A stretch of DNA of 62,021 nt from Frigoribacterium sp. CFBP 13712. Lineage in GTDB: Bacteria > Actinomycetota > Actinomycetes > Actinomycetales > Microbacteriaceae. Below are positions 1 through 62,021 of this stretch, piece by piece. Position 1 is the first letter of the stretch; each line of letters opens with the position of its first letter. The stretch spans positions 1 to 62,021 of the forward strand of contig NZ_JACYVH010000005.1 in assembly GCF_014842255.1 (NCBI RefSeq), in the 5' to 3' direction. A model generated the notes under the pieces. That model worked only from the letters and a program-made list of their open reading frames with translations, was not told where the DNA came from and ran no database searches. The position numbers were made by a program, and so were the translations under genes.

Positions 1-126
1 CTCGGTCGCGAGCACCGAAAACGGCGCATGGCGCGTCATCGTCCGATAGGGGATCGATCGGCGGGCACGTGTCGCTTCTGCCCGATGCGTCGCGTCTGGG
101 AAGCTGTCGATGACGACGGGGGCAAT

Positions 127-1101
127 GTGCGGCGAGTCTTGGTGTGGGTGATGGTGGTGGCCGCCGCCGGAGCTACGGCTGCAGTGTTCTTGGCGACGCA
201 GACCGCGTCTGCGACGCCATTGGTGTTCGTCGCGGCAGCATTCCCGCAGCTTGCATTCTTCGGGGTGGCCCTCGTTTCCATGGCGGTGGTCATCGCGGCG
301 ATCAGGGGTCGCCTCCGACTCGCCACGTCCGCAGGGCTAGTTGTCCTCGTCGTTAGTGCTGGCCTCGGAATCGTCTTGACGGCGGGAAGGCCGGCACCAT
401 CGACAACGGTGCCCACCGGATCCTCGTCGGCGGGGCAGCTACGAATCCTGTCGTGGAACACCAACCAACAAGACGTCTCAACCGAGCAGTTGGGCGCGTT
501 GATCAAAACCGAGCAAGCGAACGTCGTTGCTCTGCCTGAGTACTTCACGGCCGTGGCCGATGGAACTCTCGCCGGGCTCGCCCAAGAGCACGACATGCAG
601 ATCATCGGGACCGATTCATCCTCGGCGACGTTGCTGATCTCGAAGCATCTCGGCACATATTCGCTTGCCGACCAAGAAACGACACCGGCATGGGCTGGGT
701 TCGTCGCGACCTCAGACAATCCCCGCGCCCCCGCCTTGCTCGTGGCGCATCTGCAGCGTCCTTCATTGGTCGACTCAAGCATCTGGCAGAGCCACGTCGA
801 CTGGGCGCGGCAACAGTGCGCGGACCGACGGAACATCGTCGCCGTCGGCGACTTCAACGCCACCCTGGCAAATCTCGGCGGCGACCAGCTCGGCCCCTGT
901 CAGGATGCGGCCTCTGCTCTGGGCCTTGAGTCGACAGGCACCTGGCCCTCCGCTCTGCCAGCGTCTCTGGGCGCCCCGATCGACCACACCTTTTTCGGCC
1001 CAGGTTGGGAGCCCGTCGCCTTTGCAGTGCTCTACTCTCAGGCCACCCGAGGCTCAGACCACCGCCCCATCGTCACCGTGCTCAATCCGAACAGCTCGTA
1101 A
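127..1101 (+). CDS. Membrane-anchored endonuclease/exonuclease/phosphatase family protein
   Basis: Predicted phosphoesterase of the EEP (DNase I-like) fold held in the membrane by its N-terminus. About three hydrophobic segments fill residues 3-88, followed by a domain with the family hallmarks in order: ILSWNTNQ, ALPEYF (metal-binding Glu), VGDFNA and the final GSDHRPI. Substrate cannot be told; relatives cleave nucleic acids or phospholipid headgroups. The GTG at 127 is preferred because a G-run lies just upstream and the hydrophobic segment follows at once; ATGs at 28 and 85 in the same frame are alternatives. Base composition is a little less GC-rich than the sugar genes further on. It stands alone, followed by a gene-poor 400 bp. 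Confidence 0.8.
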   Translation: MRRVLVWVMVVAAAGATAAVFLATQTASATPLVFVAAAFPQLAFFGVALVSMAVVIAAIRGRLRLATSAGLVVLVVSAGLGIVLTAGRPAPSTTVPTGSSSAGQLRILSWNTNQQDVSTEQLGALIKTEQANVVALPEYFTAVADGTLAGLAQEHDMQIIGTDSSSATLLISKHLGTYSLADQETTPAWAGFVATSDNPRAPALLVAHLQRPSLVDSSIWQSHVDWARQQCADRRNIVAVGDFNATLANLGGDQLGPCQDAASALGLESTGTWPSALPASLGAPIDHTFFGPGWEPVAFAVLYSQATRGSDHRPIVTVLNPNSS

Positions 1102-1237
1102 CCCGTCTCAATAGGGGATGGGCCACCGAGACGCTCTGCTACTCCCCTCGCGACTCCCGCACGCGGTGCACTCGATAGCTGGCGCCGTAGATGAGCGCAG
1201 AAGCGTCGATCAAGACGGGTACCGCGGTTGCGCCGAC

Positions 1238-1488
1238 TTAGCCCAACCACAAAACGTCCCCGTGTGTGAGCATGAACACAGCAAGCATGAGTGTGAACGT
1301 GGCCAACACTGCCCACAGAAGCGCCGCTCTGGCACACCGGCTCGCCGACCGGAGGTGCTCGCCTGGGCCGCCGCGGACCTCCGGACCGCCGACTCCGAGG
1401 CAGGCGTCGTCGGATCGGGCACCGTCGTGGCCGTCACCGTGCGCGCGTAGCTCATCGAGCCCGCGGTCGGGCCGGCCGGAGGTGCCAC
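1238..1488 (-). pseudogene. Possible frameshifted remnant of a small membrane protein
   Basis: Between 1102 and 1510 there is no clean gene. On the minus strand one frame ends at 1238 with a convincing transmembrane stretch (ALLWAVLATFTLMLAVFML followed by a short tail), but that frame has no usable start codon upstream; the neighbouring minus frame supplies a start (MSYARTV near 1455) and a hydrophilic N-terminus. A single frameshift near 1320-1350 would join them into a single-span protein of about 75 residues. This may be decay or chance. The piece 1106-1135 also has a weak CGTCTC/GAGACG hairpin that could end the upstream gene. Confidence 0.25.
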
Positions 1489-1510
1489 GGGCTGAGCCGC
1501 GACGGGTGCC

Positions 1511-2437
1511 TCAGGCGCGCGGCTCGGCGAGGCTGAACAGCGCGACCACCTCGTCGAGGTCGCGACCCAGGACGAGGTCGAGAGACGCGACGTCGCGTTC
1601 GTCCCTCAGCTGCGCGATGACCGCGCCCGACGAGCCTTCGACAGCCCGGGCCCTGCCCGCGACCATAAGCTGGACCGGCTCGGCCCCGGCGCGCACGGGC
1701 GCGTCGGGCAGCGGGTCGAGACCGTCGGCGACGCGCCGGTCGAGGGCGAGCGCCGCCAGCACCCAGCGTTCCGCGAGGCCGACCGGGCGCAGCGACGCCA
1801 GGGGAGACCGGCGCCCCCGGCCGAAGACGACGATCATGCTGTCGCTGCGCTCGACCTGCCAGGCGACACCGCCGACGTCGAACCGGCAGAGCACGTCAGA
1901 GTGGAGGTCGACGACCGCCCCGAGATGCTCCAGCGCCCGCACGCACGTCGGGCCGAGCAGGCGCGCGGTCGTCGCGGCCTCGCGCTCCCGGCGCTCACGC
2001 TCGAGCACCGCACGGGCGAGCGGAGCGTGCTCGGCGGCGAGTGCTTCCCGGTCGAGCGGCGCACCCTGGGCGAGGCGCGCGTGCAGCCACGCCGGGTCGA
2101 GCCGACCGAGGTAGAGGAAGCGCACCTGGACGACCCCGGCTGGGTCTGACACGGTGAGGGGCCTGTCGGGGGCGAGCAGGGCGACGCCGTGGTCGAGCGA
2201 CCACACCGCGACGACCGTTCCGTCGACGACGGCCACCCATGACCAGCCCTGTACGCGAACGTCGGGGCTGCTGCGCTCGACCACATCGCCGACGAGCGAC
2301 CCTGCCCGGACCCGCAGCTCGCGATGGTGCGACTGGGCGTCGTCGCCCATCGACACGCTCTCCCGGTTGACGACGACGACGAACTCCGCGGGCACGTCGC
2401 TCGACGCCGCGCCGACGAGCCGAGACCAGATCCCCAT
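1511..2437 (-). CDS. Hypothetical protein, 308 residues
   Basis: Not recognised. A soluble-looking protein with no signal peptide or membrane span. The first 140 residues look beta-rich (VVVVNRESV, WSWVAVVDGTVVAVWSL, VVQVRFLYLG), then an Arg/Glu-rich helix near 150-170 (ERERREREAATTARLL) leads into a second mixed region. A TAGCGT hexamer lies at 2445-2450, seven bases before the ATG, which suggests a leaderless transcript. It is divergent from the next gene. High third-position GC across the full length supports it being real. Confidence 0.6.
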   Translation of the reverse strand: MGIWSRLVGAASSDVPAEFVVVVNRESVSMGDDAQSHHRELRVRAGSLVGDVVERSSPDVRVQGWSWVAVVDGTVVAVWSLDHGVALLAPDRPLTVSDPAGVVQVRFLYLGRLDPAWLHARLAQGAPLDREALAAEHAPLARAVLERERREREAATTARLLGPTCVRALEHLGAVVDLHSDVLCRFDVGGVAWQVERSDSMIVVFGRGRRSPLASLRPVGLAERWVLAALALDRRVADGLDPLPDAPVRAGAEPVQLMVAGRARAVEGSSGAVIAQLRDERDVASLDLVLGRDLDEVVALFSLAEPRA

Positions 2438-2549
2438 GACGGCGACGCTACCGGCCGATCAGCCCAGCGGCTCCGGAGACGCCTACGTACTGAAGAGATC
2501 GCCTAATCTGGGCACCCCTGTCGACCCGTTTTCACCGAGAGGAGACACG

Positions 2550-3056
2550 ATGATCGAGCAAGAGCACTCATCACCACGGCGAGCACTCGAGGTGCCGCTG
2601 GGCGCTCCCGTGTTCGTCCAGGCGCTGCGGTACACGGCCATGTACGGAGCGAAGCCGTTCCCCGAGGCTCTGCTGATCTACCTGGACAACGGCGCGTACA
2701 AGATCCTCTCGCCCGGCGAGGAGCATTACGGGAGCTACGTCTCCGCGACCGACCCGGCCGCCCCACCCCGTCACGTGGCGTTCGTGTCCTGGCCCTCCGA
2801 AGACTGGGGGCGGAACGTCGCCTCGCACACGCTGACGTTCGACCAGGACACGGGGGCGTTCGTGCAGTCTCTCGTCCTGCCCGGAGATGCGGTGCCGCGC
2901 GCGCAGCACGGCTACGCGCACAGCGTGGACATCCCGCTGACGGGCCTCATGGAGGCCACGTGGCACGAACTCCGAGCGGCCTGCGCTCCCGTCTTCGACC
3001 GTCTGCAGGCACAGACCGACCCTCGCCGCGACGAAGGGTCCCTCGACCTCCCGTAG
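2550..3056 (+). CDS. Hypothetical protein, 168 residues
   Basis: Not recognised. A small soluble protein; the start is fixed by a strong GAGAGGAG ribosome site eight or so bases before the ATG at 2550 (the frame is open further upstream but lacks such a site). The sequence has scattered aromatic residues (ALLIYLDNGAYKIL, HYGSYVSATD, SWPSEDWGRN) and no cysteine-based or catalytic motif. It runs towards the efflux gene on the other strand, leaving about 100 bp between the stops with no strong hairpin. Confidence 0.65.
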   Translation: MIEQEHSSPRRALEVPLGAPVFVQALRYTAMYGAKPFPEALLIYLDNGAYKILSPGEEHYGSYVSATDPAAPPRHVAFVSWPSEDWGRNVASHTLTFDQDTGAFVQSLVLPGDAVPRAQHGYAHSVDIPLTGLMEATWHELRAACAPVFDRLQAQTDPRRDEGSLDLP

Positions 3057-3159
3057 GTCGACACGACTCGCGTTCACGAGGGTGATCCAGGCCGTGTGAT
3101 CGTGCGACTCCTCGATCCCGGCCACGGCTCAGCCGGCACCGGCACCGGCGCCGGCACCG

Positions 3160-4377
3160 TCACCTGACCCGCCGCGACGCCCAGACCTGCGCGCCGAGAC
3201 CGACCGCGATGAACCCCAGCATGAGGGCGCCCATCACGACGGCCGTGCCGCCGAGGGAACCGGCGAGCGGTGTGGCCGCTCCGCCCAGGCCAAACTGCAG
3301 CCCGCCGACGAGGGCCGCCGCCGTGCCGGGGGAGCGATGGCCGAGCGCCTGCGTCAGCGTGATGGACCCGGGGATCACCCACCCCCACCCCGCCGTGACG
3401 ATCGCCAGCGCCGGCCACACGAGCGCCGGCCCGGCACCCGAGAGAGCCCCCACGAGCACCAGCAGCGACCCCGTCGCGCAGACCGCGAGCCCGACGGTGA
3501 AGAGGTGGTCCTCGTCGAATCGCCCGATGAGCCGTCGGAACACCAGCGTCGACGCGATCATGCACGACGCGTTCGAGGCGAAGACGAGCGTGTAGAGCCC
3601 CTCGCCGAATCCGTACTCCTGCTGAAAGACGAACGACGACGTCGAGATGTACGAGAAGAAGCCGATCGTCGCCGCGCACCCGGTGATCAGATACCAGCGG
3701 AACCGTGCGATCCCGAGCAGACCGCGCATCCTTCGCAGCGACGCACCCAACGAGGCTCCGCCTTCAGGAGGCGCGGTGAGGGTCTCCGGAAGCAGTCGCG
3801 CCGCCGCGATGGCCAGCCCCGACCCCAAGACCGCCAGCACGACGAACGTGATGCGCCACGACCCGGCCGCCAGCACGGCGCCGCCGACGAGCGGGGCCAC
3901 GACCGGGCCGACCGAGTTGATGGCCGCCAGGGTGGCGAAGAGGCGGCTCCGGGTGGTGCCCGTCGTCGAGTCGCCGACCATCGCGCGGGCCGCGACGGAG
4001 CCCGCCGCGCCTCCTAGTCCTTGGAGCACCCGGGCCACGACGAGGGTGCTCGCGTCGGGTGCCACCGCGCAGGCGACCGAGGCGAGCGCGAACACCGACA
4101 TGCCGACGAGGACGATGCGCCGGCGACCCGTGCCGTCGCTGAGCGGGCCGATGACGATCTGCCCCAGCGCGAAGCTGACGAGGAAGGCCGTGAGGCTGAG
4201 CTGCACCTGCGCGGTCGAGGCTCCGAGGTCGCGGGCGATGGCCGGCAGACCGGGGATGTACATGTCGGTCGCGAACGGCGAGATGCCGACGATGAGCGCG
4301 ATGGTGAGGACCGCACCGCGCCCTCCGGGGGCCGGGGCGGCAGCGCGGGGCCGGGAGACGTCGTCGTCGCTCATCAC
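3160..4377 (-). CDS. Bcr/CflA family multidrug efflux MFS transporter
   Basis: Proton-driven export pump of the major facilitator superfamily, DHA1 Bcr/CflA group, in the inner membrane. Twelve hydrophobic segments fill the 405 residues. The first helix carries the typical FATDMYIPGLP, the loop 2-3 motif A reads GPLSDGTGRR, and GLGGAAGSVAARAMV follows in helix 4-5. Usual length for the family. The GTG at 4377 and the ATG at 4374 are both possible; a TAGGCT hexamer at 4383-4388 fits a leaderless start. The substrate is unknown. An exact copy of the repeated 10-mer GGAGGCGCGG lies inside it at 3767. Confidence 0.88.
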   Translation of the reverse strand: MMSDDDVSRPRAAAPAPGGRGAVLTIALIVGISPFATDMYIPGLPAIARDLGASTAQVQLSLTAFLVSFALGQIVIGPLSDGTGRRRIVLVGMSVFALASVACAVAPDASTLVVARVLQGLGGAAGSVAARAMVGDSTTGTTRSRLFATLAAINSVGPVVAPLVGGAVLAAGSWRITFVVLAVLGSGLAIAAARLLPETLTAPPEGGASLGASLRRMRGLLGIARFRWYLITGCAATIGFFSYISTSSFVFQQEYGFGEGLYTLVFASNASCMIASTLVFRRLIGRFDEDHLFTVGLAVCATGSLLVLVGALSGAGPALVWPALAIVTAGWGWVIPGSITLTQALGHRSPGTAAALVGGLQFGLGGAATPLAGSLGGTAVVMGALMLGFIAVGLGAQVWASRRVR

Positions 4378-4398
4378 GTCGAAGCCTAGCTACGCGCC

Positions 4399-5196
4399 TC
4401 AGAACGCCGACGATTCCAGGGTCCCGACGCGACGGGCGCGTCGCTCGAAACGCCCCCAGACGACGACCGCCGCGATGACCCAGACGACTCCGGTGCCGAG
4501 AGCGAGGGCGTAGTCGCCCCAGAACCCCTCCGACATCCCTTCGTCGACGCCGGTCCTCCCGGCTTCGATGAGGTTCGCGAGGGGAATGACACGCGCTACG
4601 AGATCTATCGGGTGCCACAGCACGCTCAGGGGGGCGACGACCCCGGCCGCCAGGGGCAGCACGTACTCTGCGATGTTGGACAGAAGCAAGCTGTCGCGGA
4701 GGGAGAGGCTGGCGGCACCGATGAGGAAGCCGATGCCGATGGCAGCCGGTGCGACGCCGATGAGCACCAGGGCGATGATGCCCCAGCTGTCTGAGCGGCC
4801 CGACGGCTGGACCACCATGAGGGTCGCGAGGAGACCGACGGTCGCGACCAGGACGCCCAGGCCGGCGACGACGGTGAAGCGACCCAGCCACGAGGCGACG
4901 GTTCCGTGCGGGGCGATGAAGAGGACCGGGGTCGTCCCCTCGAAGCGATCCTCTGCGACCAGGGTGGCGACGGCGACGCTCGCGGCGACCGAACCGACGC
5001 CGACCGACGCGGCGAGGGCGTCGCCCGCATCAGGATCGGCGGCCCCGGCACCGCTCGCCATGGCGAGGTAGAACATCGACGTCAGCAGCGGGATCACCCC
5101 GAGGCGGACCGCTCGAACGGTCGGACTGATCGACTCGGGCAGCGCCCGCCATGCGATGACCATCGCCGCGCGGTAGGTCGAACCTGCGCCCGTCAT
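4399..5196 (-). CDS. ABC-2 type permease, second subunit of the peptide-locus exporter
   Basis: Membrane subunit of an ABC-2 type exporter, 265 residues with about six hydrophobic segments (for example LGVIPLLTSMFYLAM, VAGLGVLVATVGLLATLM, LALGTGVVWVIAAVVVW). Its ATG at 5196 overlaps the stop of the preceding permease gene by the ATGA arrangement, so the two are translationally coupled; an apparent much longer frame upstream is only open sequence inside that gene. It is the last gene of the minus-strand operon that begins with the small peptide at 8202. It should dimerise with the other permease and use the ATPase encoded at 5927-6901. The substrate is not known from sequence; the peptide is the inferred candidate. 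Confidence 0.82.
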   Translation of the reverse strand: MTGAGSTYRAAMVIAWRALPESISPTVRAVRLGVIPLLTSMFYLAMASGAGAADPDAGDALAASVGVGSVAASVAVATLVAEDRFEGTTPVLFIAPHGTVASWLGRFTVVAGLGVLVATVGLLATLMVVQPSGRSDSWGIIALVLIGVAPAAIGIGFLIGAASLSLRDSLLLSNIAEYVLPLAAGVVAPLSVLWHPIDLVARVIPLANLIEAGRTGVDEGMSEGFWGDYALALGTGVVWVIAAVVVWGRFERRARRVGTLESSAF

Positions 5197-5930
5197 GCCA
5201 GCGCCAGCGTTCCGTCTCGACGCGCTCGACGGAGCGCCGTGATCAGCAGAACCCACGCGGCCGTAGCCCACAGCGCGGACATCCCCACCGACTCGAGGAG
5301 CCACACGAGAGCGACGGACCCCGTCGAGTGCCCGACGGCGACCGCCCCCACGAGCGGATGGATCGCCGCTACCGGAACGATCCACCACGGGAATGACGAC
5401 AAGGGGACGACGATCCCGCTGAGCAGCCAGATCGGGGTCAGGAGCAGCGGCTCCAGCACAGTCGCCGAGCGTGAGACCAGGAAGAACGCGGCCAGGACGA
5501 GGGCGGAGCTCATGCAGGCAAGGAACGACGCGGCCAACGAGACCAGGTCGCGGAGATCCACGTGCACGTGACCCGTCACGGCGAGCTGCAACCCGAGCGC
5601 GAGGGGGATGCCGAGGAGTCCGATGGTCGCCGCCGCCGCACACAGGCTCCCGAAGACCACGCCCGGGCGGAGGGTGCTCAAGGCCATGTGCTCGAGGGTG
5701 CCCTGGAAGCGCTGGTAGCTGATGATGCCGACAGCGGTCGTGGTCGTCGCCCAGATGCCGGCGATGGAGCCCTCGAGCCACAGCGAGGCCGTCAGGGGGG
5801 TGTCGGCACCGAGGGAGCCGAGGACACGGAGGGCGACGAAGATGCATGGTGCGACGAGCGCCTGCTGCAGGAAGAAGGGCGTCCGCAGGAGCTGCCGGGC
5901 GTGGAACAGCGTGATTCGAAGCCCGTTCAC
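5193..5930 (-). CDS. ABC-2 type permease, first subunit of the peptide-locus exporter
   Basis: Integral membrane protein of 245 residues with about six spans, resembling ABC-2 permeases of ABC exporters; the conserved stretch before the last spans reads LLTPIWLLSGIVVPLSSFPWW, a usual hallmark (SG followed by a short amphipathic loop). It begins within the last codons of the ATPase gene (4-base overlap) and ends in a 4-base overlap with the next permease. The two permeases are distantly alike in layout rather than copies, pointing to a heterodimeric channel. Works in the cytoplasmic membrane. Confidence 0.83.
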   Translation of the reverse strand: MNGLRITLFHARQLLRTPFFLQQALVAPCIFVALRVLGSLGADTPLTASLWLEGSIAGIWATTTTAVGIISYQRFQGTLEHMALSTLRPGVVFGSLCAAAATIGLLGIPLALGLQLAVTGHVHVDLRDLVSLAASFLACMSSALVLAAFFLVSRSATVLEPLLLTPIWLLSGIVVPLSSFPWWIVPVAAIHPLVGAVAVGHSTGSVALVWLLESVGMSALWATAAWVLLITALRRARRDGTLALA

Positions 5931-6901
5931 GGCGCTGATGTCCCGACTCGTTCTCGATGCGTCCGCAGGAAGGCCAGGTACGCCTCCTCCAGGGTCGTCG
6001 GTCTCGTGACGGAGGCCCGGACGTCGGCCAGGGAGGCGAGGAAGGCCGGTGCGGCGGGATCACGGCCGTGCTCCCAGACGAGGTCGACGTACCAGAGTCC
6101 CCGCCGCTCCTCGCTGATGATGTCCGCTGTTCCGAGGACGGACCGGAACATAGGCCGGGGATCTGCCCGCGACTCGACGGTGAGGGTCGTCACGGTGCCG
6201 ATCCCCGCGCGGGCCGCGATGTCGGAGGGGGCCCCCTCCGCGACGACGAGACCATCCGAGATGATCACGATGCGATCAGCGAGGTCGTCGGCGTCGGTGA
6301 GATCGTGCGTGGTCAGAAGGACCGCCTTGCCCGAGGCCCGCAGCTCACGGATCAGCCCGCGGAGGTCTTCGGCGCCTTCAGGGTCGAGCCCGATGGACGG
6401 CTCGTCGAGGAGGATGAGCTCGGGCTCTGCGAGGAGCGCTCTCGCGAGATGCAGGCGTTGCCTCATGCCCCTGGAGTAGGTCTCGACCCTGCTGTCTCGA
6501 CGATCGGAGAGGCCGACGCGGGCGAGCACCTCGACGATCCGCTGCCGTAGGGCGCGTCCGTGTACTCCCTGGAGCTCCCCGAAGAAACGGAGGTTCTCGA
6601 CGGCACTGGCCCGCATGTAGAAGCCCCGGTCGCCTCCGAGCACCAGCCCCAGGTGACGGCGAGCTGCGCGAGGGTCGGCGACAGCATCGATGCCTGCGAC
6701 TCGGACGGAGCCGCGCGTGGGCTCGAGCAACGTCGCCGCCATCTTGACCGTGGTGGTCTTGCCGGCGCCGTTCGGGCCGAGGACGGCGACGACTTCGCCG
6801 GCGCCGATGGAGAGGTCGACCCCGCGGACAGCCTCGATCGATCCTGCCGACGTCCGGAAGCTGCGTCGTGCCTCTCGCACGTCGAGGATCGGGTCGCTCA
6901 T
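5927..6901 (-). CDS. ABC transporter ATP-binding protein of the peptide-locus exporter
   Basis: ATPase that powers the two permeases downstream. Walker A GPNGAGKTT (about residues 41-49), signature YSRGMRQRL, Walker B LILLDEPS and the switch histidine in TTHD are intact. After the nucleotide-binding domain a C-terminal extension of about 100 residues (from about 225) contains a small beta-rich module, as in ABC-2 type drug or antibiotic exporters (DrrA/NatA-like). It overlaps the upstream TPR gene stop by four bases. No peptidase C39 domain is present, so any leader removal on a peptide substrate would need another protease. Confidence 0.88.
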   Translation of the reverse strand: MSDPILDVREARRSFRTSAGSIEAVRGVDLSIGAGEVVAVLGPNGAGKTTTVKMAATLLEPTRGSVRVAGIDAVADPRAARRHLGLVLGGDRGFYMRASAVENLRFFGELQGVHGRALRQRIVEVLARVGLSDRRDSRVETYSRGMRQRLHLARALLAEPELILLDEPSIGLDPEGAEDLRGLIRELRASGKAVLLTTHDLTDADDLADRIVIISDGLVVAEGAPSDIAARAGIGTVTTLTVESRADPRPMFRSVLGTADIISEERRGLWYVDLVWEHGRDPAAPAFLASLADVRASVTRPTTLEEAYLAFLRTHRERVGTSAP

Positions 6902-8061
6902 GCGCTTAGCCGGAGGACCCCGGACGGGTCCATCGACAGACGTTCAAGAACCGCCTGAGCGGCCGCATCGTCGCCGGCGCGGGCATGAGCGGCCACCAGG
7001 TTCCGTCGGACGCTGGTCAACCGGCTCGGAGCCCCCTCGTCGATGATGATGGCTTCTGCTTCGGTCAGGAGTGCTGCGGCGTCAGACCATCGACCACATC
7101 GGTAGTGGAGATAACCCGCCAGCGCCATCGCCTCTGAGATCGACTCATTGTGGTGCGCACGTGTCCAGGCCAGGTGCTCATCGAGCTTCAGGCTGGCGAC
7201 TTGCAGACGGTGTTCGTCCTGCGCGGTCAACTGAGCCCTGTTGACCCGGACCTGAGCCAGGTACCGGCGACGGTGGTCGTCGTCGACCATGACGACATCG
7301 CCTTCGTCGAGGTGGGCCTCTGCTTCCAGGAGGAGACGGGCCGCCTCTACCTCGGCACCACGGTGCACCGACGTCAGCGCCTCAAGATTGAACGTGACTC
7401 CTGCCAGCGCGCTTCTGTCGGCGGGGGCGAGTCGACGTTGTTGGACTGCGCGGTCGAGACGGCGTCGTTCGGCCCGAAGGATCGCAGCGGCCTGCTCGTG
7501 TTGCCCTCGCCGCTTCGTCAGCCAAGCGGCGCGTCGCACCGTGCTCATGCAGGACTCGGCGTCGGTGACCCATGTCGCCGCGGTGAGATGAGCGAAGACT
7601 CGCTCGGTGCGGTCGTCTCGGATCGCCGCCAGGGCTGTGCCCAGATACGTCAGCGAACGGAGGGTTGCGGGGAGCTTGTCGGAATCGACGATGAATTGGG
7701 CGAGAGCACCGGCATCGTCCCAGAGCCCGGCGAAGTTGATCATGCAGTCCAGATGCCCGGCGAGGTCTGCGTCGGACAGCTCGCCGGCGATCCAAGCGCG
7801 GGAGACGCTGTCCGGCCGGAAAGCGCTCCGTGCCTCAATCGCATCGACCCCCACTAGCCTCGCCGCGTCGACGAGGTATTGCCCGGGGTCGTCGCTCCGG
7901 CGGAGTCCGAGATCACTCGCGTAGTTCGGGGCCCGGTGCGTGCGGGTCAGGGGAACCGCCGCCAAGCGTGCGATGGCGGAACGTTCACGAAGCGCTGGCG
8001 TGACCGCGCCATCAACAGAGGACAGGTGATCAGCGAGTCGGGTCAGAGTTGTTTCGAGCAT
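6898..8061 (-). CDS. TPR-like helical repeat protein of the peptide locus
   Basis: A 387-residue all-helical protein without signal peptide or membrane span. The second half has degenerate helix-turn-helix repeats like TPRs (AWLTKRRGQHEQAAAILRAE, LHYRCGRWSDAAALLTEAEA, RNLVAAHARAGDDAAAQAVL). No catalytic motif and no clear DNA-binding domain were seen. Start at ATG 8061, with GGAAG about ten bases upstream. It follows the 26-residue peptide gene and its hairpin, and overlaps the ATPase gene by ATGA. TPR proteins that bind short peptides (Rap, PlcR, Rgg types) are a known theme, so a role as peptide sensor, chaperone or immunity factor is inferred, not shown. Confidence 0.72.
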   Translation of the reverse strand: MLETTLTRLADHLSSVDGAVTPALRERSAIARLAAVPLTRTHRAPNYASDLGLRRSDDPGQYLVDAARLVGVDAIEARSAFRPDSVSRAWIAGELSDADLAGHLDCMINFAGLWDDAGALAQFIVDSDKLPATLRSLTYLGTALAAIRDDRTERVFAHLTAATWVTDAESCMSTVRRAAWLTKRRGQHEQAAAILRAERRRLDRAVQQRRLAPADRSALAGVTFNLEALTSVHRGAEVEAARLLLEAEAHLDEGDVVMVDDDHRRRYLAQVRVNRAQLTAQDEHRLQVASLKLDEHLAWTRAHHNESISEAMALAGYLHYRCGRWSDAAALLTEAEAIIIDEGAPSRLTSVRRNLVAAHARAGDDAAAQAVLERLSMDPSGVLRLSA

Positions 8062-8084
8062 CGGTGCACTTCCAAAGACGAGAA

Positions 8085-8114
8085 AGGCGGGTGCAGTTCG
8101 TTCTGCACCCGCCT
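8085..8114 (-). terminator. Hairpin with T-rich tail between peptide gene and TPR gene
   Basis: Perfect 12-base-pair stem (AGGCGGGTGCAG and its complement) with a six-base loop, starting eight bases after the peptide stop codon. On the transcribed (minus) strand it is followed by TTTCTCGTCTTT. This has the form of an intrinsic terminator placed inside an operon: it would stop most transcripts after the peptide and let a fraction continue into the exporter genes. Confidence 0.75.
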
Positions 8115-8121
8115 GATGGTT

Positions 8122-8202
8122 CTAGTGACGCCAGCCGACCTGGCTGATTCTGAAGACTGCCGTGGTGTTCTCGAGCTCACGGACGATGGTCGCGATATCC
8201 AT
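8122..8202 (-). CDS. Small peptide gene, 26 residues; candidate secreted peptide precursor
   Basis: A very short gene: ATG at 8202, TAG at 8124-8122. The product starts MDIATIVREL and ends SQVGWRH; it has no cysteine, no double-glycine leader motif and no signal peptide. Three things support translation: a near-perfect ribosome site (GAGAGGAGG, six bases from the ATG), a strong promoter just upstream, and an intrinsic-terminator-like hairpin directly after the stop. It heads an operon with a TPR-like protein and an ABC exporter, the usual layout for exported or signalling peptides, but no modification enzyme is in sight. The charged middle (RELEN) and aromatic/basic tail (GWRH) might be leader and core. 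No family was recognised. Confidence 0.7.
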   Translation of the reverse strand: MDIATIVRELENTTAVFRISQVGWRH

Positions 8203-8232
8203 AGTTTCCCTCCTCTCATGTCAATACGAACG

Positions 8233-8261
8233 ACCGTAAGAGATATCGGATGCTATGTCAA
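8233..8261 (-). promoter_or_regulatory. Strong housekeeping-type promoter of the peptide operon
   Basis: On the minus strand a consensus -35 TTGACA (8261-8256) is followed after exactly 17 bases by TACGGT (8238-8233). The start of transcription would fall about 25 bases before the peptide ATG. It is the best -35 match in the window and stands in a locally AT-richer patch. Confidence 0.7.
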
Positions 8262-8456
8262 GGGGTCATGCGATCGACACCTGCACGTAGGGCGTCGATC
8301 TCGCGATGCCCGATGCGACGTCGGTTGCCGTCGGCATCACCGGTGGGGATGTCGACAGCCGCGTCGGCGAACGCCTGCTCGAGACCACAGTGGATGCGAT
8401 GCACAGTGCAGGCGGCCTCGTCTTCACGCGAACATCGGCTGACCCCGAGCGCGACG
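8262..8456. other. Gene-free stretch upstream of the peptide operon
   Basis: About 195 bp with coding-like composition but no clean gene on either strand. A minus frame ending at 8258 reads as plausible protein (for example CGLEQAFADAAVDIPTGDAD) but lacks a supported start and its stop overlaps the peptide promoter; a plus frame from 8306 runs through the terminator hairpin. Probably the eroded end of a former gene. Confidence 0.4.
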
Positions 8457-8485
8457 AAGGGGCGGGCGCACTGCGCCCGCCCCTT
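8457..8485. terminator. GC-rich hairpin terminator
   Basis: AAGGGGCGGGCGCA and its perfect complement, almost back to back, so a stem of ten or more base pairs with a small loop. It lies 18 bases beyond the stop of the minus-strand membrane protein gene and has TTCTTCT on the plus-strand side, so it may work in both directions. Confidence 0.65.
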
Positions 8486-8502
8486 CTTCTAGACCCGGAG
8501 GG

Positions 8503-8766
8503 TCAGCGCTTGCTGCGACCCGTGATGAGGCCGTAGACGAACAGCACGACGACCGCGCCGACGATGGCGATCAGCCACGACTCGATCGAGAAGAAGCCGT
8601 TGAAGTCGACGCCGAAGAGCGCGCCGCCGATCCAGCCGCCGAGCAGGGCGCCGATGACGCCGAGCACGAGGGTGGCGATCCAGCCGCCGCCCTGACGGCC
8701 CGGGAGGATGGCCTTGGCGATGGCGCCGGCGATGAGGCCGAGGAGGAGGAAGGCGAGGAAGCTCAT
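8503..8766 (-). CDS. GlsB/YeaQ/YmgE family stress-response membrane protein
   Basis: Small integral membrane protein of 87 residues with three hydrophobic helices: FLAFLLLGLIAGAIAKAIL, TLVLGVIGALLGGWIGGAL and WLIAIVGAVVVLFVYGLI. The PGRQGGGW loop after helix 1 and the glycine-zipper second helix are typical of this family, which is linked to general stress or transglycosylase-associated roles. The ATG at 8766 is chosen (AAAGG nearby); an upstream start at 8802 would add an unlikely polar leader. Stands alone. Confidence 0.85.
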   Translation of the reverse strand: MSFLAFLLLGLIAGAIAKAILPGRQGGGWIATLVLGVIGALLGGWIGGALFGVDFNGFFSIESWLIAIVGAVVVLFVYGLITGRSKR

Positions 8767-8941
8767 GAGAGACCTTTCGAGCAGTTGACGACAAGTTGGC
8801 ACCGCCTGACCCCCTCACCACCGAGATGGTGACGAGCTCAGGAGCCTCAAATCGAGGCTTAGCGGTACATCCACTGTGCGCCTCCTGAGAGTCTCGTGCT
8901 CGAGCTCGAGCATCGGCTAGCCGATAAGCGCACGGGGGCCC

Positions 8942-8970
8942 TTGCGAGCAACCACTTGTACTAGTAGAAC
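8942..8970 (+). promoter_or_regulatory. Likely leaderless promoter of the GntR gene
   Basis: TTGCGA at 8942-8947, a 17-base spacer and TAGAAC at 8965-8970; transcription would begin at or next to the A of the ATG at 8977, giving a leaderless message. The operator palindrome at 8957-8977 covers the -10 and the start site. Confidence 0.5.
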
Positions 8971-8977
8971 TAGAACA
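8957..8977. promoter_or_regulatory. Palindromic operator of the GntR repressor
   Basis: An inverted repeat with core CTAGT-AGA-ACTAG and outer TGT/ACA, broken at only one symmetric position. It overlaps the putative -10 and touches the ATG of the repressor gene, the layout expected for tight autorepression by a YtrA-type GntR protein. Confidence 0.6.
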
Positions 8978-9327
8978 TGTTGATCAGGCTCGACCCGGCA
9001 TCCGAGATGCCGATCGCCGACCAGATCGTGACGCAGATCCGCCGGGGCATCGCCGACGGCGACATCGAGGTCGGCGAGCGACTGCCCTCGGCTCGTGACC
9101 TCGCGGCCGCCCTCGCGATCAACATGCACACCGTCCTGCGGGCCTACGACTCGCTCCGTACCGCCGGCCTGATCGAGCTCCGTCGCGGTCGCGGGGCGGT
9201 CGTCATCGCGGGCGCCGACGCCCCGACCACGGCCCTCTACGCCGCCGCCGCCGCGCTCGTGCGCGACGCCGCCCGCCTCGGCATCGCACCCGCCGACCTC
9301 GCCACGATCATCAGGGGGATGACATGA
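8977..9327 (+). CDS. GntR family transcriptional regulator, YtrA subfamily
   Basis: Short GntR regulator of 116 residues: winged helix-turn-helix at about 10-75 (PIADQIVTQIRRGIADGDIEVGERLPSARDLAAALAINMHTVLRAYDSL is the region, with the recognition helix NMHTVLRAY) followed by only a short helical tail, as in the YtrA subfamily that governs ABC transporter or membrane-protein operons. The stop overlaps the ATG of the DUF1648 gene (ATGA), so the pair forms one operon under its own operator at 8957-8977. The effector is unknown. Confidence 0.85.
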   Translation: MLIRLDPASEMPIADQIVTQIRRGIADGDIEVGERLPSARDLAAALAINMHTVLRAYDSLRTAGLIELRRGRGAVVIAGADAPTTALYAAAAALVRDAARLGIAPADLATIIRGMT

Positions 9328-10376
9328 CCGCCGACCGACCCGCCCCGAGCACGCCCGACGAGCCCGAGACCGGCACCACGCCCGTGCCTGCCGACCCCGT
9401 GCCCGCCGAGGTGGACGGGGTGGTCCTGCTCCGCACCTCCTCGGCCGTCGTCGCGGCCCTCGCGCCCGCGGCCCTCCTCGTGGTCGTCGCCCTCGTGCTC
9501 GGTCCGCGGCTGGGCGACACCATCGCGCGTCACTGGTCGGGTGACGGCGCCGCCGACGGGTTCTCGGGCACATGGTCGTCGTTCGCCGTCGTCGCGGCGA
9601 TCGTCGCGGCCCTGACCACAGTGTCGATCGTGGCCGCTCTGACCCGGCGCGGGCGCCCGTCACGTCTGATCGCCGGAGGCGCGGCCTCCTTCGCCGGCCT
9701 GGCCGCCTGCACCTGGGTCGCCACCGCCCTCGCGACCGCGGCCGCGCCGACCCCCGAGGAGGCGGTGGCCGGCTGGACGCCCGCGCTCACGCTCCCGGGC
9801 CTCGCCTGGGGCGTCGTCGTCGGCTGGCTGGCGACCGGCAGCGGCGTCCGGGCGCTGCCCGACGTGGAGTTCGACGACCGGGCGAGCGTCCGCCCGGCGG
9901 ATCTGCGACCGGGGGAGCGGCTGGCGTGGTCGGGCACCACCGGCAGCCCCGTCTTCGTCGTGATGGGGTCCGTCGTGATGGCCCTGGCGATCGTCGTAGG
10001 CGCCGTGCTCTTCGTGATGGGCGCCTCCTCGGTCGTCGTCTACTCGGCCGTGCTGCTGCTCGCCGGTGCCGCCGTCCTCGCTCTGGGGCGAGTCCGACTG
10101 ACCGTCGACCAGCGCGGGGTGCGCCTCGTCTCGGCGCTGCTCGGCGTCCGCCTGCTGCGGGTGCGCCTGACCGACGTCGCCGGCGTCGAGACCGAGACCC
10201 TCGACCCGATGTCGTGGGGCGGCTGGGGGTTGCGCGTCTCGAAGCGCGGCACCGCCTACGTCACCGGCCGCCGCCCCGGCATCGTCGTCCGACGCCGCGA
10301 CGGCAGCGCGGTCGCCGTCACCATCGACGACGCCGAGTCGGCCGCGTCCGTCGCGGCTGCTCTCGCGCAGCGCTGA
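9324..10376 (+). CDS. DUF1648 domain-containing membrane protein
   Basis: A 350-residue membrane protein. Residues about 35-100 match DUF1648: a first span followed by IARHWSGDGAADGFSGTW and a second span. About six spans in all; the last third (from about 235: LTVDQRGVRLVSALLGVRLLRVRLTDVAGVETETL) looks like a cytoplasmic beta-rich PH-like module. Such proteins are often paired with YtrA-type GntR regulators, and here the two genes overlap by ATGA. The role is unknown; a target or sensor of the regulator is the usual guess. Contains a GGAGGCGCGG copy at 9675. Confidence 0.8.
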   Translation: MTADRPAPSTPDEPETGTTPVPADPVPAEVDGVVLLRTSSAVVAALAPAALLVVVALVLGPRLGDTIARHWSGDGAADGFSGTWSSFAVVAAIVAALTTVSIVAALTRRGRPSRLIAGGAASFAGLAACTWVATALATAAAPTPEEAVAGWTPALTLPGLAWGVVVGWLATGSGVRALPDVEFDDRASVRPADLRPGERLAWSGTTGSPVFVVMGSVVMALAIVVGAVLFVMGASSVVVYSAVLLLAGAAVLALGRVRLTVDQRGVRLVSALLGVRLLRVRLTDVAGVETETLDPMSWGGWGLRVSKRGTAYVTGRRPGIVVRRRDGSAVAVTIDDAESAASVAAALAQR

Positions 10377-10503
10377 CCCTACGGCTCGTCAACCGGCTCC
10401 TCCACACCCCGGCCAGACCAGAAATGGGGCCACCGGCGGCGGCCCGATCGCCGCCGTAGACCGCTCCATCTGTTTAGAGTGTCCACAGAGAGGGGGTGCA
10501 GCG

Positions 10504-11691
10504 ATGCAGGAGTCGACTCGCGAGATCAGGCGTCAGCGGGCGGTCGAGAGCCTCGGCGTCATCGACTCCGACCGCAATCCCCGCCTCGACCGCATCACCC
10601 GCATGGCCAGGGCGATCTTCGGCGTGCCGATGTCGTCGGTCACGGTGCTCGACAATCAGCGCGCGCTCTTCCTCGGTCGCGACGGCTTCGACGTCCCGGT
10701 GGTGGGTCGGCACGACACCCCCTGCCACCTCGTGATCGACTCGGGCGAGATCATCTCCGCCGAAGACGCCGCCGCCGACGCCCGCTTCGACCACATCGAG
10801 CCGTTCCGCGCCAACGGCCTCGGCTTCTACCTCGGTCACCCCCTGCTCGACGGGTCGGGCAACGTCGTGGGCTCGTTCTGCGTCATGGGCTTCGAACCGC
10901 GTCATCTCGACGCCGAGCAGATGTCCGAGTTCGAAGACCTCGCGGCCTGGGCTCAGAGCGAGCTGCTGGCGGACGCCGAGGCCGCCTCGGCGTCCGCGAC
11001 CCAGCAGGCGCTGCTGCCCGCCGAGCCGCTCGAGATCGACGACGTCCACGTCGAGGGCGTCTGCCTCCCCTCCCTCAGCGTCGGCGGCGACTACTTCGAC
11101 TACGGCGTCGTCGGCCGACAGGTGCACGTCGCCGTGGGCGATGTCATGGGCAAGGGCGTCGGCGCGGCCATCCTCGGGTCGTCGGTCCGGGCCGCCTGCC
11201 GAGCCGCCGTCCCCACGGTCACCGACAACCGCCTCCTCGGCACGGCCGTCGACCGCATCGAGCGCGCCGTCATCGGCGATCTGCAGCGCACCGGCTCTTT
11301 CGTCACGTACTTCCACGCCGTGCTCGATCTCGACACCGACGAGCTCTCGTACGTCGACGCCGGCTCCGGTCTCGCCCTGGTCGTCCGCGCCGACGGCTCC
11401 GTCGAGCAGCTGATGGGATCCGACCTGCCGCTCGGGCTCGAGGCGCAGACGCACGAGACCCACACCATCGTGCTGCTGCCGGGCGACCGGCTCGTCGTCA
11501 TGAGCGACGGCGTGCTCGACGTGCTCGACGACGAGAACGGCTGGCTGGCCGAGGTCGGCGGCATCGTCGCCCGCTCCGGCGACGCCGAACGCTCCGACGC
11601 CCCCGATCTAGTCGACGCCATCGCCCTGCTCGCCCGCGACCGCATCGCCCGTGACGACGTGACCCTCCTCGTACTGGACCGACGTCCGTGA
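10504..11691 (+). CDS. GAF domain SpoIIE-type PP2C protein phosphatase
   Basis: Serine/threonine phosphatase expected to dephosphorylate the STAS protein encoded three genes on. Residues about 20-155 form a GAF sensor domain (ARAIFGVPMSSVTVLD, GHPLLDGSGNVVGSFCVMG). Residues about 165-395 are a SpoIIE/PP2C domain with the metal-binding aspartates in SVGGDYFDY, GDVMGKG, VMSDGVLD and RDDVTLLVL. GAGAGGGGG precedes the ATG, and TAGAGT at 10475 may be the -10. Its last codons overlap the start of the glycosyltransferase gene (GTGA). First gene of a five-gene operon joining partner switching to polysaccharide synthesis. Confidence 0.87.
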   Translation: MQESTREIRRQRAVESLGVIDSDRNPRLDRITRMARAIFGVPMSSVTVLDNQRALFLGRDGFDVPVVGRHDTPCHLVIDSGEIISAEDAAADARFDHIEPFRANGLGFYLGHPLLDGSGNVVGSFCVMGFEPRHLDAEQMSEFEDLAAWAQSELLADAEAASASATQQALLPAEPLEIDDVHVEGVCLPSLSVGGDYFDYGVVGRQVHVAVGDVMGKGVGAAILGSSVRAACRAAVPTVTDNRLLGTAVDRIERAVIGDLQRTGSFVTYFHAVLDLDTDELSYVDAGSGLALVVRADGSVEQLMGSDLPLGLEAQTHETHTIVLLPGDRLVVMSDGVLDVLDDENGWLAEVGGIVARSGDAERSDAPDLVDAIALLARDRIARDDVTLLVLDRRP

Positions 11692-13697
11692 CGGACCTCC
11701 TCACCCGACGCGACCAGCGCCTCCTCGGCCGGTCGACCCCGGCCCGTCGGATCGTGCCCATCCGCGTCGTCGTGCTGCTCGCATCGCTCGCCGGCCTGAA
11801 CTACATCATCTGGCGCTGGGCCGTCTCGGTGAACTGGACCTCGTGGTGGATCGCCGTGCCGCTCGTCGTCGCCGAGACGTACAGCGTGATCGACTCGCTG
11901 CTGTTCGGCCTCGGCGCCTGGCGCCTCCGCGAACGGGGCGAGCCGCCCACCCCGCCGTCGCCCGACTCGCCCGAGACCGTCGTCACCGTCGACGTCTTCG
12001 TCACCACCTACAACGAGCCCGTCGAGATGGTGATGCGCACGGCGCTCGCCGCGCAGGCCATCGAGTACCCGCACACGACGTGGATCCTCGACGACGGCGG
12101 GCGGGCGGAGATCCGCGAGGCGGCCGAGGGCGCGGGGATCGGCGTCATCACCCGGTCGTCCGACTGGGTCGACCGCCCGCGGCACGCCAAGGCGGGCAAC
12201 CTGAACAACGCGCTGCTGACGACCGAGGGCGAGTTCCTGCTGATCCTCGACGCCGACCAGGTGCCCGAGCCGAGCATCCTGCACCGCACCCTCGGGTACT
12301 TCAAAGACGAGAAGACCGCGCTCGTCCAGACGCCGCAGTGGTTCGAGAACGTGCCGGAGTCCGACCCGCTCGGCAGTCAGGCCCCGCTGTTCTACGGGCC
12401 CATCCAGCAGTCGAAGGACGGCTGGAACAGCGCGTTCTTCTGCGGCTCGAACGCCGTCCTGCGTCGGGAGGCGCTGATGCAGCTGGGCGTGTCGCGGTAC
12501 GTCGCCGAGGTCGAGTCGGCCGTGCGTCGCGCCGTCAAGACGTCGAGCCGCCTCATCGAGCACGCCCGTCTCGAGGCCGTCGACCAGCCGCGCGTTCTCG
12601 AAGTGCTCGAGGAGGCCGAGACGATCGTCGAGCGCGCCCGGGTCGAGCTCGCCCGCGGAGACTCGCTCGGCGACGTCACGTACCGGTTCCAGCGCGGCAT
12701 CGACACCATCGCCTACCGGTTCGCCGACGCCGACGTCGCCGCCATGCAGGACGACATCGCCGAGCTCGCCGCCATGTCGGTCGGCCCCGGCACCTTCGAC
12801 GCGCTCGACCAGGCAGCCCTCGATCTGCTCAGCGACCGCTCGGCGTCGCCGCTGCAGGCCATCGAGTCGATCTCGATGCTCGTCGGCGCGCTCGACGTCG
12901 ACCGCGGCGACGAGGCCCAGGCGATCATGCCGCTGGCCACGATCTCGGTGACGGAGGACATGGCGACGGCCATGCGCCTCCACGGCCTCGGCTGGAAGTC
13001 GGTCTACCACGACGAGATCCTCGCGATCGGCCTCGCCCCCGAAGACCTGAACACCATGATGACCCAGCGCCTGCGGTGGGCTCAGGGCACGATGCAGGTC
13101 TTCTTCCGCGAGAACCCGCTCGTGCAGAAGGGCCTCTCGCTGGGCCAGCGCCTGATGTACTTCTCGACGATGTGGAGCTACCTCTCGGGCTTCGCCGCCC
13201 TCGTCTACATCGGCGCGCCCGTGCTCTGCCTCTCGTTCGGCGTCGTGCCCGTCACCGCGTACAGCGTCGACTTCTTCGCCCGGCTGATCCCGTTCCTGGT
13301 GCTGAACCAGGTGCTGTTCTGGGTCGTGGCCGCCGGGCGGCCGACCTGGCGCGGGCAGCAGTACTCGCTGGCGCTCTTCCCCGTCTGGATCGCGTCGGTG
13401 ACGACGGCGTTCCAGAACGTCTACCGGGGCCGTGCGCTCGGCTTCTCGGTGACGCCCAAGACCAAGCAGGCCTCGAACGGGCCACGCTGGGACCTCGTGA
13501 AGCCGCAACTCGTCGCCATGGGCTGCCTCGCCGCAGCACTGGTGCTGGTCGGCATCCGCTACGCGACCGGACAGGCCGACGGCATCGCGCCGTTGGTGAA
13601 CATCCTCTGGGTCGTCTTCGACCTGGTGATCTTCAGCATCGTCGTCCGCGCCGTTCTCTACACGGGGCCGGAGCCCCGAGACAAGGAATCCCCATGA
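11688..13697 (+). CDS. Family 2 glycosyltransferase, cellulose synthase (BcsA)-like
   Basis: Processive polysaccharide synthase in the inner membrane, 669 residues. Two spans at about 25-75, a cytoplasmic GT2 domain with VTTYNEP, LDDGG, LDADQ, the acceptor-binding TED and the QRLRW (QxxRW) motif, then about five C-terminal spans. Between GSNAVLRREAL (about residue 262) and ISVTED (about 417) there is an extra, strongly helical stretch of about 150 residues not found in BcsA. No PilZ domain is seen, so control is probably not through c-di-GMP. GTG start in a GTGA overlap with the phosphatase gene; the stop overlaps the STAS gene. The sugar polymer is unknown. Confidence 0.85.
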   Translation: MTDLLTRRDQRLLGRSTPARRIVPIRVVVLLASLAGLNYIIWRWAVSVNWTSWWIAVPLVVAETYSVIDSLLFGLGAWRLRERGEPPTPPSPDSPETVVTVDVFVTTYNEPVEMVMRTALAAQAIEYPHTTWILDDGGRAEIREAAEGAGIGVITRSSDWVDRPRHAKAGNLNNALLTTEGEFLLILDADQVPEPSILHRTLGYFKDEKTALVQTPQWFENVPESDPLGSQAPLFYGPIQQSKDGWNSAFFCGSNAVLRREALMQLGVSRYVAEVESAVRRAVKTSSRLIEHARLEAVDQPRVLEVLEEAETIVERARVELARGDSLGDVTYRFQRGIDTIAYRFADADVAAMQDDIAELAAMSVGPGTFDALDQAALDLLSDRSASPLQAIESISMLVGALDVDRGDEAQAIMPLATISVTEDMATAMRLHGLGWKSVYHDEILAIGLAPEDLNTMMTQRLRWAQGTMQVFFRENPLVQKGLSLGQRLMYFSTMWSYLSGFAALVYIGAPVLCLSFGVVPVTAYSVDFFARLIPFLVLNQVLFWVVAAGRPTWRGQQYSLALFPVWIASVTTAFQNVYRGRALGFSVTPKTKQASNGPRWDLVKPQLVAMGCLAAALVLVGIRYATGQADGIAPLVNILWVVFDLVIFSIVVRAVLYTGPEPRDKESP

Positions 13698-14026
13698 TGA
13701 CCGTAGAAGTGAAGACCGTCGAGGGCGGATGCGTGATCTCCCCGCAGGGGCGCCTCACCGTCGTGTCGACCCCGCAGCTGCGGACGGAGGTGGCGACACG
13801 CATCGAGGCCGGCGACCGGCTGATCATCGTCGACCTGTCGCAGACGACCTTCGTCGACTCGTCGGGGCTCGGCGCGCTCGTGTCGTGCCTCAAGTCCGCG
13901 CGCCAGGCGGGTGGTGACCTGCGGCTCGTCGCGCCGACCGAGCAGGTGTCGATGGTGCTGAAGCTCACGAACCTCGACCGCATCCTCCAGCCCCGCGCTT
14001 CGGTCGAAGAAGCGCTCCATGACTGA
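13694..14026 (+). CDS. STAS domain anti-sigma factor antagonist-like protein
   Basis: Single STAS domain of 110 residues, like RsbV/SpoIIAA. The phosphorylation site is present in FVDSSGLGAL (the Ser after Asp), with the preceding strand IIVDLSQ. Start ATG at 13694 overlaps the stop of the glycosyltransferase gene and has AAGGA upstream; the next ATG at 13697 is equally possible. It should be phosphorylated by the RsbW-like kinase encoded next and dephosphorylated by the SpoIIE-type phosphatase, so it is the switch protein of the module. Confidence 0.88.
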   Translation: MMTVEVKTVEGGCVISPQGRLTVVSTPQLRTEVATRIEAGDRLIIVDLSQTTFVDSSGLGALVSCLKSARQAGGDLRLVAPTEQVSMVLKLTNLDRILQPRASVEEALHD

Positions 14027-14447
14027 GAGCGACGGCGTCAGCGTCATCGACGTCGCGGCCGTCCCCGAGAGCATCGATCTCGTCCAGAACACCTTCGAGG
14101 CCTGGTGGACGGCCCTCGGCATCGACTCGATGGAGGTGCGGTTCCCGTTCGAGACGGCGATCGTCGAGATCGCGGCGAACGTCATCGAGCACTCGATCGT
14201 GGCCGACGGCGCCGAGGGGATCGAGGGTCGCCGCTTCACCCTCGAGCTCCGCGCGGAGGACGAGCGCCTGACGGCCGTCTTCAACGACAACGGCCTGCCC
14301 GCCGAGATCGACCTCAGCGACGTGTCGATGGCGGATCTCGACGACGAGGGGGGCCGCGGTCTGGCACTCGCCATGCTCAGCCTCGAGTCGCTCGACTACA
14401 CCCGCGAGGGCGGCCGCAACATCTGGACTCTCGTGTGCCGTCGGTGA
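14019..14447 (+). CDS. RsbW-like ATP-binding serine kinase/anti-sigma factor
   Basis: A 142-residue HATPase_c protein of the RsbW/SpoIIAB type. N box ETAIVEIAANVIEHS, G1 DNGLP and G2 EGGRGLAL are intact. It overlaps the STAS gene end by eight bases. No sigma factor gene is in the operon, so either it acts on a sigma factor encoded elsewhere or the pair controls a protein such as the glycosyltransferase directly; the second reading is inference from gene order. Confidence 0.85.
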   Translation: MTESDGVSVIDVAAVPESIDLVQNTFEAWWTALGIDSMEVRFPFETAIVEIAANVIEHSIVADGAEGIEGRRFTLELRAEDERLTAVFNDNGLPAEIDLSDVSMADLDDEGGRGLALAMLSLESLDYTREGGRNIWTLVCRR

Positions 14448-16939
14448 GAAGACCGGCACTGCGCGCCCTCGCCGCACTCGCGGCGGCGGTGGCCGTGGTG
14501 CCCCTGGTCTTGGGAGGCGCGGCGCCGGCGACCGCCGACACCGCGCCTCCTGCAGAGGGGGCCTGGGTCGGGCCCGACCTCGACTGGGGTTCCGACGGGC
14601 CCGACGGCTACGCGGATCGCCTGGGGGAGACCCCCTCGACGTACTCCGTCAACATCGACTACCCGATCGACGACGGCTCCGCCGATCAGTGGCGGCGATC
14701 GGCCCGCGCGGCGGCGGCTCAGGGCGCCGCGCTGGTCGTCAGCCTCGAGCCGTCGCGACCGCTCGCCGACCTCGACGCCGACCAGGCCGCCCGGGCCGAC
14801 GAGCTGCTGACCGAGTTCCACGACCAGTACGGCATCGCGCAGCTCGTGCGCTTCGCCCCCGAGATGAACGGCAACTGGCAGCGCTGGGGGCAGCAGCCGA
14901 CCGAGTTCGTGCGGGCCTTCGGCCAGATCGCCGACGCCGTGCACGACGGCACGTCCACCGCCGACATGGTCTGGGCGCCCTCGTACGGCGCCGGCTACCC
15001 GTTCGCCCAGGCCGACGGGCGTCTGCCCGCGACCGGGGCCCGCGACGAGGCCCTGCTCGACACCGACGGCGACGGCACGGTCACCGAGGCCGACGACCCG
15101 TACGGCCCGTACTACCCGGGCGACGACGCCGTCGACTGGGTCGGTCTCACCATGTTCTTCTTCGGCAAGGGCGACGCCTCGACGGCCGCCGGCACCGATG
15201 TGCCGCTCGTCGCGAACCAGGCGCCGGCCGAGGGCGAGGTGCAGGCGCGCTTCGACGAGACCTGGGGCTACTCGCAGCCGCAGGAGGCGACCTTCTACGA
15301 CCGGTTCGCGGTCGGCACCGACCACCCGCTGCTGCTCGACACCGGCGCCCTCTACGACCAGGGGCTCGACGGTGCCACCGAGCTCGCGGTCAAGCAGGGC
15401 TGGTGGCGTCAGATGCTCACCGCGCTCGACGACCAGCCCCTCGTGGCCGGCGTCACCTGGCTCGAGACCGTGCGCGACGAGGCCGAGGCCGGCGACCGCG
15501 AGGTCGACTGGCGCGCCACCGACGACGACGCCATCGCCGCGGCGTTCCGCGCCGACCTGGTCGACAGCGGGGCCATCGTCTTCGGGCCTCTCACCGACCC
15601 CGTCACACCCGAGGAGGGCGACGCCGCCACGGTGCAGGTGCGCGACGGCGGCGGCGGCGACGAGATGGGCTGGATCGTGGGCTGCGCGGTCGCCCTCGCG
15701 CTGGCGTTCCTGCTGAGCGGCGTCGTGGGGCGCGTGCTGCCGCGCTGGCGCTACCCCGACGACGGCAAGCCCGGGCGCGACCTCCGCATCGACCTCTTCC
15801 GCGGGTTCATCATCCTGGCCGTGGTGATCACCCACATCGAGGTCGCCGGCCCGTACTCGTTCGTCACGCTGAAGGCGGTCGGCGCGATCACCGGCGCCGA
15901 GATGTTCGTGTTCCTCAGCGGGCTCGTGCTCGGCATGGTCTACCCGCTGGGCGTCAAGAAGTTCGGCGAGAAGACCGCCGCGATCGGCGCCTTCGTGCGG
16001 GCCCGCAAGCAGTACGTCGTGACGCTCGTCGTCATCCTCGTCGTCTTCGCCCTGAGCTTCGTGCCGCTGGTGAACACCGACGAGATCACGACCTTCACCG
16101 ACCGCGGCACGGGCGACACCGGCGCCGGCGCGATGGGCCGGGTCTACGACCTCTACCCGAACGCCGACCGCCTGCTCGACTACCCGCCGCCCTGGTACGC
16201 CGTCCGGCAGCTGCTGCTGCTCGAGATGGGTCCCTGGCCGTTCAACATCATGGGGCTGTTCGTCGTGCTCAGCCTGACGATCCCCGGTCTCATGTGGCTC
16301 GTGAAGCGCGGTCTCTGGTGGGTCGTGCTCGTCGGCAGCTGGGCCGTCTACGCGGTCGGCGTGCTCTTCCCCGACTTCTCGCTGCTGCCCTCGCAGTTCG
16401 AGCCGGTGTTCCCGCTCTTCGCCTGGCAGGTGCTGTTCACCCACGGTCTCGTGATCGGCAACTACCGGCGGCAGATCGTCTCGGCGCTGACGACGACGGT
16501 CGGCAAGGTGCTGGTCGGGGTCGGCGTGGTCGGCTACGCGGGGTTCCTGGCCCTGATCTGGGCCGGCAGCACCTACGGCTTCGACCTGGGGCCGATCCCC
16601 TCGTCGATCTACGACTCGCTGTACCTGACGGGCTACCAGCGCGTCGACATGCAGTGGGGCCGCCTGGTCGACACCGCCCTGGTCGTCGTCTGCGTCTACG
16701 CGATCCTCACGGTGTTCTGGAAGCCCATCGCCGCCGCCCTCGGCTGGCTGTGGATCCCGCTCGGGCAGGCCAGCCTCTACGTGTTCATCTGGCAGGTCTT
16801 CTTCGCCCTGGCGGTGGCGTCGATCCCCGGCCTCGACCGGACGAACGTGATCACCGGCACGATCATCCACACCGCGGTCATCCTGCTGGTGTGGTGGATG
16901 GTGCGGAAGCGGTTCCTGTTCTCCGTCATCCCGCGGTAG
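14444..16939 (+). CDS. GH26-like domain fused to OpgC membrane acyltransferase domain
   Basis: Two-part protein of 831 residues. After a signal-like N-terminus (residues 1-30, LAALAAAVAVVPLVLGG) comes an extracytoplasmic domain of about 370 residues resembling GH26 mannanases: WVGPDLDWGS, RFAPEMNGNWQRWG (proposed acid/base Glu), MVWAPSYG. Where the second catalytic Glu is expected the text reads PLLLDTGALY, an Asp. A linker and one span lead to an OpgC domain (about 440-830): GRDLRIDLFRGFIIL, VITHIEV, then about ten spans ending RFLFSVIPR. OpgC proteins transfer succinyl groups to glucans. Start GTG at 14444 overlaps the kinase stop (GTGA). Last gene of the operon, probably trimming or decorating the polymer. 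Confidence 0.82.
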   Translation: MRRPALRALAALAAAVAVVPLVLGGAAPATADTAPPAEGAWVGPDLDWGSDGPDGYADRLGETPSTYSVNIDYPIDDGSADQWRRSARAAAAQGAALVVSLEPSRPLADLDADQAARADELLTEFHDQYGIAQLVRFAPEMNGNWQRWGQQPTEFVRAFGQIADAVHDGTSTADMVWAPSYGAGYPFAQADGRLPATGARDEALLDTDGDGTVTEADDPYGPYYPGDDAVDWVGLTMFFFGKGDASTAAGTDVPLVANQAPAEGEVQARFDETWGYSQPQEATFYDRFAVGTDHPLLLDTGALYDQGLDGATELAVKQGWWRQMLTALDDQPLVAGVTWLETVRDEAEAGDREVDWRATDDDAIAAAFRADLVDSGAIVFGPLTDPVTPEEGDAATVQVRDGGGGDEMGWIVGCAVALALAFLLSGVVGRVLPRWRYPDDGKPGRDLRIDLFRGFIILAVVITHIEVAGPYSFVTLKAVGAITGAEMFVFLSGLVLGMVYPLGVKKFGEKTAAIGAFVRARKQYVVTLVVILVVFALSFVPLVNTDEITTFTDRGTGDTGAGAMGRVYDLYPNADRLLDYPPPWYAVRQLLLLEMGPWPFNIMGLFVVLSLTIPGLMWLVKRGLWWVVLVGSWAVYAVGVLFPDFSLLPSQFEPVFPLFAWQVLFTHGLVIGNYRRQIVSALTTTVGKVLVGVGVVGYAGFLALIWAGSTYGFDLGPIPSSIYDSLYLTGYQRVDMQWGRLVDTALVVVCVYAILTVFWKPIAAALGWLWIPLGQASLYVFIWQVFFALAVASIPGLDRTNVITGTIIHTAVILLVWWMVRKRFLFSVIPR

Positions 16940-17008
16940 CCGGCCGGCGCGGTCGTCGCGACCCGCGCCTCCTGCGCTCCGCTCCTCAGGCCCGGCACCC
17001 GGCGGAGC

Positions 17009-17041
17009 GAAGACCCCCGTGCACAGCGCACGGGGGTCTTC
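17009..17041. terminator. Bidirectional intrinsic terminator
   Basis: Perfect 14-base-pair stem (GAAGACCCCCGTGC and complement) with the five-base loop ACAGC, followed by GTCGTTCTC on the plus strand. It sits between the convergent GH26-OpgC and PTS IIC genes and can serve both. Confidence 0.85.
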
Positions 17042-17063
17042 GTCGTTCTCGCGGAGCGGCCGC

Positions 17064-18551
17064 CTAGGAGGCGGTGGTCGCCTTCGCCGCATCGACCTCG
17101 GCCTGCTCGGCCGCCAGTCGCGCATCGCGCTTCGCGCCGGGCACCCAGCCGCCGTCGACGAGCTTGATCTGGTAGATCGACGCGCCGATGACGAGCGCGG
17201 CGCCGACGACCAGGCTGATGACGACGCCGATCAGCGGGCCGCCCAGGAAGCTGACGCCGATGAGCGTGCCGAACCAGCCGAAGTCGGCGTCGCCGAAGGT
17301 GCTGTTCGCGAAGCCCAGGTTGCCGAGCACGAGCAGCAGGATCGCGGGCAGGAACGTGATGATCAGGCCGTTGACGAAACCGCCCAGCACGGCGCCCTTG
17401 CGACCGCCGGTCGCGTTGCCGAAGACGCCCGCTCCACCACCGGTGAAGAAGTGCGGCACCATGCCCGGCAGGATCAGCGCGAGGCCGAACACCGGGTTCA
17501 GCCACGACGCCAGCACCGCGAGGGCGACGAGACCGCCGGCGAACGACGACAGGAACCCGATCAGCACCGCGTTCGCCCCGTACGGGAAGATCAGCGGGAT
17601 GTCGAGGGCCGGCTTGGCGCCGGGCACGACCTTCTCGGCGATGCCCTGGAACGCCGGCACGAGCTCGCCGAGCACGGTGCGGACGCCGTAGAGGATGATC
17701 GCGACGCCGACGCCGAACTGCAGCGCCTGGGCGAAGCCGGCCATGATGAACGCGCCAGCGTCGGTGACGCCGAAGATGTCGAACGCCTGGTCGCGCGGCA
17801 GCACGATGAGGGCCCAGACGGTGAAGACCAGGTAGATCAGCACCATCGAGAGGCTGGTCGCGACCATCGAGTCGCGGAGGAACTTCAGCCCCTGCGGGAA
17901 CTTGATCTCTTCGGTGGACTTGCTCTTGCCGCCGACGACCGAACCGGTCGCGCCCGCCGCGAGGTAGCCGAGGGTGCCGAAGTGGCCGATGGCGATCGAG
18001 TCGTCGCCGGTGATCTTCTTCATGAAGGGCTGCGCCAGGGTGGGCATCACCACCATGATCACGCCGAGCAGCACCGCGCCGAGCACGACGGTGAGCCAGC
18101 TGAGACCCTCGCCGAGACCGACGGACAGCACGACCGTCAGCATCACCGACATGAAGACCATGTGGTGCCCGGTGAGGAAGATGTACTTCAGCGGGGTGAA
18201 GCGCGCGAGGGCGAGCATCACCAGGAACCCGAGCACCAGCACGTAGGCGCTCTGCGCGCCGTACTGCTCTTGCGCGACGGCCGCGATGACCTCGTTCGTG
18301 GGGATGACGCCCTGGGCGCCGGTGACGGCGAGGATCAGCGTGCCGAGCGGGTCGAGCGCCCCGGTGACGACGGTCGCGCCGGCCCCGAGGATCAGGAACC
18401 CGAGAGCGGCCTTGAGCGCACCGCCCACGACCTGCCCGGCGTTGCGGCGCAGCGCGATCAGACCGATCGCGGTGATGATGCCGATCAGGTAGGCGGGCAC
18501 GTTGAGGATCTGCATGCCGATGAAGTCGAGTACGACGACCAGCCACTCCAT
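17064..18551 (-). CDS. PTS ascorbate-type transporter subunit IIC (UlaA family)
   Basis: Membrane channel of a phosphotransferase system of the L-ascorbate family, 495 residues with about eleven spans. Typical text: LNVPAYLIGIITAIGLIALRR near the start, FTPLKYIFLTGHHMVFMS, GHFGTLGYL, and GMVPHFFTGGGAGVFGNATGGRKGA. The ATG at 18551 has AGAAGGAG seven bases before. Encoded downstream of IIB and IIA genes on the same strand (47 and 49 bp gaps). Close UlaA homologs also occur in systems for other sugar acids or pentitols, so ascorbate is not certain; no ulaD/E/F/G or lactonase gene is nearby. Confidence 0.88.
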   Translation of the reverse strand: MEWLVVVLDFIGMQILNVPAYLIGIITAIGLIALRRNAGQVVGGALKAALGFLILGAGATVVTGALDPLGTLILAVTGAQGVIPTNEVIAAVAQEQYGAQSAYVLVLGFLVMLALARFTPLKYIFLTGHHMVFMSVMLTVVLSVGLGEGLSWLTVVLGAVLLGVIMVVMPTLAQPFMKKITGDDSIAIGHFGTLGYLAAGATGSVVGGKSKSTEEIKFPQGLKFLRDSMVATSLSMVLIYLVFTVWALIVLPRDQAFDIFGVTDAGAFIMAGFAQALQFGVGVAIILYGVRTVLGELVPAFQGIAEKVVPGAKPALDIPLIFPYGANAVLIGFLSSFAGGLVALAVLASWLNPVFGLALILPGMVPHFFTGGGAGVFGNATGGRKGAVLGGFVNGLIITFLPAILLLVLGNLGFANSTFGDADFGWFGTLIGVSFLGGPLIGVVISLVVGAALVIGASIYQIKLVDGGWVPGAKRDARLAAEQAEVDAAKATTAS

Positions 18552-18598
18552 TGGGACTCCTTCTGGGTTTCGTTCGTGGGATCAGCCGACGCGGAGCG

Positions 18599-18871
18599 TC
18601 AGGCGATCGATTCCTGGAGCTTCGCCTGGATCTCGGCGACGCTGGTGAAGTTGTCGATGACGATGACCTTCGAGGGGACCTCGCCGAGCTCTTCGACGAG
18701 GTCGGCCGAGGTCAGGACGATCTGGGCCGTGCGGGCGGCGCCGCGGGCGGTGCCGATGTCGGCCGCCTCGACGTCGGCGTCGACGTCGAGGGCGCGGAGG
18801 GCCTTCTCGGCGTTCATCTTGAGCAGGACCGAGGTGCCGATCCCCATGCCGCAGACGGTGATGATCTTCAT
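18599..18871 (-). CDS. PTS ascorbate-type subunit IIB
   Basis: Cytoplasmic phosphocarrier of 90 residues. The phosphorylated cysteine is in the N-terminal loop MKIITVCGMGIGTSVLLKMN, followed by the alternating beta/alpha pattern of lactose/ascorbate-type IIB proteins (ADIGTARGAARTAQIVLTS). Takes phosphate from IIA and passes it to sugar entering through IIC. Confidence 0.88.
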   Translation of the reverse strand: MKIITVCGMGIGTSVLLKMNAEKALRALDVDADVEAADIGTARGAARTAQIVLTSADLVEELGEVPSKVIVIDNFTSVAEIQAKLQESIA

Positions 18872-18920
18872 GGTGCGTTCCTTTCGAGCGGTGCGTGGTG
18901 GTGGTGCGTGGCGGTGGTGG

Positions 18921-19394
18921 TCAGGAGGCGTTCTGGGCGTCGGAGAGCGCGTGCAGCGTGCGCAGCACCTCGTCGGGCGACCCGGCGGCGCGGAGGGCCG
19001 CGAGCCCGTCTTCGTCGGCGAGCACGCCGGCCAGGGCCGACATGACCTCGATGTGGCCGTCGTGGTCGAGTGCGGCGAGCCCGATGACGAGATCGACCGG
19101 GTCGTTCGTCTTGTGCCCGAACTCGACCGGCTCGGCGAGGCCGACCCACGAGAGACCGGTGCGCGACACGGCGGGCGAGGGGCGGCTGTGCGCCAGGGCG
19201 AGCCCCGGGGCGATGACGATGTACGGCCCCAGCTCGTCGACGGCGGCGATCATCTCGTCGGTGTAGGCGGAGGTCGTGGCGCCCGAGGCGACGAGACCGT
19301 CGCCGGCCAGTCGGAGGGCCTCGCGCCAGTCGGCGGCGTGCGCGCCGGTGACGACGGATTCGACGGGGAGTTCTTCGGCCAGGTCGACGGGCAT
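18921..19394 (-). CDS. PTS subunit IIA, ascorbate/mannitol-fructose type
   Basis: Cytoplasmic IIA domain of 157 residues. The active histidine is in GPYIVIAPGLALAHSRPS, the classic AxxH site, followed by VEFGHKTNDPVDLVIGLAALDHDGHIEVM. First gene of the IIA-IIB-IIC operon. A TTAGGCT hexamer about 75 bases upstream (near 19471-19477) may be the -10, and an AAAAACGGCTTTT palindrome-like block near 19480-19493 lies in its -35 region, a possible control site. Confidence 0.86.
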   Translation of the reverse strand: MPVDLAEELPVESVVTGAHAADWREALRLAGDGLVASGATTSAYTDEMIAAVDELGPYIVIAPGLALAHSRPSPAVSRTGLSWVGLAEPVEFGHKTNDPVDLVIGLAALDHDGHIEVMSALAGVLADEDGLAALRAAGSPDEVLRTLHALSDAQNAS

Positions 19395-19551
19395 GTCGCG
19401 CTCTTCCGCTCGGCGCCTCGTTGGGCGGCAGCTGTCGTCGAAGAGGGGCCTCGTCGACTGGTGCCCGAGCCTAACCCGAAAAACGGCTTTTGACCACTCG
19501 TGTTCGAAAGTCCCCGCAGGAGGCGCGGGAGACCCGGTCAGGAGGCGCCGG

Positions 19552-20718
19552 TCACGACGCAGGGGACCGCCGGCTGGTCGCGGCGCTCACCCGGCCGATG
19601 TCGAAGAGGGCGTCCTGCGCCATCAGCGAGGCCCCCCGCACGCCGGCCTTGTCGCCGAGGCGGGCCCGCTCGACGACGAGACCGCGGCGCGAGAAGTCGT
19701 GGGTGCCGGTCAGCAGCGCCGAGCGGATGCCCGCGACGAGGCGCTCGCCGGTCTCGGCCAGGTTGCCGCCGATGATCACCGCCTGAGGGTTCAGCAGCCC
19801 GACGACGTCGGCGAGGGCCTCGCCGATCCGGGTGCCGACCTGCTCGAGCTGGTCGAGCACCACGGGGTCGTGCGCCCGGGCGGCGGCGACGATGTCCGCG
19901 CTCGTCGCGATGTCGCGGCCCCGGGAGCGGAGTTCGCGGCGGATGGTGGCACCGCTCGCCTCGAGCTCGAGACGGTGCAGCGGGCTGCCGTCGTGACGGG
20001 GCGCGCTCAGCTGACCCGCGCCTCCTCGGGCCCCTCGGTAGACGTGACCATCGAGCACGAAGGCGCAGCCGACGCCCATGCCCACCTTGACCACGGTCAG
20101 GTGCGAGTACTCGGGCCAGCTCAGCCGGGACTCGCCGACGGCCAGGATGTTGACGTCGCGGTCGACCGCGAACACGGCGTCGAAGCCGGTGAAGTAGTCG
20201 TCGACGCGCACCTCCTCCCAGCGGGAGTCGAGCTGCGGGCTGCCGAGTCGACCCGTCACCGCGTCGACCGGCCCGGGCACGCCGATGCCGATCGCGCGGA
20301 CGTCGCCGCGACCGCGACCGAGGTCGGCGAGCAGGAAGTCGAACACCTGGATGGCCCAGCTGAAGATCTCGTCCGGTCCGTCGTGCAGGCCGATGTCGGC
20401 CTCGTCCTCGCTGAGCACCGTCGAGACGAGGTCGGTCACCCCGACCCGGGTGTGCGAGCCGCCGATGTCGATCGACAGGATCACTCCGGCCGACGCGTCG
20501 ACCGCGAACTCCTCGGGCGGGCGGCCGCCGCTCGAGCTCAGCTGCCCGGCGCTGACGATGAAGCCGGCCTCGAGCAGGTCGTCGAGACGGCGGGCGAGCG
20601 TGACGCGCGACCAGCCCAGACGGTCGATCAGCTCGGAGCGCGTGGCCGCCTCGCCGCGACGGATGAGGTCGAGCACCACGCCGGACCCCGTCGAGGGGGT
20701 CTTGGGGGTTCGGGCCAC
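19552..20718 (-). CDS. ROK family transcriptional regulator
   Basis: Sugar-responsive repressor of 388 residues: a winged helix-turn-helix at about 10-65 (RSELIDRLGWSRVTLARRLDDLLEAGFI) and a ROK/sugar kinase-like domain from about 75 (LSIDIGGSHTRVGV, GIGVPGPVD). The zinc-binding cysteines that usually follow the GH motif are absent; the segment reads GQLSAPRHDGSPLHRLELEASG. It is divergent from the transketolase gene and lies upstream of the PTS genes on the same strand, so it probably controls both. The inducer is unknown. A GGAGGCGCGG copy (20016) falls on the conserved glycine-rich YRGARGGAG stretch. Confidence 0.85.
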   Translation of the reverse strand: MARTPKTPSTGSGVVLDLIRRGEAATRSELIDRLGWSRVTLARRLDDLLEAGFIVSAGQLSSSGGRPPEEFAVDASAGVILSIDIGGSHTRVGVTDLVSTVLSEDEADIGLHDGPDEIFSWAIQVFDFLLADLGRGRGDVRAIGIGVPGPVDAVTGRLGSPQLDSRWEEVRVDDYFTGFDAVFAVDRDVNILAVGESRLSWPEYSHLTVVKVGMGVGCAFVLDGHVYRGARGGAGQLSAPRHDGSPLHRLELEASGATIRRELRSRGRDIATSADIVAAARAHDPVVLDQLEQVGTRIGEALADVVGLLNPQAVIIGGNLAETGERLVAGIRSALLTGTHDFSRRGLVVERARLGDKAGVRGASLMAQDALFDIGRVSAATSRRSPAS

Positions 20719-20808
20719 GATGCGCTCTTCTCGGTCGGTGGGTCTCGGTGGGTCGTGTCGGTCGGTCCCGGTCGGTCCGGTGGGCCTTGGTCGGTTGACT
20801 TCTGTCTA

Positions 20809-20820
20809 TTTGTATACGAA
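20809..20820. promoter_or_regulatory. Candidate ROK operator
   Basis: TTTGTATACGAA, a 12-base inverted repeat (one symmetric mismatch) in the 111-bp gap between the divergent ROK and transketolase genes. It stands out as AT-rich within very GC-rich flanks that contain a GGTCGGTCCC-type tandem. Confidence 0.4.
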
Positions 20821-20829
20821 TGTGGACGG

Positions 20830-22992
20830 ATGGCCAACGACGTCCCCGACATCCACCCGACAGACCCTAGCCGCGGGCTCGACGAGCGCCTGGTCGCCGC
20901 GGCCACCGCGATCCCCGCCGAGGTCGTCCAGGCGAAGGGCCACGGCCACGCCGGCACCGCCATGGCCCTCGCACCGCTCGCCCACGTGCTCTGGCAGCGC
21001 GTGCTGAGGCACGACCCGTCCGACCCGGGGTGGGAGGGGCGCGACCGCGTCGTCCTCTCGGCGGGCCACGCGAGTCTGCTGCTCTACACGCAGCTCGTGC
21101 TGACCGGCTACGACCTCGACCTCGACGAGCTGCCCCGCAGCCGCAGCCTCGGCTCGCGCACCCCCGGGCACCCCGAGCTGCACCACACCCCGGGCGTCGA
21201 GATGAGCACCGGGCCGCTCGGCCAGGGGCTCGCCTCGGCCGTCGGCATCGCGCTCGCCGCCCGCCGCGACGAGGCCCTGCACGGCGGCGGCACCGGCCTG
21301 TTCGACCCCACGGTGTGGGTGATCGCGGGCGACGGCTGCCTCCAGGAGGGGGTCTCGGCCGAGGCGTCGAGCCTCGCCGGCACGCTCGGGCTCGACGACC
21401 TCGTCGTCGTGTGGGACGACAACGGCATCACCATCGACGGGACGACCGAGCTGGCGTTCTCGGAGGACGTCCGGGCGCGGTACCGCGCCTACGGCTGGTC
21501 GGTGATCGACGTCGCGGCCGACGACGCCACCGATCTCGACGCGCTGCAGCGGGCCCTCGAGGCGGCGCGCGTGCGCGACGGGCGCCCGACGCTCGTCGCC
21601 CTCCGCACCGTGATCGGGGCCCCGTCGACCCTGCGCGGCGGCACCCCGGCGGCGCACTCCGGCGGCTTCGGCGCCGACGAGGTCGCGGCGGTCAAGGTGG
21701 CGCTGGGCTACGCGCCCGACGCGGGTCTGCACGACCTCGTGCCCGACGACGTGCGGGCGGCGGGTCTCACGGCGCGCGACCGCGGCGTCCGACGGCACCG
21801 CGAGTGGAGCACGGCGGTCGAGCGCTGGCGGCGGGAGCACCCCGACCTCGCGGCCCGCCGCGACGCCGCCCGGGCCGCGCCCGACCCGACCCGTCTCGAG
21901 GCCGTGCTGGCAGGTGTCCCGGTCGACGACGGCGCCGCGACCCGCACGACGTCGGGCGCCGTGCTCGCCGCCGTGCACGACCTCGCCGGGCTGTGGGGCG
22001 GCTCGGCCGACCTGTCGGCGTCGACGAACGTTGCCGTCGCAGGGGCCGCCGTCGATCGCGCGACGCCCGGGGGCGACTTCGTGCACTTCGGCATCCGCGA
22101 GCACGCGATGGCGGCCGTGCTCAGCGGCATCGCACTGCACGGCCTCTGGCGCCCGTACGGCTCGACCTATCTCGCGTTCAGCGACTACGCCCGACCGAGC
22201 ATCCGGCTGGCGGCGCTGATGCGGCTGCCCGCGCTCTACGTCTTCACGCACGACTCGGTCGCCGTGGGCGAGGACGGCCCGACCCACCAGCCCGTCGAGC
22301 AGATCGCGTCGCTCCGCACCGTGCCGGGGCTCGACGTGGTTCGCCCGGCCGACGCCCGCGAGGTCGTCTCCGTCTGGAGGCGCGTGCTGGGTCGCGGAGC
22401 CGAGCGCGCCTCCTCGGCGGCGGCTGCGGCCGGTGCGACCCGCGAGGGCGACGGTTCGACCCGCGAGGGTGACGGCCCGGCCCTCGAGCACGACGGGAGC
22501 GGCCCGACCGCGTTCGTGCTCTCGCGTCAGGCCCTGCCCGACCTCGGTGGCGGCGAGGCGACCGACGTCGGGGCGGCGTGCGGCGGGTACGTCGTGCACG
22601 CCGAGCGCGGCGGCGACGACCTGGCGCTGATCGCCAGCGGCAGCGAGGTGCACGTGGCCGTCGAGGTCGCCCGTCGACTCGCGGTCGACGGTGTCGCGGC
22701 CCGCGTCGTCTCGATGCCCTGCCTCGAGTGGTTCGACGAGCAGTCCGCCGGATACCAGGAGGCGGTGCTCCCGTCCGCCCTGCGGGCTCGCGTGGCCGTC
22801 GAGGCCGGCAGCACGCAGCCCTGGCATCGGTACGTCGGGCTCGACGGCGAGGTCGTCGGCATCGACGGGTTCGGCGAGTCGGGCTCGGGCGCGGAGCTGC
22901 TGCGTCTCAAGGGCGTGGACGTCGAGTCGGTCGAGCGGGCCGCGCGCCGGGTGCTCGAAGTCTCTCGACATCGAGACATCTCCGAGCGCTAG
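20830..22992 (+). CDS. Transketolase
   Basis: Thiamine-diphosphate enzyme moving two-carbon units between sugar phosphates in the pentose phosphate pathway; 720 residues. Cofactor and active-site text is complete: GHGHAGTAMALAPL, GPLGQGLASAVGIALA, GDGCLQEGVSAEA with WDDNGITIDG, GIREHAMAAVLSGIALHG and SVAVGEDGPTHQPVEQ. A low-complexity insert at about residues 525-560 (ASSAAAAAGATREGDG and neighbours) interrupts the third domain. The ATG at 20830 is the first plausible start; the open frame far upstream is not coding. Being divergent from ROK and next to a sugar-acid type PTS, it is probably a pathway-specific copy rather than the housekeeping one. Confidence 0.86.
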   Translation: MANDVPDIHPTDPSRGLDERLVAAATAIPAEVVQAKGHGHAGTAMALAPLAHVLWQRVLRHDPSDPGWEGRDRVVLSAGHASLLLYTQLVLTGYDLDLDELPRSRSLGSRTPGHPELHHTPGVEMSTGPLGQGLASAVGIALAARRDEALHGGGTGLFDPTVWVIAGDGCLQEGVSAEASSLAGTLGLDDLVVVWDDNGITIDGTTELAFSEDVRARYRAYGWSVIDVAADDATDLDALQRALEAARVRDGRPTLVALRTVIGAPSTLRGGTPAAHSGGFGADEVAAVKVALGYAPDAGLHDLVPDDVRAAGLTARDRGVRRHREWSTAVERWRREHPDLAARRDAARAAPDPTRLEAVLAGVPVDDGAATRTTSGAVLAAVHDLAGLWGGSADLSASTNVAVAGAAVDRATPGGDFVHFGIREHAMAAVLSGIALHGLWRPYGSTYLAFSDYARPSIRLAALMRLPALYVFTHDSVAVGEDGPTHQPVEQIASLRTVPGLDVVRPADAREVVSVWRRVLGRGAERASSAAAAAGATREGDGSTREGDGPALEHDGSGPTAFVLSRQALPDLGGGEATDVGAACGGYVVHAERGGDDLALIASGSEVHVAVEVARRLAVDGVAARVVSMPCLEWFDEQSAGYQEAVLPSALRARVAVEAGSTQPWHRYVGLDGEVVGIDGFGESGSGAELLRLKGVDVESVERAARRVLEVSRHRDISER

Positions 22993-25251
<2,259 letters not shown>

Positions 25252-25268
25252 AGCCGAGACGATCCCTT

Positions 25269-25304
25269 CAGGAGGCGCGGTGCCGGTCGGCACCGCGCCT
25301 CCTG
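25269..25304. terminator. Terminator formed by two facing copies of the repeated 10-mer
   Basis: Perfect 16-base-pair stem, CAGGAGGCGCGGTGCC and its complement around the loop GGTC, 17 bases after the icd stop and followed by CCGTTCCCC. Both arms contain GGAGGCGCGG, the most repeated oligomer in the window, so the terminator looks built from it. Confidence 0.75.
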
Positions 25305-25349
25305 CCGTTCCCCGGTCCCTTCGGAGGCGCCTGCGCCTAGCGTGCAGTC

Positions 25350-26219
25350 ATGACCGTGACCCTGCCTGAAGCCACCGACCAGACCGACCGCACCATCGTC
25401 ATCACCGGCGCGAGCTCCGGCATCGGCCGCAGCGCCGCTCGCGAGCTGTCGCGTCTCGGGGCGAAGATCGCCGTCGTCGGGCGCAACCCCGACCGCACCA
25501 CGTCCGTCGCCGCCGAGGTCGGCGGTCGCGCCTACGTCTCCGATTTCGCCGATCTGGCGCAGGTGCGCGATCTGGCGGCGTCCCTCCTCGCCGACCACCC
25601 GCGCATCCATGTGCTGGCGAACAACGCCGGCGGCATCTTCGCGGAGCGGACGAGCAGCCGCGACGGCTTCGAGACGACCTTCCAGAGCAACCACCTCGCG
25701 GGGTTCCTGCTGACCTCGCTGCTGATGCCGCGCCTCCTCGAGACCGCCGAGAGTTCGCCGGCCGGCGCGGTCCGCATCGTGCAGACCTCGAGCGCGGGCA
25801 ACCGGATGGGCGGGGTGCGGCTCGACGACCTCGGCACCGCCACCGGCCCCTGGGTCGGCGGCATGCGGGCCTACGGGGCGTCGAAGCTCGAGAACGTGCT
25901 GTTCACCCGAGAGCTCGCCCGGCGCCTGCGCGGCACGGGAGTCGAGGCGTTCGCGTTCCACCCCGGGTTCGTCGCGTCGGGCTTCGGAGGGACGGGCGGC
26001 CTCATGACCCTTGGCAAGCGACTCGCCGTCACGACGGAGGAGGGCGCCGAGCCGCTCGTGCGGCTGGCGGGCGCCGCACGGGTCCCGGCACCGAGCGGGA
26101 ACTACTTCGACCGGTTGCAGGCCCCCGGGCGCCTGCACCGGTCGGCGGACGACGCCGAGCTGGCCCGGGGCCTGTGGGAGTGCAGCGTCCGCTTCACGGA
26201 GGCTCCCGACACCGTCTGA
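25350..26219 (+). CDS. Short-chain dehydrogenase/reductase family protein
   Basis: NAD(P)-dependent oxidoreductase of 289 residues with a Rossmann fold: TGASSGIG (cofactor loop, about 20-27), NNAGG, a serine in QTSSAGN and the active-site YGASK (about 172-176). The pattern is closest to the retinol dehydrogenase/WW-domain oxidoreductase-like group; substrate unknown. A TAGCGT hexamer at 25338-25343, six bases before the ATG, suggests a leaderless message. Confidence 0.85.
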   Translation: MTVTLPEATDQTDRTIVITGASSGIGRSAARELSRLGAKIAVVGRNPDRTTSVAAEVGGRAYVSDFADLAQVRDLAASLLADHPRIHVLANNAGGIFAERTSSRDGFETTFQSNHLAGFLLTSLLMPRLLETAESSPAGAVRIVQTSSAGNRMGGVRLDDLGTATGPWVGGMRAYGASKLENVLFTRELARRLRGTGVEAFAFHPGFVASGFGGTGGLMTLGKRLAVTTEEGAEPLVRLAGAARVPAPSGNYFDRLQAPGRLHRSADDAELARGLWECSVRFTEAPDTV

Positions 26220-26298
26220 GGGGTCTGCTCGGTGTGATTTCGCTCGGAGTCGCGATCCGGGGTCGCGTTCGACGCCGGTGTTTCGTAGGCTACATATC

Positions 26299-26766
26299 GT
26301 GACTCGACTTCCGCCACGCCTCGTGCCCGACGGCCCAGACGCCGATGCCGCCCCCGCCGCCCAGGGGGTGATGGTGCGTGCCTACGGCGAGACCATCTCG
26401 CTGCTCGACCACATCGCGGGTCTCGAGCTCGACGGCATCGTCGGCCTCGAGAGCCTCTTCGCCGAGGCGATCGATCGCCGCGAGAGCCTCATGCTGCCGG
26501 GGTTCGGCGCCCCGGGCCTGCCGCCCACCGAGGTCGCCCGCCTCGACGACGAGATCCGGCGTCGCATCGATCTGCTCGTGGCGCGCGGTCGCCACGACGG
26601 CACGGTCGACAAGACCCTCCGCGGCGTCGAGGTCGTGGTCTGCCTGTCGCTGCTCGTGCAGGGGCTGCCCGAATACGACGACTACGACGCGGCGGCGCAG
26701 GCGCTGGCGCTGCGGTTCGTCGAGAGCATCACCATCGGCGCGAGATCCCGGCTGTCAGCCTTCTGA
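26299..26766 (+). CDS. Hypothetical helical protein, 155 residues
   Basis: Not recognised. Mostly helical, acidic, no signal peptide or span. Start GTG at 26299: a TAGGCT hexamer at 26286-26291, seven bases before, supports a leaderless transcript and excludes the longer frame that overlaps the dehydrogenase. Distinct segments: GETISLLDHIAGLELDGIVG, EVARLDDEIRRRIDLLVARG, and a final FVESITIGARSRLSAF. Confidence 0.6.
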   Translation: MTRLPPRLVPDGPDADAAPAAQGVMVRAYGETISLLDHIAGLELDGIVGLESLFAEAIDRRESLMLPGFGAPGLPPTEVARLDDEIRRRIDLLVARGRHDGTVDKTLRGVEVVVCLSLLVQGLPEYDDYDAAAQALALRFVESITIGARSRLSAF

Positions 26767-26829
26767 CGGCGACGACCCAGCAGGCGGTGATGCTGACCCC
26801 CTAACGTCGCATCGACCGGAGGGGGAGTC

Positions 26830-27174
26830 ATGCGTCGAGAACATCGCCACGTCACGCGCCGTGCACTGCACGGCACGATGATGCTCACGACCATCGGCAT
26901 GGTCCTCCTCGTCGCGACCGTCGTCTGGGGCCGGGCTCCGCTCGGTCCGACTCCGCGCTCGGCCCCCATCGATCAGACCGTCGTCGACGAGCCAGCGACG
27001 GTCTCGCCGACACCTCCTGCGTCACCGACGCCGACGGCCGAGCCGCAGGGCCGGCCGACCTCGGGCGCCGCCGCGCAGGCCGCGGTCGTCGACGTCTCCG
27101 TGTCGGCTCCCGTCGACGCCGCGGCCATGCTCGGCCTGATGCGCAGCCGGTCGATGGCGCTCGTCTCGGGCTGA
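26830..27174 (+). CDS. Hypothetical single-span or secreted protein
   Basis: A 114-residue protein with a basic N-terminus (MRREHRHVTRRALHG), one hydrophobic helix (MMLTTIGMVLLVATVVW, about 17-33) and a Pro/Thr/Ala-rich tail (SPTPPASPTPTAEP) typical of disordered extracytoplasmic regions. A strong GGAGGGGGAG site precedes the ATG. No domain recognised. The stop is followed directly by CCCGCGCCTCC, one of the repeated 10-mers. Confidence 0.6.
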   Translation: MRREHRHVTRRALHGTMMLTTIGMVLLVATVVWGRAPLGPTPRSAPIDQTVVDEPATVSPTPPASPTPTAEPQGRPTSGAAAQAAVVDVSVSAPVDAAAMLGLMRSRSMALVSG

Positions 27175-27469
27175 CCCGCGCCTCCTGCGGGCCGCTCCTC
27201 CTCGGCTGTCCGATCGTCGCCAGGCGACAGGTGCGGTCGAGGGCGGGCTGCGCCTCGGGGGTCTGGAGGGATGGGTGTTCGTTTAGCGGACTGTGCACGA
27301 AAATCGGTCGGCGGCCCAGCATCCCTCCGCATCCGCGTCCCTCCGCGGATCGGGGGCTGCAGGGGCTCGCAAGACGGCCTGGGAGTCCTGCGACCTCCTC
27401 GCATCGCAGCATGATCGACTGATTGACTGACGGAACAAGAGATCAGGCCGAGGTGAGAGGTGGTGCGTC
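27175..27469. repeat. Intergenic stretch with a long imperfect palindrome
   Basis: No gene seen. From 27265 to 27328 the sequence begins GGAGGGATG and ends CATCCCTCC with further partial pairing inside (about 64 bp), the same size as the other palindromic elements in this window. A second local inverted repeat, TCCCTCCGCGGAT, follows. The rest may hold the promoter of the next gene. Confidence 0.45.
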
Positions 27470-27931
27470 GTGGTGCAGCAGCAGCAGCCCGACCCGACCG
27501 CCCGGCGTGACTCGACGACCGACGCGGGCAACGCCCTCCTCGACGCGTTCAGCGGGGCCGACGGTCGACCCGCCGCCATCGCCGACCGCCGCCCGGCCGC
27601 CCCCGAACTCACCGCCGACGACGACTGGGCCGACTTCTTCGGCGAACTCGACCCCGAGCTGGTGTTCGAATGCTCGGCCACGCTCTCGGGCGACCACAAC
27701 GCCGTCTACGTGTACCCCGACCGCATCGCGATCGAAGGACCCGAGATCGTCGGGGGGTCGGCGACCCTCCGGCTCGCTACCGTGACCGGCTGGGCGCTCG
27801 TCGTGCAGGGGTCGAACGTCGTGCTGACGCTGCAGGGCGATCGGCGGTACCGCATCAGGGTGCCCAAGGCGTTCCGCTCGGTGCTGCGGACGGCCCTGCT
27901 CAAGGTGCTGGGCGACTCCGAAGACCGCTGA
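27470..27931 (+). CDS. Hypothetical protein, 153 residues
   Basis: Not recognised. A disordered, Asp/Ala/Arg-rich N-terminal half (to about 55) is followed by a compact beta-rich domain (VYVYPDRIAIEGPEIVGG, ALVVQGSNVVLTLQG, YRIRVPKAFRSVL), which may be PH-like. Start GTG at 27470 with GAGAGG upstream. Soluble. It precedes the AraC gene in the same direction with a 90-bp gap. Confidence 0.55.
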   Translation: MVQQQQPDPTARRDSTTDAGNALLDAFSGADGRPAAIADRRPAAPELTADDDWADFFGELDPELVFECSATLSGDHNAVYVYPDRIAIEGPEIVGGSATLRLATVTGWALVVQGSNVVLTLQGDRRYRIRVPKAFRSVLRTALLKVLGDSEDR

Positions 27932-28021
27932 CCGTCGCGGTCGTCGACCCGCGCCTCCTGCCGTCTTCGCATTGCGGCCCGAGAGGCGGCACCATCAGGC
28001 CATCTGTGGGACCATCTGGGC

Positions 28022-28978
28022 ATGACCCGTGAGACCGAGCCGCCGATCAGGTCGGAGATCGCGGGTCGCGACATGGACCAGGCACGGGCCATGTACGAAG
28101 ACGGCTACAACGGCAAGGGCTTCGACACCGAGCACAGCCAGTCGGACTTCGCGTACCGGTACACGATCACGGGCGACGACGAGATGACGCTGCGGTCGTC
28201 GATGTTCCTCGGGTCGATCAAGGGCGCCATCCAGCCCGAGAACGAGTACGTCGTGTCGTGGATCACCGGGGGCTCCGGCGTCTACGACCTGAACGGCGAC
28301 GAGCTGCCCCTGCAGATCGGCCGGCCGGCGATGTTCCCCACCGGCAAGCAGTTCGAGTTCGAGTTCGAGGACTACCGCCAGAACCTCGTGCACTTCAACG
28401 CCGGGTTCCTCGAGCGGGTCGCCGCCGAAGAGGAGGGCACCCTGCCGGGCACGCTCGAGTTCGATCACACGGCGATCCCCGAGGCGACGGCGCTGCTGCA
28501 GTGGAAGAACACGATCACCACGGTGGCGAAGAGCGTGCTCGGCGGCGAGGCGACGCCCCTGCTGCGCTCCGAGGTCAACCGGCTCGCCGCGGTCACGCTG
28601 CTGAGCACCTTCAAGCACCGGGGGCCGCAGCTGCCCGAGCAGCTGCTCGCACCGCGCAATGCGCGACTGCGCGCGGCCGTCGAGTACATGCACGCCAACG
28701 CCGAGCTGCCGATCACCCCGACCATGATCGCCGAGCACGCCGACCTGGGCCTCCGCGGGCTGCAGGTCGCCTTCAGCCGCCAGCTCGGCACGACGCCGAC
28801 CGACTACCTGCGCGGCATCCGCCTCGACCGCGCTCGCTCGGATCTGCTCAACCTGGGGCCGCGCGAGACGACCGTGGCCGCGATCGCGACGCGCTGGGGC
28901 TTCGCCCACCTGGGCCGGTTCTCGGCGTCGTACGGCGAGCGATTCGGCGAGAAGCCGTCCGCGACGCTGCACCGGTAG
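28022..28978 (+). CDS. AraC family transcriptional regulator
   Basis: A 318-residue regulator. The N-terminal two thirds is a cupin-like AraC-binding domain (YVVSWITGGSGVYDLNGDEL, FPTGKQFEFEFEDY), and the last 100 residues hold the two helix-turn-helix motifs: TMIAEHADLGLRGLQVAFSRQLG and TTVAAIATRWGFAHLGRFSASYGERFGEKP. The end of the second motif matches the family signature. The target is unknown; no catabolic gene is directly beside it. It converges on the small gene at 29307. Confidence 0.85.
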   Translation: MTRETEPPIRSEIAGRDMDQARAMYEDGYNGKGFDTEHSQSDFAYRYTITGDDEMTLRSSMFLGSIKGAIQPENEYVVSWITGGSGVYDLNGDELPLQIGRPAMFPTGKQFEFEFEDYRQNLVHFNAGFLERVAAEEEGTLPGTLEFDHTAIPEATALLQWKNTITTVAKSVLGGEATPLLRSEVNRLAAVTLLSTFKHRGPQLPEQLLAPRNARLRAAVEYMHANAELPITPTMIAEHADLGLRGLQVAFSRQLGTTPTDYLRGIRLDRARSDLLNLGPRETTVAAIATRWGFAHLGRFSASYGERFGEKPSATLHR

Positions 28979-29122
28979 CGGGGCTGCGGCGCCAGCTGCT
29001 GGGCTGCGGCGCTCCGCGGCGCTGAGCGCTGCGCGGCTGGGCTGGGCTGGGCGACGCTCCGCGCGGTGCCGGGCTGAGCTGCGCGGCGCGGCTGGGCTGC
29101 GCGCGGTGCCGGGTGACGCCAT
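28979..29122. repeat. Low-complexity GGGCTG-rich intergenic stretch
   Basis: About 140 bp of irregular repeats built from GGGCTG, GCGGCG and GCGCGGTGCCGGG units (for example two spaced copies of CGCGCGGTGCCGGG). No gene seen. It leads straight into the long palindrome at 29123. Confidence 0.6.
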
Positions 29123-29182
29123 GAACCCCGTTCGCGAAGATGAACCGCGATATAACGCGGTTCATCTTCGCGAACGGGGTTC
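29123..29182. repeat. Palindromic element, family A, copy 1 (27-bp perfect stem)
   Basis: A 27-base arm beginning GAACCCCGTTCGCGAAGATG pairs without a mismatch with its complement across the loop ATATAA. It lies between convergent genes. A relative with the same arms apart from a compensated base pair is at 50047-50106. Confidence 0.9.
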
Positions 29183-29185
29183 GGG

Positions 29186-29262
29186 GGAGGGTGGCACGAG
29201 GCCGGGTGGCACGAGGCCGGGTGGTACGAGGCCCGGCGGCGCGAGGCCGGGTCGCGCCAGGG
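29186..29262. repeat. Short tandem repeat, about 16-bp unit, four to five copies
   Basis: Imperfect tandem copies of GGTGGCACGAGGCCGG directly after the palindrome, drifting at the end. No gene is supported here; open frames across it only spell the repeat (Arg-Val-Ala-Arg-Gly). Confidence 0.75.
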
Positions 29263-29306
29263 CCGCGCCGCGTCAGAGCCCGTCGAGCGGGGCGCGCAGC
29301 CCCCGG

Positions 29307-29585
29307 TCAGGCGGCCGTACGGTACGTGACGATCGACCCCGTGAGGGTGCGGACCGCGGTGGTCCAGGCCGAGACGCCGCGTCGCTCGCTGCGCGTGTAG
29401 CGACCGACGGCGAGGTTGCGCTCGGCGACGGTCGTGACGTACGACCCGATCATCGTGGCGTCGTGAGCGCTCGAGCCGGTGTACGAGCCGACGCCGACGC
29501 CGGCTCCCGTGTCGATGCGCGAGACGTACTGGCCGCCCAGGGGGTGCAGCTGGGCCGTGGAGGTGGTGGTGTGCGTCGAGGTCAT
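29307..29585 (-). CDS. Hypothetical protein, 92 residues
   Basis: Not recognised. Thr/Ser/Gly-rich with regular beta-type spacing (GVGSYTGSSAHDATMIGSY, ERNLAVGRYTRSE, GSIVTYRTAA), no membrane span. Start ATG at 29585; a TAGAGT hexamer at 29593-29598 lies seven bases upstream, so it is probably leaderless, and a strong AT-rich palindrome (29602-29626) covers the -35 region. It is the kind of gene expected to be tightly controlled by a regulator encoded elsewhere. Confidence 0.6.
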   Translation of the reverse strand: MTSTHTTTSTAQLHPLGGQYVSRIDTGAGVGVGSYTGSSAHDATMIGSYVTTVAERNLAVGRYTRSERRGVSAWTTAVRTLTGSIVTYRTAA

Positions 29586-29601
29586 GTCCACGACTCTAGA
29601 C

Positions 29602-29626
29602 CTTGTTTTGAGGAATTCAAAACAAG
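29602..29626. promoter_or_regulatory. AT-rich palindromic operator
   Basis: CTTGTTTTGA and its perfect complement around GGAAT (10-bp arms). It is conspicuously AT-rich and sits just upstream of the -10 of the 29585 gene; MarR- or TetR-type operators look like this. It could alternatively act as a terminator for the gene ending at 29653. Confidence 0.55.
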
Positions 29627-29652
29627 ACTCGCAGAATGGCCTGGCCGGTGCG

Positions 29653-29964
29653 CTAGTCCCGGCTCCGGTGCTGCTCATCGGGCAGCAGGGCCGAGAACGC
29701 GTGCCCGATCTCGGTCCGCATGTAGGCGATCGCCTCGCCGTTCTCGGGCGGTTCGAGCGAGCTCGTCGTCGTCTCCGCCATCAGGGGTGAACCCGAGTCG
29801 AGCAGGAACGTCGCGACGACCTGGTTGCCGTCGGCGTTGATCGCGTTCAGCTCGACCGTGTCGGCGTCGCCCGACTGGGCGAGCAGGGCGGCGTACTCGA
29901 GCAGCGTGTCCGCCGCCTCGTCATCGACGAAGAGCGACTTGGCGGCGAACGTGATGTGCTTCAT
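29653..29964 (-). CDS. Hypothetical protein, 103 residues
   Basis: Not recognised. Acidic, soluble alpha/beta protein (MKHITFAAKSLFVDDEAADTL region, then NAINADGNQVVATFLLDSG and GEAIAYMRTEIGHAFSALL). The form suggests a small stand-alone binding domain. The ATG at 29964 is preceded by TACACA six bases upstream, again leaderless-like. Same direction as the beta-galactosidase gene upstream, separated by 120 bp that hold a hairpin. Confidence 0.65.
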   Translation of the reverse strand: MKHITFAAKSLFVDDEAADTLLEYAALLAQSGDADTVELNAINADGNQVVATFLLDSGSPLMAETTTSSLEPPENGEAIAYMRTEIGHAFSALLPDEQHRSRD

Positions 29965-30043
29965 GGACCCTGTGTAGCCGGTGCCGGTTCCGCCGACAAG
30001 GGATCGGCCGAGAGGTCACCCGCAGCCCGCCCGCTCCGCCCGG

Positions 30044-30082
30044 CGCGCCTCCTCGGCTCGATGGATGGACCGAGGAGGCGCG
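30044..30082 (-). terminator. Hairpin after the beta-galactosidase gene
   Basis: CGCGCCTCCTCGG pairs perfectly with CCGAGGAGGCGCG across a 13-base loop, starting two bases after the stop codon at 30085. Again the arm contains the repeated GGAGGCGCG core. Confidence 0.6.
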
Positions 30083-30084
30083 GG

Positions 30085-32145
30085 TCAGCCCCGCGGGCTC
30101 CGCACCACGCGCACGCCACCGGCCGGCACCGTCAGCGGGCCGTCGACGACCTCGCCGCCGAGCAGCTCGACCCCCGCCTCGGCGACCACGTCGGCGTCGG
30201 CGTCGGCGTGGTTGACGAAGAACGTGAAGGTCGCGTCGTCTCCGTGGCGGACGACGACCTCGAGGCCCTCGACGTGGCCGCCGGGCACGACGACCCCGGC
30301 CTCGTCGAGCACGTCGCCGACGAAGGCCGCGAGGTCGTCGCCGGCCAGGCGCGTCGAGACGTACCAGGCCGTCCCGTCGCCGAGCGCGTTGCGGGTGACG
30401 GCCGGGCCGCCGGCCGCGGGGCCGGTGGTGTAGCGCGCCACGGCCTCGGCGCCCTCGAGCACGATGTCGTCCGACCAGCCGGTGCCGGTGGCGCCCGAGT
30501 CGAGCGTGACGACCTGGTCGGCGTAGAGCGGCAGGAACTCGGGCACCGAGAGACCGAGCACCTCGCGCAGGCCGCCGGGGGCGCCGCCGGCCGGTACGGC
30601 GTCGTTCTCGTCGACGACCCCCGAGAAGTACGACGCGACGAAGCGGCCGCCCGATCGCACGTACGAGGTCAGGTTCTCGGACGTCTCGGCGTCGACGATG
30701 TACTGCGACGGCGCCAGCACGAGGTCGTAGGCCGACAGGTCGTCGTGCGGGTGGCGGAAGTCGACGGTGACGCCGAGGTTCCAGAGCGCGGTGTAGAAGG
30801 CGACGATGCGCTCGCGGTGGTCGAGCTCGACCGAGGGGCGCCATTCGAGGTCGTGGGCCCAGAACGACTCGACGTCCCAGAGGATGGCGACCCGCGCCTC
30901 CACCCGGGATCCCCGCACGTCGGCCAGGCGACCTAGGTCGGCGCCGTACTCGACGACCTCGCGCCAGATGCGCGACGAGGTGCCGGCGTGCGGCAGCATC
31001 GCCGAGTGGAACTTCTCGGCGCCGTACCGCGACGCCCTGAACTGGAAGAACAGGATCGCGTCGGCGCCGCGGGCCAGGTGCGTCGTGCTGTTGCGGGCCA
31101 GCTCGCCTGGGCGCTTCGCGATGTTGCGCGGCTGCCAGTTGACGGCGCCCGTCGAGTGCTCCATCAGCATCCACGGCTCGCCGCCGGCCAGCGACCGGTT
31201 CAGGTCGGCGTCCATGGCGAGCAGCACGTGGTTGTCGTGGCGTTCGGCGACCAGGTAGTGGTCGTTGGCGACGACGTCGACCTCGCGGGCCCACTTCCAG
31301 TAGTCGATCGACGGGCAGTTGGTCGACATGAAGTTCGTGGTGACGGGGAGGTGCGGTGCGTGTCGCTTGATCACGTCGCGTTCGGCGACGAAGCAGGCGA
31401 GCAGGGCGTCGGAGGTGAACCGCGCGAAGTCGAGGCGCTGCGTCTGGTTCACGACCGTGGCCGAGACGCGGGGCGCGTCGATGTCGGTCCACTCGCCGTA
31501 GGTCTGACCCCAGAAGAGCGTGCCCCACGCCGCGTTCAGCGCGTCGAGCGTGCCGTACCGGGTCTTCAGCCAGGCGCGGAAGGCGCGCACCGAGTGCACT
31601 CCGTAGTCGTCGCTGATCGGGGCGCCGTACTCGTTGTGCACATGCCAGAGCACGACCGCGGGGTGGGTCGCGTAGCGCTCGGCGAGCTTCTCGGTGATGG
31701 CGGTCGCCGCGCGACGGTAGTCGGGCGAGCTCGGGCTGACCATGCCTCGCGAGCCGCGACCGAGGGTGAGGCCCTCGCGGGTCACGGGGTGCGAGTCGGG
31801 GTAGGCGGTCCAGAACCAGGCCGGCGGCACGGTGGTCGGCGTGGCGAGGTCGACGTCGATGCCGGCGTCGTGCAGCAGCCCGAGGATGTCGTCGAGGAAC
31901 GTGAAGTCGTACTCGCCTTCGCGGGGCTCGAGCAGCGCCCACGAGAAGATGCCGACGCTGACCAGGTTGATGCCGGCCTGCTTCATCAACGCGATGTCCT
32001 CGAGCCAGACCTCTCGGGGCCACTGCTCGGGGTTGTAGTCGCCGCCGTAGCGGATGTCGGCACGACCGGGCAGCCAGCTCGTCGTGCGACGCGGGTCGGA
32101 CTCGGGGGTCGGCGTGACGGCCGGGGCGTCGAGGTCGAGTGACAT
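30085..32145 (-). CDS. Beta-galactosidase, glycoside hydrolase family 42
   Basis: Cytoplasmic retaining glycosidase of 686 residues. GH42 text: GGDYNPEQWP near the start, GIFSWALLEP, the acid/base Glu in WHVHNEYG, and the nucleophile Glu in WMLMEHSTG, followed by the trimerisation domain (ILWDVESFWAHD, VLAPSQYIV) and a small beta C-terminus. No signal peptide, so it acts on imported oligosaccharides. The ATG at 32145 has AAAGGAGAT; the frame further upstream is not coding. It is divergent from a CUT1 sugar importer with LacI-type operator sequences between, so it probably splits beta-galactosides or arabinopyranosides from plant arabinogalactan. Confidence 0.92.
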   Translation of the reverse strand: MSLDLDAPAVTPTPESDPRRTTSWLPGRADIRYGGDYNPEQWPREVWLEDIALMKQAGINLVSVGIFSWALLEPREGEYDFTFLDDILGLLHDAGIDVDLATPTTVPPAWFWTAYPDSHPVTREGLTLGRGSRGMVSPSSPDYRRAATAITEKLAERYATHPAVVLWHVHNEYGAPISDDYGVHSVRAFRAWLKTRYGTLDALNAAWGTLFWGQTYGEWTDIDAPRVSATVVNQTQRLDFARFTSDALLACFVAERDVIKRHAPHLPVTTNFMSTNCPSIDYWKWAREVDVVANDHYLVAERHDNHVLLAMDADLNRSLAGGEPWMLMEHSTGAVNWQPRNIAKRPGELARNSTTHLARGADAILFFQFRASRYGAEKFHSAMLPHAGTSSRIWREVVEYGADLGRLADVRGSRVEARVAILWDVESFWAHDLEWRPSVELDHRERIVAFYTALWNLGVTVDFRHPHDDLSAYDLVLAPSQYIVDAETSENLTSYVRSGGRFVASYFSGVVDENDAVPAGGAPGGLREVLGLSVPEFLPLYADQVVTLDSGATGTGWSDDIVLEGAEAVARYTTGPAAGGPAVTRNALGDGTAWYVSTRLAGDDLAAFVGDVLDEAGVVVPGGHVEGLEVVVRHGDDATFTFFVNHADADADVVAEAGVELLGGEVVDGPLTVPAGGVRVVRSPRG

Positions 32146-32164
32146 GCGGTGATCTCCTTTGACT

Positions 32165-32176
32165 GTGTGCGCTCCC
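32165..32176. promoter_or_regulatory. LacI-type operator-like site near the beta-galactosidase gene
   Basis: GTGTGCGCTCCC differs at two positions from GTGAGCGCTCAC, the perfect palindrome found twice upstream of araB. It is 20 bp before the beta-galactosidase start. Confidence 0.4.
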
Positions 32177-32243
32177 AGTTCTAGCACACGTGCTGAGTCT
32201 GCAGAAGGCTTAACGACTATGTCGAACCGTGACCCGCAGCGTG

Positions 32244-32273
32244 TTGACAAGCGAAAAGTCGTGTGCGTAACTG
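32244..32273 (+). promoter_or_regulatory. Promoter of the sugar importer operon
   Basis: TTGACA at 32244-32249, 18-base spacer, TAACTG at 32268-32273. The operator-like site at 32272-32285 begins within the -10, fitting repression by LacI. Confidence 0.5.
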
Positions 32274-32285
32274 TTACCGCTCACA
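32272..32285. promoter_or_regulatory. LacI-type operator-like site near the importer promoter
   Basis: TGTTACCGCTCACA matches the araB operator GTGAGCGCTCAC in its right half and differs at two bases in the left half. It overlaps the putative -10 of the importer operon. Confidence 0.45.
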
Positions 32286-32355
32286 GGCACAGCGTGGTGG
32301 TTCTCCCGGCTCGCGCTGTCCGCTCACCAGCTCTTGCTTTCCTCAAGGAGGACGA

Positions 32356-33657
32356 ATGCACAGCTCACTCCGCCGCATCGGCGTCGTCACGGTCGCCACA
32401 GCGGCCCTCATCCTCACCGGCTGCTCCGGCGGCGGTGGCAGCTCGTCCGACGGACCCGTCGGGCTCACCTACTGGGCCTGGGCGCCCAACCTCGACAAGG
32501 TGGTCGACATCTGGAACGAGGAGAACCCCGACATCCAGGTCACCGTCAACAAGCAGGACGGCGGCGACCCCGCGATCACCAAGCTGCTCACCGCCATCAA
32601 GGCCGGCAGCGGCGCCCCCGACCTGATCCAGGCCGAGTACCAGAAGATCCCGACGCTCGTCTCGTCCGACGCGCTCGCCGACCTCACCGATCAGGGCGCC
32701 GGCGACCTCGAGGGCGACTTCAGCGAGGGCGTCTGGTCGTCGGTCACCCTCGACGGGCAGGGCGTCTACGCCATCCCGCAGGACAGCGGCCCGATGATGG
32801 CCTACTACCGCACCGACATCCTCGACCAGTACGGCCTCAGCGTCCCCACCACGTGGGACGAGTACGCCCAGGTCGCCGAAGACCTGCACGCCGCCGATCC
32901 GAGCAAGTACCTCGGCACCTTCTCGGCCAACGACGCGGGCTGGTTCGCCGGTCTCTCGCAGCAGGCCGGCGCCTCCTGGTGGTCCATCGACGACCAGAGC
33001 TGGGGCGTCGACATCGCCGAGGGCCCGACCGAGCAGGTCGCCTCGTACTGGGGCGGACTCGTCGAGAGCGGCGCCATCGACAACAAGCCGATGTACACCC
33101 CCGAGTGGAACGCCGGTCTGAACGACGGCTCGCAGGTCGGCTGGATCAGCTCGGTCTGGGCCCCCGGCGTGCTGAGCGGCAACGCACCCGACACCGCCGG
33201 CAAGTGGACCGCCGCGCCGTTGCCGCAGTGGGACGCCGCGAACCCCTCCGACGGCAACTGGGGAGGGTCGACCACGGCCGTCACCACGCAGTCCGAGAAG
33301 AAGGAGGCGGCGGTCGAGTTCGCCACCTGGCTGAACACCGACCCCGAGGCCGTCGCCGCGCTCGCCGACATCGCCGGCGTCTACCCCGCCGCGACCGAGG
33401 CCGCGGCCGACGCGCTGACCACCTCGCCCGAGTTCTTCAGCCAGCAGAGCGACTTCTACGACATCGCCGCCGAGGCGTCGTCGACCGTCGCGCCGTTCAC
33501 CTACGGCCCCAACGTCAACGTCGCGTTCAGCGCGTACAACGACGAGTTCGCCAAGGCCGCCGACGCCCGCACCCAGGCGGCGTTCGAGGACGCGGTCGAC
33601 GCCATGCAGGAGATCACGACGGACGACCTCGTGAAGAGCGGCTTCTCGGTCGAGTAG
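32356..33657 (+). CDS. Sugar ABC transporter substrate-binding lipoprotein (CUT1)
   Basis: Extracellular sugar-binding protein of 433 residues. A lipoprotein signal peptide ends in LILTGCSGG (lipobox, lipidated Cys about residue 22). The mature part is a family 1 solute-binding fold: LTYWAWAPNLDKVVDIWNEENP, GSGAPDLIQAEYQKIP, YAIPQDSGPMMAYYR, QSEKKEAAVEFATWL. AAGGAGG precedes the ATG. It is followed by a strong hairpin and two permease genes. Together with araBDA and the GH42 gene the likely ligand is an arabinose- or galactose-containing oligosaccharide. Confidence 0.9.
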   Translation: MHSSLRRIGVVTVATAALILTGCSGGGGSSSDGPVGLTYWAWAPNLDKVVDIWNEENPDIQVTVNKQDGGDPAITKLLTAIKAGSGAPDLIQAEYQKIPTLVSSDALADLTDQGAGDLEGDFSEGVWSSVTLDGQGVYAIPQDSGPMMAYYRTDILDQYGLSVPTTWDEYAQVAEDLHAADPSKYLGTFSANDAGWFAGLSQQAGASWWSIDDQSWGVDIAEGPTEQVASYWGGLVESGAIDNKPMYTPEWNAGLNDGSQVGWISSVWAPGVLSGNAPDTAGKWTAAPLPQWDAANPSDGNWGGSTTAVTTQSEKKEAAVEFATWLNTDPEAVAALADIAGVYPAATEAAADALTTSPEFFSQQSDFYDIAAEASSTVAPFTYGPNVNVAFSAYNDEFAKAADARTQAAFEDAVDAMQEITTDDLVKSGFSVE

Positions 33658-33668
33658 CCGAGCGCCTC

Positions 33669-33699
33669 GGGAGGGGCGGCGCCCTGAGCCGCCCCTCCC
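33669..33699 (+). terminator. Intercistronic hairpin after the binding-protein gene
   Basis: Perfect 12-base-pair stem (GGGAGGGGCGGC and complement) with a seven-base loop, 11 bases after the stop. No T-run follows. Such hairpins in ABC operons protect or partly terminate the message so that more binding protein than permease is made. Confidence 0.65.
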
Positions 33700-33742
33700 G
33701 CCCTCCACCCCCTTCACCGTCCGCGACCAGCGAGGAACCGTC

Positions 33743-34735
33743 ATGGCCGACACGCTCACCCCTCTCACCCCGGCGGAGGTCGCCGCACCCGACCGTCGCG
33801 CGACCGCGCCCGTCGGCCGGCACGGCACGGGCAGCTTCCGCAGCCGCGTGCTCACGCCCTACGCGATGCTCGCCCCGGGCATCATCCTGTTCGTGCTGTT
33901 CATGGCGGCGCCGATCGTCTACACGCTGTTCCTCAGCTTCCAGAAGAAGCAGGTCTCGGGCCTCGGTCTCGGCTCGGCCTCGCGCGGCACGGGCTTCGCC
34001 GGTCTCGAGAACTACATCGGCACGCTCACCGACCCCGAGTTCGGCGCCAGCGTCGGTCGCGTGCTGCTCTACGGCCTCGTGCTCGTGCCCTGCATGCTCG
34101 GTCTCGCGCTGCTCTTCGCCCTGCTGCTCGACTCGAAGCGCACCCGCGCGACGTCGTTCTCGCGCATCGCGATCTTCCTGCCGTACGCCGTGCCGGCCGT
34201 CATCAGCTCGCTGCTCTGGGGGTTCCTGTACCTGCCCGCCGTCAGCCCCTTCTACTACGTCTTCGAACGGCTCGGCTGGGACGTCCCCGGCGTGCTCGGC
34301 TCGGGCACCGTGCTCTTCGCCATCGCGAACATCGCGCTCTGGGGCGGCGTCGGCTTCAACATGATCGTCATCTACACGTCGCTGAAGGCCGTGTCGAGCG
34401 ACATCTACGAGGCCGCCCGACTCGACGGGGCCTCCGAGGTGCAGATCGCCCTGCGGATCAAGATCCCGATGGTCGCTCCCGCGCTCGTCATGACCGCGCT
34501 GTTCTCGATGGTCGCGACGCTGCAGGTCTTCGCCGAGCCCACCACGCTCCGTCCGCTGACGAACAGCCTGTCGACCAGCTGGTCGCCGCTGATGCTCGTC
34601 TACCGCGACGCGTTCACCCGCGACGACATCTACTCGGCTGCGGCGACCTCGGTCGTCATCGCCCTCGCCACCTTCATCGTCTCCTTCTTCTTCCTCCGGG
34701 TCGTGCAGAAGCGAGCCTTCGGCCAGGAGGACTGA
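33743..34735 (+). CDS. Sugar ABC transporter permease (MalF-like)
   Basis: First permease of a CUT1 importer, 330 residues with six spans after a polar N-terminus of about 30 residues. The EAA loop that docks the ATPase reads YEAARLDGASEVQIALRIKIPM, and the first periplasmic part has the usual LSFQKKQ and GLENYIGTL. It lies 85 bp after the binding-protein gene and two bases before the second permease gene. No ATPase gene is in the cluster, so a shared MsiK-type ATPase from elsewhere must energise it, which is common in actinobacteria. Confidence 0.9.
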   Translation: MADTLTPLTPAEVAAPDRRATAPVGRHGTGSFRSRVLTPYAMLAPGIILFVLFMAAPIVYTLFLSFQKKQVSGLGLGSASRGTGFAGLENYIGTLTDPEFGASVGRVLLYGLVLVPCMLGLALLFALLLDSKRTRATSFSRIAIFLPYAVPAVISSLLWGFLYLPAVSPFYYVFERLGWDVPGVLGSGTVLFAIANIALWGGVGFNMIVIYTSLKAVSSDIYEAARLDGASEVQIALRIKIPMVAPALVMTALFSMVATLQVFAEPTTLRPLTNSLSTSWSPLMLVYRDAFTRDDIYSAAATSVVIALATFIVSFFFLRVVQKRAFGQED

Positions 34736-34737
34736 CC

Positions 34738-35703
34738 ATGACCACCACGGACCTCGACGGCGCCACCCGCCGCGGCGACCTCTCCGTCGCCGACTCGACC
34801 CGCGCCTCCTCGGCGACCGCTTCCGGAGGCGCGGGTCGGCCCCGCAGCACCCGTCGCCCCGGCGGCAGCTCGCTGACCGAGCGCCGCAGCCTCGTCTCGA
34901 CCGCGATCGTGCTGATCGGCGCCGTCTACTGCCTGTTCCCCGTGCTCTGGGTCGTCATGGCGTCCACGAAAGACGGCGGCGAGCTCTTCTCGACCTTCAC
35001 CCTCGCGCCCAGCACCCACCTGCTCGACAACCTCGTCGCACTCAGTCAGTACCGCGACGGCCTGTTCTGGCGCTGGATGCTCAACACCGCGCTCTACGCC
35101 GGCATCGGCGCCCTCGCCTCGACCTACGTGTCGGCGCTGTCGGGCTACGTGCTCGCGAAGTTCGAGTTCCCCGGCAAGAAGGTCGTCTTCAACGTGCTGC
35201 TGATGGGGGTGCTGGTGCCCGGGGTGATCCTCGCGATCCCGCAGTACTTCCTGCTCGCGAACGTCGGCCTGACCAACACGTTCTGGGGCGTGCTGCTGCC
35301 GCAGATCATCAGCCCGTACGGCATCTACCTGGCCCGCATCTACGGGGCCGCGGCCGTGCCGACCGACGTGATCGAGGCGGCCCGCACCGAGGGCGCCGGC
35401 GAGCTGCACATCTTCCACCGCATCGCCGTGCCGATGCTCGGCCCGGGGCTCGTCACGATCTTCCTGTTCCAGTTCGTCGCCATCTGGAACAACTTCATGC
35501 TGCCGTACATCATGCTCGGCGACGACTCGCTGTTCCCGCTGACGGTCGGCCTGAACGGGCTGCTCAACCAGGGCGCGTCGGCGCCGGCGCTGTACACGCT
35601 CGTCATCACCGGGGCGCTGCTGTCGGTCATCCCGCTGATCCTGATCTTCCTGGTGCTGCAGCGGTACTGGCGGGTCGACCTGGCCGCCGGCGCCGTCAAG
35701 TAG
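34738..35703 (+). CDS. Sugar ABC transporter permease (MalG-like)
   Basis: Second permease, 321 residues, six spans, EAA loop IEAARTEGAGELHIFHRIAVPM and the typical end VLQRYWRVDLAAGAVK. Its N-terminal 45 residues are unusual: polar and low complexity (STRASSATASGGAGRPRS), encoded by a perfect 14-bp inverted repeat at 34796-34838 made of two facing copies of the repeated 10-mer. The extension is in the cytoplasm and ahead of the first span, where an insert would do little harm. Confidence 0.9.
   Translation: MTTTDLDGATRRGDLSVADSTRASSATASGGAGRPRSTRRPGGSSLTERRSLVSTAIVLIGAVYCLFPVLWVVMASTKDGGELFSTFTLAPSTHLLDNLVALSQYRDGLFWRWMLNTALYAGIGALASTYVSALSGYVLAKFEFPGKKVVFNVLLMGVLVPGVILAIPQYFLLANVGLTNTFWGVLLPQIISPYGIYLARIYGAAAVPTDVIEAARTEGAGELHIFHRIAVPMLGPGLVTIFLFQFVAIWNNFMLPYIMLGDDSLFPLTVGLNGLLNQGASAPALYTLVITGALLSVIPLILIFLVLQRYWRVDLAAGAVK
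34796..34838. repeat. Facing pair of the 10-mer inside a permease gene
   Basis: CGACCCGCGCCTCC and GGAGGCGCGGGTCG are perfect complements 15 bases apart within codons 20-34 of the permease gene; a hairpin in the early message is expected. Confidence 0.8.
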
Positions 35704-35740
35704 TGGGAGGCGCGGGTCGGCAGCCCCCTAGGCTGGCCGC

Positions 35741-36754
35741 GTGACGAGCACTCCCGGTCGCCAGCGGCCCACGATCAACGACGTCGCCGACCAGGCGGGC
35801 GTCTCGCGGGGCACCGTGTCGCGGGTGCTGAACGGCGGTCGCTGGGTCAGCCCCGACGCCAAGGCCGCCGTCGACGCCGCGATCAAGAAGACCGGCTACC
35901 GGGTCAACCCGCACGCCCGCAGCCTCGCGACCAACCGCACCGGCTCGGTCGCGTTCCTCCTCACCGAAGACCACCAGCAGCTCTTCGAGGATCCGAACTT
36001 CTCGGCCCTGCTCAAGGGCACCGCGGCGGCGCTCGCCGAGAGCGACATGTCGCTCGTGCTGATCATGGCGGGGTCGTCGGCCGAGCAGAAGCGCGCCGTG
36101 GCCTACATCGAGGCGGGCCACGTCGACGGCGTGCTGCTCGTCTCGGCGCACAGCGGGCAGCGTCTGCTCGCCGACATCGTCGGGTCGGGCGTGCCCGCCA
36201 TCGCGTGCGGCATCCCGCTCGGCTACCAGCGGCGCATGGGGTACGTCGCCGCCGACGACGAGGAGGGCGCCCGCGAGATGGTGGCGCACCTCCGCTCGCT
36301 CGGCCGCCGCCGCATCGCGACCATCGCCGGCCCGCTCGACACCCCCGGCGGCATCACCCGGCTCGACGGCTACCGCACCGAGCTCGGCGACGACCTCGAC
36401 GAGTCGCTGATCCGTCACGGCGACTACTCGCGGGCCAGCGGCGAGGCCGCCATGACCGACCTGCTCGCGGCGTCGCCCGACGTCGACGCCGTCTTCGCGG
36501 CCAACGACCGCATGGCCGCGGGCGCCCTCGACGCGCTCGCCGCGGCGGGCCGCCGGGTGCCCGACGACGTCGCCGTCGGCGGCTTCGACGACTCGAGCAT
36601 CGCGGCGTCGACCGAACCCGCGCTGACCACCATGCGCCAGCCGTTCGACCGGATCAGCTCCGAGATGGTGCGGCTGCTGCTGCAGCTGATCGACGGTCAG
36701 AAGCCCGCGGCGATGACGCTGCCGACCGAGCTGGTGCGGCGCGCGACCACCTGA
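35741..36754 (+). CDS. LacI family transcriptional regulator of the sugar cluster
   Basis: Repressor of 337 residues: helix-turn-helix at about 10-35 (TINDVADQAGVSRGTVSRVLNGG), hinge helix near NPHARSLA, then a periplasmic-binding-like sensor domain (VDGVLLVSAH, AVFAANDRMAAGALDALA, VAVGGFDDSSIA). Start GTG at 35741 with TAGGCT at 35729-35734, six bases upstream, so probably leaderless. It lies between the importer genes and araBDA, and GTGAGCGCTCAC palindromes upstream of araB plus weaker relatives near 32165 and 32272 are its likely sites. The inducer is probably arabinose or a related sugar (inferred). Confidence 0.9.
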   Translation: MTSTPGRQRPTINDVADQAGVSRGTVSRVLNGGRWVSPDAKAAVDAAIKKTGYRVNPHARSLATNRTGSVAFLLTEDHQQLFEDPNFSALLKGTAAALAESDMSLVLIMAGSSAEQKRAVAYIEAGHVDGVLLVSAHSGQRLLADIVGSGVPAIACGIPLGYQRRMGYVAADDEEGAREMVAHLRSLGRRRIATIAGPLDTPGGITRLDGYRTELGDDLDESLIRHGDYSRASGEAAMTDLLAASPDVDAVFAANDRMAAGALDALAAAGRRVPDDVAVGGFDDSSIAASTEPALTTMRQPFDRISSEMVRLLLQLIDGQKPAAMTLPTELVRRATT

Positions 36755-36863
36755 CCCGCGCCTCCTCGGCCCTGCCAATCCGCTGGAAGCGCGGACGCGG
36801 CGCCGGGCGCGGACCTACCGTCCACTGCAGACCGAGCACCTCCAGCAGAACGAAGGACGAAAC

Positions 36864-37319
36864 ATGTCGCAAGCAATCGAGACCGTCGACGTCAGCGTGC
36901 CCGTCAGCGTCGCCTACAACCAGTGGACCCAGTTCGAGGACTTCCCGAAGTTCCTCGACGAGGTCGAGTCGATCACCCAGACCACGCCCACCCTCACGGT
37001 GTGGAAGGTCAAGGTCGGACCGGTCGAGAAGACGTTCGAGGCCGAGATCACCGAGCAGCACCCCGACGAGCGCGTCGCCTGGAACAGCACCGGCGGCGAG
37101 GTCGACCACGCCGGCGTCGTCACGTTCCATAAGCTGAGCGACTCCGAGACGCGCATCACCGTGCAGATCGACTGGACCCCCGAGGGATTCCTCGAGAAGA
37201 TCGGCAACACGCTCGGCGCCGACAACCACGCCATCAAGAAGGACCTCAAGAACTTCAAGGAGTTCATCGAGTCGAAGGGCTCCGAGACGGGCGCATGGCG
37301 CGGAGACGTCCAGGCATGA
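36864..37319 (+). CDS. SRPBCC (START-like) family protein
   Basis: A 151-residue protein of the polyketide cyclase/dehydrase-like SRPBCC superfamily: IETVDVSVPVSVAYNQWTQFEDFPKFLDEVESI is the hallmark opening, then GPVEKTFEAEITEQHPDERVAWNS and a long C-terminal helix ending in KDLKNFKEFIES. Cytoplasmic; binds an unknown hydrophobic ligand. Often found with general stress genes in actinobacteria. The stop overlaps the ATG of the next gene (ATGA). Confidence 0.85.
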   Translation: MSQAIETVDVSVPVSVAYNQWTQFEDFPKFLDEVESITQTTPTLTVWKVKVGPVEKTFEAEITEQHPDERVAWNSTGGEVDHAGVVTFHKLSDSETRITVQIDWTPEGFLEKIGNTLGADNHAIKKDLKNFKEFIESKGSETGAWRGDVQA

Positions 37320-37537
37320 GCGACGAGTCGACGTACACCGCGTCGTTCGTCGGCGAAGACGGCGCCGAGGTGTCGACCGAGCAGCTCCAGCCGATCGACG
37401 GCGCACCGGTCAAGTCGCTGACCCGGCCCGGCGCGGCCGACGGCGAGGACATCACGTACGAGCTGGACCCCGAGACCGCCGACGCCGACCCGGTCGTCTA
37501 CCGCGCGACGGGCGTCGCCGGGCACGACTACAGCTGA
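37316..37537 (+). CDS. Hypothetical acidic protein, 73 residues
   Basis: Not recognised. Small, acidic (ITYELDPETADADPVVYRAT) and soluble. It is translationally coupled to the SRPBCC gene through ATGA, so the two are probably expressed together. Confidence 0.65.
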   Translation: MSDESTYTASFVGEDGAEVSTEQLQPIDGAPVKSLTRPGAADGEDITYELDPETADADPVVYRATGVAGHDYS

Positions 37538-37564
37538 CGCGCTGCGCGCCGCTGCGCTGTGCCA

Positions 37565-37734
37565 TCGAGGTGACTCGTTCTGCGCGGTCGGCCCCGTCGG
37601 ATCCGCCGAATGAGTCGCATCGACGCGCGGAGACAGGCGCGGCTTGCGCGTGAGTCGTCGAGGTGACTCGTTCTGCGCGGTCGGCCCCGTCCGATCGGCC
37701 GAATGAGTCGCATCGATGCGCGGAGCCGGGCGCG
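37565..37734 (+). repeat. Two direct copies of a 77-bp element with an internal inverted repeat (family E)
   Basis: Units at 37565-37641 and 37658-37734, 93 bp apart, nearly identical. Each contains GACTCGTTC followed later by GGCC and GGCCGAATGAGTC, giving a stem of about 13 pairs. They fill the gap between the small acidic protein gene and the araB promoter. Confidence 0.85.
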
Positions 37735-37745
37735 GGGTGGCGAGA

Positions 37746-37779
37746 GTGAGCGCTCACATGGCATGATGTGAGCGCTCAC
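37746..37779. promoter_or_regulatory. Double LacI-type operator upstream of araB
   Basis: GTGAGCGCTCAC occurs twice, at 37746-37757 and 37768-37779, with 22 bp between centres (two helical turns), so two dimers could bind on one face. CATGAT between them may be part of the -10. About 47 bp from the araB start. The LacI repressor encoded at 35741 is the natural candidate. Confidence 0.8.
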
Positions 37780-37825
37780 TTTCGGTGCGGATCACTCCGC
37801 CCACCCCGACGACGAAGAGGTCATC

Positions 37826-39622
37826 ATGGTCGATCACGCTCCCCCGACCGCCCCCGGCTCAGCCGCACCCGCCGAGACCTACGTGGTGGGCGTCGACTAC
37901 GGCACGCTGAGCGGCCGAGCCGTCGTGGTGCGGGTCTCCGACGGGGCCGAGCTCGGCACCGGCGTGCACGAGTACTCGCACGCCGTCGTCGACACGACCC
38001 TCCCCGGCACGGGTGAGCGCCTCCCCGCCGACTGGGCGCTGCAGGTGCCGTCCGACTACGTCGACGTGCTGAAGAAGGCCGTGCCCGAGGCACTCGCCGC
38101 CGCGGGCGTCGACCCCGCGTCGGTCGTCGGCATCGGCACCGACTTCACGGCCTGCACCATGGTGCCGACCACCGCCGACGGCACGCCGCTCAACGAGCTC
38201 GAGCAGTTCGCCGGCCACCCGCACGCCTACGTCAAGCTCTGGCGTCACCACGCCGCGCAGGGCCAGGCCGACCGCATCAACGAGCTCGCGGCCGAGCGCG
38301 GCGAGAGCTGGCTTCCCCGCTACGGCGGGCTCATCTCGAGCGAGTGGGAGTTCGCGAAGGGCCTCCAGCTGCTCGAAGAGGACCCCGAGGTCTACGCCGC
38401 GACCGAGCACTGGGTCGAGGCCGCCGACTGGATCGTCTGGCAGCTGAGCGGGCGCTACGTCCGCAACGCCTGCACCGCCGGCTACAAGGGCATCTACCAG
38501 GACGGCGAGTACCCGAGCCGCGAGTTCCTCGGTGCGCTGAACCCCGACTTCGCCGACTTCGCCGAGACGAAGGTCGTGCACGAGATCGGCGCGCTGGGCG
38601 ACGCCGCCGGCACGCTGACCGCCGAGGCCGCCGGCTGGACCGGCCTCCCCGAGGGCATCGCCGTCGCGGTCGGCAACGTCGACGCGCACGTCACCGCCCC
38701 CGCCGCGAAGGCCACGCAGCCCGGTCAGATGGTCGCCATCATGGGCACGAGCACCTGCCACGTGATGAACGGCGACAAGCTCGCCGAGGTGCCCGGCATG
38801 TGCGGCGTCGTCGACGGCGGCATCGTCGACGGGCTCTACGGCTACGAGGCCGGGCAGTCGGGCGTCGGCGACATCTTCGCCTGGTACGTCAAGAACCAGG
38901 TGCCGCAGTCGGCCGTCGACGCGGCCGCGGCCGCCGGCAAGAGCGTGCACCAGCACCTCACCGACGTCGCCTACGAGCAGCCCGTCGGGGCCCACGGTCT
39001 CGTCGCCCTCGACTGGCACAGCGGCAACCGCTCGGTGCTCGTCGACCACGAGCTGAGCGGCGTCATCGTCGGTCAGACCCTGGCCACCTCGCCCGCCGAC
39101 GGCTACCGCGCGCTGCTCGAGGCCACCGCCTTCGGCACGCGCCGCATCGTGCAGGCCTTCGACGAGTCGGGCGTGCCCGTCACCGAGTTCATCGCCGCCG
39201 GTGGTCTGCTGAAGAACAAGCACCTGATGCAGACCTACAGCGACGTCCTGCGTCTGCCGATCTCGACGATCACGAGCGAGCAGGGCCCGGCCCTCGGCTC
39301 GGCCATCCACGCCGCGGTCGCCGCCGGTGCGTACGCCGACATCCGCGCCGCGGCCGAGGCGATGGGCAGCGTCGAGCGGGCCACCTACACGCCCGACCCC
39401 GCGAACGCCGACGCCTACGACGCGCTCTACGCCGAGTACCTGCTGCTGCACGACTGGTTCGGTCGTGGGGGCAATGACGTGATGCACCGCCTGCGGGCGA
39501 TGCGTCGGGAGGCGACCCGCGCCTCCTCGGCTCCTGCTCCCGGGTCGGACGGCGACGGCCGAGGAGGCGCGGACTCGGTCGAGCAGACCGCCGCCGACGC
39601 GAGCATCGAGGCCTCCGCATGA
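37826..39622 (+). CDS. araB: L-ribulokinase
   Basis: Phosphorylates L-ribulose to L-ribulose 5-phosphate in arabinose breakdown. A FGGY-type kinase of 598 residues: [17 protein letters not shown] (phosphate loop), [41 protein letters not shown] and the ATP-site [21 protein letters not shown]. The last 50 residues ([20 protein letters not shown] and on) go beyond the normal end of the family and are encoded by two facing 10-mers forming a 15-bp perfect stem (39516-39571). GAAGAGG ribosome site. The stop overlaps the araD start by ATGA. Confidence 0.95.
39516..39571. repeat. Facing pair of the 10-mer at the 3' end of araB
   Basis: CCGCGCCTCCTCGGC and its exact complement, 26 bases apart, within the araB C-terminal extension. 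A hairpin here could act on the araB-araD junction in the message. Confidence 0.8.
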
Positions 39623-40332
39623 GCGGCTGGATCGATCGCGCGACGCAGGCCGCCATCGACGCGACCCGCGAGGACGTCGCGGCGCTGCACGCCGAGCTGG
39701 TGCGCTACGACCTCGTCGTCTGGACGGGCGGCAACGTCTCGGGTCGCGTGCCCGGCACCGACCTCTTCGTCATCAAGCCGAGCGGCGTCGGCTACGACGA
39801 CCTCACCCCCGAGAACCAGATCGTCTGCCGCCTCGACGGCACCGTGCTCGAAGGCACCCCGGGCAGCGAGCGCAGCCCGTCGAGCGACACCGCCGCGCAC
39901 GCCTACGTCTACCGCAACATGCCGCACGTCGGGGGAGTGGTGCACACGCACTCGACCTACGCGACGGCCTGGGCTGCCCGCGGCGAGGCGATCCCCTGCG
40001 TGATCACGGCGATGGCCGACGAGTTCGGCGGCGAGATCCCCGTCGGGCCGTTCGCCATCATCGGCGACGAGTCGATCGGCGAGGGCATCGTGGAGACGCT
40101 GACCGGCCACCGCAGCCGCGCCGTGCTGATGCAGAACCACGGCGTCTTCACGATCGGCAAGGACGCCCGCGACGCGGTCAAGGCCGCCGTCATGACCGAG
40201 GACGTCGCCCGCACCGTGCACATCACCCGCCAGCTCGGCGAGCCCATCCCCATCCCTCAGCAGAGCATCGACGCTCTGTTCGACCGGTACCAGAACGTCT
40301 ACGGCCAAGCGCCAGCAGGAGAACTCTCGTGA
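39619..40332 (+). CDS. araD: L-ribulose-5-phosphate 4-epimerase
   Basis: Class II aldolase/epimerase of 237 residues turning L-ribulose 5-phosphate into D-xylulose 5-phosphate. [29 protein letters not shown], the zinc-binding [12 protein letters not shown] and the third histidine in QNHGVFTIG are present. Overlaps araB and araA by four bases each. Confidence 0.95.
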
Positions 40333-41855
40333 ACGACACCCTCGACCCCGTCGCCTTCCTCGCCTCGAAGGAGGTCTGGTTCCTCACCGGCAGCCAGGGC
40401 CTCTACGGCGAAGAGACCCTGAAGCAGGTCGCCGACCAGTCGAAGGCGATCGCCGACGAGCTGGCCGCCGCCTCCGACGTGCCCGTGCGTCTCGTCTGGA
40501 AGCCCGTCCTGACCGACGCCGACTCGATCCGCCGCACGATGCTCGAGGCCAACCTCGACGACTCCGTCATCGGCGTCACGGCGTGGATGCACACCTTCAG
40601 CCCCGCCAAGATGTGGATCGGCGGGCTCGACGCCCTCCGCAAGCCGCTGCTGCACCTGCACACGCAGGCCAACGTGGCGCTGCCCTGGGCCGACATCGAC
40701 TTCGACTTCATGAACCTCAACCAGGCCGCGCACGGCGACCGCGAGTTCGGCTACATGCAGACCCGCCTCGGAGTGCCGCGCAAGACGGTCGTCGGTCACG
40801 TCAGCGACCCCCGCGTGCAGAAGCAGGTCGGCACGTGGATGCGCGCGGCGGCCGGCGCCTCGGCCATGCGCTCGCTCAAGCTGGCGCGCTTCGGCGACAA
40901 CATGCGCTTCGTCGGCGTCACCGAGGGTGACAAGACCGAGGCCGAGCTGGCCTTCGGCGTGCAGGTCAACACCTGGGGCGTCAACGAGCTGGCCGAGGCC
41001 GTCGCCGCCGCGACCGAGTCCGAGATCGACGCGCTGGTCGCCGTCTACGAGACCGAGTACGACGTCGTCCCGGCGCTGCGCGCCGGTGGTGAGCGTCACC
41101 AGTCGCTGCGCGACGGGGCGGCGATCGAGATCGGTCTGCGGTCGTTCCTCGAGGCGGGCGGGTTCAGCGCCTTCACGACGAACTTCGAAGACCTCGGTGC
41201 GCTCAAGCAGCTGCCCGGTCTCGCCGTGCAGCGTCTGATGGCCGAGGGCTACGGCTTCGGCGCCGAGGGCGACTGGAAGACCTCGGTGCTGGTGCGTGCG
41301 GCCAACGTGATGGGCGCCGGTCTGCCGGGTGGCGCCTCCTTGATGGAGGACTACACGTACCACCTGGTGCCCGGCGAGGAGAAGATCCTCGGGGCGCACA
41401 TGCTCGAGGTCAGCCCGGCGCTGACGTCGGGGCGCGCCTCCCTCGAGGTGCACGCGCTCGGCATCGGCGGCAAGGACGACCCGGTGCGCCTGGTCTTCTC
41501 CGCCGACCCCGGCCCGGCCGTCGTCGTCGCGATGAGCGACGTGCGCGACCGCTTCCGCCTGACGGTCAACGTGGTCGACGTGGTCGACCCCGACGAGGAC
41601 CTGCCGAACCTCCCGGTGGGGCGCGCGGTGTGGAAGCCCCGTCCGTCGTTCGCCGTGTCGGCCGAGGCGTGGCTGACGGCCGGCGCCGCCCACCACACGG
41701 TCATGTCGACCGCGGTCGGGCTCGAGGCCTTCGAGGACCTCGCCCGCATCGTCGAGACCGAGCTGCTCGTGATCGACGAGGACACCCGCATCCGCGACTT
41801 CCGCCACGAGGTCGCCTGGAACGCCGCGTACCACCGCCTCGCGCGGGGCCTGTAG
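40329..41855 (+). CDS. araA: L-arabinose isomerase
   Basis: Converts L-arabinose to L-ribulose, the first step of the pathway. 508 residues, normal length. Typical text: [51 protein letters not shown], the metal-binding Glu/His set including [35 protein letters not shown] and EDYTYHL. GTG start in a GTGA overlap with araD. Order araB-araD-araA is the usual actinobacterial one. Confidence 0.96.
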
Positions 41856-41862
41856 GGGTCCG

Positions 41863-41894
41863 CTCGCGGGCTCGCGGGCTCGCGGGCTCGCGGG
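41863..41894 (+). repeat. Tandem CTCGCGGG, four copies
   Basis: Four exact 8-bp units directly after the araA stop. Confidence 0.9.
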
Positions 41895-41902
41895 TTCGCA
41901 CT

Positions 41903-41958
41903 CGAGTGGTCAGAAGTTGTCTTTCCGCTCAGCCTGAAGGACATCTTCTGACCACTCG
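41903..41958. repeat. Palindromic element, family C, copy 1
   Basis: CGAGTGGTCAGAAG pairs perfectly with CTTCTGACCACTCG, and the inner part (TGTCTTTC/GAAGGACA) continues the stem, so about 25 pairs around a CTCAGCC loop. It probably also ends the araBDA message. Relatives lie at 49117-49254. Confidence 0.8.
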
Positions 41959-42030
41959 ATCCACCTGGCGGATCGGGGCCGGGGCGGCGGCTCGCGGGCC
42001 GGGCGCAGGGGGCGGGCCTAGCGTGGCGGG

Positions 42031-43410
42031 GTGACCGAACAGAGCTCTCGCACCGCGCCTCCTGCAGCATCGATCCCCGAGGAGGCGCGGCGACGGTTCG
42101 AGACACCGGCCGGCCCGATCGTCGGCCGGGTCGACGGCGACGTCGTGCGGGCGACGGGCATCCGCTACGCCGAGTCCGACCGCTTCACCGCACCACGCCC
42201 GGTGCCGCCCTCGACCGAGCCCGTGCTCGCCTTCGACCGCTCGCCCGGGTCTCCGCAGCTGCCCTCCGAGACGCTGAGCGCCCTCATCGAAGGCGCCGCC
42301 GACGGCATGGTCGCCGACGAGAGCTGCCAGTTCCTCTCCGTCACCCTCCCCGTCGACCTCCGCCCGGGCGAGCGCCTGCCCGTCATGGTGTGGATCCACG
42401 GCGGCTCGTACGTCACCGGCGCCGGCGACCTCTCCGTCTACGACCCCCGCGCGCTCGTCGCCGAGCAGCGCGTCGTCGTCGTCACCGTCACCTACCGCCT
42501 CGGCCTCTTCGGCTTCTTCGGTGACGGCGACCGGATCCCCGCCAACCTCGGGCTCCTCGACCAGCTCGAGGCGCTCCGCTGGGTGCACGCGAACATCGAG
42601 GCGTTCGGCGGCGCCGCCGACCGCGTCACCCTCTTCGGGCAGTCCGCGGGCGGTGACGCCATCGCCCACCTGATGATCAGCGACGGCGCCGCAGGGCTCT
42701 TCCAGCGGGCCATCGTGCAGAGCGCCCCGCTCGGCATCACCTCCGGGCGCTCGAAGATGTCCGCCGCGATGGTGGCCGCCGTCGGCACCCCGTCGCGCGA
42801 CGCCCCAGTCGACGAGGTGCTCGCCCGGCAGGCCGTCGCCGAGCGGGCCGCACGACGGTTCGGCCTGCGCGGCGGCATGGCGTTCGGGCTCCAGTACGAC
42901 GAGGCGCCCCTGCCCGCCGAAGCCGACCGCGATGCCGCCTGGCGCCGGGTCGCCCCGCAGATCGACCTGCTGATCGGCACCACGAGCGAGGAGACCGGGC
43001 TGTTCCTGGCGTTCATCCCCGCGCTCCGTCGCCTGGCCGCGCTGCCGGTGGTGGGCGGGCTGGTCCGCAGGGTGCTGGTCGGCGGGACGACCCACGTGAT
43101 CTACGGCCGAGACGCTCGGGCGTTCGCCGACCGGCACCGCGCCTCCGGCGGGAGGGCCGTCCGGTACCGGATGACCTGGGCCCCCGAGGGCGCCGAGTTC
43201 GGTGCGGCCCACGTGACCGACGTGCCGCTGCTGCTCGGCGGCCGCGAGTCGTGGGGGCACACCCGGCTGGTCGGCTCGAGCTCGTGGGAGGACGTCGACC
43301 GCCGCGGGCGCCGGGTGCGGCAGATCTGGGCCGACTTCGCCCGCACCGGCACCCTGGCGGCGGACGCCGCGGCGGGGGCGCGCGACACGATCACGCTCGA
43401 CCGGGGCTGA
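42031..43410 (+). CDS. Carboxylesterase/type B lipase family protein
   Basis: Alpha/beta hydrolase of 459 residues. The oxyanion region WIHGGSYVTGAG, the nucleophile GQSAGGDA (about residue 210) and the Glu-region TTSEETGLFL are present, and GAAHVTDVPLL holds the likely active-site His. No signal peptide. GTG start at 42031 with TAGCGT at 42019-42024 six bases before, hence likely leaderless. The first 20 residues are coded by another facing pair of 10-mers (42053-42090). The substrate, perhaps an acylated sugar, is unknown. Confidence 0.85.
   Translation: MTEQSSRTAPPAASIPEEARRRFETPAGPIVGRVDGDVVRATGIRYAESDRFTAPRPVPPSTEPVLAFDRSPGSPQLPSETLSALIEGAADGMVADESCQFLSVTLPVDLRPGERLPVMVWIHGGSYVTGAGDLSVYDPRALVAEQRVVVVTVTYRLGLFGFFGDGDRIPANLGLLDQLEALRWVHANIEAFGGAADRVTLFGQSAGGDAIAHLMISDGAAGLFQRAIVQSAPLGITSGRSKMSAAMVAAVGTPSRDAPVDEVLARQAVAERAARRFGLRGGMAFGLQYDEAPLPAEADRDAAWRRVAPQIDLLIGTTSEETGLFLAFIPALRRLAALPVVGGLVRRVLVGGTTHVIYGRDARAFADRHRASGGRAVRYRMTWAPEGAEFGAAHVTDVPLLLGGRESWGHTRLVGSSSWEDVDRRGRRVRQIWADFARTGTLAADAAAGARDTITLDRG
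42053..42090. repeat. Facing pair of the 10-mer at the 5' end of the esterase gene
   Basis: CCGCGCCTCCT and AGGAGGCGCGG, an 11-bp perfect stem with a 16-base loop, in codons 8-20. Confidence 0.75.
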
Positions 43411-43456
43411 GGCGCGGCCTCGCTCGCGAGCCGGCGCGCCGCCGCCTCGCTCGCGT

Positions 43457-43522
43457 GGCACCCCGTTTTCGGCGCTACACCCGCATTTACCGGGGTGCAG
43501 CGCCGAATTGCGGGTGTAGCGG
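43457..43522. repeat. Palindromic element, family B, copy 1
   Basis: Arms contain, in nested order, CACCC, TTCGGCGCT and CACCC facing GGGTG, AGCGCCGAA and GGGTG. It lies between the convergent esterase and pyruvyltransferase genes. Copy 2 is at 52303-52371. Confidence 0.75.
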
Positions 43523-43582
43523 CGCGGCGCGGGCTACGCGCGGCACGGGTGCGGCGCGGCACGGGCGCGGGAGCGGCGCGAA

Positions 43583-44866
43583 CTACGCGCGGAGGGCGGC
43601 GGCGACGCGGTCCCACCACGCGGCGGAGGCGGTTCGGGCGGAGTCGACCCGCGCCTCCCAGGCGGTGCGCACCGCGTCGCGCGCACCCCAGGCGTCGAGC
43701 ACGACCCGGTCCGCCGAGCCGGCCAGCACCTGCTCGGCCGAGACGACGCTCGACTGACCGAAGTTCGCCAGCGCCCCGGTCAGCTTGACCGTCGTGTAGT
43801 CGTCGACCGCGATGCCGACGGTGGGGACGCCCGCCGCGACGGCGAAGACCGCGGGGTGGTACCGGCTCGTGAGGTGCAGGGCCGCCTCCCGGGCGAAGCG
43901 CGCGGCGGCGGGGGTGTCGGTGGTCGGCTCGACGCGGGCGGGCCGGGTCATCCGGTCGATCACGGCGCGGTGCAGCAGCGAGTCGCCGCGCTCGTCGTCG
44001 GCCCGCAACGACGCCCAGTGCGCGAGGAAGACGACCTCGAGTCCCGTCTCGTCGACGACCCGATCGAGGAGGTGCGCCACGGCCTCCGCGAACAGGGTGC
44101 GGTCGGCGGCTCCCACGTGGGCGGAGAGGCTGACCGCGCAGTACGGGGCCGCGGGCGCGGCGGTGCCGGCCGCGGGGGTGGTGCCGGCTGCGGCTGCGGC
44201 TGCGGCTGCGGCTGTGGCGGTGCCGGCTGCGGGCGCTGCGGCGTCGGCCTCGACCCCGACGAAGCTCGCATCGTCGATCGTCGCCGTCAGCCGCGACTCG
44301 GGCACGCCGAGCGTGCGGACCAGCTCGAACGAGGCGCGCTCGCGCAATCCGACCAGCTCGGCGCCCGACAGCAGCTCGGCGACGAGCGCGCGGTCGTCGC
44401 CGTCGAGCACGGGCCCGATGGTCTGCCCGGTCACGACGTACGGCTTGCCCGCGCGGCGCGCGAGCTCGGCGAGCGTCGACCGCTCGAACACGTGCATCGG
44501 CCAGAGCGACGCCATGTTGCCGCCCCCGGCGACGGCGAAGGCGTCGGAGGCGCGGATCGCCTCGATCGCCTGCCACGCGGTGTCGGAGGCGGGGAGTGCG
44601 GAACGGTCGCCGTCGGCGGCGGCCAGCACGCGCCTCCTGCGCTCCAGCTGACCCTCACGGCCGCCGGTCGTGGCCGGCGAGAAATCGAGCGCGGGCACGG
44701 CCTCGATGCCGTAGCGGGAGGCGGTCTCGGCGGGGGTGGACGAGACCCCGGTGATCGAGGCGCCGCGGGCCCGCAGCTGCGCGGCGAACTCGTCGAACAT
44801 GGCCTCGTCGCCGATGTGGATCATGTCGTCGACGACGCCGACGTCTCCGATGGTGACGATGCGCAC
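43583..44866 (-). CDS. Polysaccharide pyruvyl transferase family protein
   Basis: Predicted to add pyruvate ketals to surface glycan sugars; 427 residues. Family text: GDEAMFDEFAAQLRARG, AGGGNMASLWPMH, VVTGQTIGP and the C-terminal HLTSRYHPAVFAVAAGVPTVGI. An alanine-rich insert (about residues 255-290) is coded by a run of GCTGCG units. Start GTG at 44866, with GGAGG nine bases upstream; the longer frame continues through intergenic repeats and is not coding. It is divergent from two glycosyltransferase genes and thus part of a surface-glycan cluster. Confidence 0.82.
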   Translation of the reverse strand: MRIVTIGDVGVVDDMIHIGDEAMFDEFAAQLRARGASITGVSSTPAETASRYGIEAVPALDFSPATTGGREGQLERRRRVLAAADGDRSALPASDTAWQAIEAIRASDAFAVAGGGNMASLWPMHVFERSTLAELARRAGKPYVVTGQTIGPVLDGDDRALVAELLSGAELVGLRERASFELVRTLGVPESRLTATIDDASFVGVEADAAAPAAGTATAAAAAAAAAGTTPAAGTAAPAAPYCAVSLSAHVGAADRTLFAEAVAHLLDRVVDETGLEVVFLAHWASLRADDERGDSLLHRAVIDRMTRPARVEPTTDTPAAARFAREAALHLTSRYHPAVFAVAAGVPTVGIAVDDYTTVKLTGALANFGQSSVVSAEQVLAGSADRVVLDAWGARDAVRTAWEARVDSARTASAAWWDRVAAALRA

Positions 44867-44936
44867 GGGGCCTCCGGGGGTGGTGATGGGGGGTCGCGGT
44901 TCCGCGCCGAGACGACGGTACCGGACGGCGGAGCGG

Positions 44937-45060
44937 GGGTTCGGACACGCGCTGCGGCGGGTTCGGACGCGAGCTGCGGGGGTTCGGGCACGGGCTGCGG
45001 CGGGTTCGTGTCCTCCGGGGCGGGTCAGCGCTGACCCGCCGCCGATGACACGGACCCGCC
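44937..45060. repeat. Tandem repeats and palindromic element, family H, copy 1
   Basis: The 330 bp between the divergent genes holds about four imperfect copies of a GGGTTCGGACACGCGCTGCG unit (44937-45012), then a 22-bp perfect palindrome (45019-45040, centre AGCGCT) flanked by outer arms GGGTTCGTGTC and GACACGGACCC. About 68 bp of it recurs, inverted, inside a gene at 48486-48553. No gene seen here; a TAGGCT at 45123 may be the -10 of the next gene. Confidence 0.75.
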
Positions 45061-45194
45061 CCACCGCCAGGGGCCGCGCCCGCGCGGATCGGGCCCGCGC
45101 GAGAGTGTCACCGGGCGGCGATAGGCTCCCCTCTGCCCGGGGAGTCCGGGCGCGACGCACCGGCGGCACGGCACACGACCTCGAGAGGCACCAC

Positions 45195-47555
45195 ATGGGG
45201 ATCCAGACCTCGCTCGACGCGATCCACGAGGCCGAGCGTCTCGTCGACTCCATGCGCCTCGCCGACGAGCTGGCCCTCGACGCCGCCCGCACCGGCGGGC
45301 CCCGCACCATCCGCGTGCTGCGCACGGCCCTCTCGAGCGACGACCAGCTGGTCGCCATCGCCGCCACGAACGCCCTCGCGCAGGTCTTCGACGATGCGGC
45401 CGACGTCGTGCTCTCGGGGCTGCTGTCGAGCGACCGCACCTTCTTGAGAGAGCACGCCGCCTCGGCGCTCAGCCAGCGCCTCCCTCGCTACGACACGATC
45501 GGGCGGCTGATCGGCCTCGTCGCGACGGGCGGCTTCACGGGCATGGTCGCGCAGCGCACGCTCGAGCAGTGGACGTCGTCGTCGCCCGCCCTCGTCGCCG
45601 TCGGGCTCGAGGGCGCGCTGCTCGGCGTGCACGAGCCCGATGCGCGCTACCGGCTGGTCGAGACGCTCGGGCTGGTACGCGCCGCCATCGCGACCCGGCC
45701 GCTGCTGACCATCGCCCTCGACCCCGGCGAGCACGAGCGCGTCCGGGTCGCCGCGGTCTCCGCGCTGGGGCAGCGGCAGGGCGACTCCGCGGTCGCCGCG
45801 GCGGTCGACGGGCTCGCGCGGCACGAGGGGTTCCTCGGCGACGTCGCACGGCTGGCCGTCGTCGATCTCTCGGCACGACCCGACGAGCTCCGCGCACCGA
45901 CCGGCGACCTGACCGTCGCCCAGCTGTTTTTGCACGCCGACATCGACGCCGACCTGACGCAGGCGGGCAGCGGCGACAACGGCGGGATCGCGACGCTGCT
46001 CGTGCGGCTCGGCGACGCGCTGGCGGGGCGCTCCGCCGCCGGGGCGTCGGCCGGCTCCGACGCGGGCGGCGGCTTCGGCGCGGGCGGCGGCTCCGATGCG
46101 GGCGGCGGCTTCGGCGCGGGCTTCGGTGCTCAGACCGAGCCCGACAGCCGAGGAGGCGCGGGTCGCGAGCCCGATACCCGTCACGTCGGCCGCGTGGTCA
46201 CCCTCTCGCGCGGTTCGGCCGCCGGGGCGCTCGACAGCGTCGAACGGATCGCCGCCACCACGACCGGTCACACCTACGGACGGGTGCCCCTGCTCAGCGA
46301 GCCGGTCTCGTCGGCCACGGCCTGGCCGCTGCGGGTCGCGGCCCGACGCGGCATCCGGCGCATCCTGCGCGCGAGCGGCGGGGTCGACCTGCTGCACCTG
46401 CGCATGGCCGACGTCGGCAGTCTCGCGGCGTCCGACGTGGCGCGCGAGCTGGACATCCCCGTGGTGTTCACGGTGGCGCCCGATCCGCACGCCGTCATCC
46501 AGTCGCTCGACCTCGCCGGCGGTCTGACCCGCGAGACCTTCGGCGACGTCGACGAGCGCGAGCACTTCTGGTTCCGCACCCGACTGGTGCAGCAGCTCGC
46601 GGCCAACGCGTCGCACACCGTGCTGTTCCCCCGACCCGAGCTGCAGCGCGACATGCGCGAACTGGTCGGCATCGACATCACGGCCCACCCCGAACGCCAC
46701 ACGGTCGTGCCCGAGGGCATCGATCTCGACGTGGTCGACCGCGCGGTGTCCGAGGCCGCCGAGCACGCCGCGGGGCTGCCGCCGACCCCGCCGCTCGCCG
46801 AGCTGCGCGAGCTGCTCGAGACCCTGCCGCCCGAGCGGCGCGACCTGCCGCTGCTGGTCAGCGTCGGGCGGCTGCACCGCGTGAAGGGCATGGCGACGAT
46901 CGTCGAGGCGTGGGCCGGCGGAGGTGCGCGCGGCGGTGGTGCGGGCGCGGCCGACGGCGGCGGTGCGGGCGCCGACGCTGCCGGGCCGCTGCGCGACCGG
47001 GCGAACCTGCTGCTGATCGGCGGCGATCTGCGGCACCCGAGCGCCGACGAGCGCGAGCAGCTCGACCTCATCGACGGGATCATCCCCGCCGACCGGCACC
47101 GCGCCTCCGGCCTGCTGCTGCCCGGGCATCGCCCGAACGACACCGTCGCCCGCTGGGTCGCCGCCGCGCGCTTCGGGGTGCCCGGGCTCGCGGCCCCCCG
47201 CGGCGTCTACGTCTGCGGCAGCCTCAAAGAGGAGTTCGGCATCGCGCTGCTCGAGGCGATGGGCTCGGGTCTGCTCGTCGTCGCGCCCGAGGGCGGCGGG
47301 CCGTCGACCTACGTGCGCCAGGGAGACACCGGCTACCTCACCCGCACCTGGGACGTCGACGCCCTCCGCAGCGCGATGGGCCAGGCGCTCGAGGCCGCGG
47401 GCGACGAGACGACGGAGGCGCGGGCCGGCCGATCACGCGACACCGTCGAGCGGTCGTTCACCATCCAGGCCATGGCCCGAGCACTGACCGGCGTGTACGA
47501 GACCGTGCACCACGACGAGCTCGAACAACGCGAATGGAGCGTGAGCAGCCGATGA
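45195..47555 (+). CDS. HEAT-repeat-like domain fused to GT4 glycosyltransferase
   Basis: A 786-residue two-part protein. Residues about 1-240 form a helical repeat solenoid like HEAT/PBS repeats (IRVLRTALSSDDQLVAIAATNALAQVF, REHAASALSQRLP, VRVAAVSALGQRQGDSAVAAAVDGL). A Gly/Ala/Ser-rich linker (about 275-315) leads to a GT4 domain of the sucrose-phosphate-synthase-like type: PEGIDLDVVD, SVGRLHRVKGMATIVEAW, GSLKEEFGIALLEAMGSGLLVVAPEGGGP. A second glycine-rich insert lies at about 575-595. GAGAGG precedes the ATG. It is coupled (ATGA) to the GT1 gene. Product unknown, probably a surface glycan. Confidence 0.8.
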   Translation: MGIQTSLDAIHEAERLVDSMRLADELALDAARTGGPRTIRVLRTALSSDDQLVAIAATNALAQVFDDAADVVLSGLLSSDRTFLREHAASALSQRLPRYDTIGRLIGLVATGGFTGMVAQRTLEQWTSSSPALVAVGLEGALLGVHEPDARYRLVETLGLVRAAIATRPLLTIALDPGEHERVRVAAVSALGQRQGDSAVAAAVDGLARHEGFLGDVARLAVVDLSARPDELRAPTGDLTVAQLFLHADIDADLTQAGSGDNGGIATLLVRLGDALAGRSAAGASAGSDAGGGFGAGGGSDAGGGFGAGFGAQTEPDSRGGAGREPDTRHVGRVVTLSRGSAAGALDSVERIAATTTGHTYGRVPLLSEPVSSATAWPLRVAARRGIRRILRASGGVDLLHLRMADVGSLAASDVARELDIPVVFTVAPDPHAVIQSLDLAGGLTRETFGDVDEREHFWFRTRLVQQLAANASHTVLFPRPELQRDMRELVGIDITAHPERHTVVPEGIDLDVVDRAVSEAAEHAAGLPPTPPLAELRELLETLPPERRDLPLLVSVGRLHRVKGMATIVEAWAGGGARGGGAGAADGGGAGADAAGPLRDRANLLLIGGDLRHPSADEREQLDLIDGIIPADRHRASGLLLPGHRPNDTVARWVAAARFGVPGLAAPRGVYVCGSLKEEFGIALLEAMGSGLLVVAPEGGGPSTYVRQGDTGYLTRTWDVDALRSAMGQALEAAGDETTEARAGRSRDTVERSFTIQAMARALTGVYETVHHDELEQREWSVSSR

Positions 47556-49066
47556 CCCTGCTCGTCATCAGCCCCGACTACGCCTCGCACCTGCTGCCGC
47601 TGGCGACCCTGGCCACCGAATGGCGCGAGCGCGGCGAACGGGTGGTCGTGGCGACCGGGCCGGCCACCGCCTCCATCGTCGAGTCGTTCGGCTTCGAACG
47701 AGCGCACCTGCAGCTCGGTCGCGGCTCGAACCCGGGCGTCATCCGCGCGGAGGAGCAGGTCGCCGACGAGGACGCCTCGCTGCGCGGCTTCTTCGACGCG
47801 ACCCGCGTCGGCATGATCGAGACCCTGTCGTACCAGGCTCGCGAGCGGCTCACCGACCTCATGTGGCAGCCCGTCGAGACCGCCCGCGCCGTGCTCGCGG
47901 TCGTCGAGTCGGTCGCGCCCGACCGCATCATCGTCGACCACCTCGCCTTCAGCGCCCGCCTCGCACTCGTCGCCGGGGGAGTGCCTTACGCCGACGTCGT
48001 GCTCGGGCACCCGACGGCGCTGCCCGTCGGCGACGAGGTCTACGGCTGCCCGCCGGAGTGGCCTGCGGCGTTCGCGGCGGAGGCCGGCGGTGCGGCCGGC
48101 GGTGCCGGCGCTGCGGGTGCCGCGGGAGCCGCGGGTGCGGGTGTCGGCGCCGGTGCTGCGGGAGGCGCGGGTGGTGCAGGAGGCGCGGGTCGGGGCGACG
48201 ACGGAACGGCCGGCATCGCGGGGCTGCGCGAGCTCTGCGAACGGGTCGACGCGTCGTTCACCGCCGAGTGGAACACCGCGCTCGCCGAGCTGGCCCCGCA
48301 CCTGCCGCCGTCGACGAGCGCGTTCGGCGAGCACGGCGAGCTGCTGCTCTACAACTACCCGGGCGAGCTGGCCGACCCCGCGCGCGAGGAGCTCCTGCCG
48401 CCGCACGTATGGCTCGGCTCGGCGGTGCGCACCGAGCCCGCCGACCCCGAGGTCGAGGCCTGGCTGGCCCAGGGCGCGGCGGTTCGGCGGGATCCCGTCA
48501 TCGGCGGCGGGTCAGCGCTGACCCGCCCCCGCCGACAGGAACCCGCCGCACCCGTCGAGCCCTTCGTGTACGTGAGCTTCGGGAGCTTCCTCTCGGTGCG
48601 CTCGGACGTGCTCGGGCGCGTGGCCGGTGCGCTCCGCACGCTCGGCGTCCGAGCGGCGATCGCACTGGGTTCGGGCGCCCGGGAGGACCTCGGCGAGATC
48701 CCGTCCGACTGGCTCGTGCGGGAGTTCCTGCCGCAGGTCAGATTGCTCGGGGCGGCGTCCGCGGCCGTGACGCACGGGGGGAACAACAGCGTGACCGAGG
48801 CGATGACCGCCGGTGTGCCGCTCGTCGTGCTGCCGTTCTCGACCGACCAGTTCGCGGGGGCCGCGGCGCTCGAGCGGACCGGCTTCGGCGTCGCGCTGCC
48901 GCCCAACACGGCCACCGAGGGCGAGCTGGTCGAGGCGCTGCGGCACGTGCTCGCCCTCCACGAGAACGCGCCCGACGCCGCGGCGGGCCTGGCCGCGCTC
49001 GCTTCGTCGCTGAACGAGGTGCCGGGGAGGGTGCGAGCCGCGACGGCGCTGACCGCGGGGCGCTGA
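47552..49066 (+). CDS. GT1 (UGT-like) glycosyltransferase with in-frame repeat element
   Basis: Glycosyltransferase of 504 residues with two Rossmann-like halves: SPDYASHLLPLATLATEWRERGERVVVATG at the start and FVYVSFGSFLS ... LPQVRLLGAASAAVTHGGNNSVTEAMTAGVPLVVLPFSTDQ in the C-terminal half, where HGG-N-S and the following DQ bind the nucleotide sugar. Two inserts are odd: a Gly/Ala run at about 178-222, and residues about 312-334 (RRDPVIGGGSALTRPRRQEP), which are encoded by copy 2 of repeat family H and lie in the linker between the two halves. Starts in an ATGA overlap. Confidence 0.83.
   Translation: MTLLVISPDYASHLLPLATLATEWRERGERVVVATGPATASIVESFGFERAHLQLGRGSNPGVIRAEEQVADEDASLRGFFDATRVGMIETLSYQARERLTDLMWQPVETARAVLAVVESVAPDRIIVDHLAFSARLALVAGGVPYADVVLGHPTALPVGDEVYGCPPEWPAAFAAEAGGAAGGAGAAGAAGAAGAGVGAGAAGGAGGAGGAGRGDDGTAGIAGLRELCERVDASFTAEWNTALAELAPHLPPSTSAFGEHGELLLYNYPGELADPAREELLPPHVWLGSAVRTEPADPEVEAWLAQGAAVRRDPVIGGGSALTRPRRQEPAAPVEPFVYVSFGSFLSVRSDVLGRVAGALRTLGVRAAIALGSGAREDLGEIPSDWLVREFLPQVRLLGAASAAVTHGGNNSVTEAMTAGVPLVVLPFSTDQFAGAAALERTGFGVALPPNTATEGELVEALRHVLALHENAPDAAAGLAALASSLNEVPGRVRAATALTAGR
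48486..48553 (+). repeat. Palindromic element, family H, copy 2, in frame inside a gene
   Basis: The same 68-bp element as at 44993-45060 in opposite orientation; 33 bases around the palindromic centre (48506-48527) are identical. It keeps the frame of the glycosyltransferase. Confidence 0.85.
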
Positions 49067-49116
49067 CCTGGGCGACCCGCGCCTCCTCGGATCGGTGCGC
49101 TCGGTGCGCTGCCCAC

Positions 49117-49254
49117 GGTGGTCGGAAGTGGCCCGTCAGTGGGCGCGGAGGGGCGTGTTCTGACCAGGGTGCGTTGCGCGGGCGGTGCGCTGGGCGCACT
49201 TTGGTCGGAAGTGGCCCTTCACCGGGCGTAGTGGGGCGTCTTCTGACCAGGGTG
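49117..49254. repeat. Palindromic element, family C, copies 2 and 3 in tandem
   Basis: Two direct copies (49117-49169 and 49202-49254), each starting TGGTCGGAAGTGGCCC and ending TTCTGACCAGGGTG, each able to fold on itself. They lie between convergent glycosyltransferase genes. Confidence 0.8.
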
Positions 49255-49292
49255 CGCGGGGCGGGGCGCGGCGCTGGGCGGGGCGCGCGGCG

Positions 49293-49946
49293 TCAGCCGA
49301 AGACGACCGCGCGCATCGCCTCGGGGCTGACGGCGGCCTCGCGGTACCGCTCCATGAGGGCGGCGTTCGCGTCGTACTGCGGGCCCTCGCGCACCTCCGC
49401 CTGGTGATGCAGCGCGAAGACCATGCCCTCGTGCCGCCGCGGAGCCTCCCCCAGCAGCGTGCTGTGCGCGAGATACCACGCGGCGTCCTCGAAGCCCCAG
49501 CCTCTGAAACGTTCGTCCTGCCCGCCATGACTCCGCCACGAGGAGGCGCGGGTCACGTACACCCCCGAGCACGCCCCCCGCACGAGCTCGAAGTCGCACT
49601 GCTCGAGGGGCGTCCCGGCGGCCGCCTGCGTGGTCCCCTCCCGACCTAGCCAGTGATACTCGGTGTAGGGCAGGTGCACGCGGCCGCTGTCGCGGGCCGC
49701 GTCGATCGCGGCGAGGAGGGGCTCGCGCTGGGGCAGGGTGTCGGCGTCGCCGATGACGGCGATCTCGTCGTCGGCGAGGGCCGCGACGCCGAGGTTGCGG
49801 CACTGGGCCAGGTTGAAGACGGGGTCGGGGGAGTCGACGGTGCGGATCTCGGCGTCGGGCAGGGCCTCGGCGTACCAGTCGCGGACGACCTCGAAGGCCG
49901 CGATGCGGCTGGGCTGCGGACGCCAGGGGAGCACGACGGTGACCAT
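49293..49946 (-). CDS. GT2-like glycosyltransferase with galactosyltransferase-type C-terminus
   Basis: A 217-residue enzyme. VVLPWRPQPSRIAAFEVV opens the fold, NLAQCRNLGVAAL and VIGDADTLPQ hold the sugar-nucleotide and metal (DxD) sites, and FRGWGFEDAAWYLAHS matches the Glyco_transf_7C motif (WGxED). Soluble. TAGGCT lies at 49953-49958, six bases before the ATG. Part of the same surface-glycan set; it converges on the GT1 gene. Confidence 0.8.
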   Translation of the reverse strand: MVTVVLPWRPQPSRIAAFEVVRDWYAEALPDAEIRTVDSPDPVFNLAQCRNLGVAALADDEIAVIGDADTLPQREPLLAAIDAARDSGRVHLPYTEYHWLGREGTTQAAAGTPLEQCDFELVRGACSGVYVTRASSWRSHGGQDERFRGWGFEDAAWYLAHSTLLGEAPRRHEGMVFALHHQAEVREGPQYDANAALMERYREAAVSPEAMRAVVFG

Positions 49947-50349
49947 CCGCCGAGCCTAGCGGCGCGGGCGCGCGCGGCGCCGCCGGTGCTGGCTCCGCCC
50001 TGCTTCGCCCTGCTTCGCTCTGCTCCGCCCTGCTCCGCCCCGCGAAGAACCGCGTTCGCGAAGATGAACCGCGATACAGCGCGGTTCTTCTTCGCGAACG
50101 CGGTTCATGGGCGGGAGTCGCCGCACGGCGCGAGCACCGCGGCAGGAGGCGCTGGCCGCGAAGCGCAGAGGAGGCGCGCTCCGCAGGAGCTCCGCAGCCG
50201 GCGTGGATACCCTGGCGGCGGCCGTCTCGTGCGGTCGACCGTCCGGAACGAGCCGGGCGCCGCCTCCGCGGTCCGCCCCTCGGCCTGCGGGTGCCCGTCG
50301 GCCGCCTCGGCCGCGACTCGCGGACCGACCCCGGGTCGGAGAGGCACCC
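49947..50349. other. Intergenic region between divergent glycan genes
   Basis: Contains CTGCTTCGCC/CTGCTCCGCC tandem units near 49991-50042, palindromic element A copy 2 (50047-50106), and an open frame continuous with the next gene whose text is low complexity and not convincing as protein. Two near-copies of the 10-mer sit at about 50150 and 50170. Confidence 0.5.
50047..50106. repeat. Palindromic element, family A, copy 2
   Basis: Arms of 27 bases beginning GAACCGCGTTCGCGAAGATG with one mismatch, loop ATACAG. Compared with copy 1 (29123-29182) an outer C-G pair has become G-C on both arms, a compensated change. Confidence 0.88.
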
Positions 50350-52245
50350 GTGACCCCCGCATCGACCCCCTCCCCGGGCGCCGCCGCATCGGCTCACCCC
50401 GCCGCCGACCCCCCCGCCTCGGCTCACTCCGCCGGCGCTGATCGGGGCGCCAGCACCGGCGGCAGCACCCGCGGCGCCGACGCCACCAGCACCGGCACCG
50501 GCAGAACAAGCGCCACCAGCACCGGCGGCAGCACCCGCGGCGCCGACGCCGGCGCCGGCACCCGCAGCACAAGCGCCACCAGCACCAGCACCGCCACCAG
50601 CGCCCGCAGCACAAGCGTCACCGCCACCACCGCCCGCCCGCCGGTCCGCCTCGCGATCCTGCTCGGCCTGCTGGCCGCGGCGATCTCCGCGGCCGGCTCG
50701 TGGATCCCGTCGTTCTGGGGCGACGAGGCCGCGAGCGTCATGTCGGCCCAGCGCCCCCTGCCGAGCCTGTTCCACATGGTCGGGCACATCGACGCCGTGC
50801 ACGGTCTCTACTACCTGGGGCTGCACTTCTGGATCGACCTGTTCGGCGCCTCCCCCTTCTCGACCCGCCTGCCCTCGGCGCTCGCCGTCGGAGCGATGGT
50901 CGCCGGAGTCGTGCTCCTCGTCGACCGCCTCGGCACCCGTCGCCTCGCCGTGATCGCCGGCATCGTCGCGGCCGTGCTGCCCCGCGTCACCTCGATGGGC
51001 ACCGAGTCCCGGTCGTACGCGATCGGGGCCGCCCTCGCGGTCTGGAGCACCTGGGCCCTCGTGCGGATCGTGACCTCCCGGCACCGCGCCTCCCGGGCCG
51101 ACTGGGTCGTCTACGGCGTGCTCGCCGGCGCGGGGGTGGGCGTGTTCGTCTACTTCGGTCTGATCGTCGGCGTGCACGCGCTGCTGCTGCTCGCGCTGGC
51201 CCGCGACGCCCGCCCGGCCGCTGCTGCAGGAGGCGCGGCGCATGTTCCCGAAGGAGGCGCGGCGAGCATCCCCGCAGGAGGCGCGGCGCAGCACCCCGAG
51301 GGAGGCGCGGCGCGCCTGCGCGAGGGCGGCGACGTCGTGCGGGCCTGGGTCGCGACGGTCGTGGTCGCGCTGCTCGCGGTGTCGCCGATCGTCGTCTTCT
51401 CGGTGGCGCAGCGGGGGCAGGTGTCGTTCCTCGCGCGGCGCGACACGACCAGCCCGCGCGCCCTGCTCGTCGAGCTGTGGTTCGGCGACACCCGCTTCGC
51501 CGTCGTCGCCTGGGCGCTCGTCGCAGTCGCCGTCGTGGCGCTCGCCGCCGGGCTGCTGCACCGCGCCCGCGACGGCTGGTCGGCGGCCCTCTCGGTGACA
51601 CCGCGCGGCGTCCTCACGGTGACGGCGCTCCTCCTGGCGTTCGTGCCGGCGGTGGCACTGCTCGCGCTGAACCTCGCCGTGCCCGCGTTCTCGGGCCGGT
51701 ACCTGTCGTTCAGCGCTCCGGCCGTGGCGATCCTCGTCGCGATCGGCATCGACGTGCTCGCCTCGCGACGGACGGCCGTCGCGGCCCTCGGCGTCGCCGT
51801 CGTCGTCGGGCTCGCCGCACCCGTGTGGCTCGACCAGCGCGGCCCGTACGCGAAGAACGCGACCGGCTGGCAGGAGCTCAGCGCCCTGGTCGGCGAGCAC
51901 GCCGTCGCCGGAGACGCCCTCGTCTTCGACGAGTCGCCCAAGCCGTCGATCGAGCCGCGACTCGCACTGCACACCTACCCCGACGGGTTCGAGGGGCTGC
52001 GCGACGTGACGCTGAAGACGCCGTTCGTCGACGCCGACGGCTGGCGCGACGACGTGCTGACGGTGCCCGAGGCGGCCGCGGCCGGTCGGTTCGACGACGC
52101 TCCGCGGGTCTGGTTCGTCGAGTACGTCGCGGCCGACGGCAGCACGTCGCCGAAGTCGGGACTGCGCGAGCTGCTGGGCGACGGCTACGCCGAGGTCGGC
52201 AGCTGGAGCACGCACCGCGCCCGCCTCGTCGAGCTCGAGCGCTAG
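50350..52245 (+). CDS. GT39-like membrane glycosyltransferase
   Basis: Integral membrane sugar transferase of 631 residues using lipid-linked donors (ArnT/PMT-like): the first span is followed by the catalytic-type loop SFWGDEAASVMSAQRP, then LHFWIDLFGASPFSTRLPSAL and about nine more spans, with a soluble C-terminal domain (residues about 480-631). The N-terminal 95 residues are a Ser/Thr/Gly/Ala repeat region (STGGSTRGADATSTGTG and again). A cytoplasmic or loop insert at about 294-325 is four copies of an eight-residue repeat. GTG at 50350 is preferred, with GGAGAGG upstream; earlier codons are open but low complexity. Confidence 0.8.
   Translation: MTPASTPSPGAAASAHPAADPPASAHSAGADRGASTGGSTRGADATSTGTGRTSATSTGGSTRGADAGAGTRSTSATSTSTATSARSTSVTATTARPPVRLAILLGLLAAAISAAGSWIPSFWGDEAASVMSAQRPLPSLFHMVGHIDAVHGLYYLGLHFWIDLFGASPFSTRLPSALAVGAMVAGVVLLVDRLGTRRLAVIAGIVAAVLPRVTSMGTESRSYAIGAALAVWSTWALVRIVTSRHRASRADWVVYGVLAGAGVGVFVYFGLIVGVHALLLLALARDARPAAAAGGAAHVPEGGAASIPAGGAAQHPEGGAARLREGGDVVRAWVATVVVALLAVSPIVVFSVAQRGQVSFLARRDTTSPRALLVELWFGDTRFAVVAWALVAVAVVALAAGLLHRARDGWSAALSVTPRGVLTVTALLLAFVPAVALLALNLAVPAFSGRYLSFSAPAVAILVAIGIDVLASRRTAVAALGVAVVVGLAAPVWLDQRGPYAKNATGWQELSALVGEHAVAGDALVFDESPKPSIEPRLALHTYPDGFEGLRDVTLKTPFVDADGWRDDVLTVPEAAAAGRFDDAPRVWFVEYVAADGSTSPKSGLRELLGDGYAEVGSWSTHRARLVELER
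51229..51324 (+). repeat. Four tandem 24-bp units inside the GT39-like gene
   Basis: GGAGGCGCGGC starts at 51229, 51253, 51277 and 51301, exactly 24 bp apart, giving GGAAHVPE, GGAASIPA, GGAAQHPE and GGAARLRE. Confidence 0.9.
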
Positions 52246-52302
52246 CGCCGCGCGCCGCTGCCTGCTGCGCGTCCCGCACGCCGGCGCGACACCCGGTCCC
52301 AC

Positions 52303-52371
52303 GCGCGACACCCCGTTCTCGGCGTGACACCCGCATTCATCGGGGTGTATCGCCGAAAACCGGGTGTAGCG
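52303..52371. repeat. Palindromic element, family B, copy 2
   Basis: CGACACCCCGTTCTCGGCG and following bases match copy 1 at 43457-43522 and fold in the same nested way. It lies between convergent genes. Two more 10-mers follow at 52404 and 52422. Confidence 0.75.
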
Positions 52372-52452
52372 ATGAGCCGGCTGGCCGGCGCGGTCGGCCG
52401 GCGCCGCGCCTCCTGCCGGCACCGCGCCTCCTGCAGTCCGGTGCGGCCCGCG

Positions 52453-53328
52453 CTACCGCGTCAGCGCGGTCAGCTCGGCCCGGGTGCGGGCGCCGGCCTT
52501 CCGCAGCAGGTTCGAGACGTGGAACTTCACCGTGTTCTCGCTGATCCCGAGCGAGTCGGCGATCGCCCGGTTGCGCGCGCCCGACGCCACGAGCCGCAGC
52601 ACCTCGCGTTCGCGCCCGCTCAGCGCCACGGTCTCGTCGAGCGTCCCGCTCTCGGCGGGCGGGTCGAGGGGCAGCGAGACGGCGACGTCCGACCCCCACC
52701 CCGGCGTCGAGGCGACCGAGAGCGAGCCGTCGAGCGCCGTGACCCGCTCGGCGATGGGCCGCAGCGAGTCGTCGCGCACGGTGAGGGCGCCGGCCCCGTC
52801 GTCGCGGATGCTCATCAGCAGGTTGAGCCCGTCGCAGTCCCACTGGATCCGCACGCGCCGCGCGTCGCCGGTGTCGACGAGGGCGAGCACGGCGCTCCGC
52901 ACGATGGCGCGGGCGGCGTGGGCGACCTCGCCGGGCAGCGCGCGCCCCGTCGCCGGAGGCTCGACGAACTGCACGTCGAGGTCGCCGAAGCGGACGAGTG
53001 GTCGCAGATCGCTCCGGAGGCGCGCGAAGGCCCCGACGACCGGCTCGAGCAGCAGGGACCGCTGGTGATCGGTCTCGGTGCGGATCTCGACCATGGCCGA
53101 GGCGGCGATGTCGATGGCCATGGTGCGGGCGGCGCGGTCGTCGAGGCGCGACGACCGGAGCGTCGCGAGCAGCGACTCGAGGGTGAGGGCCTGCCGGTCG
53201 ACCAGCTCGGCGACCGACCGGGCGTGCTCGACGACGAGCGACCGGCTCGCGGGCGACGGCAGATCGACGAGGGGCTGGGCGGTGTCGGCTGCGGCTGTGT
53301 CGGCTGCTGCGGCGGCTGTGTCGGGCAT
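52453..53328 (-). CDS. Regulator with histidine kinase-like ATPase domain and LuxR helix-turn-helix
   Basis: One polypeptide of 291 residues carrying parts usually found on two proteins. After a variable N-terminus, a dimerisation-like helical region (about 30-130; ARTMAIDIAASAMVEIRTE) leads to a HATPase-like fold with DDGAGALTVRDDSLRPIAERVTALDG and TPGWGSDVAVSLPL, then a LuxR/GerE helix-turn-helix (about 228-285; LSGREREVLRLVASGARNRAIADSLGISENTVKFHVSNLLRKAGA). There is no receiver domain and no clear phospho-acceptor histidine. TAGGTT lies six bases before the ATG. Divergent from hxlB-hxlA, which it probably controls. Confidence 0.78.
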   Translation of the reverse strand: MPDTAAAAADTAAADTAQPLVDLPSPASRSLVVEHARSVAELVDRQALTLESLLATLRSSRLDDRAARTMAIDIAASAMVEIRTETDHQRSLLLEPVVGAFARLRSDLRPLVRFGDLDVQFVEPPATGRALPGEVAHAARAIVRSAVLALVDTGDARRVRIQWDCDGLNLLMSIRDDGAGALTVRDDSLRPIAERVTALDGSLSVASTPGWGSDVAVSLPLDPPAESGTLDETVALSGREREVLRLVASGARNRAIADSLGISENTVKFHVSNLLRKAGARTRAELTALTR

Positions 53329-53429
53329 GGCCTCAACCTATCCTCCACAACCCCACCTACCCGAACGGATAGTCACACCCCGTCGGATGCACGGCGCATC
53401 AGGAGGTGCGGGCGAGGAGGGTGGTACCC

Positions 53430-54020
53430 ATGCCTCCCGCAGACACCAGCGACACCGCCGCACCCGCCGACGCGCTCGACCTCGTGCGCGCCGAGGTCGA
53501 CCAGGCCCTCCGCGCCGTGATCGAGACGAGCCCCGACGGTCTCGAAGCCGTCGCGGGGCTGCTCGCCGACGCCGACCGCGTCTTCGTGCACGGCGCCGGT
53601 CGATCGGGCCTGGCCCTCCGTATGACGGCCATGCGCCTCATGCACTTCGGGCTGACCGTGCACGTCGTCGGCGACGTCACCACCCCCGCGATCCGCGAGG
53701 GCGACGTGCTGCTGACGGCGAGCGGCTCGGGCACGACGGGCGGCATCGTCCGTGCGGCGGAGGCGGCGACCGAGGCCGGCGCCCGCGTCGCCGCGGTGAC
53801 CACCGCCTCCTCGTCGCCCCTGGCCGAGCTGGCGACCGCCGTCGTCATCGTCCCCGCGGCCGAGAAGCTCGACCGCTCGGGCGACGCGTCGGCGCAGTAC
53901 GCGGGCGGCCTGTTCGAGCAGGTCGTCGTGCTGGTCGGCGACGCGATCTTCCACTCGCTGTGGAAGCGCTCGGGCATCGACGCCGACGACCTCTGGCCGC
54001 GGCACGCCAACCTCGAGTAG
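53430..54020 (+). CDS. hxlB: 6-phospho-3-hexuloisomerase
   Basis: Isomerises 3-hexulose 6-phosphate to fructose 6-phosphate in the ribulose monophosphate pathway. SIS-domain protein of 196 residues: RVFVHGAGRSGLALRMTAMRLMHFGLTVHVVGD, LLTASGSGTTGGIVRAAEAA and the active-site Glu region in AQYAGGLFEQVVVLVGDAIFHSL. ATG at 53430 with GAGGAGGG upstream; a GTG at 53406 is less likely. CTATCC (53338) and GGATAG (53367) form a spaced inverted repeat in the gap to the divergent regulator. Confidence 0.9.
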   Translation: MPPADTSDTAAPADALDLVRAEVDQALRAVIETSPDGLEAVAGLLADADRVFVHGAGRSGLALRMTAMRLMHFGLTVHVVGDVTTPAIREGDVLLTASGSGTTGGIVRAAEAATEAGARVAAVTTASSSPLAELATAVVIVPAAEKLDRSGDASAQYAGGLFEQVVVLVGDAIFHSLWKRSGIDADDLWPRHANLE

Positions 54021-54075
54021 TCGCACCGCGCCTCCTCGGATCCCGTTCCACCCCACCTCATAGAAGGAGCACCAC

Positions 54076-54696
54076 ATGAAGCTGCAGTTCGCCATGGACA
54101 CCCTGACCACCGAGGCCGCTCTCGAGCTCGCCGCCGCCGCCGCCCCGAGCGTCGACATCATCGAGCTGGGCACGCCGCTGATCAAGGCCGAGGGCTTCCG
54201 CGCCATCACCGCCATCAAAGAGGCGCACCCCGACAAGATCGTGTTCGCCGACCTCAAGACGATGGACGCCGGCGAGCTCGAGGCGGGCGAGGCCTTCAAG
54301 GCCGGCGCCGACCTGGTGACCGTGCTCGGCGTGGCCGGCGACAGCACCATCGCCGGTGCCGTCAAGGCCGCAAAGGCCCACGGCAAGGGCATCGTCGTCG
54401 ACCTGATCGGCGTCAGCGACAAGGCCGCCCGCGCGAAGGAGGTCGTCGAGCTCGGCGCCGAGTTCGTCGAGATGCACGCCGGTCTCGACGAGCAGGCCGA
54501 AGAGGGCTTCACGTTCGAGAAGCTGCTCGAGGCCGGCAAGGCCTCGGGCGTGCCGTTCTCCGTCGCCGGCGGTGTCAAGGCGTCGTCGGTCGGCTCGGTC
54601 CGCGACGCCGGTGCGCAGGTCGCCGTCGCCGGTGCCGCGATCTACGGTGCGGACGACGTCGCCGCGGCCGCTGCGGAGATCCGCGCCGCCATCTGA
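54076..54696 (+). CDS. hxlA: 3-hexulose-6-phosphate synthase
   Basis: Joins formaldehyde to ribulose 5-phosphate (or releases it in reverse to make ribulose 5-phosphate). TIM-barrel of the OMP decarboxylase superfamily, 206 residues: MKLQFAMDTLTTEAAL, VDIIELGTPLIKAEG, the signature FADLKTMDAG, VVDLIGVSD and SVAGGVKASSV. AAGGAG precedes the ATG. Directly after hxlB; the two are separate genes, not the fused form seen in archaea. Confidence 0.94.
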   Translation: MKLQFAMDTLTTEAALELAAAAAPSVDIIELGTPLIKAEGFRAITAIKEAHPDKIVFADLKTMDAGELEAGEAFKAGADLVTVLGVAGDSTIAGAVKAAKAHGKGIVVDLIGVSDKAARAKEVVELGAEFVEMHAGLDEQAEEGFTFEKLLEAGKASGVPFSVAGGVKASSVGSVRDAGAQVAVAGAAIYGADDVAAAAAEIRAAI

Positions 54697-54712
54697 TCCA
54701 CCCCACCACGTC

Positions 54713-54859
54713 GAACCCCCGCGTGAGCATCGCACCCTGTCACGTCGGGGTTCGATGCTCATGCGGGGGTTCCGCGTCGAGGCGACGAGCGTGCGCAGGG
54801 CTCGCCGAGAGGCACGGCCGTCGTCAGCGCCATTGCTGCCGGCGGCCGCACCTCTCGGC
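54713..54859. repeat. Two long inverted repeats after hxlA (families F and G)
   Basis: 54713-54772: 20-base arms GAACCCCCGCGTGAGCATCG with one G-T type mismatch, probably the hxlA terminator. 54804-54859: arms GCCGAGAGGnnCGGCCG with two mismatches around a 22-base loop. No gene between 54697 and 54931. Confidence 0.75.
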
Positions 54860-54931
54860 TCGCCGGGGTCGAAACTAGCGCGGACCTGAGCCGTAGTCGA
54901 GTCCGTGCGGGGTGGTCGTAGTGTGATCGTG

Positions 54932-55207
54932 ATGAGCGAGTCGATCACCCCCGAGCCCACCTCCGTCTCCGAGCCCGAGCCCGACCCCGCCCCCGGCGCC
55001 GCGCCCTCGCCCGGCATCTACCGGCACTTCAAGGGCGCGCTCTACGAGGTCGTCGGCACAGGGCGGCACAGCGAGACCGAAGAGCAGCTCGTTTTCTACC
55101 GGAAGCTCTACGACGACTACTCGTTCTGGGTGCGCCCGCTCGACGACTTCGTCGCGAACGTCCAGCGCGACGGGTACGACGGGCCGCGGTTCGTGCGCGA
55201 GCACTGA
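54932..55207 (+). CDS. DUF1653 family protein
   Basis: A 91-residue protein. After a Pro/Glu-rich N-terminus of about 28 residues comes the compact DUF1653 domain: GIYRHFKGALYEVVGTGRHSETEEQLVFYRKLYDD, then FWVRPLDDF. Function unknown; widespread as a single small protein. TAGTGT at 54919-54924, seven bases before the ATG, points to a leaderless message. Confidence 0.85.
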   Translation: MSESITPEPTSVSEPEPDPAPGAAPSPGIYRHFKGALYEVVGTGRHSETEEQLVFYRKLYDDYSFWVRPLDDFVANVQRDGYDGPRFVREH

Positions 55208-55554
55208 CCCGGTCGGCGGTGCCCTGAGCGGCACTGACCTGCCCGGCACTGACCTGCTCGGCGGCGCCCCGTCGTGCCTCACCGCGCCTCCTGCATCCTT
55301 CCACCGCGCCTCCCGCATCCCTCTGCAGGATGATTCTGTGCGGATGATCAGGAACCTTCTGCATACTTGCCGCTTCGCCCGAGCGCACGCCCGTCCGCAC
55401 GGGAGCGTGGGCGGACGACTCGAGGCTCAGCCGCCTCGACGGAATCCACCGCCGATCCCCGGTGTCGACGACGTGTCCAGTCCGTCGTCAGAACCGGGGT
55501 GCGCACTCCTCGCGAGCACCGAGGAGGCGCGGGTCGGCCGAGCACTAGGACCTC
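55208..55554. other. Intergenic region upstream of the lysozyme-like protein gene
   Basis: 347 bp with no supported gene. It has three tandem CGGCACTGACCTGC-type units (about 55231-55262), 10-mers at 55282, 55304 and 55523, and an inverted repeat GCCCGTCCGCAC/GCGTGGGCGGAC near 55386-55415. An open frame from 55338 has unlikely composition. Such a long leader before a wall-hydrolase gene can hide a riboswitch, but no c-di-AMP type core was found. Confidence 0.45.
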
Positions 55555-56493
55555 ATGCCCCTCGAGACACCCGGCACCACCCCCGCCCCGCCCACCCCTG
55601 AGACCGCCGCCACCGCCGTGCCCCCCACCCGCCGGGCCCTGGCCACCGCGCGTCGCCGGGCCGCCCGCCGCAAGCTGGTCGCCATCGGCTCGATCGCCGC
55701 CGTCGCCCTCGTCGGCGGCACCGGCTTCGCCGTGTACACGACGTCCGGGCCCGCGACCGGCGTGACCGCCGCCTCCCACGCGGCCGACGTCGAGGAGCAG
55801 GAGGCCGCGATCGCCGAGTCGCTCAGCCACGCGAAGGCGAAGTCGACGATCTCGATCGCGAACCAGGTCGTCGCCGCGTCCGCCGGCAAGGTCGACACGA
55901 GCGCGCTCGAGACCTCGCTGGCCGCACTCGACGACTACCGGTCGCTCGACGCCGACGCGGTCGACGACCGGGTCGCTGAGGCCGCGAGCACGGCGCAGAC
56001 CGTGCAGGCCGCCGCCGCCGAGGTCGACAAGCAGGCCAAGGCCGCCGCGGAGAAGAAGGCCGCCGAGGAGAAGGCCGCCGCCGAGGCGAAGGCCGCGGCA
56101 GACGCCAAGGCCGCTGCCGACGCGAAGGCGGCCGCCGAGGCCGCTGCCGCCGCAGCCGCCGCCGCGTCGCTGGCCGAGGGCAACTCCGTCGCCGGGGCCA
56201 AGGCCACCGCGCAGCGACTCGCCGCGTCCGACTACGGCTGGGGCGCCGACCAGAACTCGTGCCTCGTCTCGCTCTGGACGAAGGAGTCCGGCTGGAACTA
56301 CAAGGCCTACAACGCGAACGGCGGTGCGACGGGCATCCCGCAGGCGCTGCCCGGCAGCAAGATGGCGTCGGCCGGCTCGGACTGGGCCACGAACGCGACC
56401 ACCCAGGTCGTATGGGGGCTCGACTACATCGACCGCGCGTACGGCAGCCCGTGCGCCGCGTGGTCGCACAGCCAGGCGGTCAACTGGTACTGA
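55555..56493 (+). CDS. Secreted protein with aggregation-promoting-factor/lysozyme-like C-terminal domain
   Basis: Exported wall-active protein, 312 residues. A basic stretch (RRALATARRRAARRK) precedes a signal anchor (LVAIGSIAAVALVGGTGFAVY, about 40-60). A helical region with an Ala/Lys/Glu heptad-like coiled coil (KKAAEEKAAAEAKAAADAKA and on, about 160-200) leads to the C-terminal domain: CLVSLWTKESGWNYKAYN (catalytic-type Glu), GATGIPQALPGSKMASAG, VVWGLDYIDRAYGSPCAAW. This matches transglycosylase-like domains of resuscitation and aggregation factors. Probably a peptidoglycan hydrolase. Confidence 0.85.
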   Translation: MPLETPGTTPAPPTPETAATAVPPTRRALATARRRAARRKLVAIGSIAAVALVGGTGFAVYTTSGPATGVTAASHAADVEEQEAAIAESLSHAKAKSTISIANQVVAASAGKVDTSALETSLAALDDYRSLDADAVDDRVAEAASTAQTVQAAAAEVDKQAKAAAEKKAAEEKAAAEAKAAADAKAAADAKAAAEAAAAAAAAASLAEGNSVAGAKATAQRLAASDYGWGADQNSCLVSLWTKESGWNYKAYNANGGATGIPQALPGSKMASAGSDWATNATTQVVWGLDYIDRAYGSPCAAWSHSQAVNWY

Positions 56494-56569
56494 GCCGCCC
56501 TGCGGGCGGTGCGCCGAGTGGTAACACGCGCGACACGCGGCAGGGGCCAGCGGCTGCCAGGATCGAGGC

Positions 56570-57367
56570 ATGAGACGCCACGCCTCCGCCCTGCTCGAGT
56601 TCGACGTCGCGGCGCCCGCCGAGTTCGTGCTGTCGGTCGCCGTGTCGCGCCTGTACGACGGGGTGGTCGACGAGTCGCTGGCGGTGACGCAGAACGGCGA
56701 GCCGATCGAGGTGCGCGAGATCGACGACCGGCACGGCACGCGACTGCACCTGTGCGAGGTCGAGGCCGGGCGGGTGACCGTCGACTACCGGGCCGTCGTC
56801 GAGGGCCGTCTCGCGCCTCCTGAACTCGACGAGATCGATCTCGTGCGGTACCGCCGGCCGAGCCGGTACTGCGAGTCGGACACGCTGTTCCCGACGGCGC
56901 GGGCCGAGTTCGCCGGGCTGGACGGTCGCGATCTGCTCGCGGCGGTCAGCTCGTGGGTGGGCTCGCACCTGGCGTACGTTCCCGGGGCCAGCGCACCGAC
57001 CGACGGCGCCGTGCAGACGCTGCTCGACCGTCGGGGGGTCTGCCGCGACTACGCGCACCTCGTCGTCGCGCTGCTGCGGGCGCTCGATGTGCCGGCGCGG
57101 CTCGTGTCGGTCTACGCGCCGGGGCTGTCGCCGATGGACTTCCACGCCGTCGCCGAGGCGTGGGTCGACGGGCGGTGGCACGTGGTCGACGCGACGGCGC
57201 TGGCCCCGCGGCAGTCGCTGGTGCGGATCGCGACCGGGCGCGACGCGTCCGACACGGCGTTCCTGTCGAGCCGAGGAGGCGCGGTGACGGTCGCGAGCAT
57301 GCGCGTCACCGCCGTCGTCGACGAGCTCCCGACCGACGACGTCGCGCAGTTCGTCAGCCTCGGCTGA
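56570..57367 (+). CDS. Transglutaminase-like domain protein
   Basis: Cysteine-protease-fold protein of 265 residues. N-terminal half is a beta-sandwich (bacterial transglutaminase-like N domain); the catalytic triad is in DRRGVCRDYAHL (Cys), PMDFHAVAEAWVDGRW (His) and HVVDAT (Asp). No signal peptide. Probable peptidase or amidase rather than a cross-linker. CAGGAT lies six bases before the ATG. Confidence 0.87.
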   Translation: MRRHASALLEFDVAAPAEFVLSVAVSRLYDGVVDESLAVTQNGEPIEVREIDDRHGTRLHLCEVEAGRVTVDYRAVVEGRLAPPELDEIDLVRYRRPSRYCESDTLFPTARAEFAGLDGRDLLAAVSSWVGSHLAYVPGASAPTDGAVQTLLDRRGVCRDYAHLVVALLRALDVPARLVSVYAPGLSPMDFHAVAEAWVDGRWHVVDATALAPRQSLVRIATGRDASDTAFLSSRGGAVTVASMRVTAVVDELPTDDVAQFVSLG

Positions 57368-57385
57368 GCCTGCGGCCAACGCGCC

Positions 57386-57451
57386 GAGACCCCAACTCCT
57401 CGCCGAGACCCCTCTGCGCGCACTGGGGTCTCGGCGAACCGCTGGGGTCTC
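57386..57451. repeat. Palindromic element, family D, copy 1
   Basis: Outer GAGACCCC/GGGGTCTC and inner TCGCCGAGACCCC/GGGGTCTCGGCGA pairs in nested order, between convergent genes. Copy 2 is 770 bp further on. Confidence 0.85.
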
Positions 57452-57463
57452 GCGCGGCTGCCC

Positions 57464-58093
57464 TCAGTCGGTGAGAGTCGGCCAGAGCGGACGGGCTCTC
57501 GCCGCCTCGATCGCGAAGTCGACGGCGTCGAGGGTGTGCCGCGCTTCGGCGACGTCGAACTCGGGCCAGCTCACGACGAGATCGAGCGCGCCGGCGGATG
57601 GCAGCGGCCAGAGCCACAGCGAGGCCGACGTGGTGAAGAGCTCGTCGTCGCCCGTGCCGCCGTGTTCGTTCAGGGTCAGGAGGGGCGGGTCGGGAACCAC
57701 GGCATCGTCACCGAAGTGATGGTGGCCGTGACCGACTTCGGTCAGGGCCTTCGTCCCGTCGGCGAGGGCGACGCCGAACCGGATGCTTCGAGCCGGGTCG
57801 GCTCTGCCCGGCCGCCAGCGTCCGCCTTCGAAGCGGTCGGACAGGTCAGCCCACTCGCGAGGTGTCTGGCCCCGGCTGCGGAGCGACCAGTCGACGTCCA
57901 GCGCGACGCCCGTCGGGTACACGGCGAGGCCTCTGATCGTGATGGCGACATCGTCGGTCGAGGCGAGCAGCGCCGACACCCCGATGCGCGAAGGAAGCCA
58001 GCCGGTAGGAGGCGCGGCCCACTCGGGAGGCCGGTACGACTCCGCCGGGACCTCGTCGTCGTCGGACGGCACGACCGCAGGAAAGAACGTCAT
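57464..58093 (-). CDS. Hypothetical protein, 209 residues
   Basis: Not recognised. Soluble, beta-rich; features include PPEWAAPPTGWLPSRIGVSALLASTDDVAITIRGLAVYPTGVALDVDWSLR-type strands and a histidine cluster HGHHHFG near the middle, then SASLWLWPLPSAGALDLVVSWPEFDV. The layout suggests a small jelly-roll-like domain of unknown role. TACGGT lies five bases before the ATG. Confidence 0.65.
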   Translation of the reverse strand: MTFFPAVVPSDDDEVPAESYRPPEWAAPPTGWLPSRIGVSALLASTDDVAITIRGLAVYPTGVALDVDWSLRSRGQTPREWADLSDRFEGGRWRPGRADPARSIRFGVALADGTKALTEVGHGHHHFGDDAVVPDPPLLTLNEHGGTGDDELFTTSASLWLWPLPSAGALDLVVSWPEFDVAEARHTLDAVDFAIEAARARPLWPTLTD

Positions 58094-58153
58094 GCCTCAC
58101 CGTAGTCACGCAGGTGTCCGCCCGAGCCGCCGACCAGCCGCCGACCAGCCGCC

Positions 58154-58219
58154 GAGACCCCAGCAGTTCGCCGAGACCCCTCTGCGCGCACCGGGGTCTG
58201 GGCGACGTGCTGGGGTCTC
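58154..58219. repeat. Palindromic element, family D, copy 2
   Basis: Same order of GAGACCCC, GCCGAGACCCC, GGGGTCT and GGGGTCTC blocks as copy 1, with a shared central CTCTGCGCGCAC. It lies between two minus-strand genes. Confidence 0.85.
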
Positions 58220-58275
58220 GTCCGAGGCCACGAAGGCGCCGGGCGAGAAGGCTGGCGGAGAGGACCAGCCGATCG

Positions 58276-58626
58276 TCACTTGGTCTCATTCGGGTGGTTC
58301 GTGTGGACCTGTTCGAGGTAGACGGTCTGCCCGTCGACGAAGTACCAGATGCGCGCAGTCCCTTGGGCTGTCGGCTTGTGCTGCCAGCGGTCGTACGTGA
58401 TGCCGCTCCGCTCGATCGATCCGAGTTCGCCTCGAAGCCGGTAATTGGTCGGAGTCGTCACGAGGGGAGTGCGCGTGAGGAAGTCCCATGTCTCAGCCAT
58501 GGCGTTGCGAACCGTCGAGGTCAGATCCCTCCAGCCCCTGACGGCATCCACCGTCGCGAACCGGATCTCGTACTCGATCTTCTTCGCAGGTCGTGGAACC
58601 AGGTCGCCCCTCTTGCGGCCCGCCAA
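58276..58626 (-). CDS. RelE/ParE-type toxin of a type II toxin-antitoxin pair
   Basis: A 116-residue basic protein starting at a TTG (58626) two bases after the antitoxin stop; no better start exists close by. Core text fits the RelE/ParE fold: IEYEIRFATVDAVRGWRDL, NYRLRGELGS and ARIWYFVDGQTVYLEQVHTNHPNETK, the last strand and basic tail where ribosome-dependent RNases place their active residues. Expected to cut mRNA when free of antitoxin. Confidence 0.72.
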   Translation of the reverse strand: MAGRKRGDLVPRPAKKIEYEIRFATVDAVRGWRDLTSTVRNAMAETWDFLTRTPLVTTPTNYRLRGELGSIERSGITYDRWQHKPTAQGTARIWYFVDGQTVYLEQVHTNHPNETK

Positions 58627-58628
58627 AC

Positions 58629-59093
58629 CTAGGGCCGCTCGACGGAGTGGACGACCCCGTCGTCGAGCCACTGGAGATCTTCGCGGCCGAGCCCTGCCGC
58701 CACGGCCGTGGCCGTCTCCTTCCAGGCGGTCAACTCGACGGTGACGAGATGAGACTGGTCGGTCGAGAACGAGGCGCGCGCGGCGTCGATGAGATCGCGC
58801 GCGCATGTCTCGCGGTCGGCGGGTGACAGTGCGAGCATCCACGGGAAGGATCGCGACATCCGCTCACTCAGGGAGCCTTCCGTGTCGAGCGTGACCGTGA
58901 TCAACTGCGCCGCGATGTCGAGGAGCCGCGTTCGGCCGACGGCCTCGCGCTGCGACATCAGCACGAGCGCCTCACCATCGCGACGTGTCACCGTCACAGG
59001 GTGATCCTCCGCTTCGGCGAAGACCTCCGCCGAGTGCTTGCTCAGGTCGGAGGAGCGACGGGTGCGCGAGAGGCTGTAGATCGTCTGGCTCAT
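58629..59093 (-). CDS. Phd/YefM-type antitoxin
   Basis: Antitoxin of 154 residues, longer than usual. The N-terminal 50 residues are the DNA-binding YefM domain (SSDLSKHSAEVFAEAEDHPVTVTRRDGEALVLMSQRE); the rest is helical and should wrap the toxin. The ATG at 59093 is six bases from a TACTCT -10, and a perfect TTCCGAAC/GTTCGGAA operator fills the spacer upstream, so the pair represses itself. Confidence 0.8.
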   Translation of the reverse strand: MSQTIYSLSRTRRSSDLSKHSAEVFAEAEDHPVTVTRRDGEALVLMSQREAVGRTRLLDIAAQLITVTLDTEGSLSERMSRSFPWMLALSPADRETCARDLIDAARASFSTDQSHLVTVELTAWKETATAVAAGLGREDLQWLDDGVVHSVERP

Positions 59094-59099
59094 CTCCCC

Positions 59100-59128
59100 A
59101 GAGTATTCCGAACACGTTCGGAAGTCCA
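59100..59128 (-). promoter_or_regulatory. Promoter and operator of the toxin-antitoxin pair
   Basis: On the minus strand TGGACT (59128-59123), 17 bases, TACTCT (59105-59100). The spacer is almost exactly the inverted repeat TTCCGAACACGTTCGGAA (59106-59123), an ideal place for autorepression. Start of transcription falls at or near the ATG. Confidence 0.7.
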
Positions 59129-59144
59129 GGGGGCCGGATGATGA

Positions 59145-59579
59145 TCAGGGCGTGACGGCCTCGTCGCTCTCCGACCGCTTCCCCATGCTGACCGCCTCAT
59201 AGGTCGCGTAGCCGAGGCTCTCGTAGAACGCGATGACGTCGGTGTTGTCGGGTCGCACCTGCAGCTGCACCTTGGGGCAGCCGAGCGCGGCCAGCATCGC
59301 CTCGGCCTCGCCGACCAGCGCCTTCCCCAGCCCGGTGCCGCGCTGGGAGGCCGCGACGGCGAGGTAGTGGATCCACCCCCGGTGCCCGTCGTAACCGACC
59401 ATGGCGGTGCCGACCACCGAGCCGGCGTCGTCGGCGACGAGGAACATCTCGGGCTGGGTCGTCGTCTTGCGCTGGATGTCCCGGTACGGGTCGTTCCACG
59501 GCCTGACGAGCCGCGCCTCCTGCCAGAGGGCGACCACGGCCTCGGTGTCCGCCTCGGCGAACGCTCTGATCTGAACCAT
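59145..59579 (-). CDS. GNAT acetyltransferase, YpeA-like
   Basis: N-acetyltransferase of 144 residues: VQIRAFAEADTEAVVALWQEARL at the start, MFLVADDAGSVVGTAMVGYDGHRGWIHYLAV, and the acetyl-CoA loop QRGTGLGKALVGEAEAML. The text is close to the YpeA group of unknown substrate. ATG at 59579; the longer frame upstream belongs to another gene. CAGGCT lies six bases before the start. Confidence 0.85.
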   Translation of the reverse strand: MVQIRAFAEADTEAVVALWQEARLVRPWNDPYRDIQRKTTTQPEMFLVADDAGSVVGTAMVGYDGHRGWIHYLAVAASQRGTGLGKALVGEAEAMLAALGCPKVQLQVRPDNTDVIAFYESLGYATYEAVSMGKRSESDEAVTP

Positions 59580-59647
59580 GCCGAGAGCCTGACACGAGGA
59601 GGCGCGACTCCCGACCGCGAGTCGCTCACGACGCCCCCGATCGGCCT

Positions 59648-60181
59648 CTATCGCGGGGCGTGCGCGGGCAGCGGCACCGCGTACTTGAACCCGACGTGCG
59701 AATCGACGAAGCCGAGGCGCGTGTAGAAGCGGTGCGCGTCGGTGCGGGCGGAGTCCGAGGTGAGCTGCACCAGGGGTGTGGAGAGTTCGATGGCCGCCTG
59801 CTCGGTCACCCAGCGCATCATCGCGCCTCCGATGCCCGACGACCGCTGCGTGCTGGCCACGCGCACCGCCTCGACCAGCAGTCGCGAGCTGCCGCGTCGT
59901 GCCATGCCGGGGATGACCGTCAGCTGCAGCGTGCCCACGACGACGCCGGCGGCGTCCACCGCCACGACGAGCTCGTTGCTCGGGTCGTCGACGATCCGAT
60001 CGAGCGCGGATGCGTAGGCGCCCCGGTCTCCGTCGCTCGCGACGTCGCCGCGCCCGGCGCTGATCGGATCGTCCGACAGCAGCCCCATGATCGCCTCGAG
60101 GTCGTCGCGGGTCGCCCGTCTCACGAGCACGCTCGCGTCGCGGGCGCGGACGGACACGGGCAGCTTCAGTCGTGCGATCAC
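59648..60181 (-). CDS. GNAT family N-acetyltransferase
   Basis: A 177-residue acetyltransferase with VLVRRATRDDLEAIMGLLSDD, LVVAVDAAGVVVGTLQLTVIP, the cofactor loop QRSSGIGGAMMRWVTEQA and the closing DAHRFYTRLGFVDSHVGFKY. Substrate unknown. Its ATG overlaps the stop of the upstream TPR gene by four bases. Confidence 0.87.
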   Translation of the reverse strand: MIARLKLPVSVRARDASVLVRRATRDDLEAIMGLLSDDPISAGRGDVASDGDRGAYASALDRIVDDPSNELVVAVDAAGVVVGTLQLTVIPGMARRGSSRLLVEAVRVASTQRSSGIGGAMMRWVTEQAAIELSTPLVQLTSDSARTDAHRFYTRLGFVDSHVGFKYAVPLPAHAPR

Positions 60182-60669
60182 CGCTCGTCCTCGGTGAGGG
60201 CGGCGGCGTAGGCCTTGACGGAGCGGTGGTAGCGGGGGAGGGTCGGTTCGACGGCCTCGATCGCCACGCGGAGTGCTTCGTCGGGGCGGCCGGCGCTGTG
60301 CAGCGCGAGGGCGAGGAAGACCTTGGGGGCCGCTCCGGTGGCCGGGTGCTCGGGTGCGTCTCGGAGCATCGCGATGGCCTCATCGGTGCGGCCGATGTTG
60401 CGGAGGGTCGACGCGTGCTGCACGACCATCCGGGCGGCCCGGTCGGGGTCGACGGCGTCGAGCCCGGCTGCGGTGGCGGCGGCGTAGTGCACGTCGGCCT
60501 CGACCTCGTGCCCGCCGGTGTCGAAGGCGCCCCCGAGCTCGAACTCGCCCAGGGCGGGGTGCGGTGCCTCGTCGGCGAGGGTGCGCATGCGATCGATCCG
60601 CTGCTGGTCGTCGATCGTCTCGTCAGCCCACAGCGCGGCCACTCGGTCTTCCCACATTTCGTCGCTCAT
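60178..60669 (-). CDS. Tetratricopeptide-type small protein
   Basis: A 163-residue helical protein: VAALWADETIDDQQRIDRMRTLADEAP, ARMVVQHASTLRNIGRTDEAIAMLRDAPEH, KVFLALALHSAGRPDEALRVAIEAVEPTLPRYHRSVKAYAAAL. This is the layout of the 'tetratrico peptide repeat' group of about 160 residues found in many actinobacteria. Coupled to the acetyltransferase gene by an ATGA overlap. Confidence 0.82.
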   Translation of the reverse strand: MSDEMWEDRVAALWADETIDDQQRIDRMRTLADEAPHPALGEFELGGAFDTGGHEVEADVHYAAATAAGLDAVDPDRAARMVVQHASTLRNIGRTDEAIAMLRDAPEHPATGAAPKVFLALALHSAGRPDEALRVAIEAVEPTLPRYHRSVKAYAAALTEDER

Positions 60670-60737
60670 GCCACCACGCTATTGCGATCCGGTGGCCGGG
60701 TGGGGAGCTCGGCGCCTCATTCTCCTAGGCTTCGGGC

Positions 60738-61373
60738 ATGACAGGGGACGTCGAGAGGTCGTACTCACAGCGTGCCGCCGAGTACATCGAGCAGCTGGGG
60801 TCGATGTCGGCGGCGCATCCGTCCGATGTGCAGCTCGTGACGACGTGGGCCGAGGGGGTCGACGGCCCGGTGCTCGACGCGGGGTGCGGGCCCGGTCAGT
60901 GGACGGCTCATCTGGCGGGCCGCGGCGTCGCTGCCCGCGGTGTCGATGCGGTCGGGGCCTTCGTCGACCATGCACGCGCCTCCTACCCTTCTGTGCCCTT
61001 CGCGATCGGGAGCATCGACGCCCTGACCGACCCGGCGGACAGCTACGGGGGAGTGCTGGCGTGGTACTCGCTCATCCACCACGAGCCGGCGGCCCTCGGC
61101 GGTGCGCTCGACGAGTTCGCGCGGGTGCTCCGGCCCGGCGGCCGGCTCCTGGTGGGGTTCTTCGTCGGCGACGAGGTGGAGGCGTTCGACCATGCCGTCG
61201 TCACCGCGTACCGGTGGTCGGTCGACGCGCTGACCGCCGAGCTCGAGGAGGCGCGGTTCGACGTGGTCGAGACGCATACGCGGACAGGTGGTCGGCCGGG
61301 GCGTGGGCATGGGCCGGGGCCGCGGCCGCGCCCGCATGGGGCGATCCTCGCGGAGCTGCGTCGGCACCCGTGA
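60738..61373 (+). CDS. Class I SAM-dependent methyltransferase
   Basis: Methyltransferase of 211 residues: SAM-binding motif I VLDAGCGPGQWTAHLAGRG, acidic loop GVDAVGAFV, LAWYSLIHHEP (motif IV region) and EFARVLRPGGRLLVGFFVG. The last 25 residues are Arg/Gly/Pro-rich and poorly conserved in style. TAGGCT at 60726-60731 is six bases before the ATG. Substrate unknown. Confidence 0.87.
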   Translation: MTGDVERSYSQRAAEYIEQLGSMSAAHPSDVQLVTTWAEGVDGPVLDAGCGPGQWTAHLAGRGVAARGVDAVGAFVDHARASYPSVPFAIGSIDALTDPADSYGGVLAWYSLIHHEPAALGGALDEFARVLRPGGRLLVGFFVGDEVEAFDHAVVTAYRWSVDALTAELEEARFDVVETHTRTGGRPGRGHGPGPRPRPHGAILAELRRHP

Positions 61374-61452
61374 GCGGCCAGGGCCGGTGACCGCGCCGAA
61401 TCGGGTCCTCGCGGGGGATGCGGGGCGCGCCTCCTGCTGATGGACTGTCGTC

Positions 61453-62021
61453 ATGTCGCCGACCGCAGCATCCCGTGTCCGCGTGGTGCTGCTGACGCTC
61501 GGGTCTCTCGGCGCGATCGCGACCGCGGGTGGGCCCGTCTTACTCGCAGCCGACGTCCTGGCGGAGTCACGCGGATTCCGACCGGACGGCATCGGGCTGA
61601 TCGTGCCCGGGGCCGTCGCCACGGCACTCGTCATCGCCCTGTCGACGGTCGCCTGCGTCGTCGTCTTCGCGAGCGGCGGGTCGTCCCCGACCATTCGGGC
61701 GAGGTGCAGCGCGGCCCTCGCGGTGATGCCGGTGCTGCTCACCGGGGGCATCGCGGTGTGGTGCGCTCGCTACCTGTCGTCGGGCACGACCTTCGGTGCG
61801 GAGACCGTCTGGATCGGCGTGGCGGCCGCATCCGTCGTCGCGTTCGCCCTCGCGTGCGCAGCCCTGCTCGGAGCGTCGCTCGTCCGTGGCGACGCGAGCC
61901 GGTGCGTGCTGCTCGTCATCGCTCTCGGCTGCCTGATCGCCGGCGCCGTCCTCCAACCCGCGTTCCTCCCGGGTGCCATCCTCGCGAGCGCGCTCGCGGT
62001 GTGCTCGGGTGCGTTCGGCGC
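61453..62021 (+). CDS. Hypothetical multi-span membrane protein, cut by the window end
   Basis: Open from ATG 61453 to the last base with no stop, 189 codons seen. About five hydrophobic segments: VVLLTLGSLGAIATAGGPVLL, IVPGAVATALVIALSTVACVVVF, CSAALAVMPVLLTGGIAVW, TVWIGVAAASVVAFALACAALL and VLLVIALGCLIAGAVLQPAFL. No family recognised. Third-position GC supports coding. Dense long frames on the other strand over the same bases look less like protein. Confidence 0.6.
   Translation, partial: MSPTAASRVRVVLLTLGSLGAIATAGGPVLLAADVLAESRGFRPDGIGLIVPGAVATALVIALSTVACVVVFASGGSSPTIRARCSAALAVMPVLLTGGIAVWCARYLSSGTTFGAETVWIGVAAASVVAFALACAALLGASLVRGDASRCVLLVIALGCLIAGAVLQPAFLPGAILASALAVCSGAFG

What the first reader, a model, noticed from the sequence alone, without database searches (positions are those of the whole stretch)
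4399..8261. Candidate secreted-peptide system: 26-residue peptide, attenuator, TPR protein and ABC exporter
Seen: a consensus promoter (TTGACA-N17-TACGGT), a near-perfect ribosome site, an 81-base gene, an intrinsic-terminator-like hairpin, then four genes (TPR-like, ATPase, two permeases) with ATGA couplings. Known: operons for bacteriocins, RiPPs and signal peptides often place an abundant short precursor ahead of a partial terminator and an exporter. Inferred: the TPR protein may bind the peptide. No modification enzyme, C39 peptidase or known family was recognised, so this could be a new peptide class.
Basis: partly seen in the sequence, partly recalled or inferred. Interest (0 to 1): 0.85.

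Follow-up and report, generated by a model that had tools for sequence, protein, structure and literature searches.

The report
Conserved mini-peptide and TPR partner cassette
A tiny gene for a 26-residue peptide ending in Trp-x-His sits in front of a repeat protein of a type that often binds peptides, and the same pair recurs in distant actinobacteria next to either an ABC transporter or a gene regulator, which suggests an undescribed peptide-control system.

Summary
In detail: on the minus strand a promoter-like site, ribosome site, 26-codon ORF, hairpin and a TPR-ATPase-permease-permease operon lie where stated. Of 23 genomes found with the TPR gene, 22 have a short ORF directly upstream; its Trp is present in 22 of 22, with His two residues later in 19 of 22. 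Fifteen ORFs compared from a termite-gut family (origin label recalled) are under purifying selection (pN/pS 0.24).

New finding: the conserved core is peptide + TPR, not peptide + exporter. Outside the termite-gut family the pair precedes ABC genes (6 of 6 readable loci) and a hairpin follows the peptide gene (6 of 6 with the ORF). In the termite-gut family peptide and TPR genes overlap (16 of 16) and the next gene is a NarL/LuxR-type regulator (14 of 14 readable).

The TPR protein models as a TPR superhelix with its conserved polar residues on the presumed inner helices. Best reading: a peptide-receptor control cassette working like Rap/Phr, a kind described from Bacillota. Binding, secretion and function are not shown. 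Leader-peptide attenuation is the main rival.

The parts
8233..8261 (-). promoter-like TTGACA-N17-TACGGT
   Evidence: read in sequence; found by a TANNNT-type pattern, which finds such a pair within 130 bases upstream in only 1 of the 5 other non-termite loci (L048); not reported by the consensus scan
8208..8214 (-). Shine-Dalgarno AGGAGGG, 5 bases before ATG
   Evidence: good sites also precede the ORF in L007 and L070, weaker ones in L008, L048 and L071
8122..8202 (-). 26-codon gene, MDIATIVRELENTTAVFRISQVGWRH (W-x-H peptide)
   Evidence: not recovered by a profile trained without it
8085..8114 (-). GC-rich 12-bp hairpin with short T-rich tail (terminator/attenuator-like), 7 bases after the ORF's stop
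   Evidence: a counterpart in 6 of 6 non-termite loci that have the ORF, this one included
6898..8061 (-). TPR-superhelix protein, 387 aa, putative peptide receptor
   Evidence: homologue model
5927..6901 (-). ABC transporter ATPase (DrrA-like, below that family's cut-off), ATGA overlap with TPR gene
5193..5930 (-). ABC-2 type permease 1, 6 TM-like segments, GTGA overlap
4399..5196 (-). ABC-2 type permease 2, 6 TM-like segments, ATGA overlap

Best explanation
The cassette is a peptide-receptor control module. SHOWN: a short gene for a peptide of about 26-37 aa with a constant Trp near its C-terminus (usually W-x-H) and an adjacent gene for a TPR-superhelix protein form a conserved pair in actinobacteria; the next gene differs by lineage (ABC-2 transporter or NarL/LuxR-type response regulator); in the non-termite form a hairpin separates peptide from receptor gene. 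INFERRED: the peptide, probably through its W-x-H end, lies in the inner groove of the TPR superhelix and changes its partner interactions; in the response-regulator form the TPR protein acts on the regulator as RapF acts on ComA; in the transporter form, as in the window, the hairpin stops most transcripts after the peptide gene so that the peptide is made in excess, and the TPR protein regulates, loads or is regulated with the ABC transporter, which may carry the peptide out of the cell.
For: Short ORF upstream of the TPR gene in 22 of 23 TPR-bearing genomes. Purifying selection, 15 termite-gut ORFs, 105 pairs: mean pS 0.68, pN 0.16; the two other frames reverse this; differences by codon position 694/455/1583. 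Profiles: leaving out one at a time, five of six non-termite peptides are recovered ahead of every non-family segment (E 0.0038 to 1.4e-6), and a profile of the six non-termite peptides recovers 8 of 10 termite ones ahead of every non-family segment (best E 3.6e-4). Nine genomes searched with the full profile: one strong match each in eight, always beside the TPR gene, none in G246; it was trained on these or near-identical peptides, so the news is that the next best match is only E 0.07. TPR superhelix: models of mean pLDDT 70 (window) and 85 (homologue); the 50 PDB rows shown are mostly TPR proteins, among them LGN, kinesin light chain, PEX5, RapI, NprR and Rap-Phr complexes. In 11 aligned homologues the polar residues kept in at least 10 from residue 167 on (R176, K183, R184, D215, N225, R266, Y267, Q270, N274, Q277, S309, E310, R347, R352) lie on what I take as first helices of the TPR hairpins; the second helices keep only alanines and E342 (helices). 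Output swap: ABC genes in 6 of 6 readable non-termite loci, NarL/LuxR-type regulator in 14 of 14 readable termite-gut loci (domains checked by Pfam in two of them). RapF inhibits ComA, a LuxR/FixJ/NarL-family regulator, and PhrF releases it (PMC3246441, abstract and passages).
Against: No binding, export or regulation was measured. The window peptide is not recovered by a profile trained without it (rank 30, E 8.7 over 6,215 six-frame segments), so its membership rests on place, ribosome site, length, hairpin and W-x-H. A profile of six termite peptides recovers none of the non-termite ones above background. No Sec-type hydrophobic stretch in the peptides. G246 keeps TPR + ABC without a peptide gene. 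The structural match is to TPR proteins in general; Rap/NprR rows have TM 0.31-0.54. Residues 1-80 of the window model are unreliable. The hairpin in L008 is only z -1.72 against mononucleotide shuffles and, like those of L070 and L071, has no T-run, so termination there is an inference. A promoter pair like the window's was seen in only 1 of 5 other non-termite loci.
Confidence: 0.45

Rival explanations
1. Leader-peptide attenuation: the ORF is a sensor leader, and ribosome stalling on it prevents the hairpin from terminating transcription, switching on the TPR-ABC operon, as bmrB does for bmrCD in Bacillus subtilis or tnaC for tryptophanase (tnaC recalled).
For: Short ORF with a good ribosome site, hairpin starting 5-14 bases after its stop in 6 of 6 loci, ABC transporter downstream; BmrB is a translated regulatory leader of an ABC transporter (PMC4191407, abstract and section list).
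Against: No pairing of the hairpin's 5' arm with the ORF region beyond dinucleotide shuffles (z -1.25 to +0.98, 6 loci). The distance from W-x-H to the stop varies from 0 to 5 residues, so no fixed place in the ribosome. The termite-gut family keeps the peptide although its stop overlaps the next start by 4 bases, leaving no room for a hairpin (16 of 16), and has a different downstream gene. The N-terminal half is partly conserved too.
Confidence: 0.2
2. The peptide is a non-secreted small subunit: it stays in the cell as a structural or regulatory part of the TPR protein.
For: No secretion signal seen by hydropathy; tight overlap of the two genes in the termite-gut family; no permease-1 match there (0 of 18, no positive control).
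Against: In six loci the hairpin would uncouple peptide dose from receptor dose; ABC transporter next door in those lineages.
Confidence: 0.18
3. The peptide is an exported effector (bacteriocin-like or RiPP precursor), the ABC genes its exporter, and the TPR protein an accessory or immunity factor.
For: DrrA-like ATPase plus two ABC-2-like permeases; sporadic presence in the window's family, 4 of 398 genomes, as for traits under local selection.
Against: No modification enzyme or peptidase among the operon's genes and two flanking genes scanned in the window or the ten neighbour proteins scanned from L027, L029, L030 and L048; presence in 16 of 18 termite-gut genomes with a regulator and no ABC genes in the readable loci; small, mostly acidic or neutral peptide (net charge -4 to +1 in 6 of 7; L048 is +6).
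Confidence: 0.15

Closest known systems
Rap-Phr / RRNPPA peptide quorum sensing (Bacillota), in particular RapF-PhrF-ComA
   Same: small peptide gene adjacent to a 250-500 aa TPR-superhelix protein without a recognised DNA-binding domain; in one lineage the neighbouring gene is a NarL/LuxR-type response regulator, the class of ComA
   Different: different phylum; no Sec-type stretch in the peptide; peptide gene upstream of, and in one family overlapping, the receptor gene; no sequence similarity to Rap found; ABC transporter as alternative partner
Leaderless communication peptides (SIP/RopB)
   Same: peptide gene lacks a secretion signal and lies beside its receptor gene
   Different: SIP is 8 residues and its receptor is a transcription activator; ours are about 26-37 residues with a constant Trp near the C-terminus
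bmrB-bmrCD ribosome-mediated attenuation
   Same: short ORF plus stem-loop ahead of an ABC transporter
   Different: bmrB's terminator lies within its coding region, which harbours three alternative stem-loops; here the hairpin lies after the stop, no alternative pairing was found, and the peptide is kept where there is no hairpin

Membership tests
RRNPPA quorum-sensing pair | propeptide of 10-100 aa directly next to the receptor gene | tested here: met
   criteria from PMC10075063 (passages)
RRNPPA quorum-sensing pair | propeptide secreted by Sec (or PptAB, short hydrophobic type) | tested here: not met
   no hydrophobic stretch in 7 of 7 peptides tested: highest 12-residue Kyte-Doolittle mean 0.79; a hydropathy test only, SignalP not available
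RRNPPA quorum-sensing pair | receptor of 250-500 aa | tested here: met
   387 aa
RRNPPA quorum-sensing pair | TPR profile match (the published detector uses E < 1e-5) | tested here: not met
   window protein no Pfam hit; best TPR hit among 13 homologues scanned E 5.5e-4. The TPR fold itself is met by model
RRNPPA quorum-sensing pair | homology to Rap, NprR, PlcR, PrgX, Rgg or AimR | tested here: not met
   profile search of PDB sequences gave 14 matches at E <= 1, none of them a Rap, NprR, PlcR, PrgX, Rgg or AimR; Foldseek rows for Rap/NprR TM 0.31-0.54, no better than other TPR proteins
RRNPPA quorum-sensing pair | peptide re-imported and bound by the receptor | not testable with these tools
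   needs binding and uptake assays
Ribosome-mediated transcription attenuation | mutually exclusive RNA structures linking ORF translation to the terminator | tested here: not met
   duplex of hairpin 5' arm with the ORF region not better than dinucleotide shuffles in 6 of 6 loci
Ribosome-mediated transcription attenuation | stalling in response to a ligand | not testable with these tools
   needs toeprinting or ribosome profiling
RiPP cluster | modification enzyme or leader peptidase beside the precursor | tested here: inconclusive
   none among the proteins scanned with Pfam (7 of the window, 10 of four other loci); not every ORF of every locus was scanned and some contigs are short

The most novel reading that the evidence does not exclude
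A cytosolic peptide-TPR receptor signalling class in Actinomycetota, independent of the Bacillota RRNPPA family: a signal-less W-x-H peptide is read by a Rap-like superhelix, and evolution has swapped the output between a response regulator and an ABC transporter that may serve as the peptide's own exporter.
Probability: 0.3. Interest if true: 0.88.

Novelty: new variant of a known kind. Interest (0 to 1): 0.7.

Why it matters
Cytosolic TPR receptors that read genome-encoded peptides are described from Bacillota and their mobile elements; a 2023 survey says actinobacterial communication signals are typically small molecules made by enzymes (PMC10075063, passages). If this pair works as inferred, actinobacteria have their own version, with a short C-terminal W-x-H code that can be synthesised and tested at once, and a natural experiment in which one sensor is wired either to a regulator or to a transporter. 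Even if the peptide turns out to be an intracellular subunit, this is a conserved very small gene whose window member has no Pfam or NCBIfam match.

Tried and rejected
Known-family explanations: Pfam, NCBIfam, PADLOC and PHROGs give nothing for the window's TPR protein. Mobile-element origin: no TPR relative in the plasmid or phage records or in viral contigs with profile A1. Chance ORF: rejected. Antiterminator pairing: not found. A second copy of the peptide: in the own genome the next best match has E 1.09. The genome collection searched with the window protein alone gave no relative; with an alignment of termite-gut homologues it gave 14 named loci, two of which (L037, L039) end too early to show the downstream gene. 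The phylum-wide search found only the own genome (1 of 396), so the family looks rare outside the three families found. Synteny: the MFS gene next to the operon is in 16 of 16 congeners, but the 1.5-kb flanks of it hold no TPR, ATPase or permease match in the 15 others; local gain or loss, not pursued. Literature: searches listed no actinobacterial peptide-TPR system, judged from titles and abstract starts, with 4 of 4, 15 of 28, 5 of 6, 12 of 122 and 2 of 2 papers listed; searches were for RapF-ComA and for attenuation. This is absence from capped listings of open-licence papers, not proof.
Full report
What is there. On the minus strand the window carries TTGACA-N17-TACGGT (8261-8233), AGGAGGG (8214-8208), a 26-codon ORF (8202-8122), a 12-bp GC-rich hairpin (8114-8085), a TPR-like gene (8061-6898), an ABC ATPase (6901-5927) and two permeases (5930-5193, 5196-4399), the last four chained by ATGA, GTGA and ATGA overlaps. 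The consensus scanner reports neither promoter nor terminator: the -10 hexamer has three of six consensus bases and the T-tract is short. The hairpin is nevertheless stronger than its own mononucleotide shuffles (z -3.84). Pfam supports the ATPase and, below its cut-offs, the two ABC-2 permeases. The TPR protein and the peptide have no hit in Pfam or NCBIfam.

Relatives. TPR homologues occur in 4 of 398 genomes drawn from the window's own family, 2 of 16 in its genus, 17 of 396 in its order, 2 of 150 in the family of G698, 16 of 18 in a family of metagenome genomes named Bifidobacteriaceae bacterium or Micrococcales bacterium and 1 of 396 phylum-wide, the own genome. The counts include the own genome where it was drawn. 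I call the third family termite-gut from recalled isolate naming; no call states it. Together these are 23 genomes: five of the window's family, two of G698's, sixteen termite-gut.

The short gene is conserved. The exception is G246, in which the peptide profile finds nothing (best E 0.94). All 22 peptides have the Trp; 19 have W-x-H, two W-T-Q (L020, L039) and one W-T-P (L011). Ends seen: SGWNH, MPWAH, AGWNHGAKI, AGWNHGAAMY, AWAHQSPR, AAWTHGDIK and the like, and VGWRH in the window. In 15 termite-gut ORFs the mean pS is 0.68 and the mean pN 0.16 (105 pairs), third codon positions carry 1,583 of 2,732 differences, and the other two frames show the opposite pattern. A pattern scan of 535,694 strand-bases gives 13 hits upstream of TPR genes and 2 elsewhere.

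Strength and limits of the peptide homology. Leaving out one non-termite peptide at a time, the profile of the rest recovers five of six ahead of every non-family segment (E 0.0038 to 1.4e-6), but not the window's own (rank 30, E 8.7). A profile of the six non-termite peptides, the window's among them, recovers 8 of 10 termite ORFs ahead of every non-family segment (best E 3.6e-4). The reverse fails: six termite peptides find none of the others above background. The window peptide therefore belongs by position, ribosome site, length, hairpin and C-terminus rather than by its own profile score.

Two architectures. In the six non-termite loci with readable DNA (window, L006, L007, L008, L048, L070) ABC ATPase and permease homologues follow the TPR gene; L071 ends too early to tell. 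In the termite-gut family a homologue of one receiver + LuxR-type protein follows in 14 of 14 readable loci (tblastn; domains checked by Pfam in L027 and L029), and GluQRS after it in 13 of 14. Peptide and TPR genes overlap there by GTGA or ATGA in 16 of 16; the TPR stop lies in TTGTCTGA in 13 of 14 loci looked at (TTGTCTAA in L038), which offers the regulator an overlapping TTG start, not checked in every locus. In the six non-termite loci with the peptide gene (window, L007, L008, L048, L070, L071) a GC-rich hairpin begins 5 to 14 bases after the peptide's stop (-23.6 to -31.5 kcal/mol); z against mononucleotide shuffles runs from -6.39 (L007) to -1.72 (L008), and several lack a T-run. So the stable unit is peptide + TPR; transporter and regulator are alternative neighbours.

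The TPR protein. The window protein models at mean pLDDT 70 (residues 1-80 mostly below 50), a termite-gut homologue at 85, both as helical-hairpin repeats. Among the 50 PDB rows shown for each, most are TPR superhelices, several solved with bound peptides: LGN, kinesin light chain, PEX5, Rap from phage Phi3T and plasmid pLS20, with RapI and NprR also listed. The match is to the fold, not to Rap in particular (TM 0.31-0.54). In an alignment of 11 of the homologues, columns kept in at least 10 put fourteen polar residues on the helices that I take as first of each hairpin from residue 167 on, and on the second helices alanines plus E342 (with the helices). In TPR superhelices the first helices line the inner groove (recalled), so a conserved ligand there is a reasonable inference.

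How it most likely works. The nearest working analogy is RapF-PhrF-ComA, where a TPR protein blocks a LuxR/FixJ/NarL-family response regulator and a peptide releases it (PMC3246441, abstract and passages). The termite-gut triad of peptide, TPR protein without recognised DNA-binding domain, and NarL/LuxR-type regulator has the same parts. In the window the regulator is replaced by an ABC transporter and the hairpin would make peptide in excess. Whether the transporter exports the peptide, or is the controlled output, cannot be decided here. The peptides have no Sec-like stretch (7 tested); leaderless communication peptides lack one too (PMC10518010, abstract and passages).

Rivals. Leader attenuation fits the window's layout and has a precedent in bmrB-bmrCD (PMC4191407, abstract and section list). 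Against it: no alternative pairing, variable distance from W-x-H to the stop, and conservation of the peptide where no hairpin can fit. A non-secreted subunit cannot be excluded. An exported effector fits the window but not the termite-gut family.

Known or new. It is not a member of RRNPPA by the published signature (PMC10075063, passages): the secretion and TPR-profile criteria are not met and no homology to a known receptor was found. It may still work like one. The three RRNPPA papers consulted by passage search (PMC10075063, PMC9765709, PMC12700828) treat the family as one of Firmicutes/Bacillota and their mobile elements; the passage of the first that names Actinobacteria says their signals are typically small molecules, and the other two hold no occurrence of the actinobacterial terms searched.

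Noticed in passing
L006 (- strand, about 9490-9370): G246 has TPR and ABC genes but no peptide gene seen upstream; a GC-rich GGCGCGGGCC-like repeat array lies there instead.
   Followed up: partly
L048 / L024, start of the TPR gene: The G698 TPR homologue has an in-frame TGA near its N-terminus; pseudogene, sequence error or different start not resolved.
   Followed up: no
L029:8095-9156 and counterparts: A GluQRS gene follows the regulator in 13 of 14 readable termite-gut loci, probably shared location rather than function.
   Followed up: partly
window 3160-4377: The Bcr/CflA-type MFS gene beside the operon is in 16 of 16 congeners, while no TPR or ABC match lies within 1.5 kb of it in the other 15: local gain or loss.
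   Followed up: partly
L070 (G1157, same genus): A second genome of the genus has a diverged copy (TPR 37% identical) on a different contig from its MFS gene, pointing to separate acquisition.
   Followed up: partly
window 8503-8766: Small transglycosylase-associated membrane protein gene upstream of the operon, same strand, with a GC-rich inverted repeat after it near 8458-8490.
   Followed up: no
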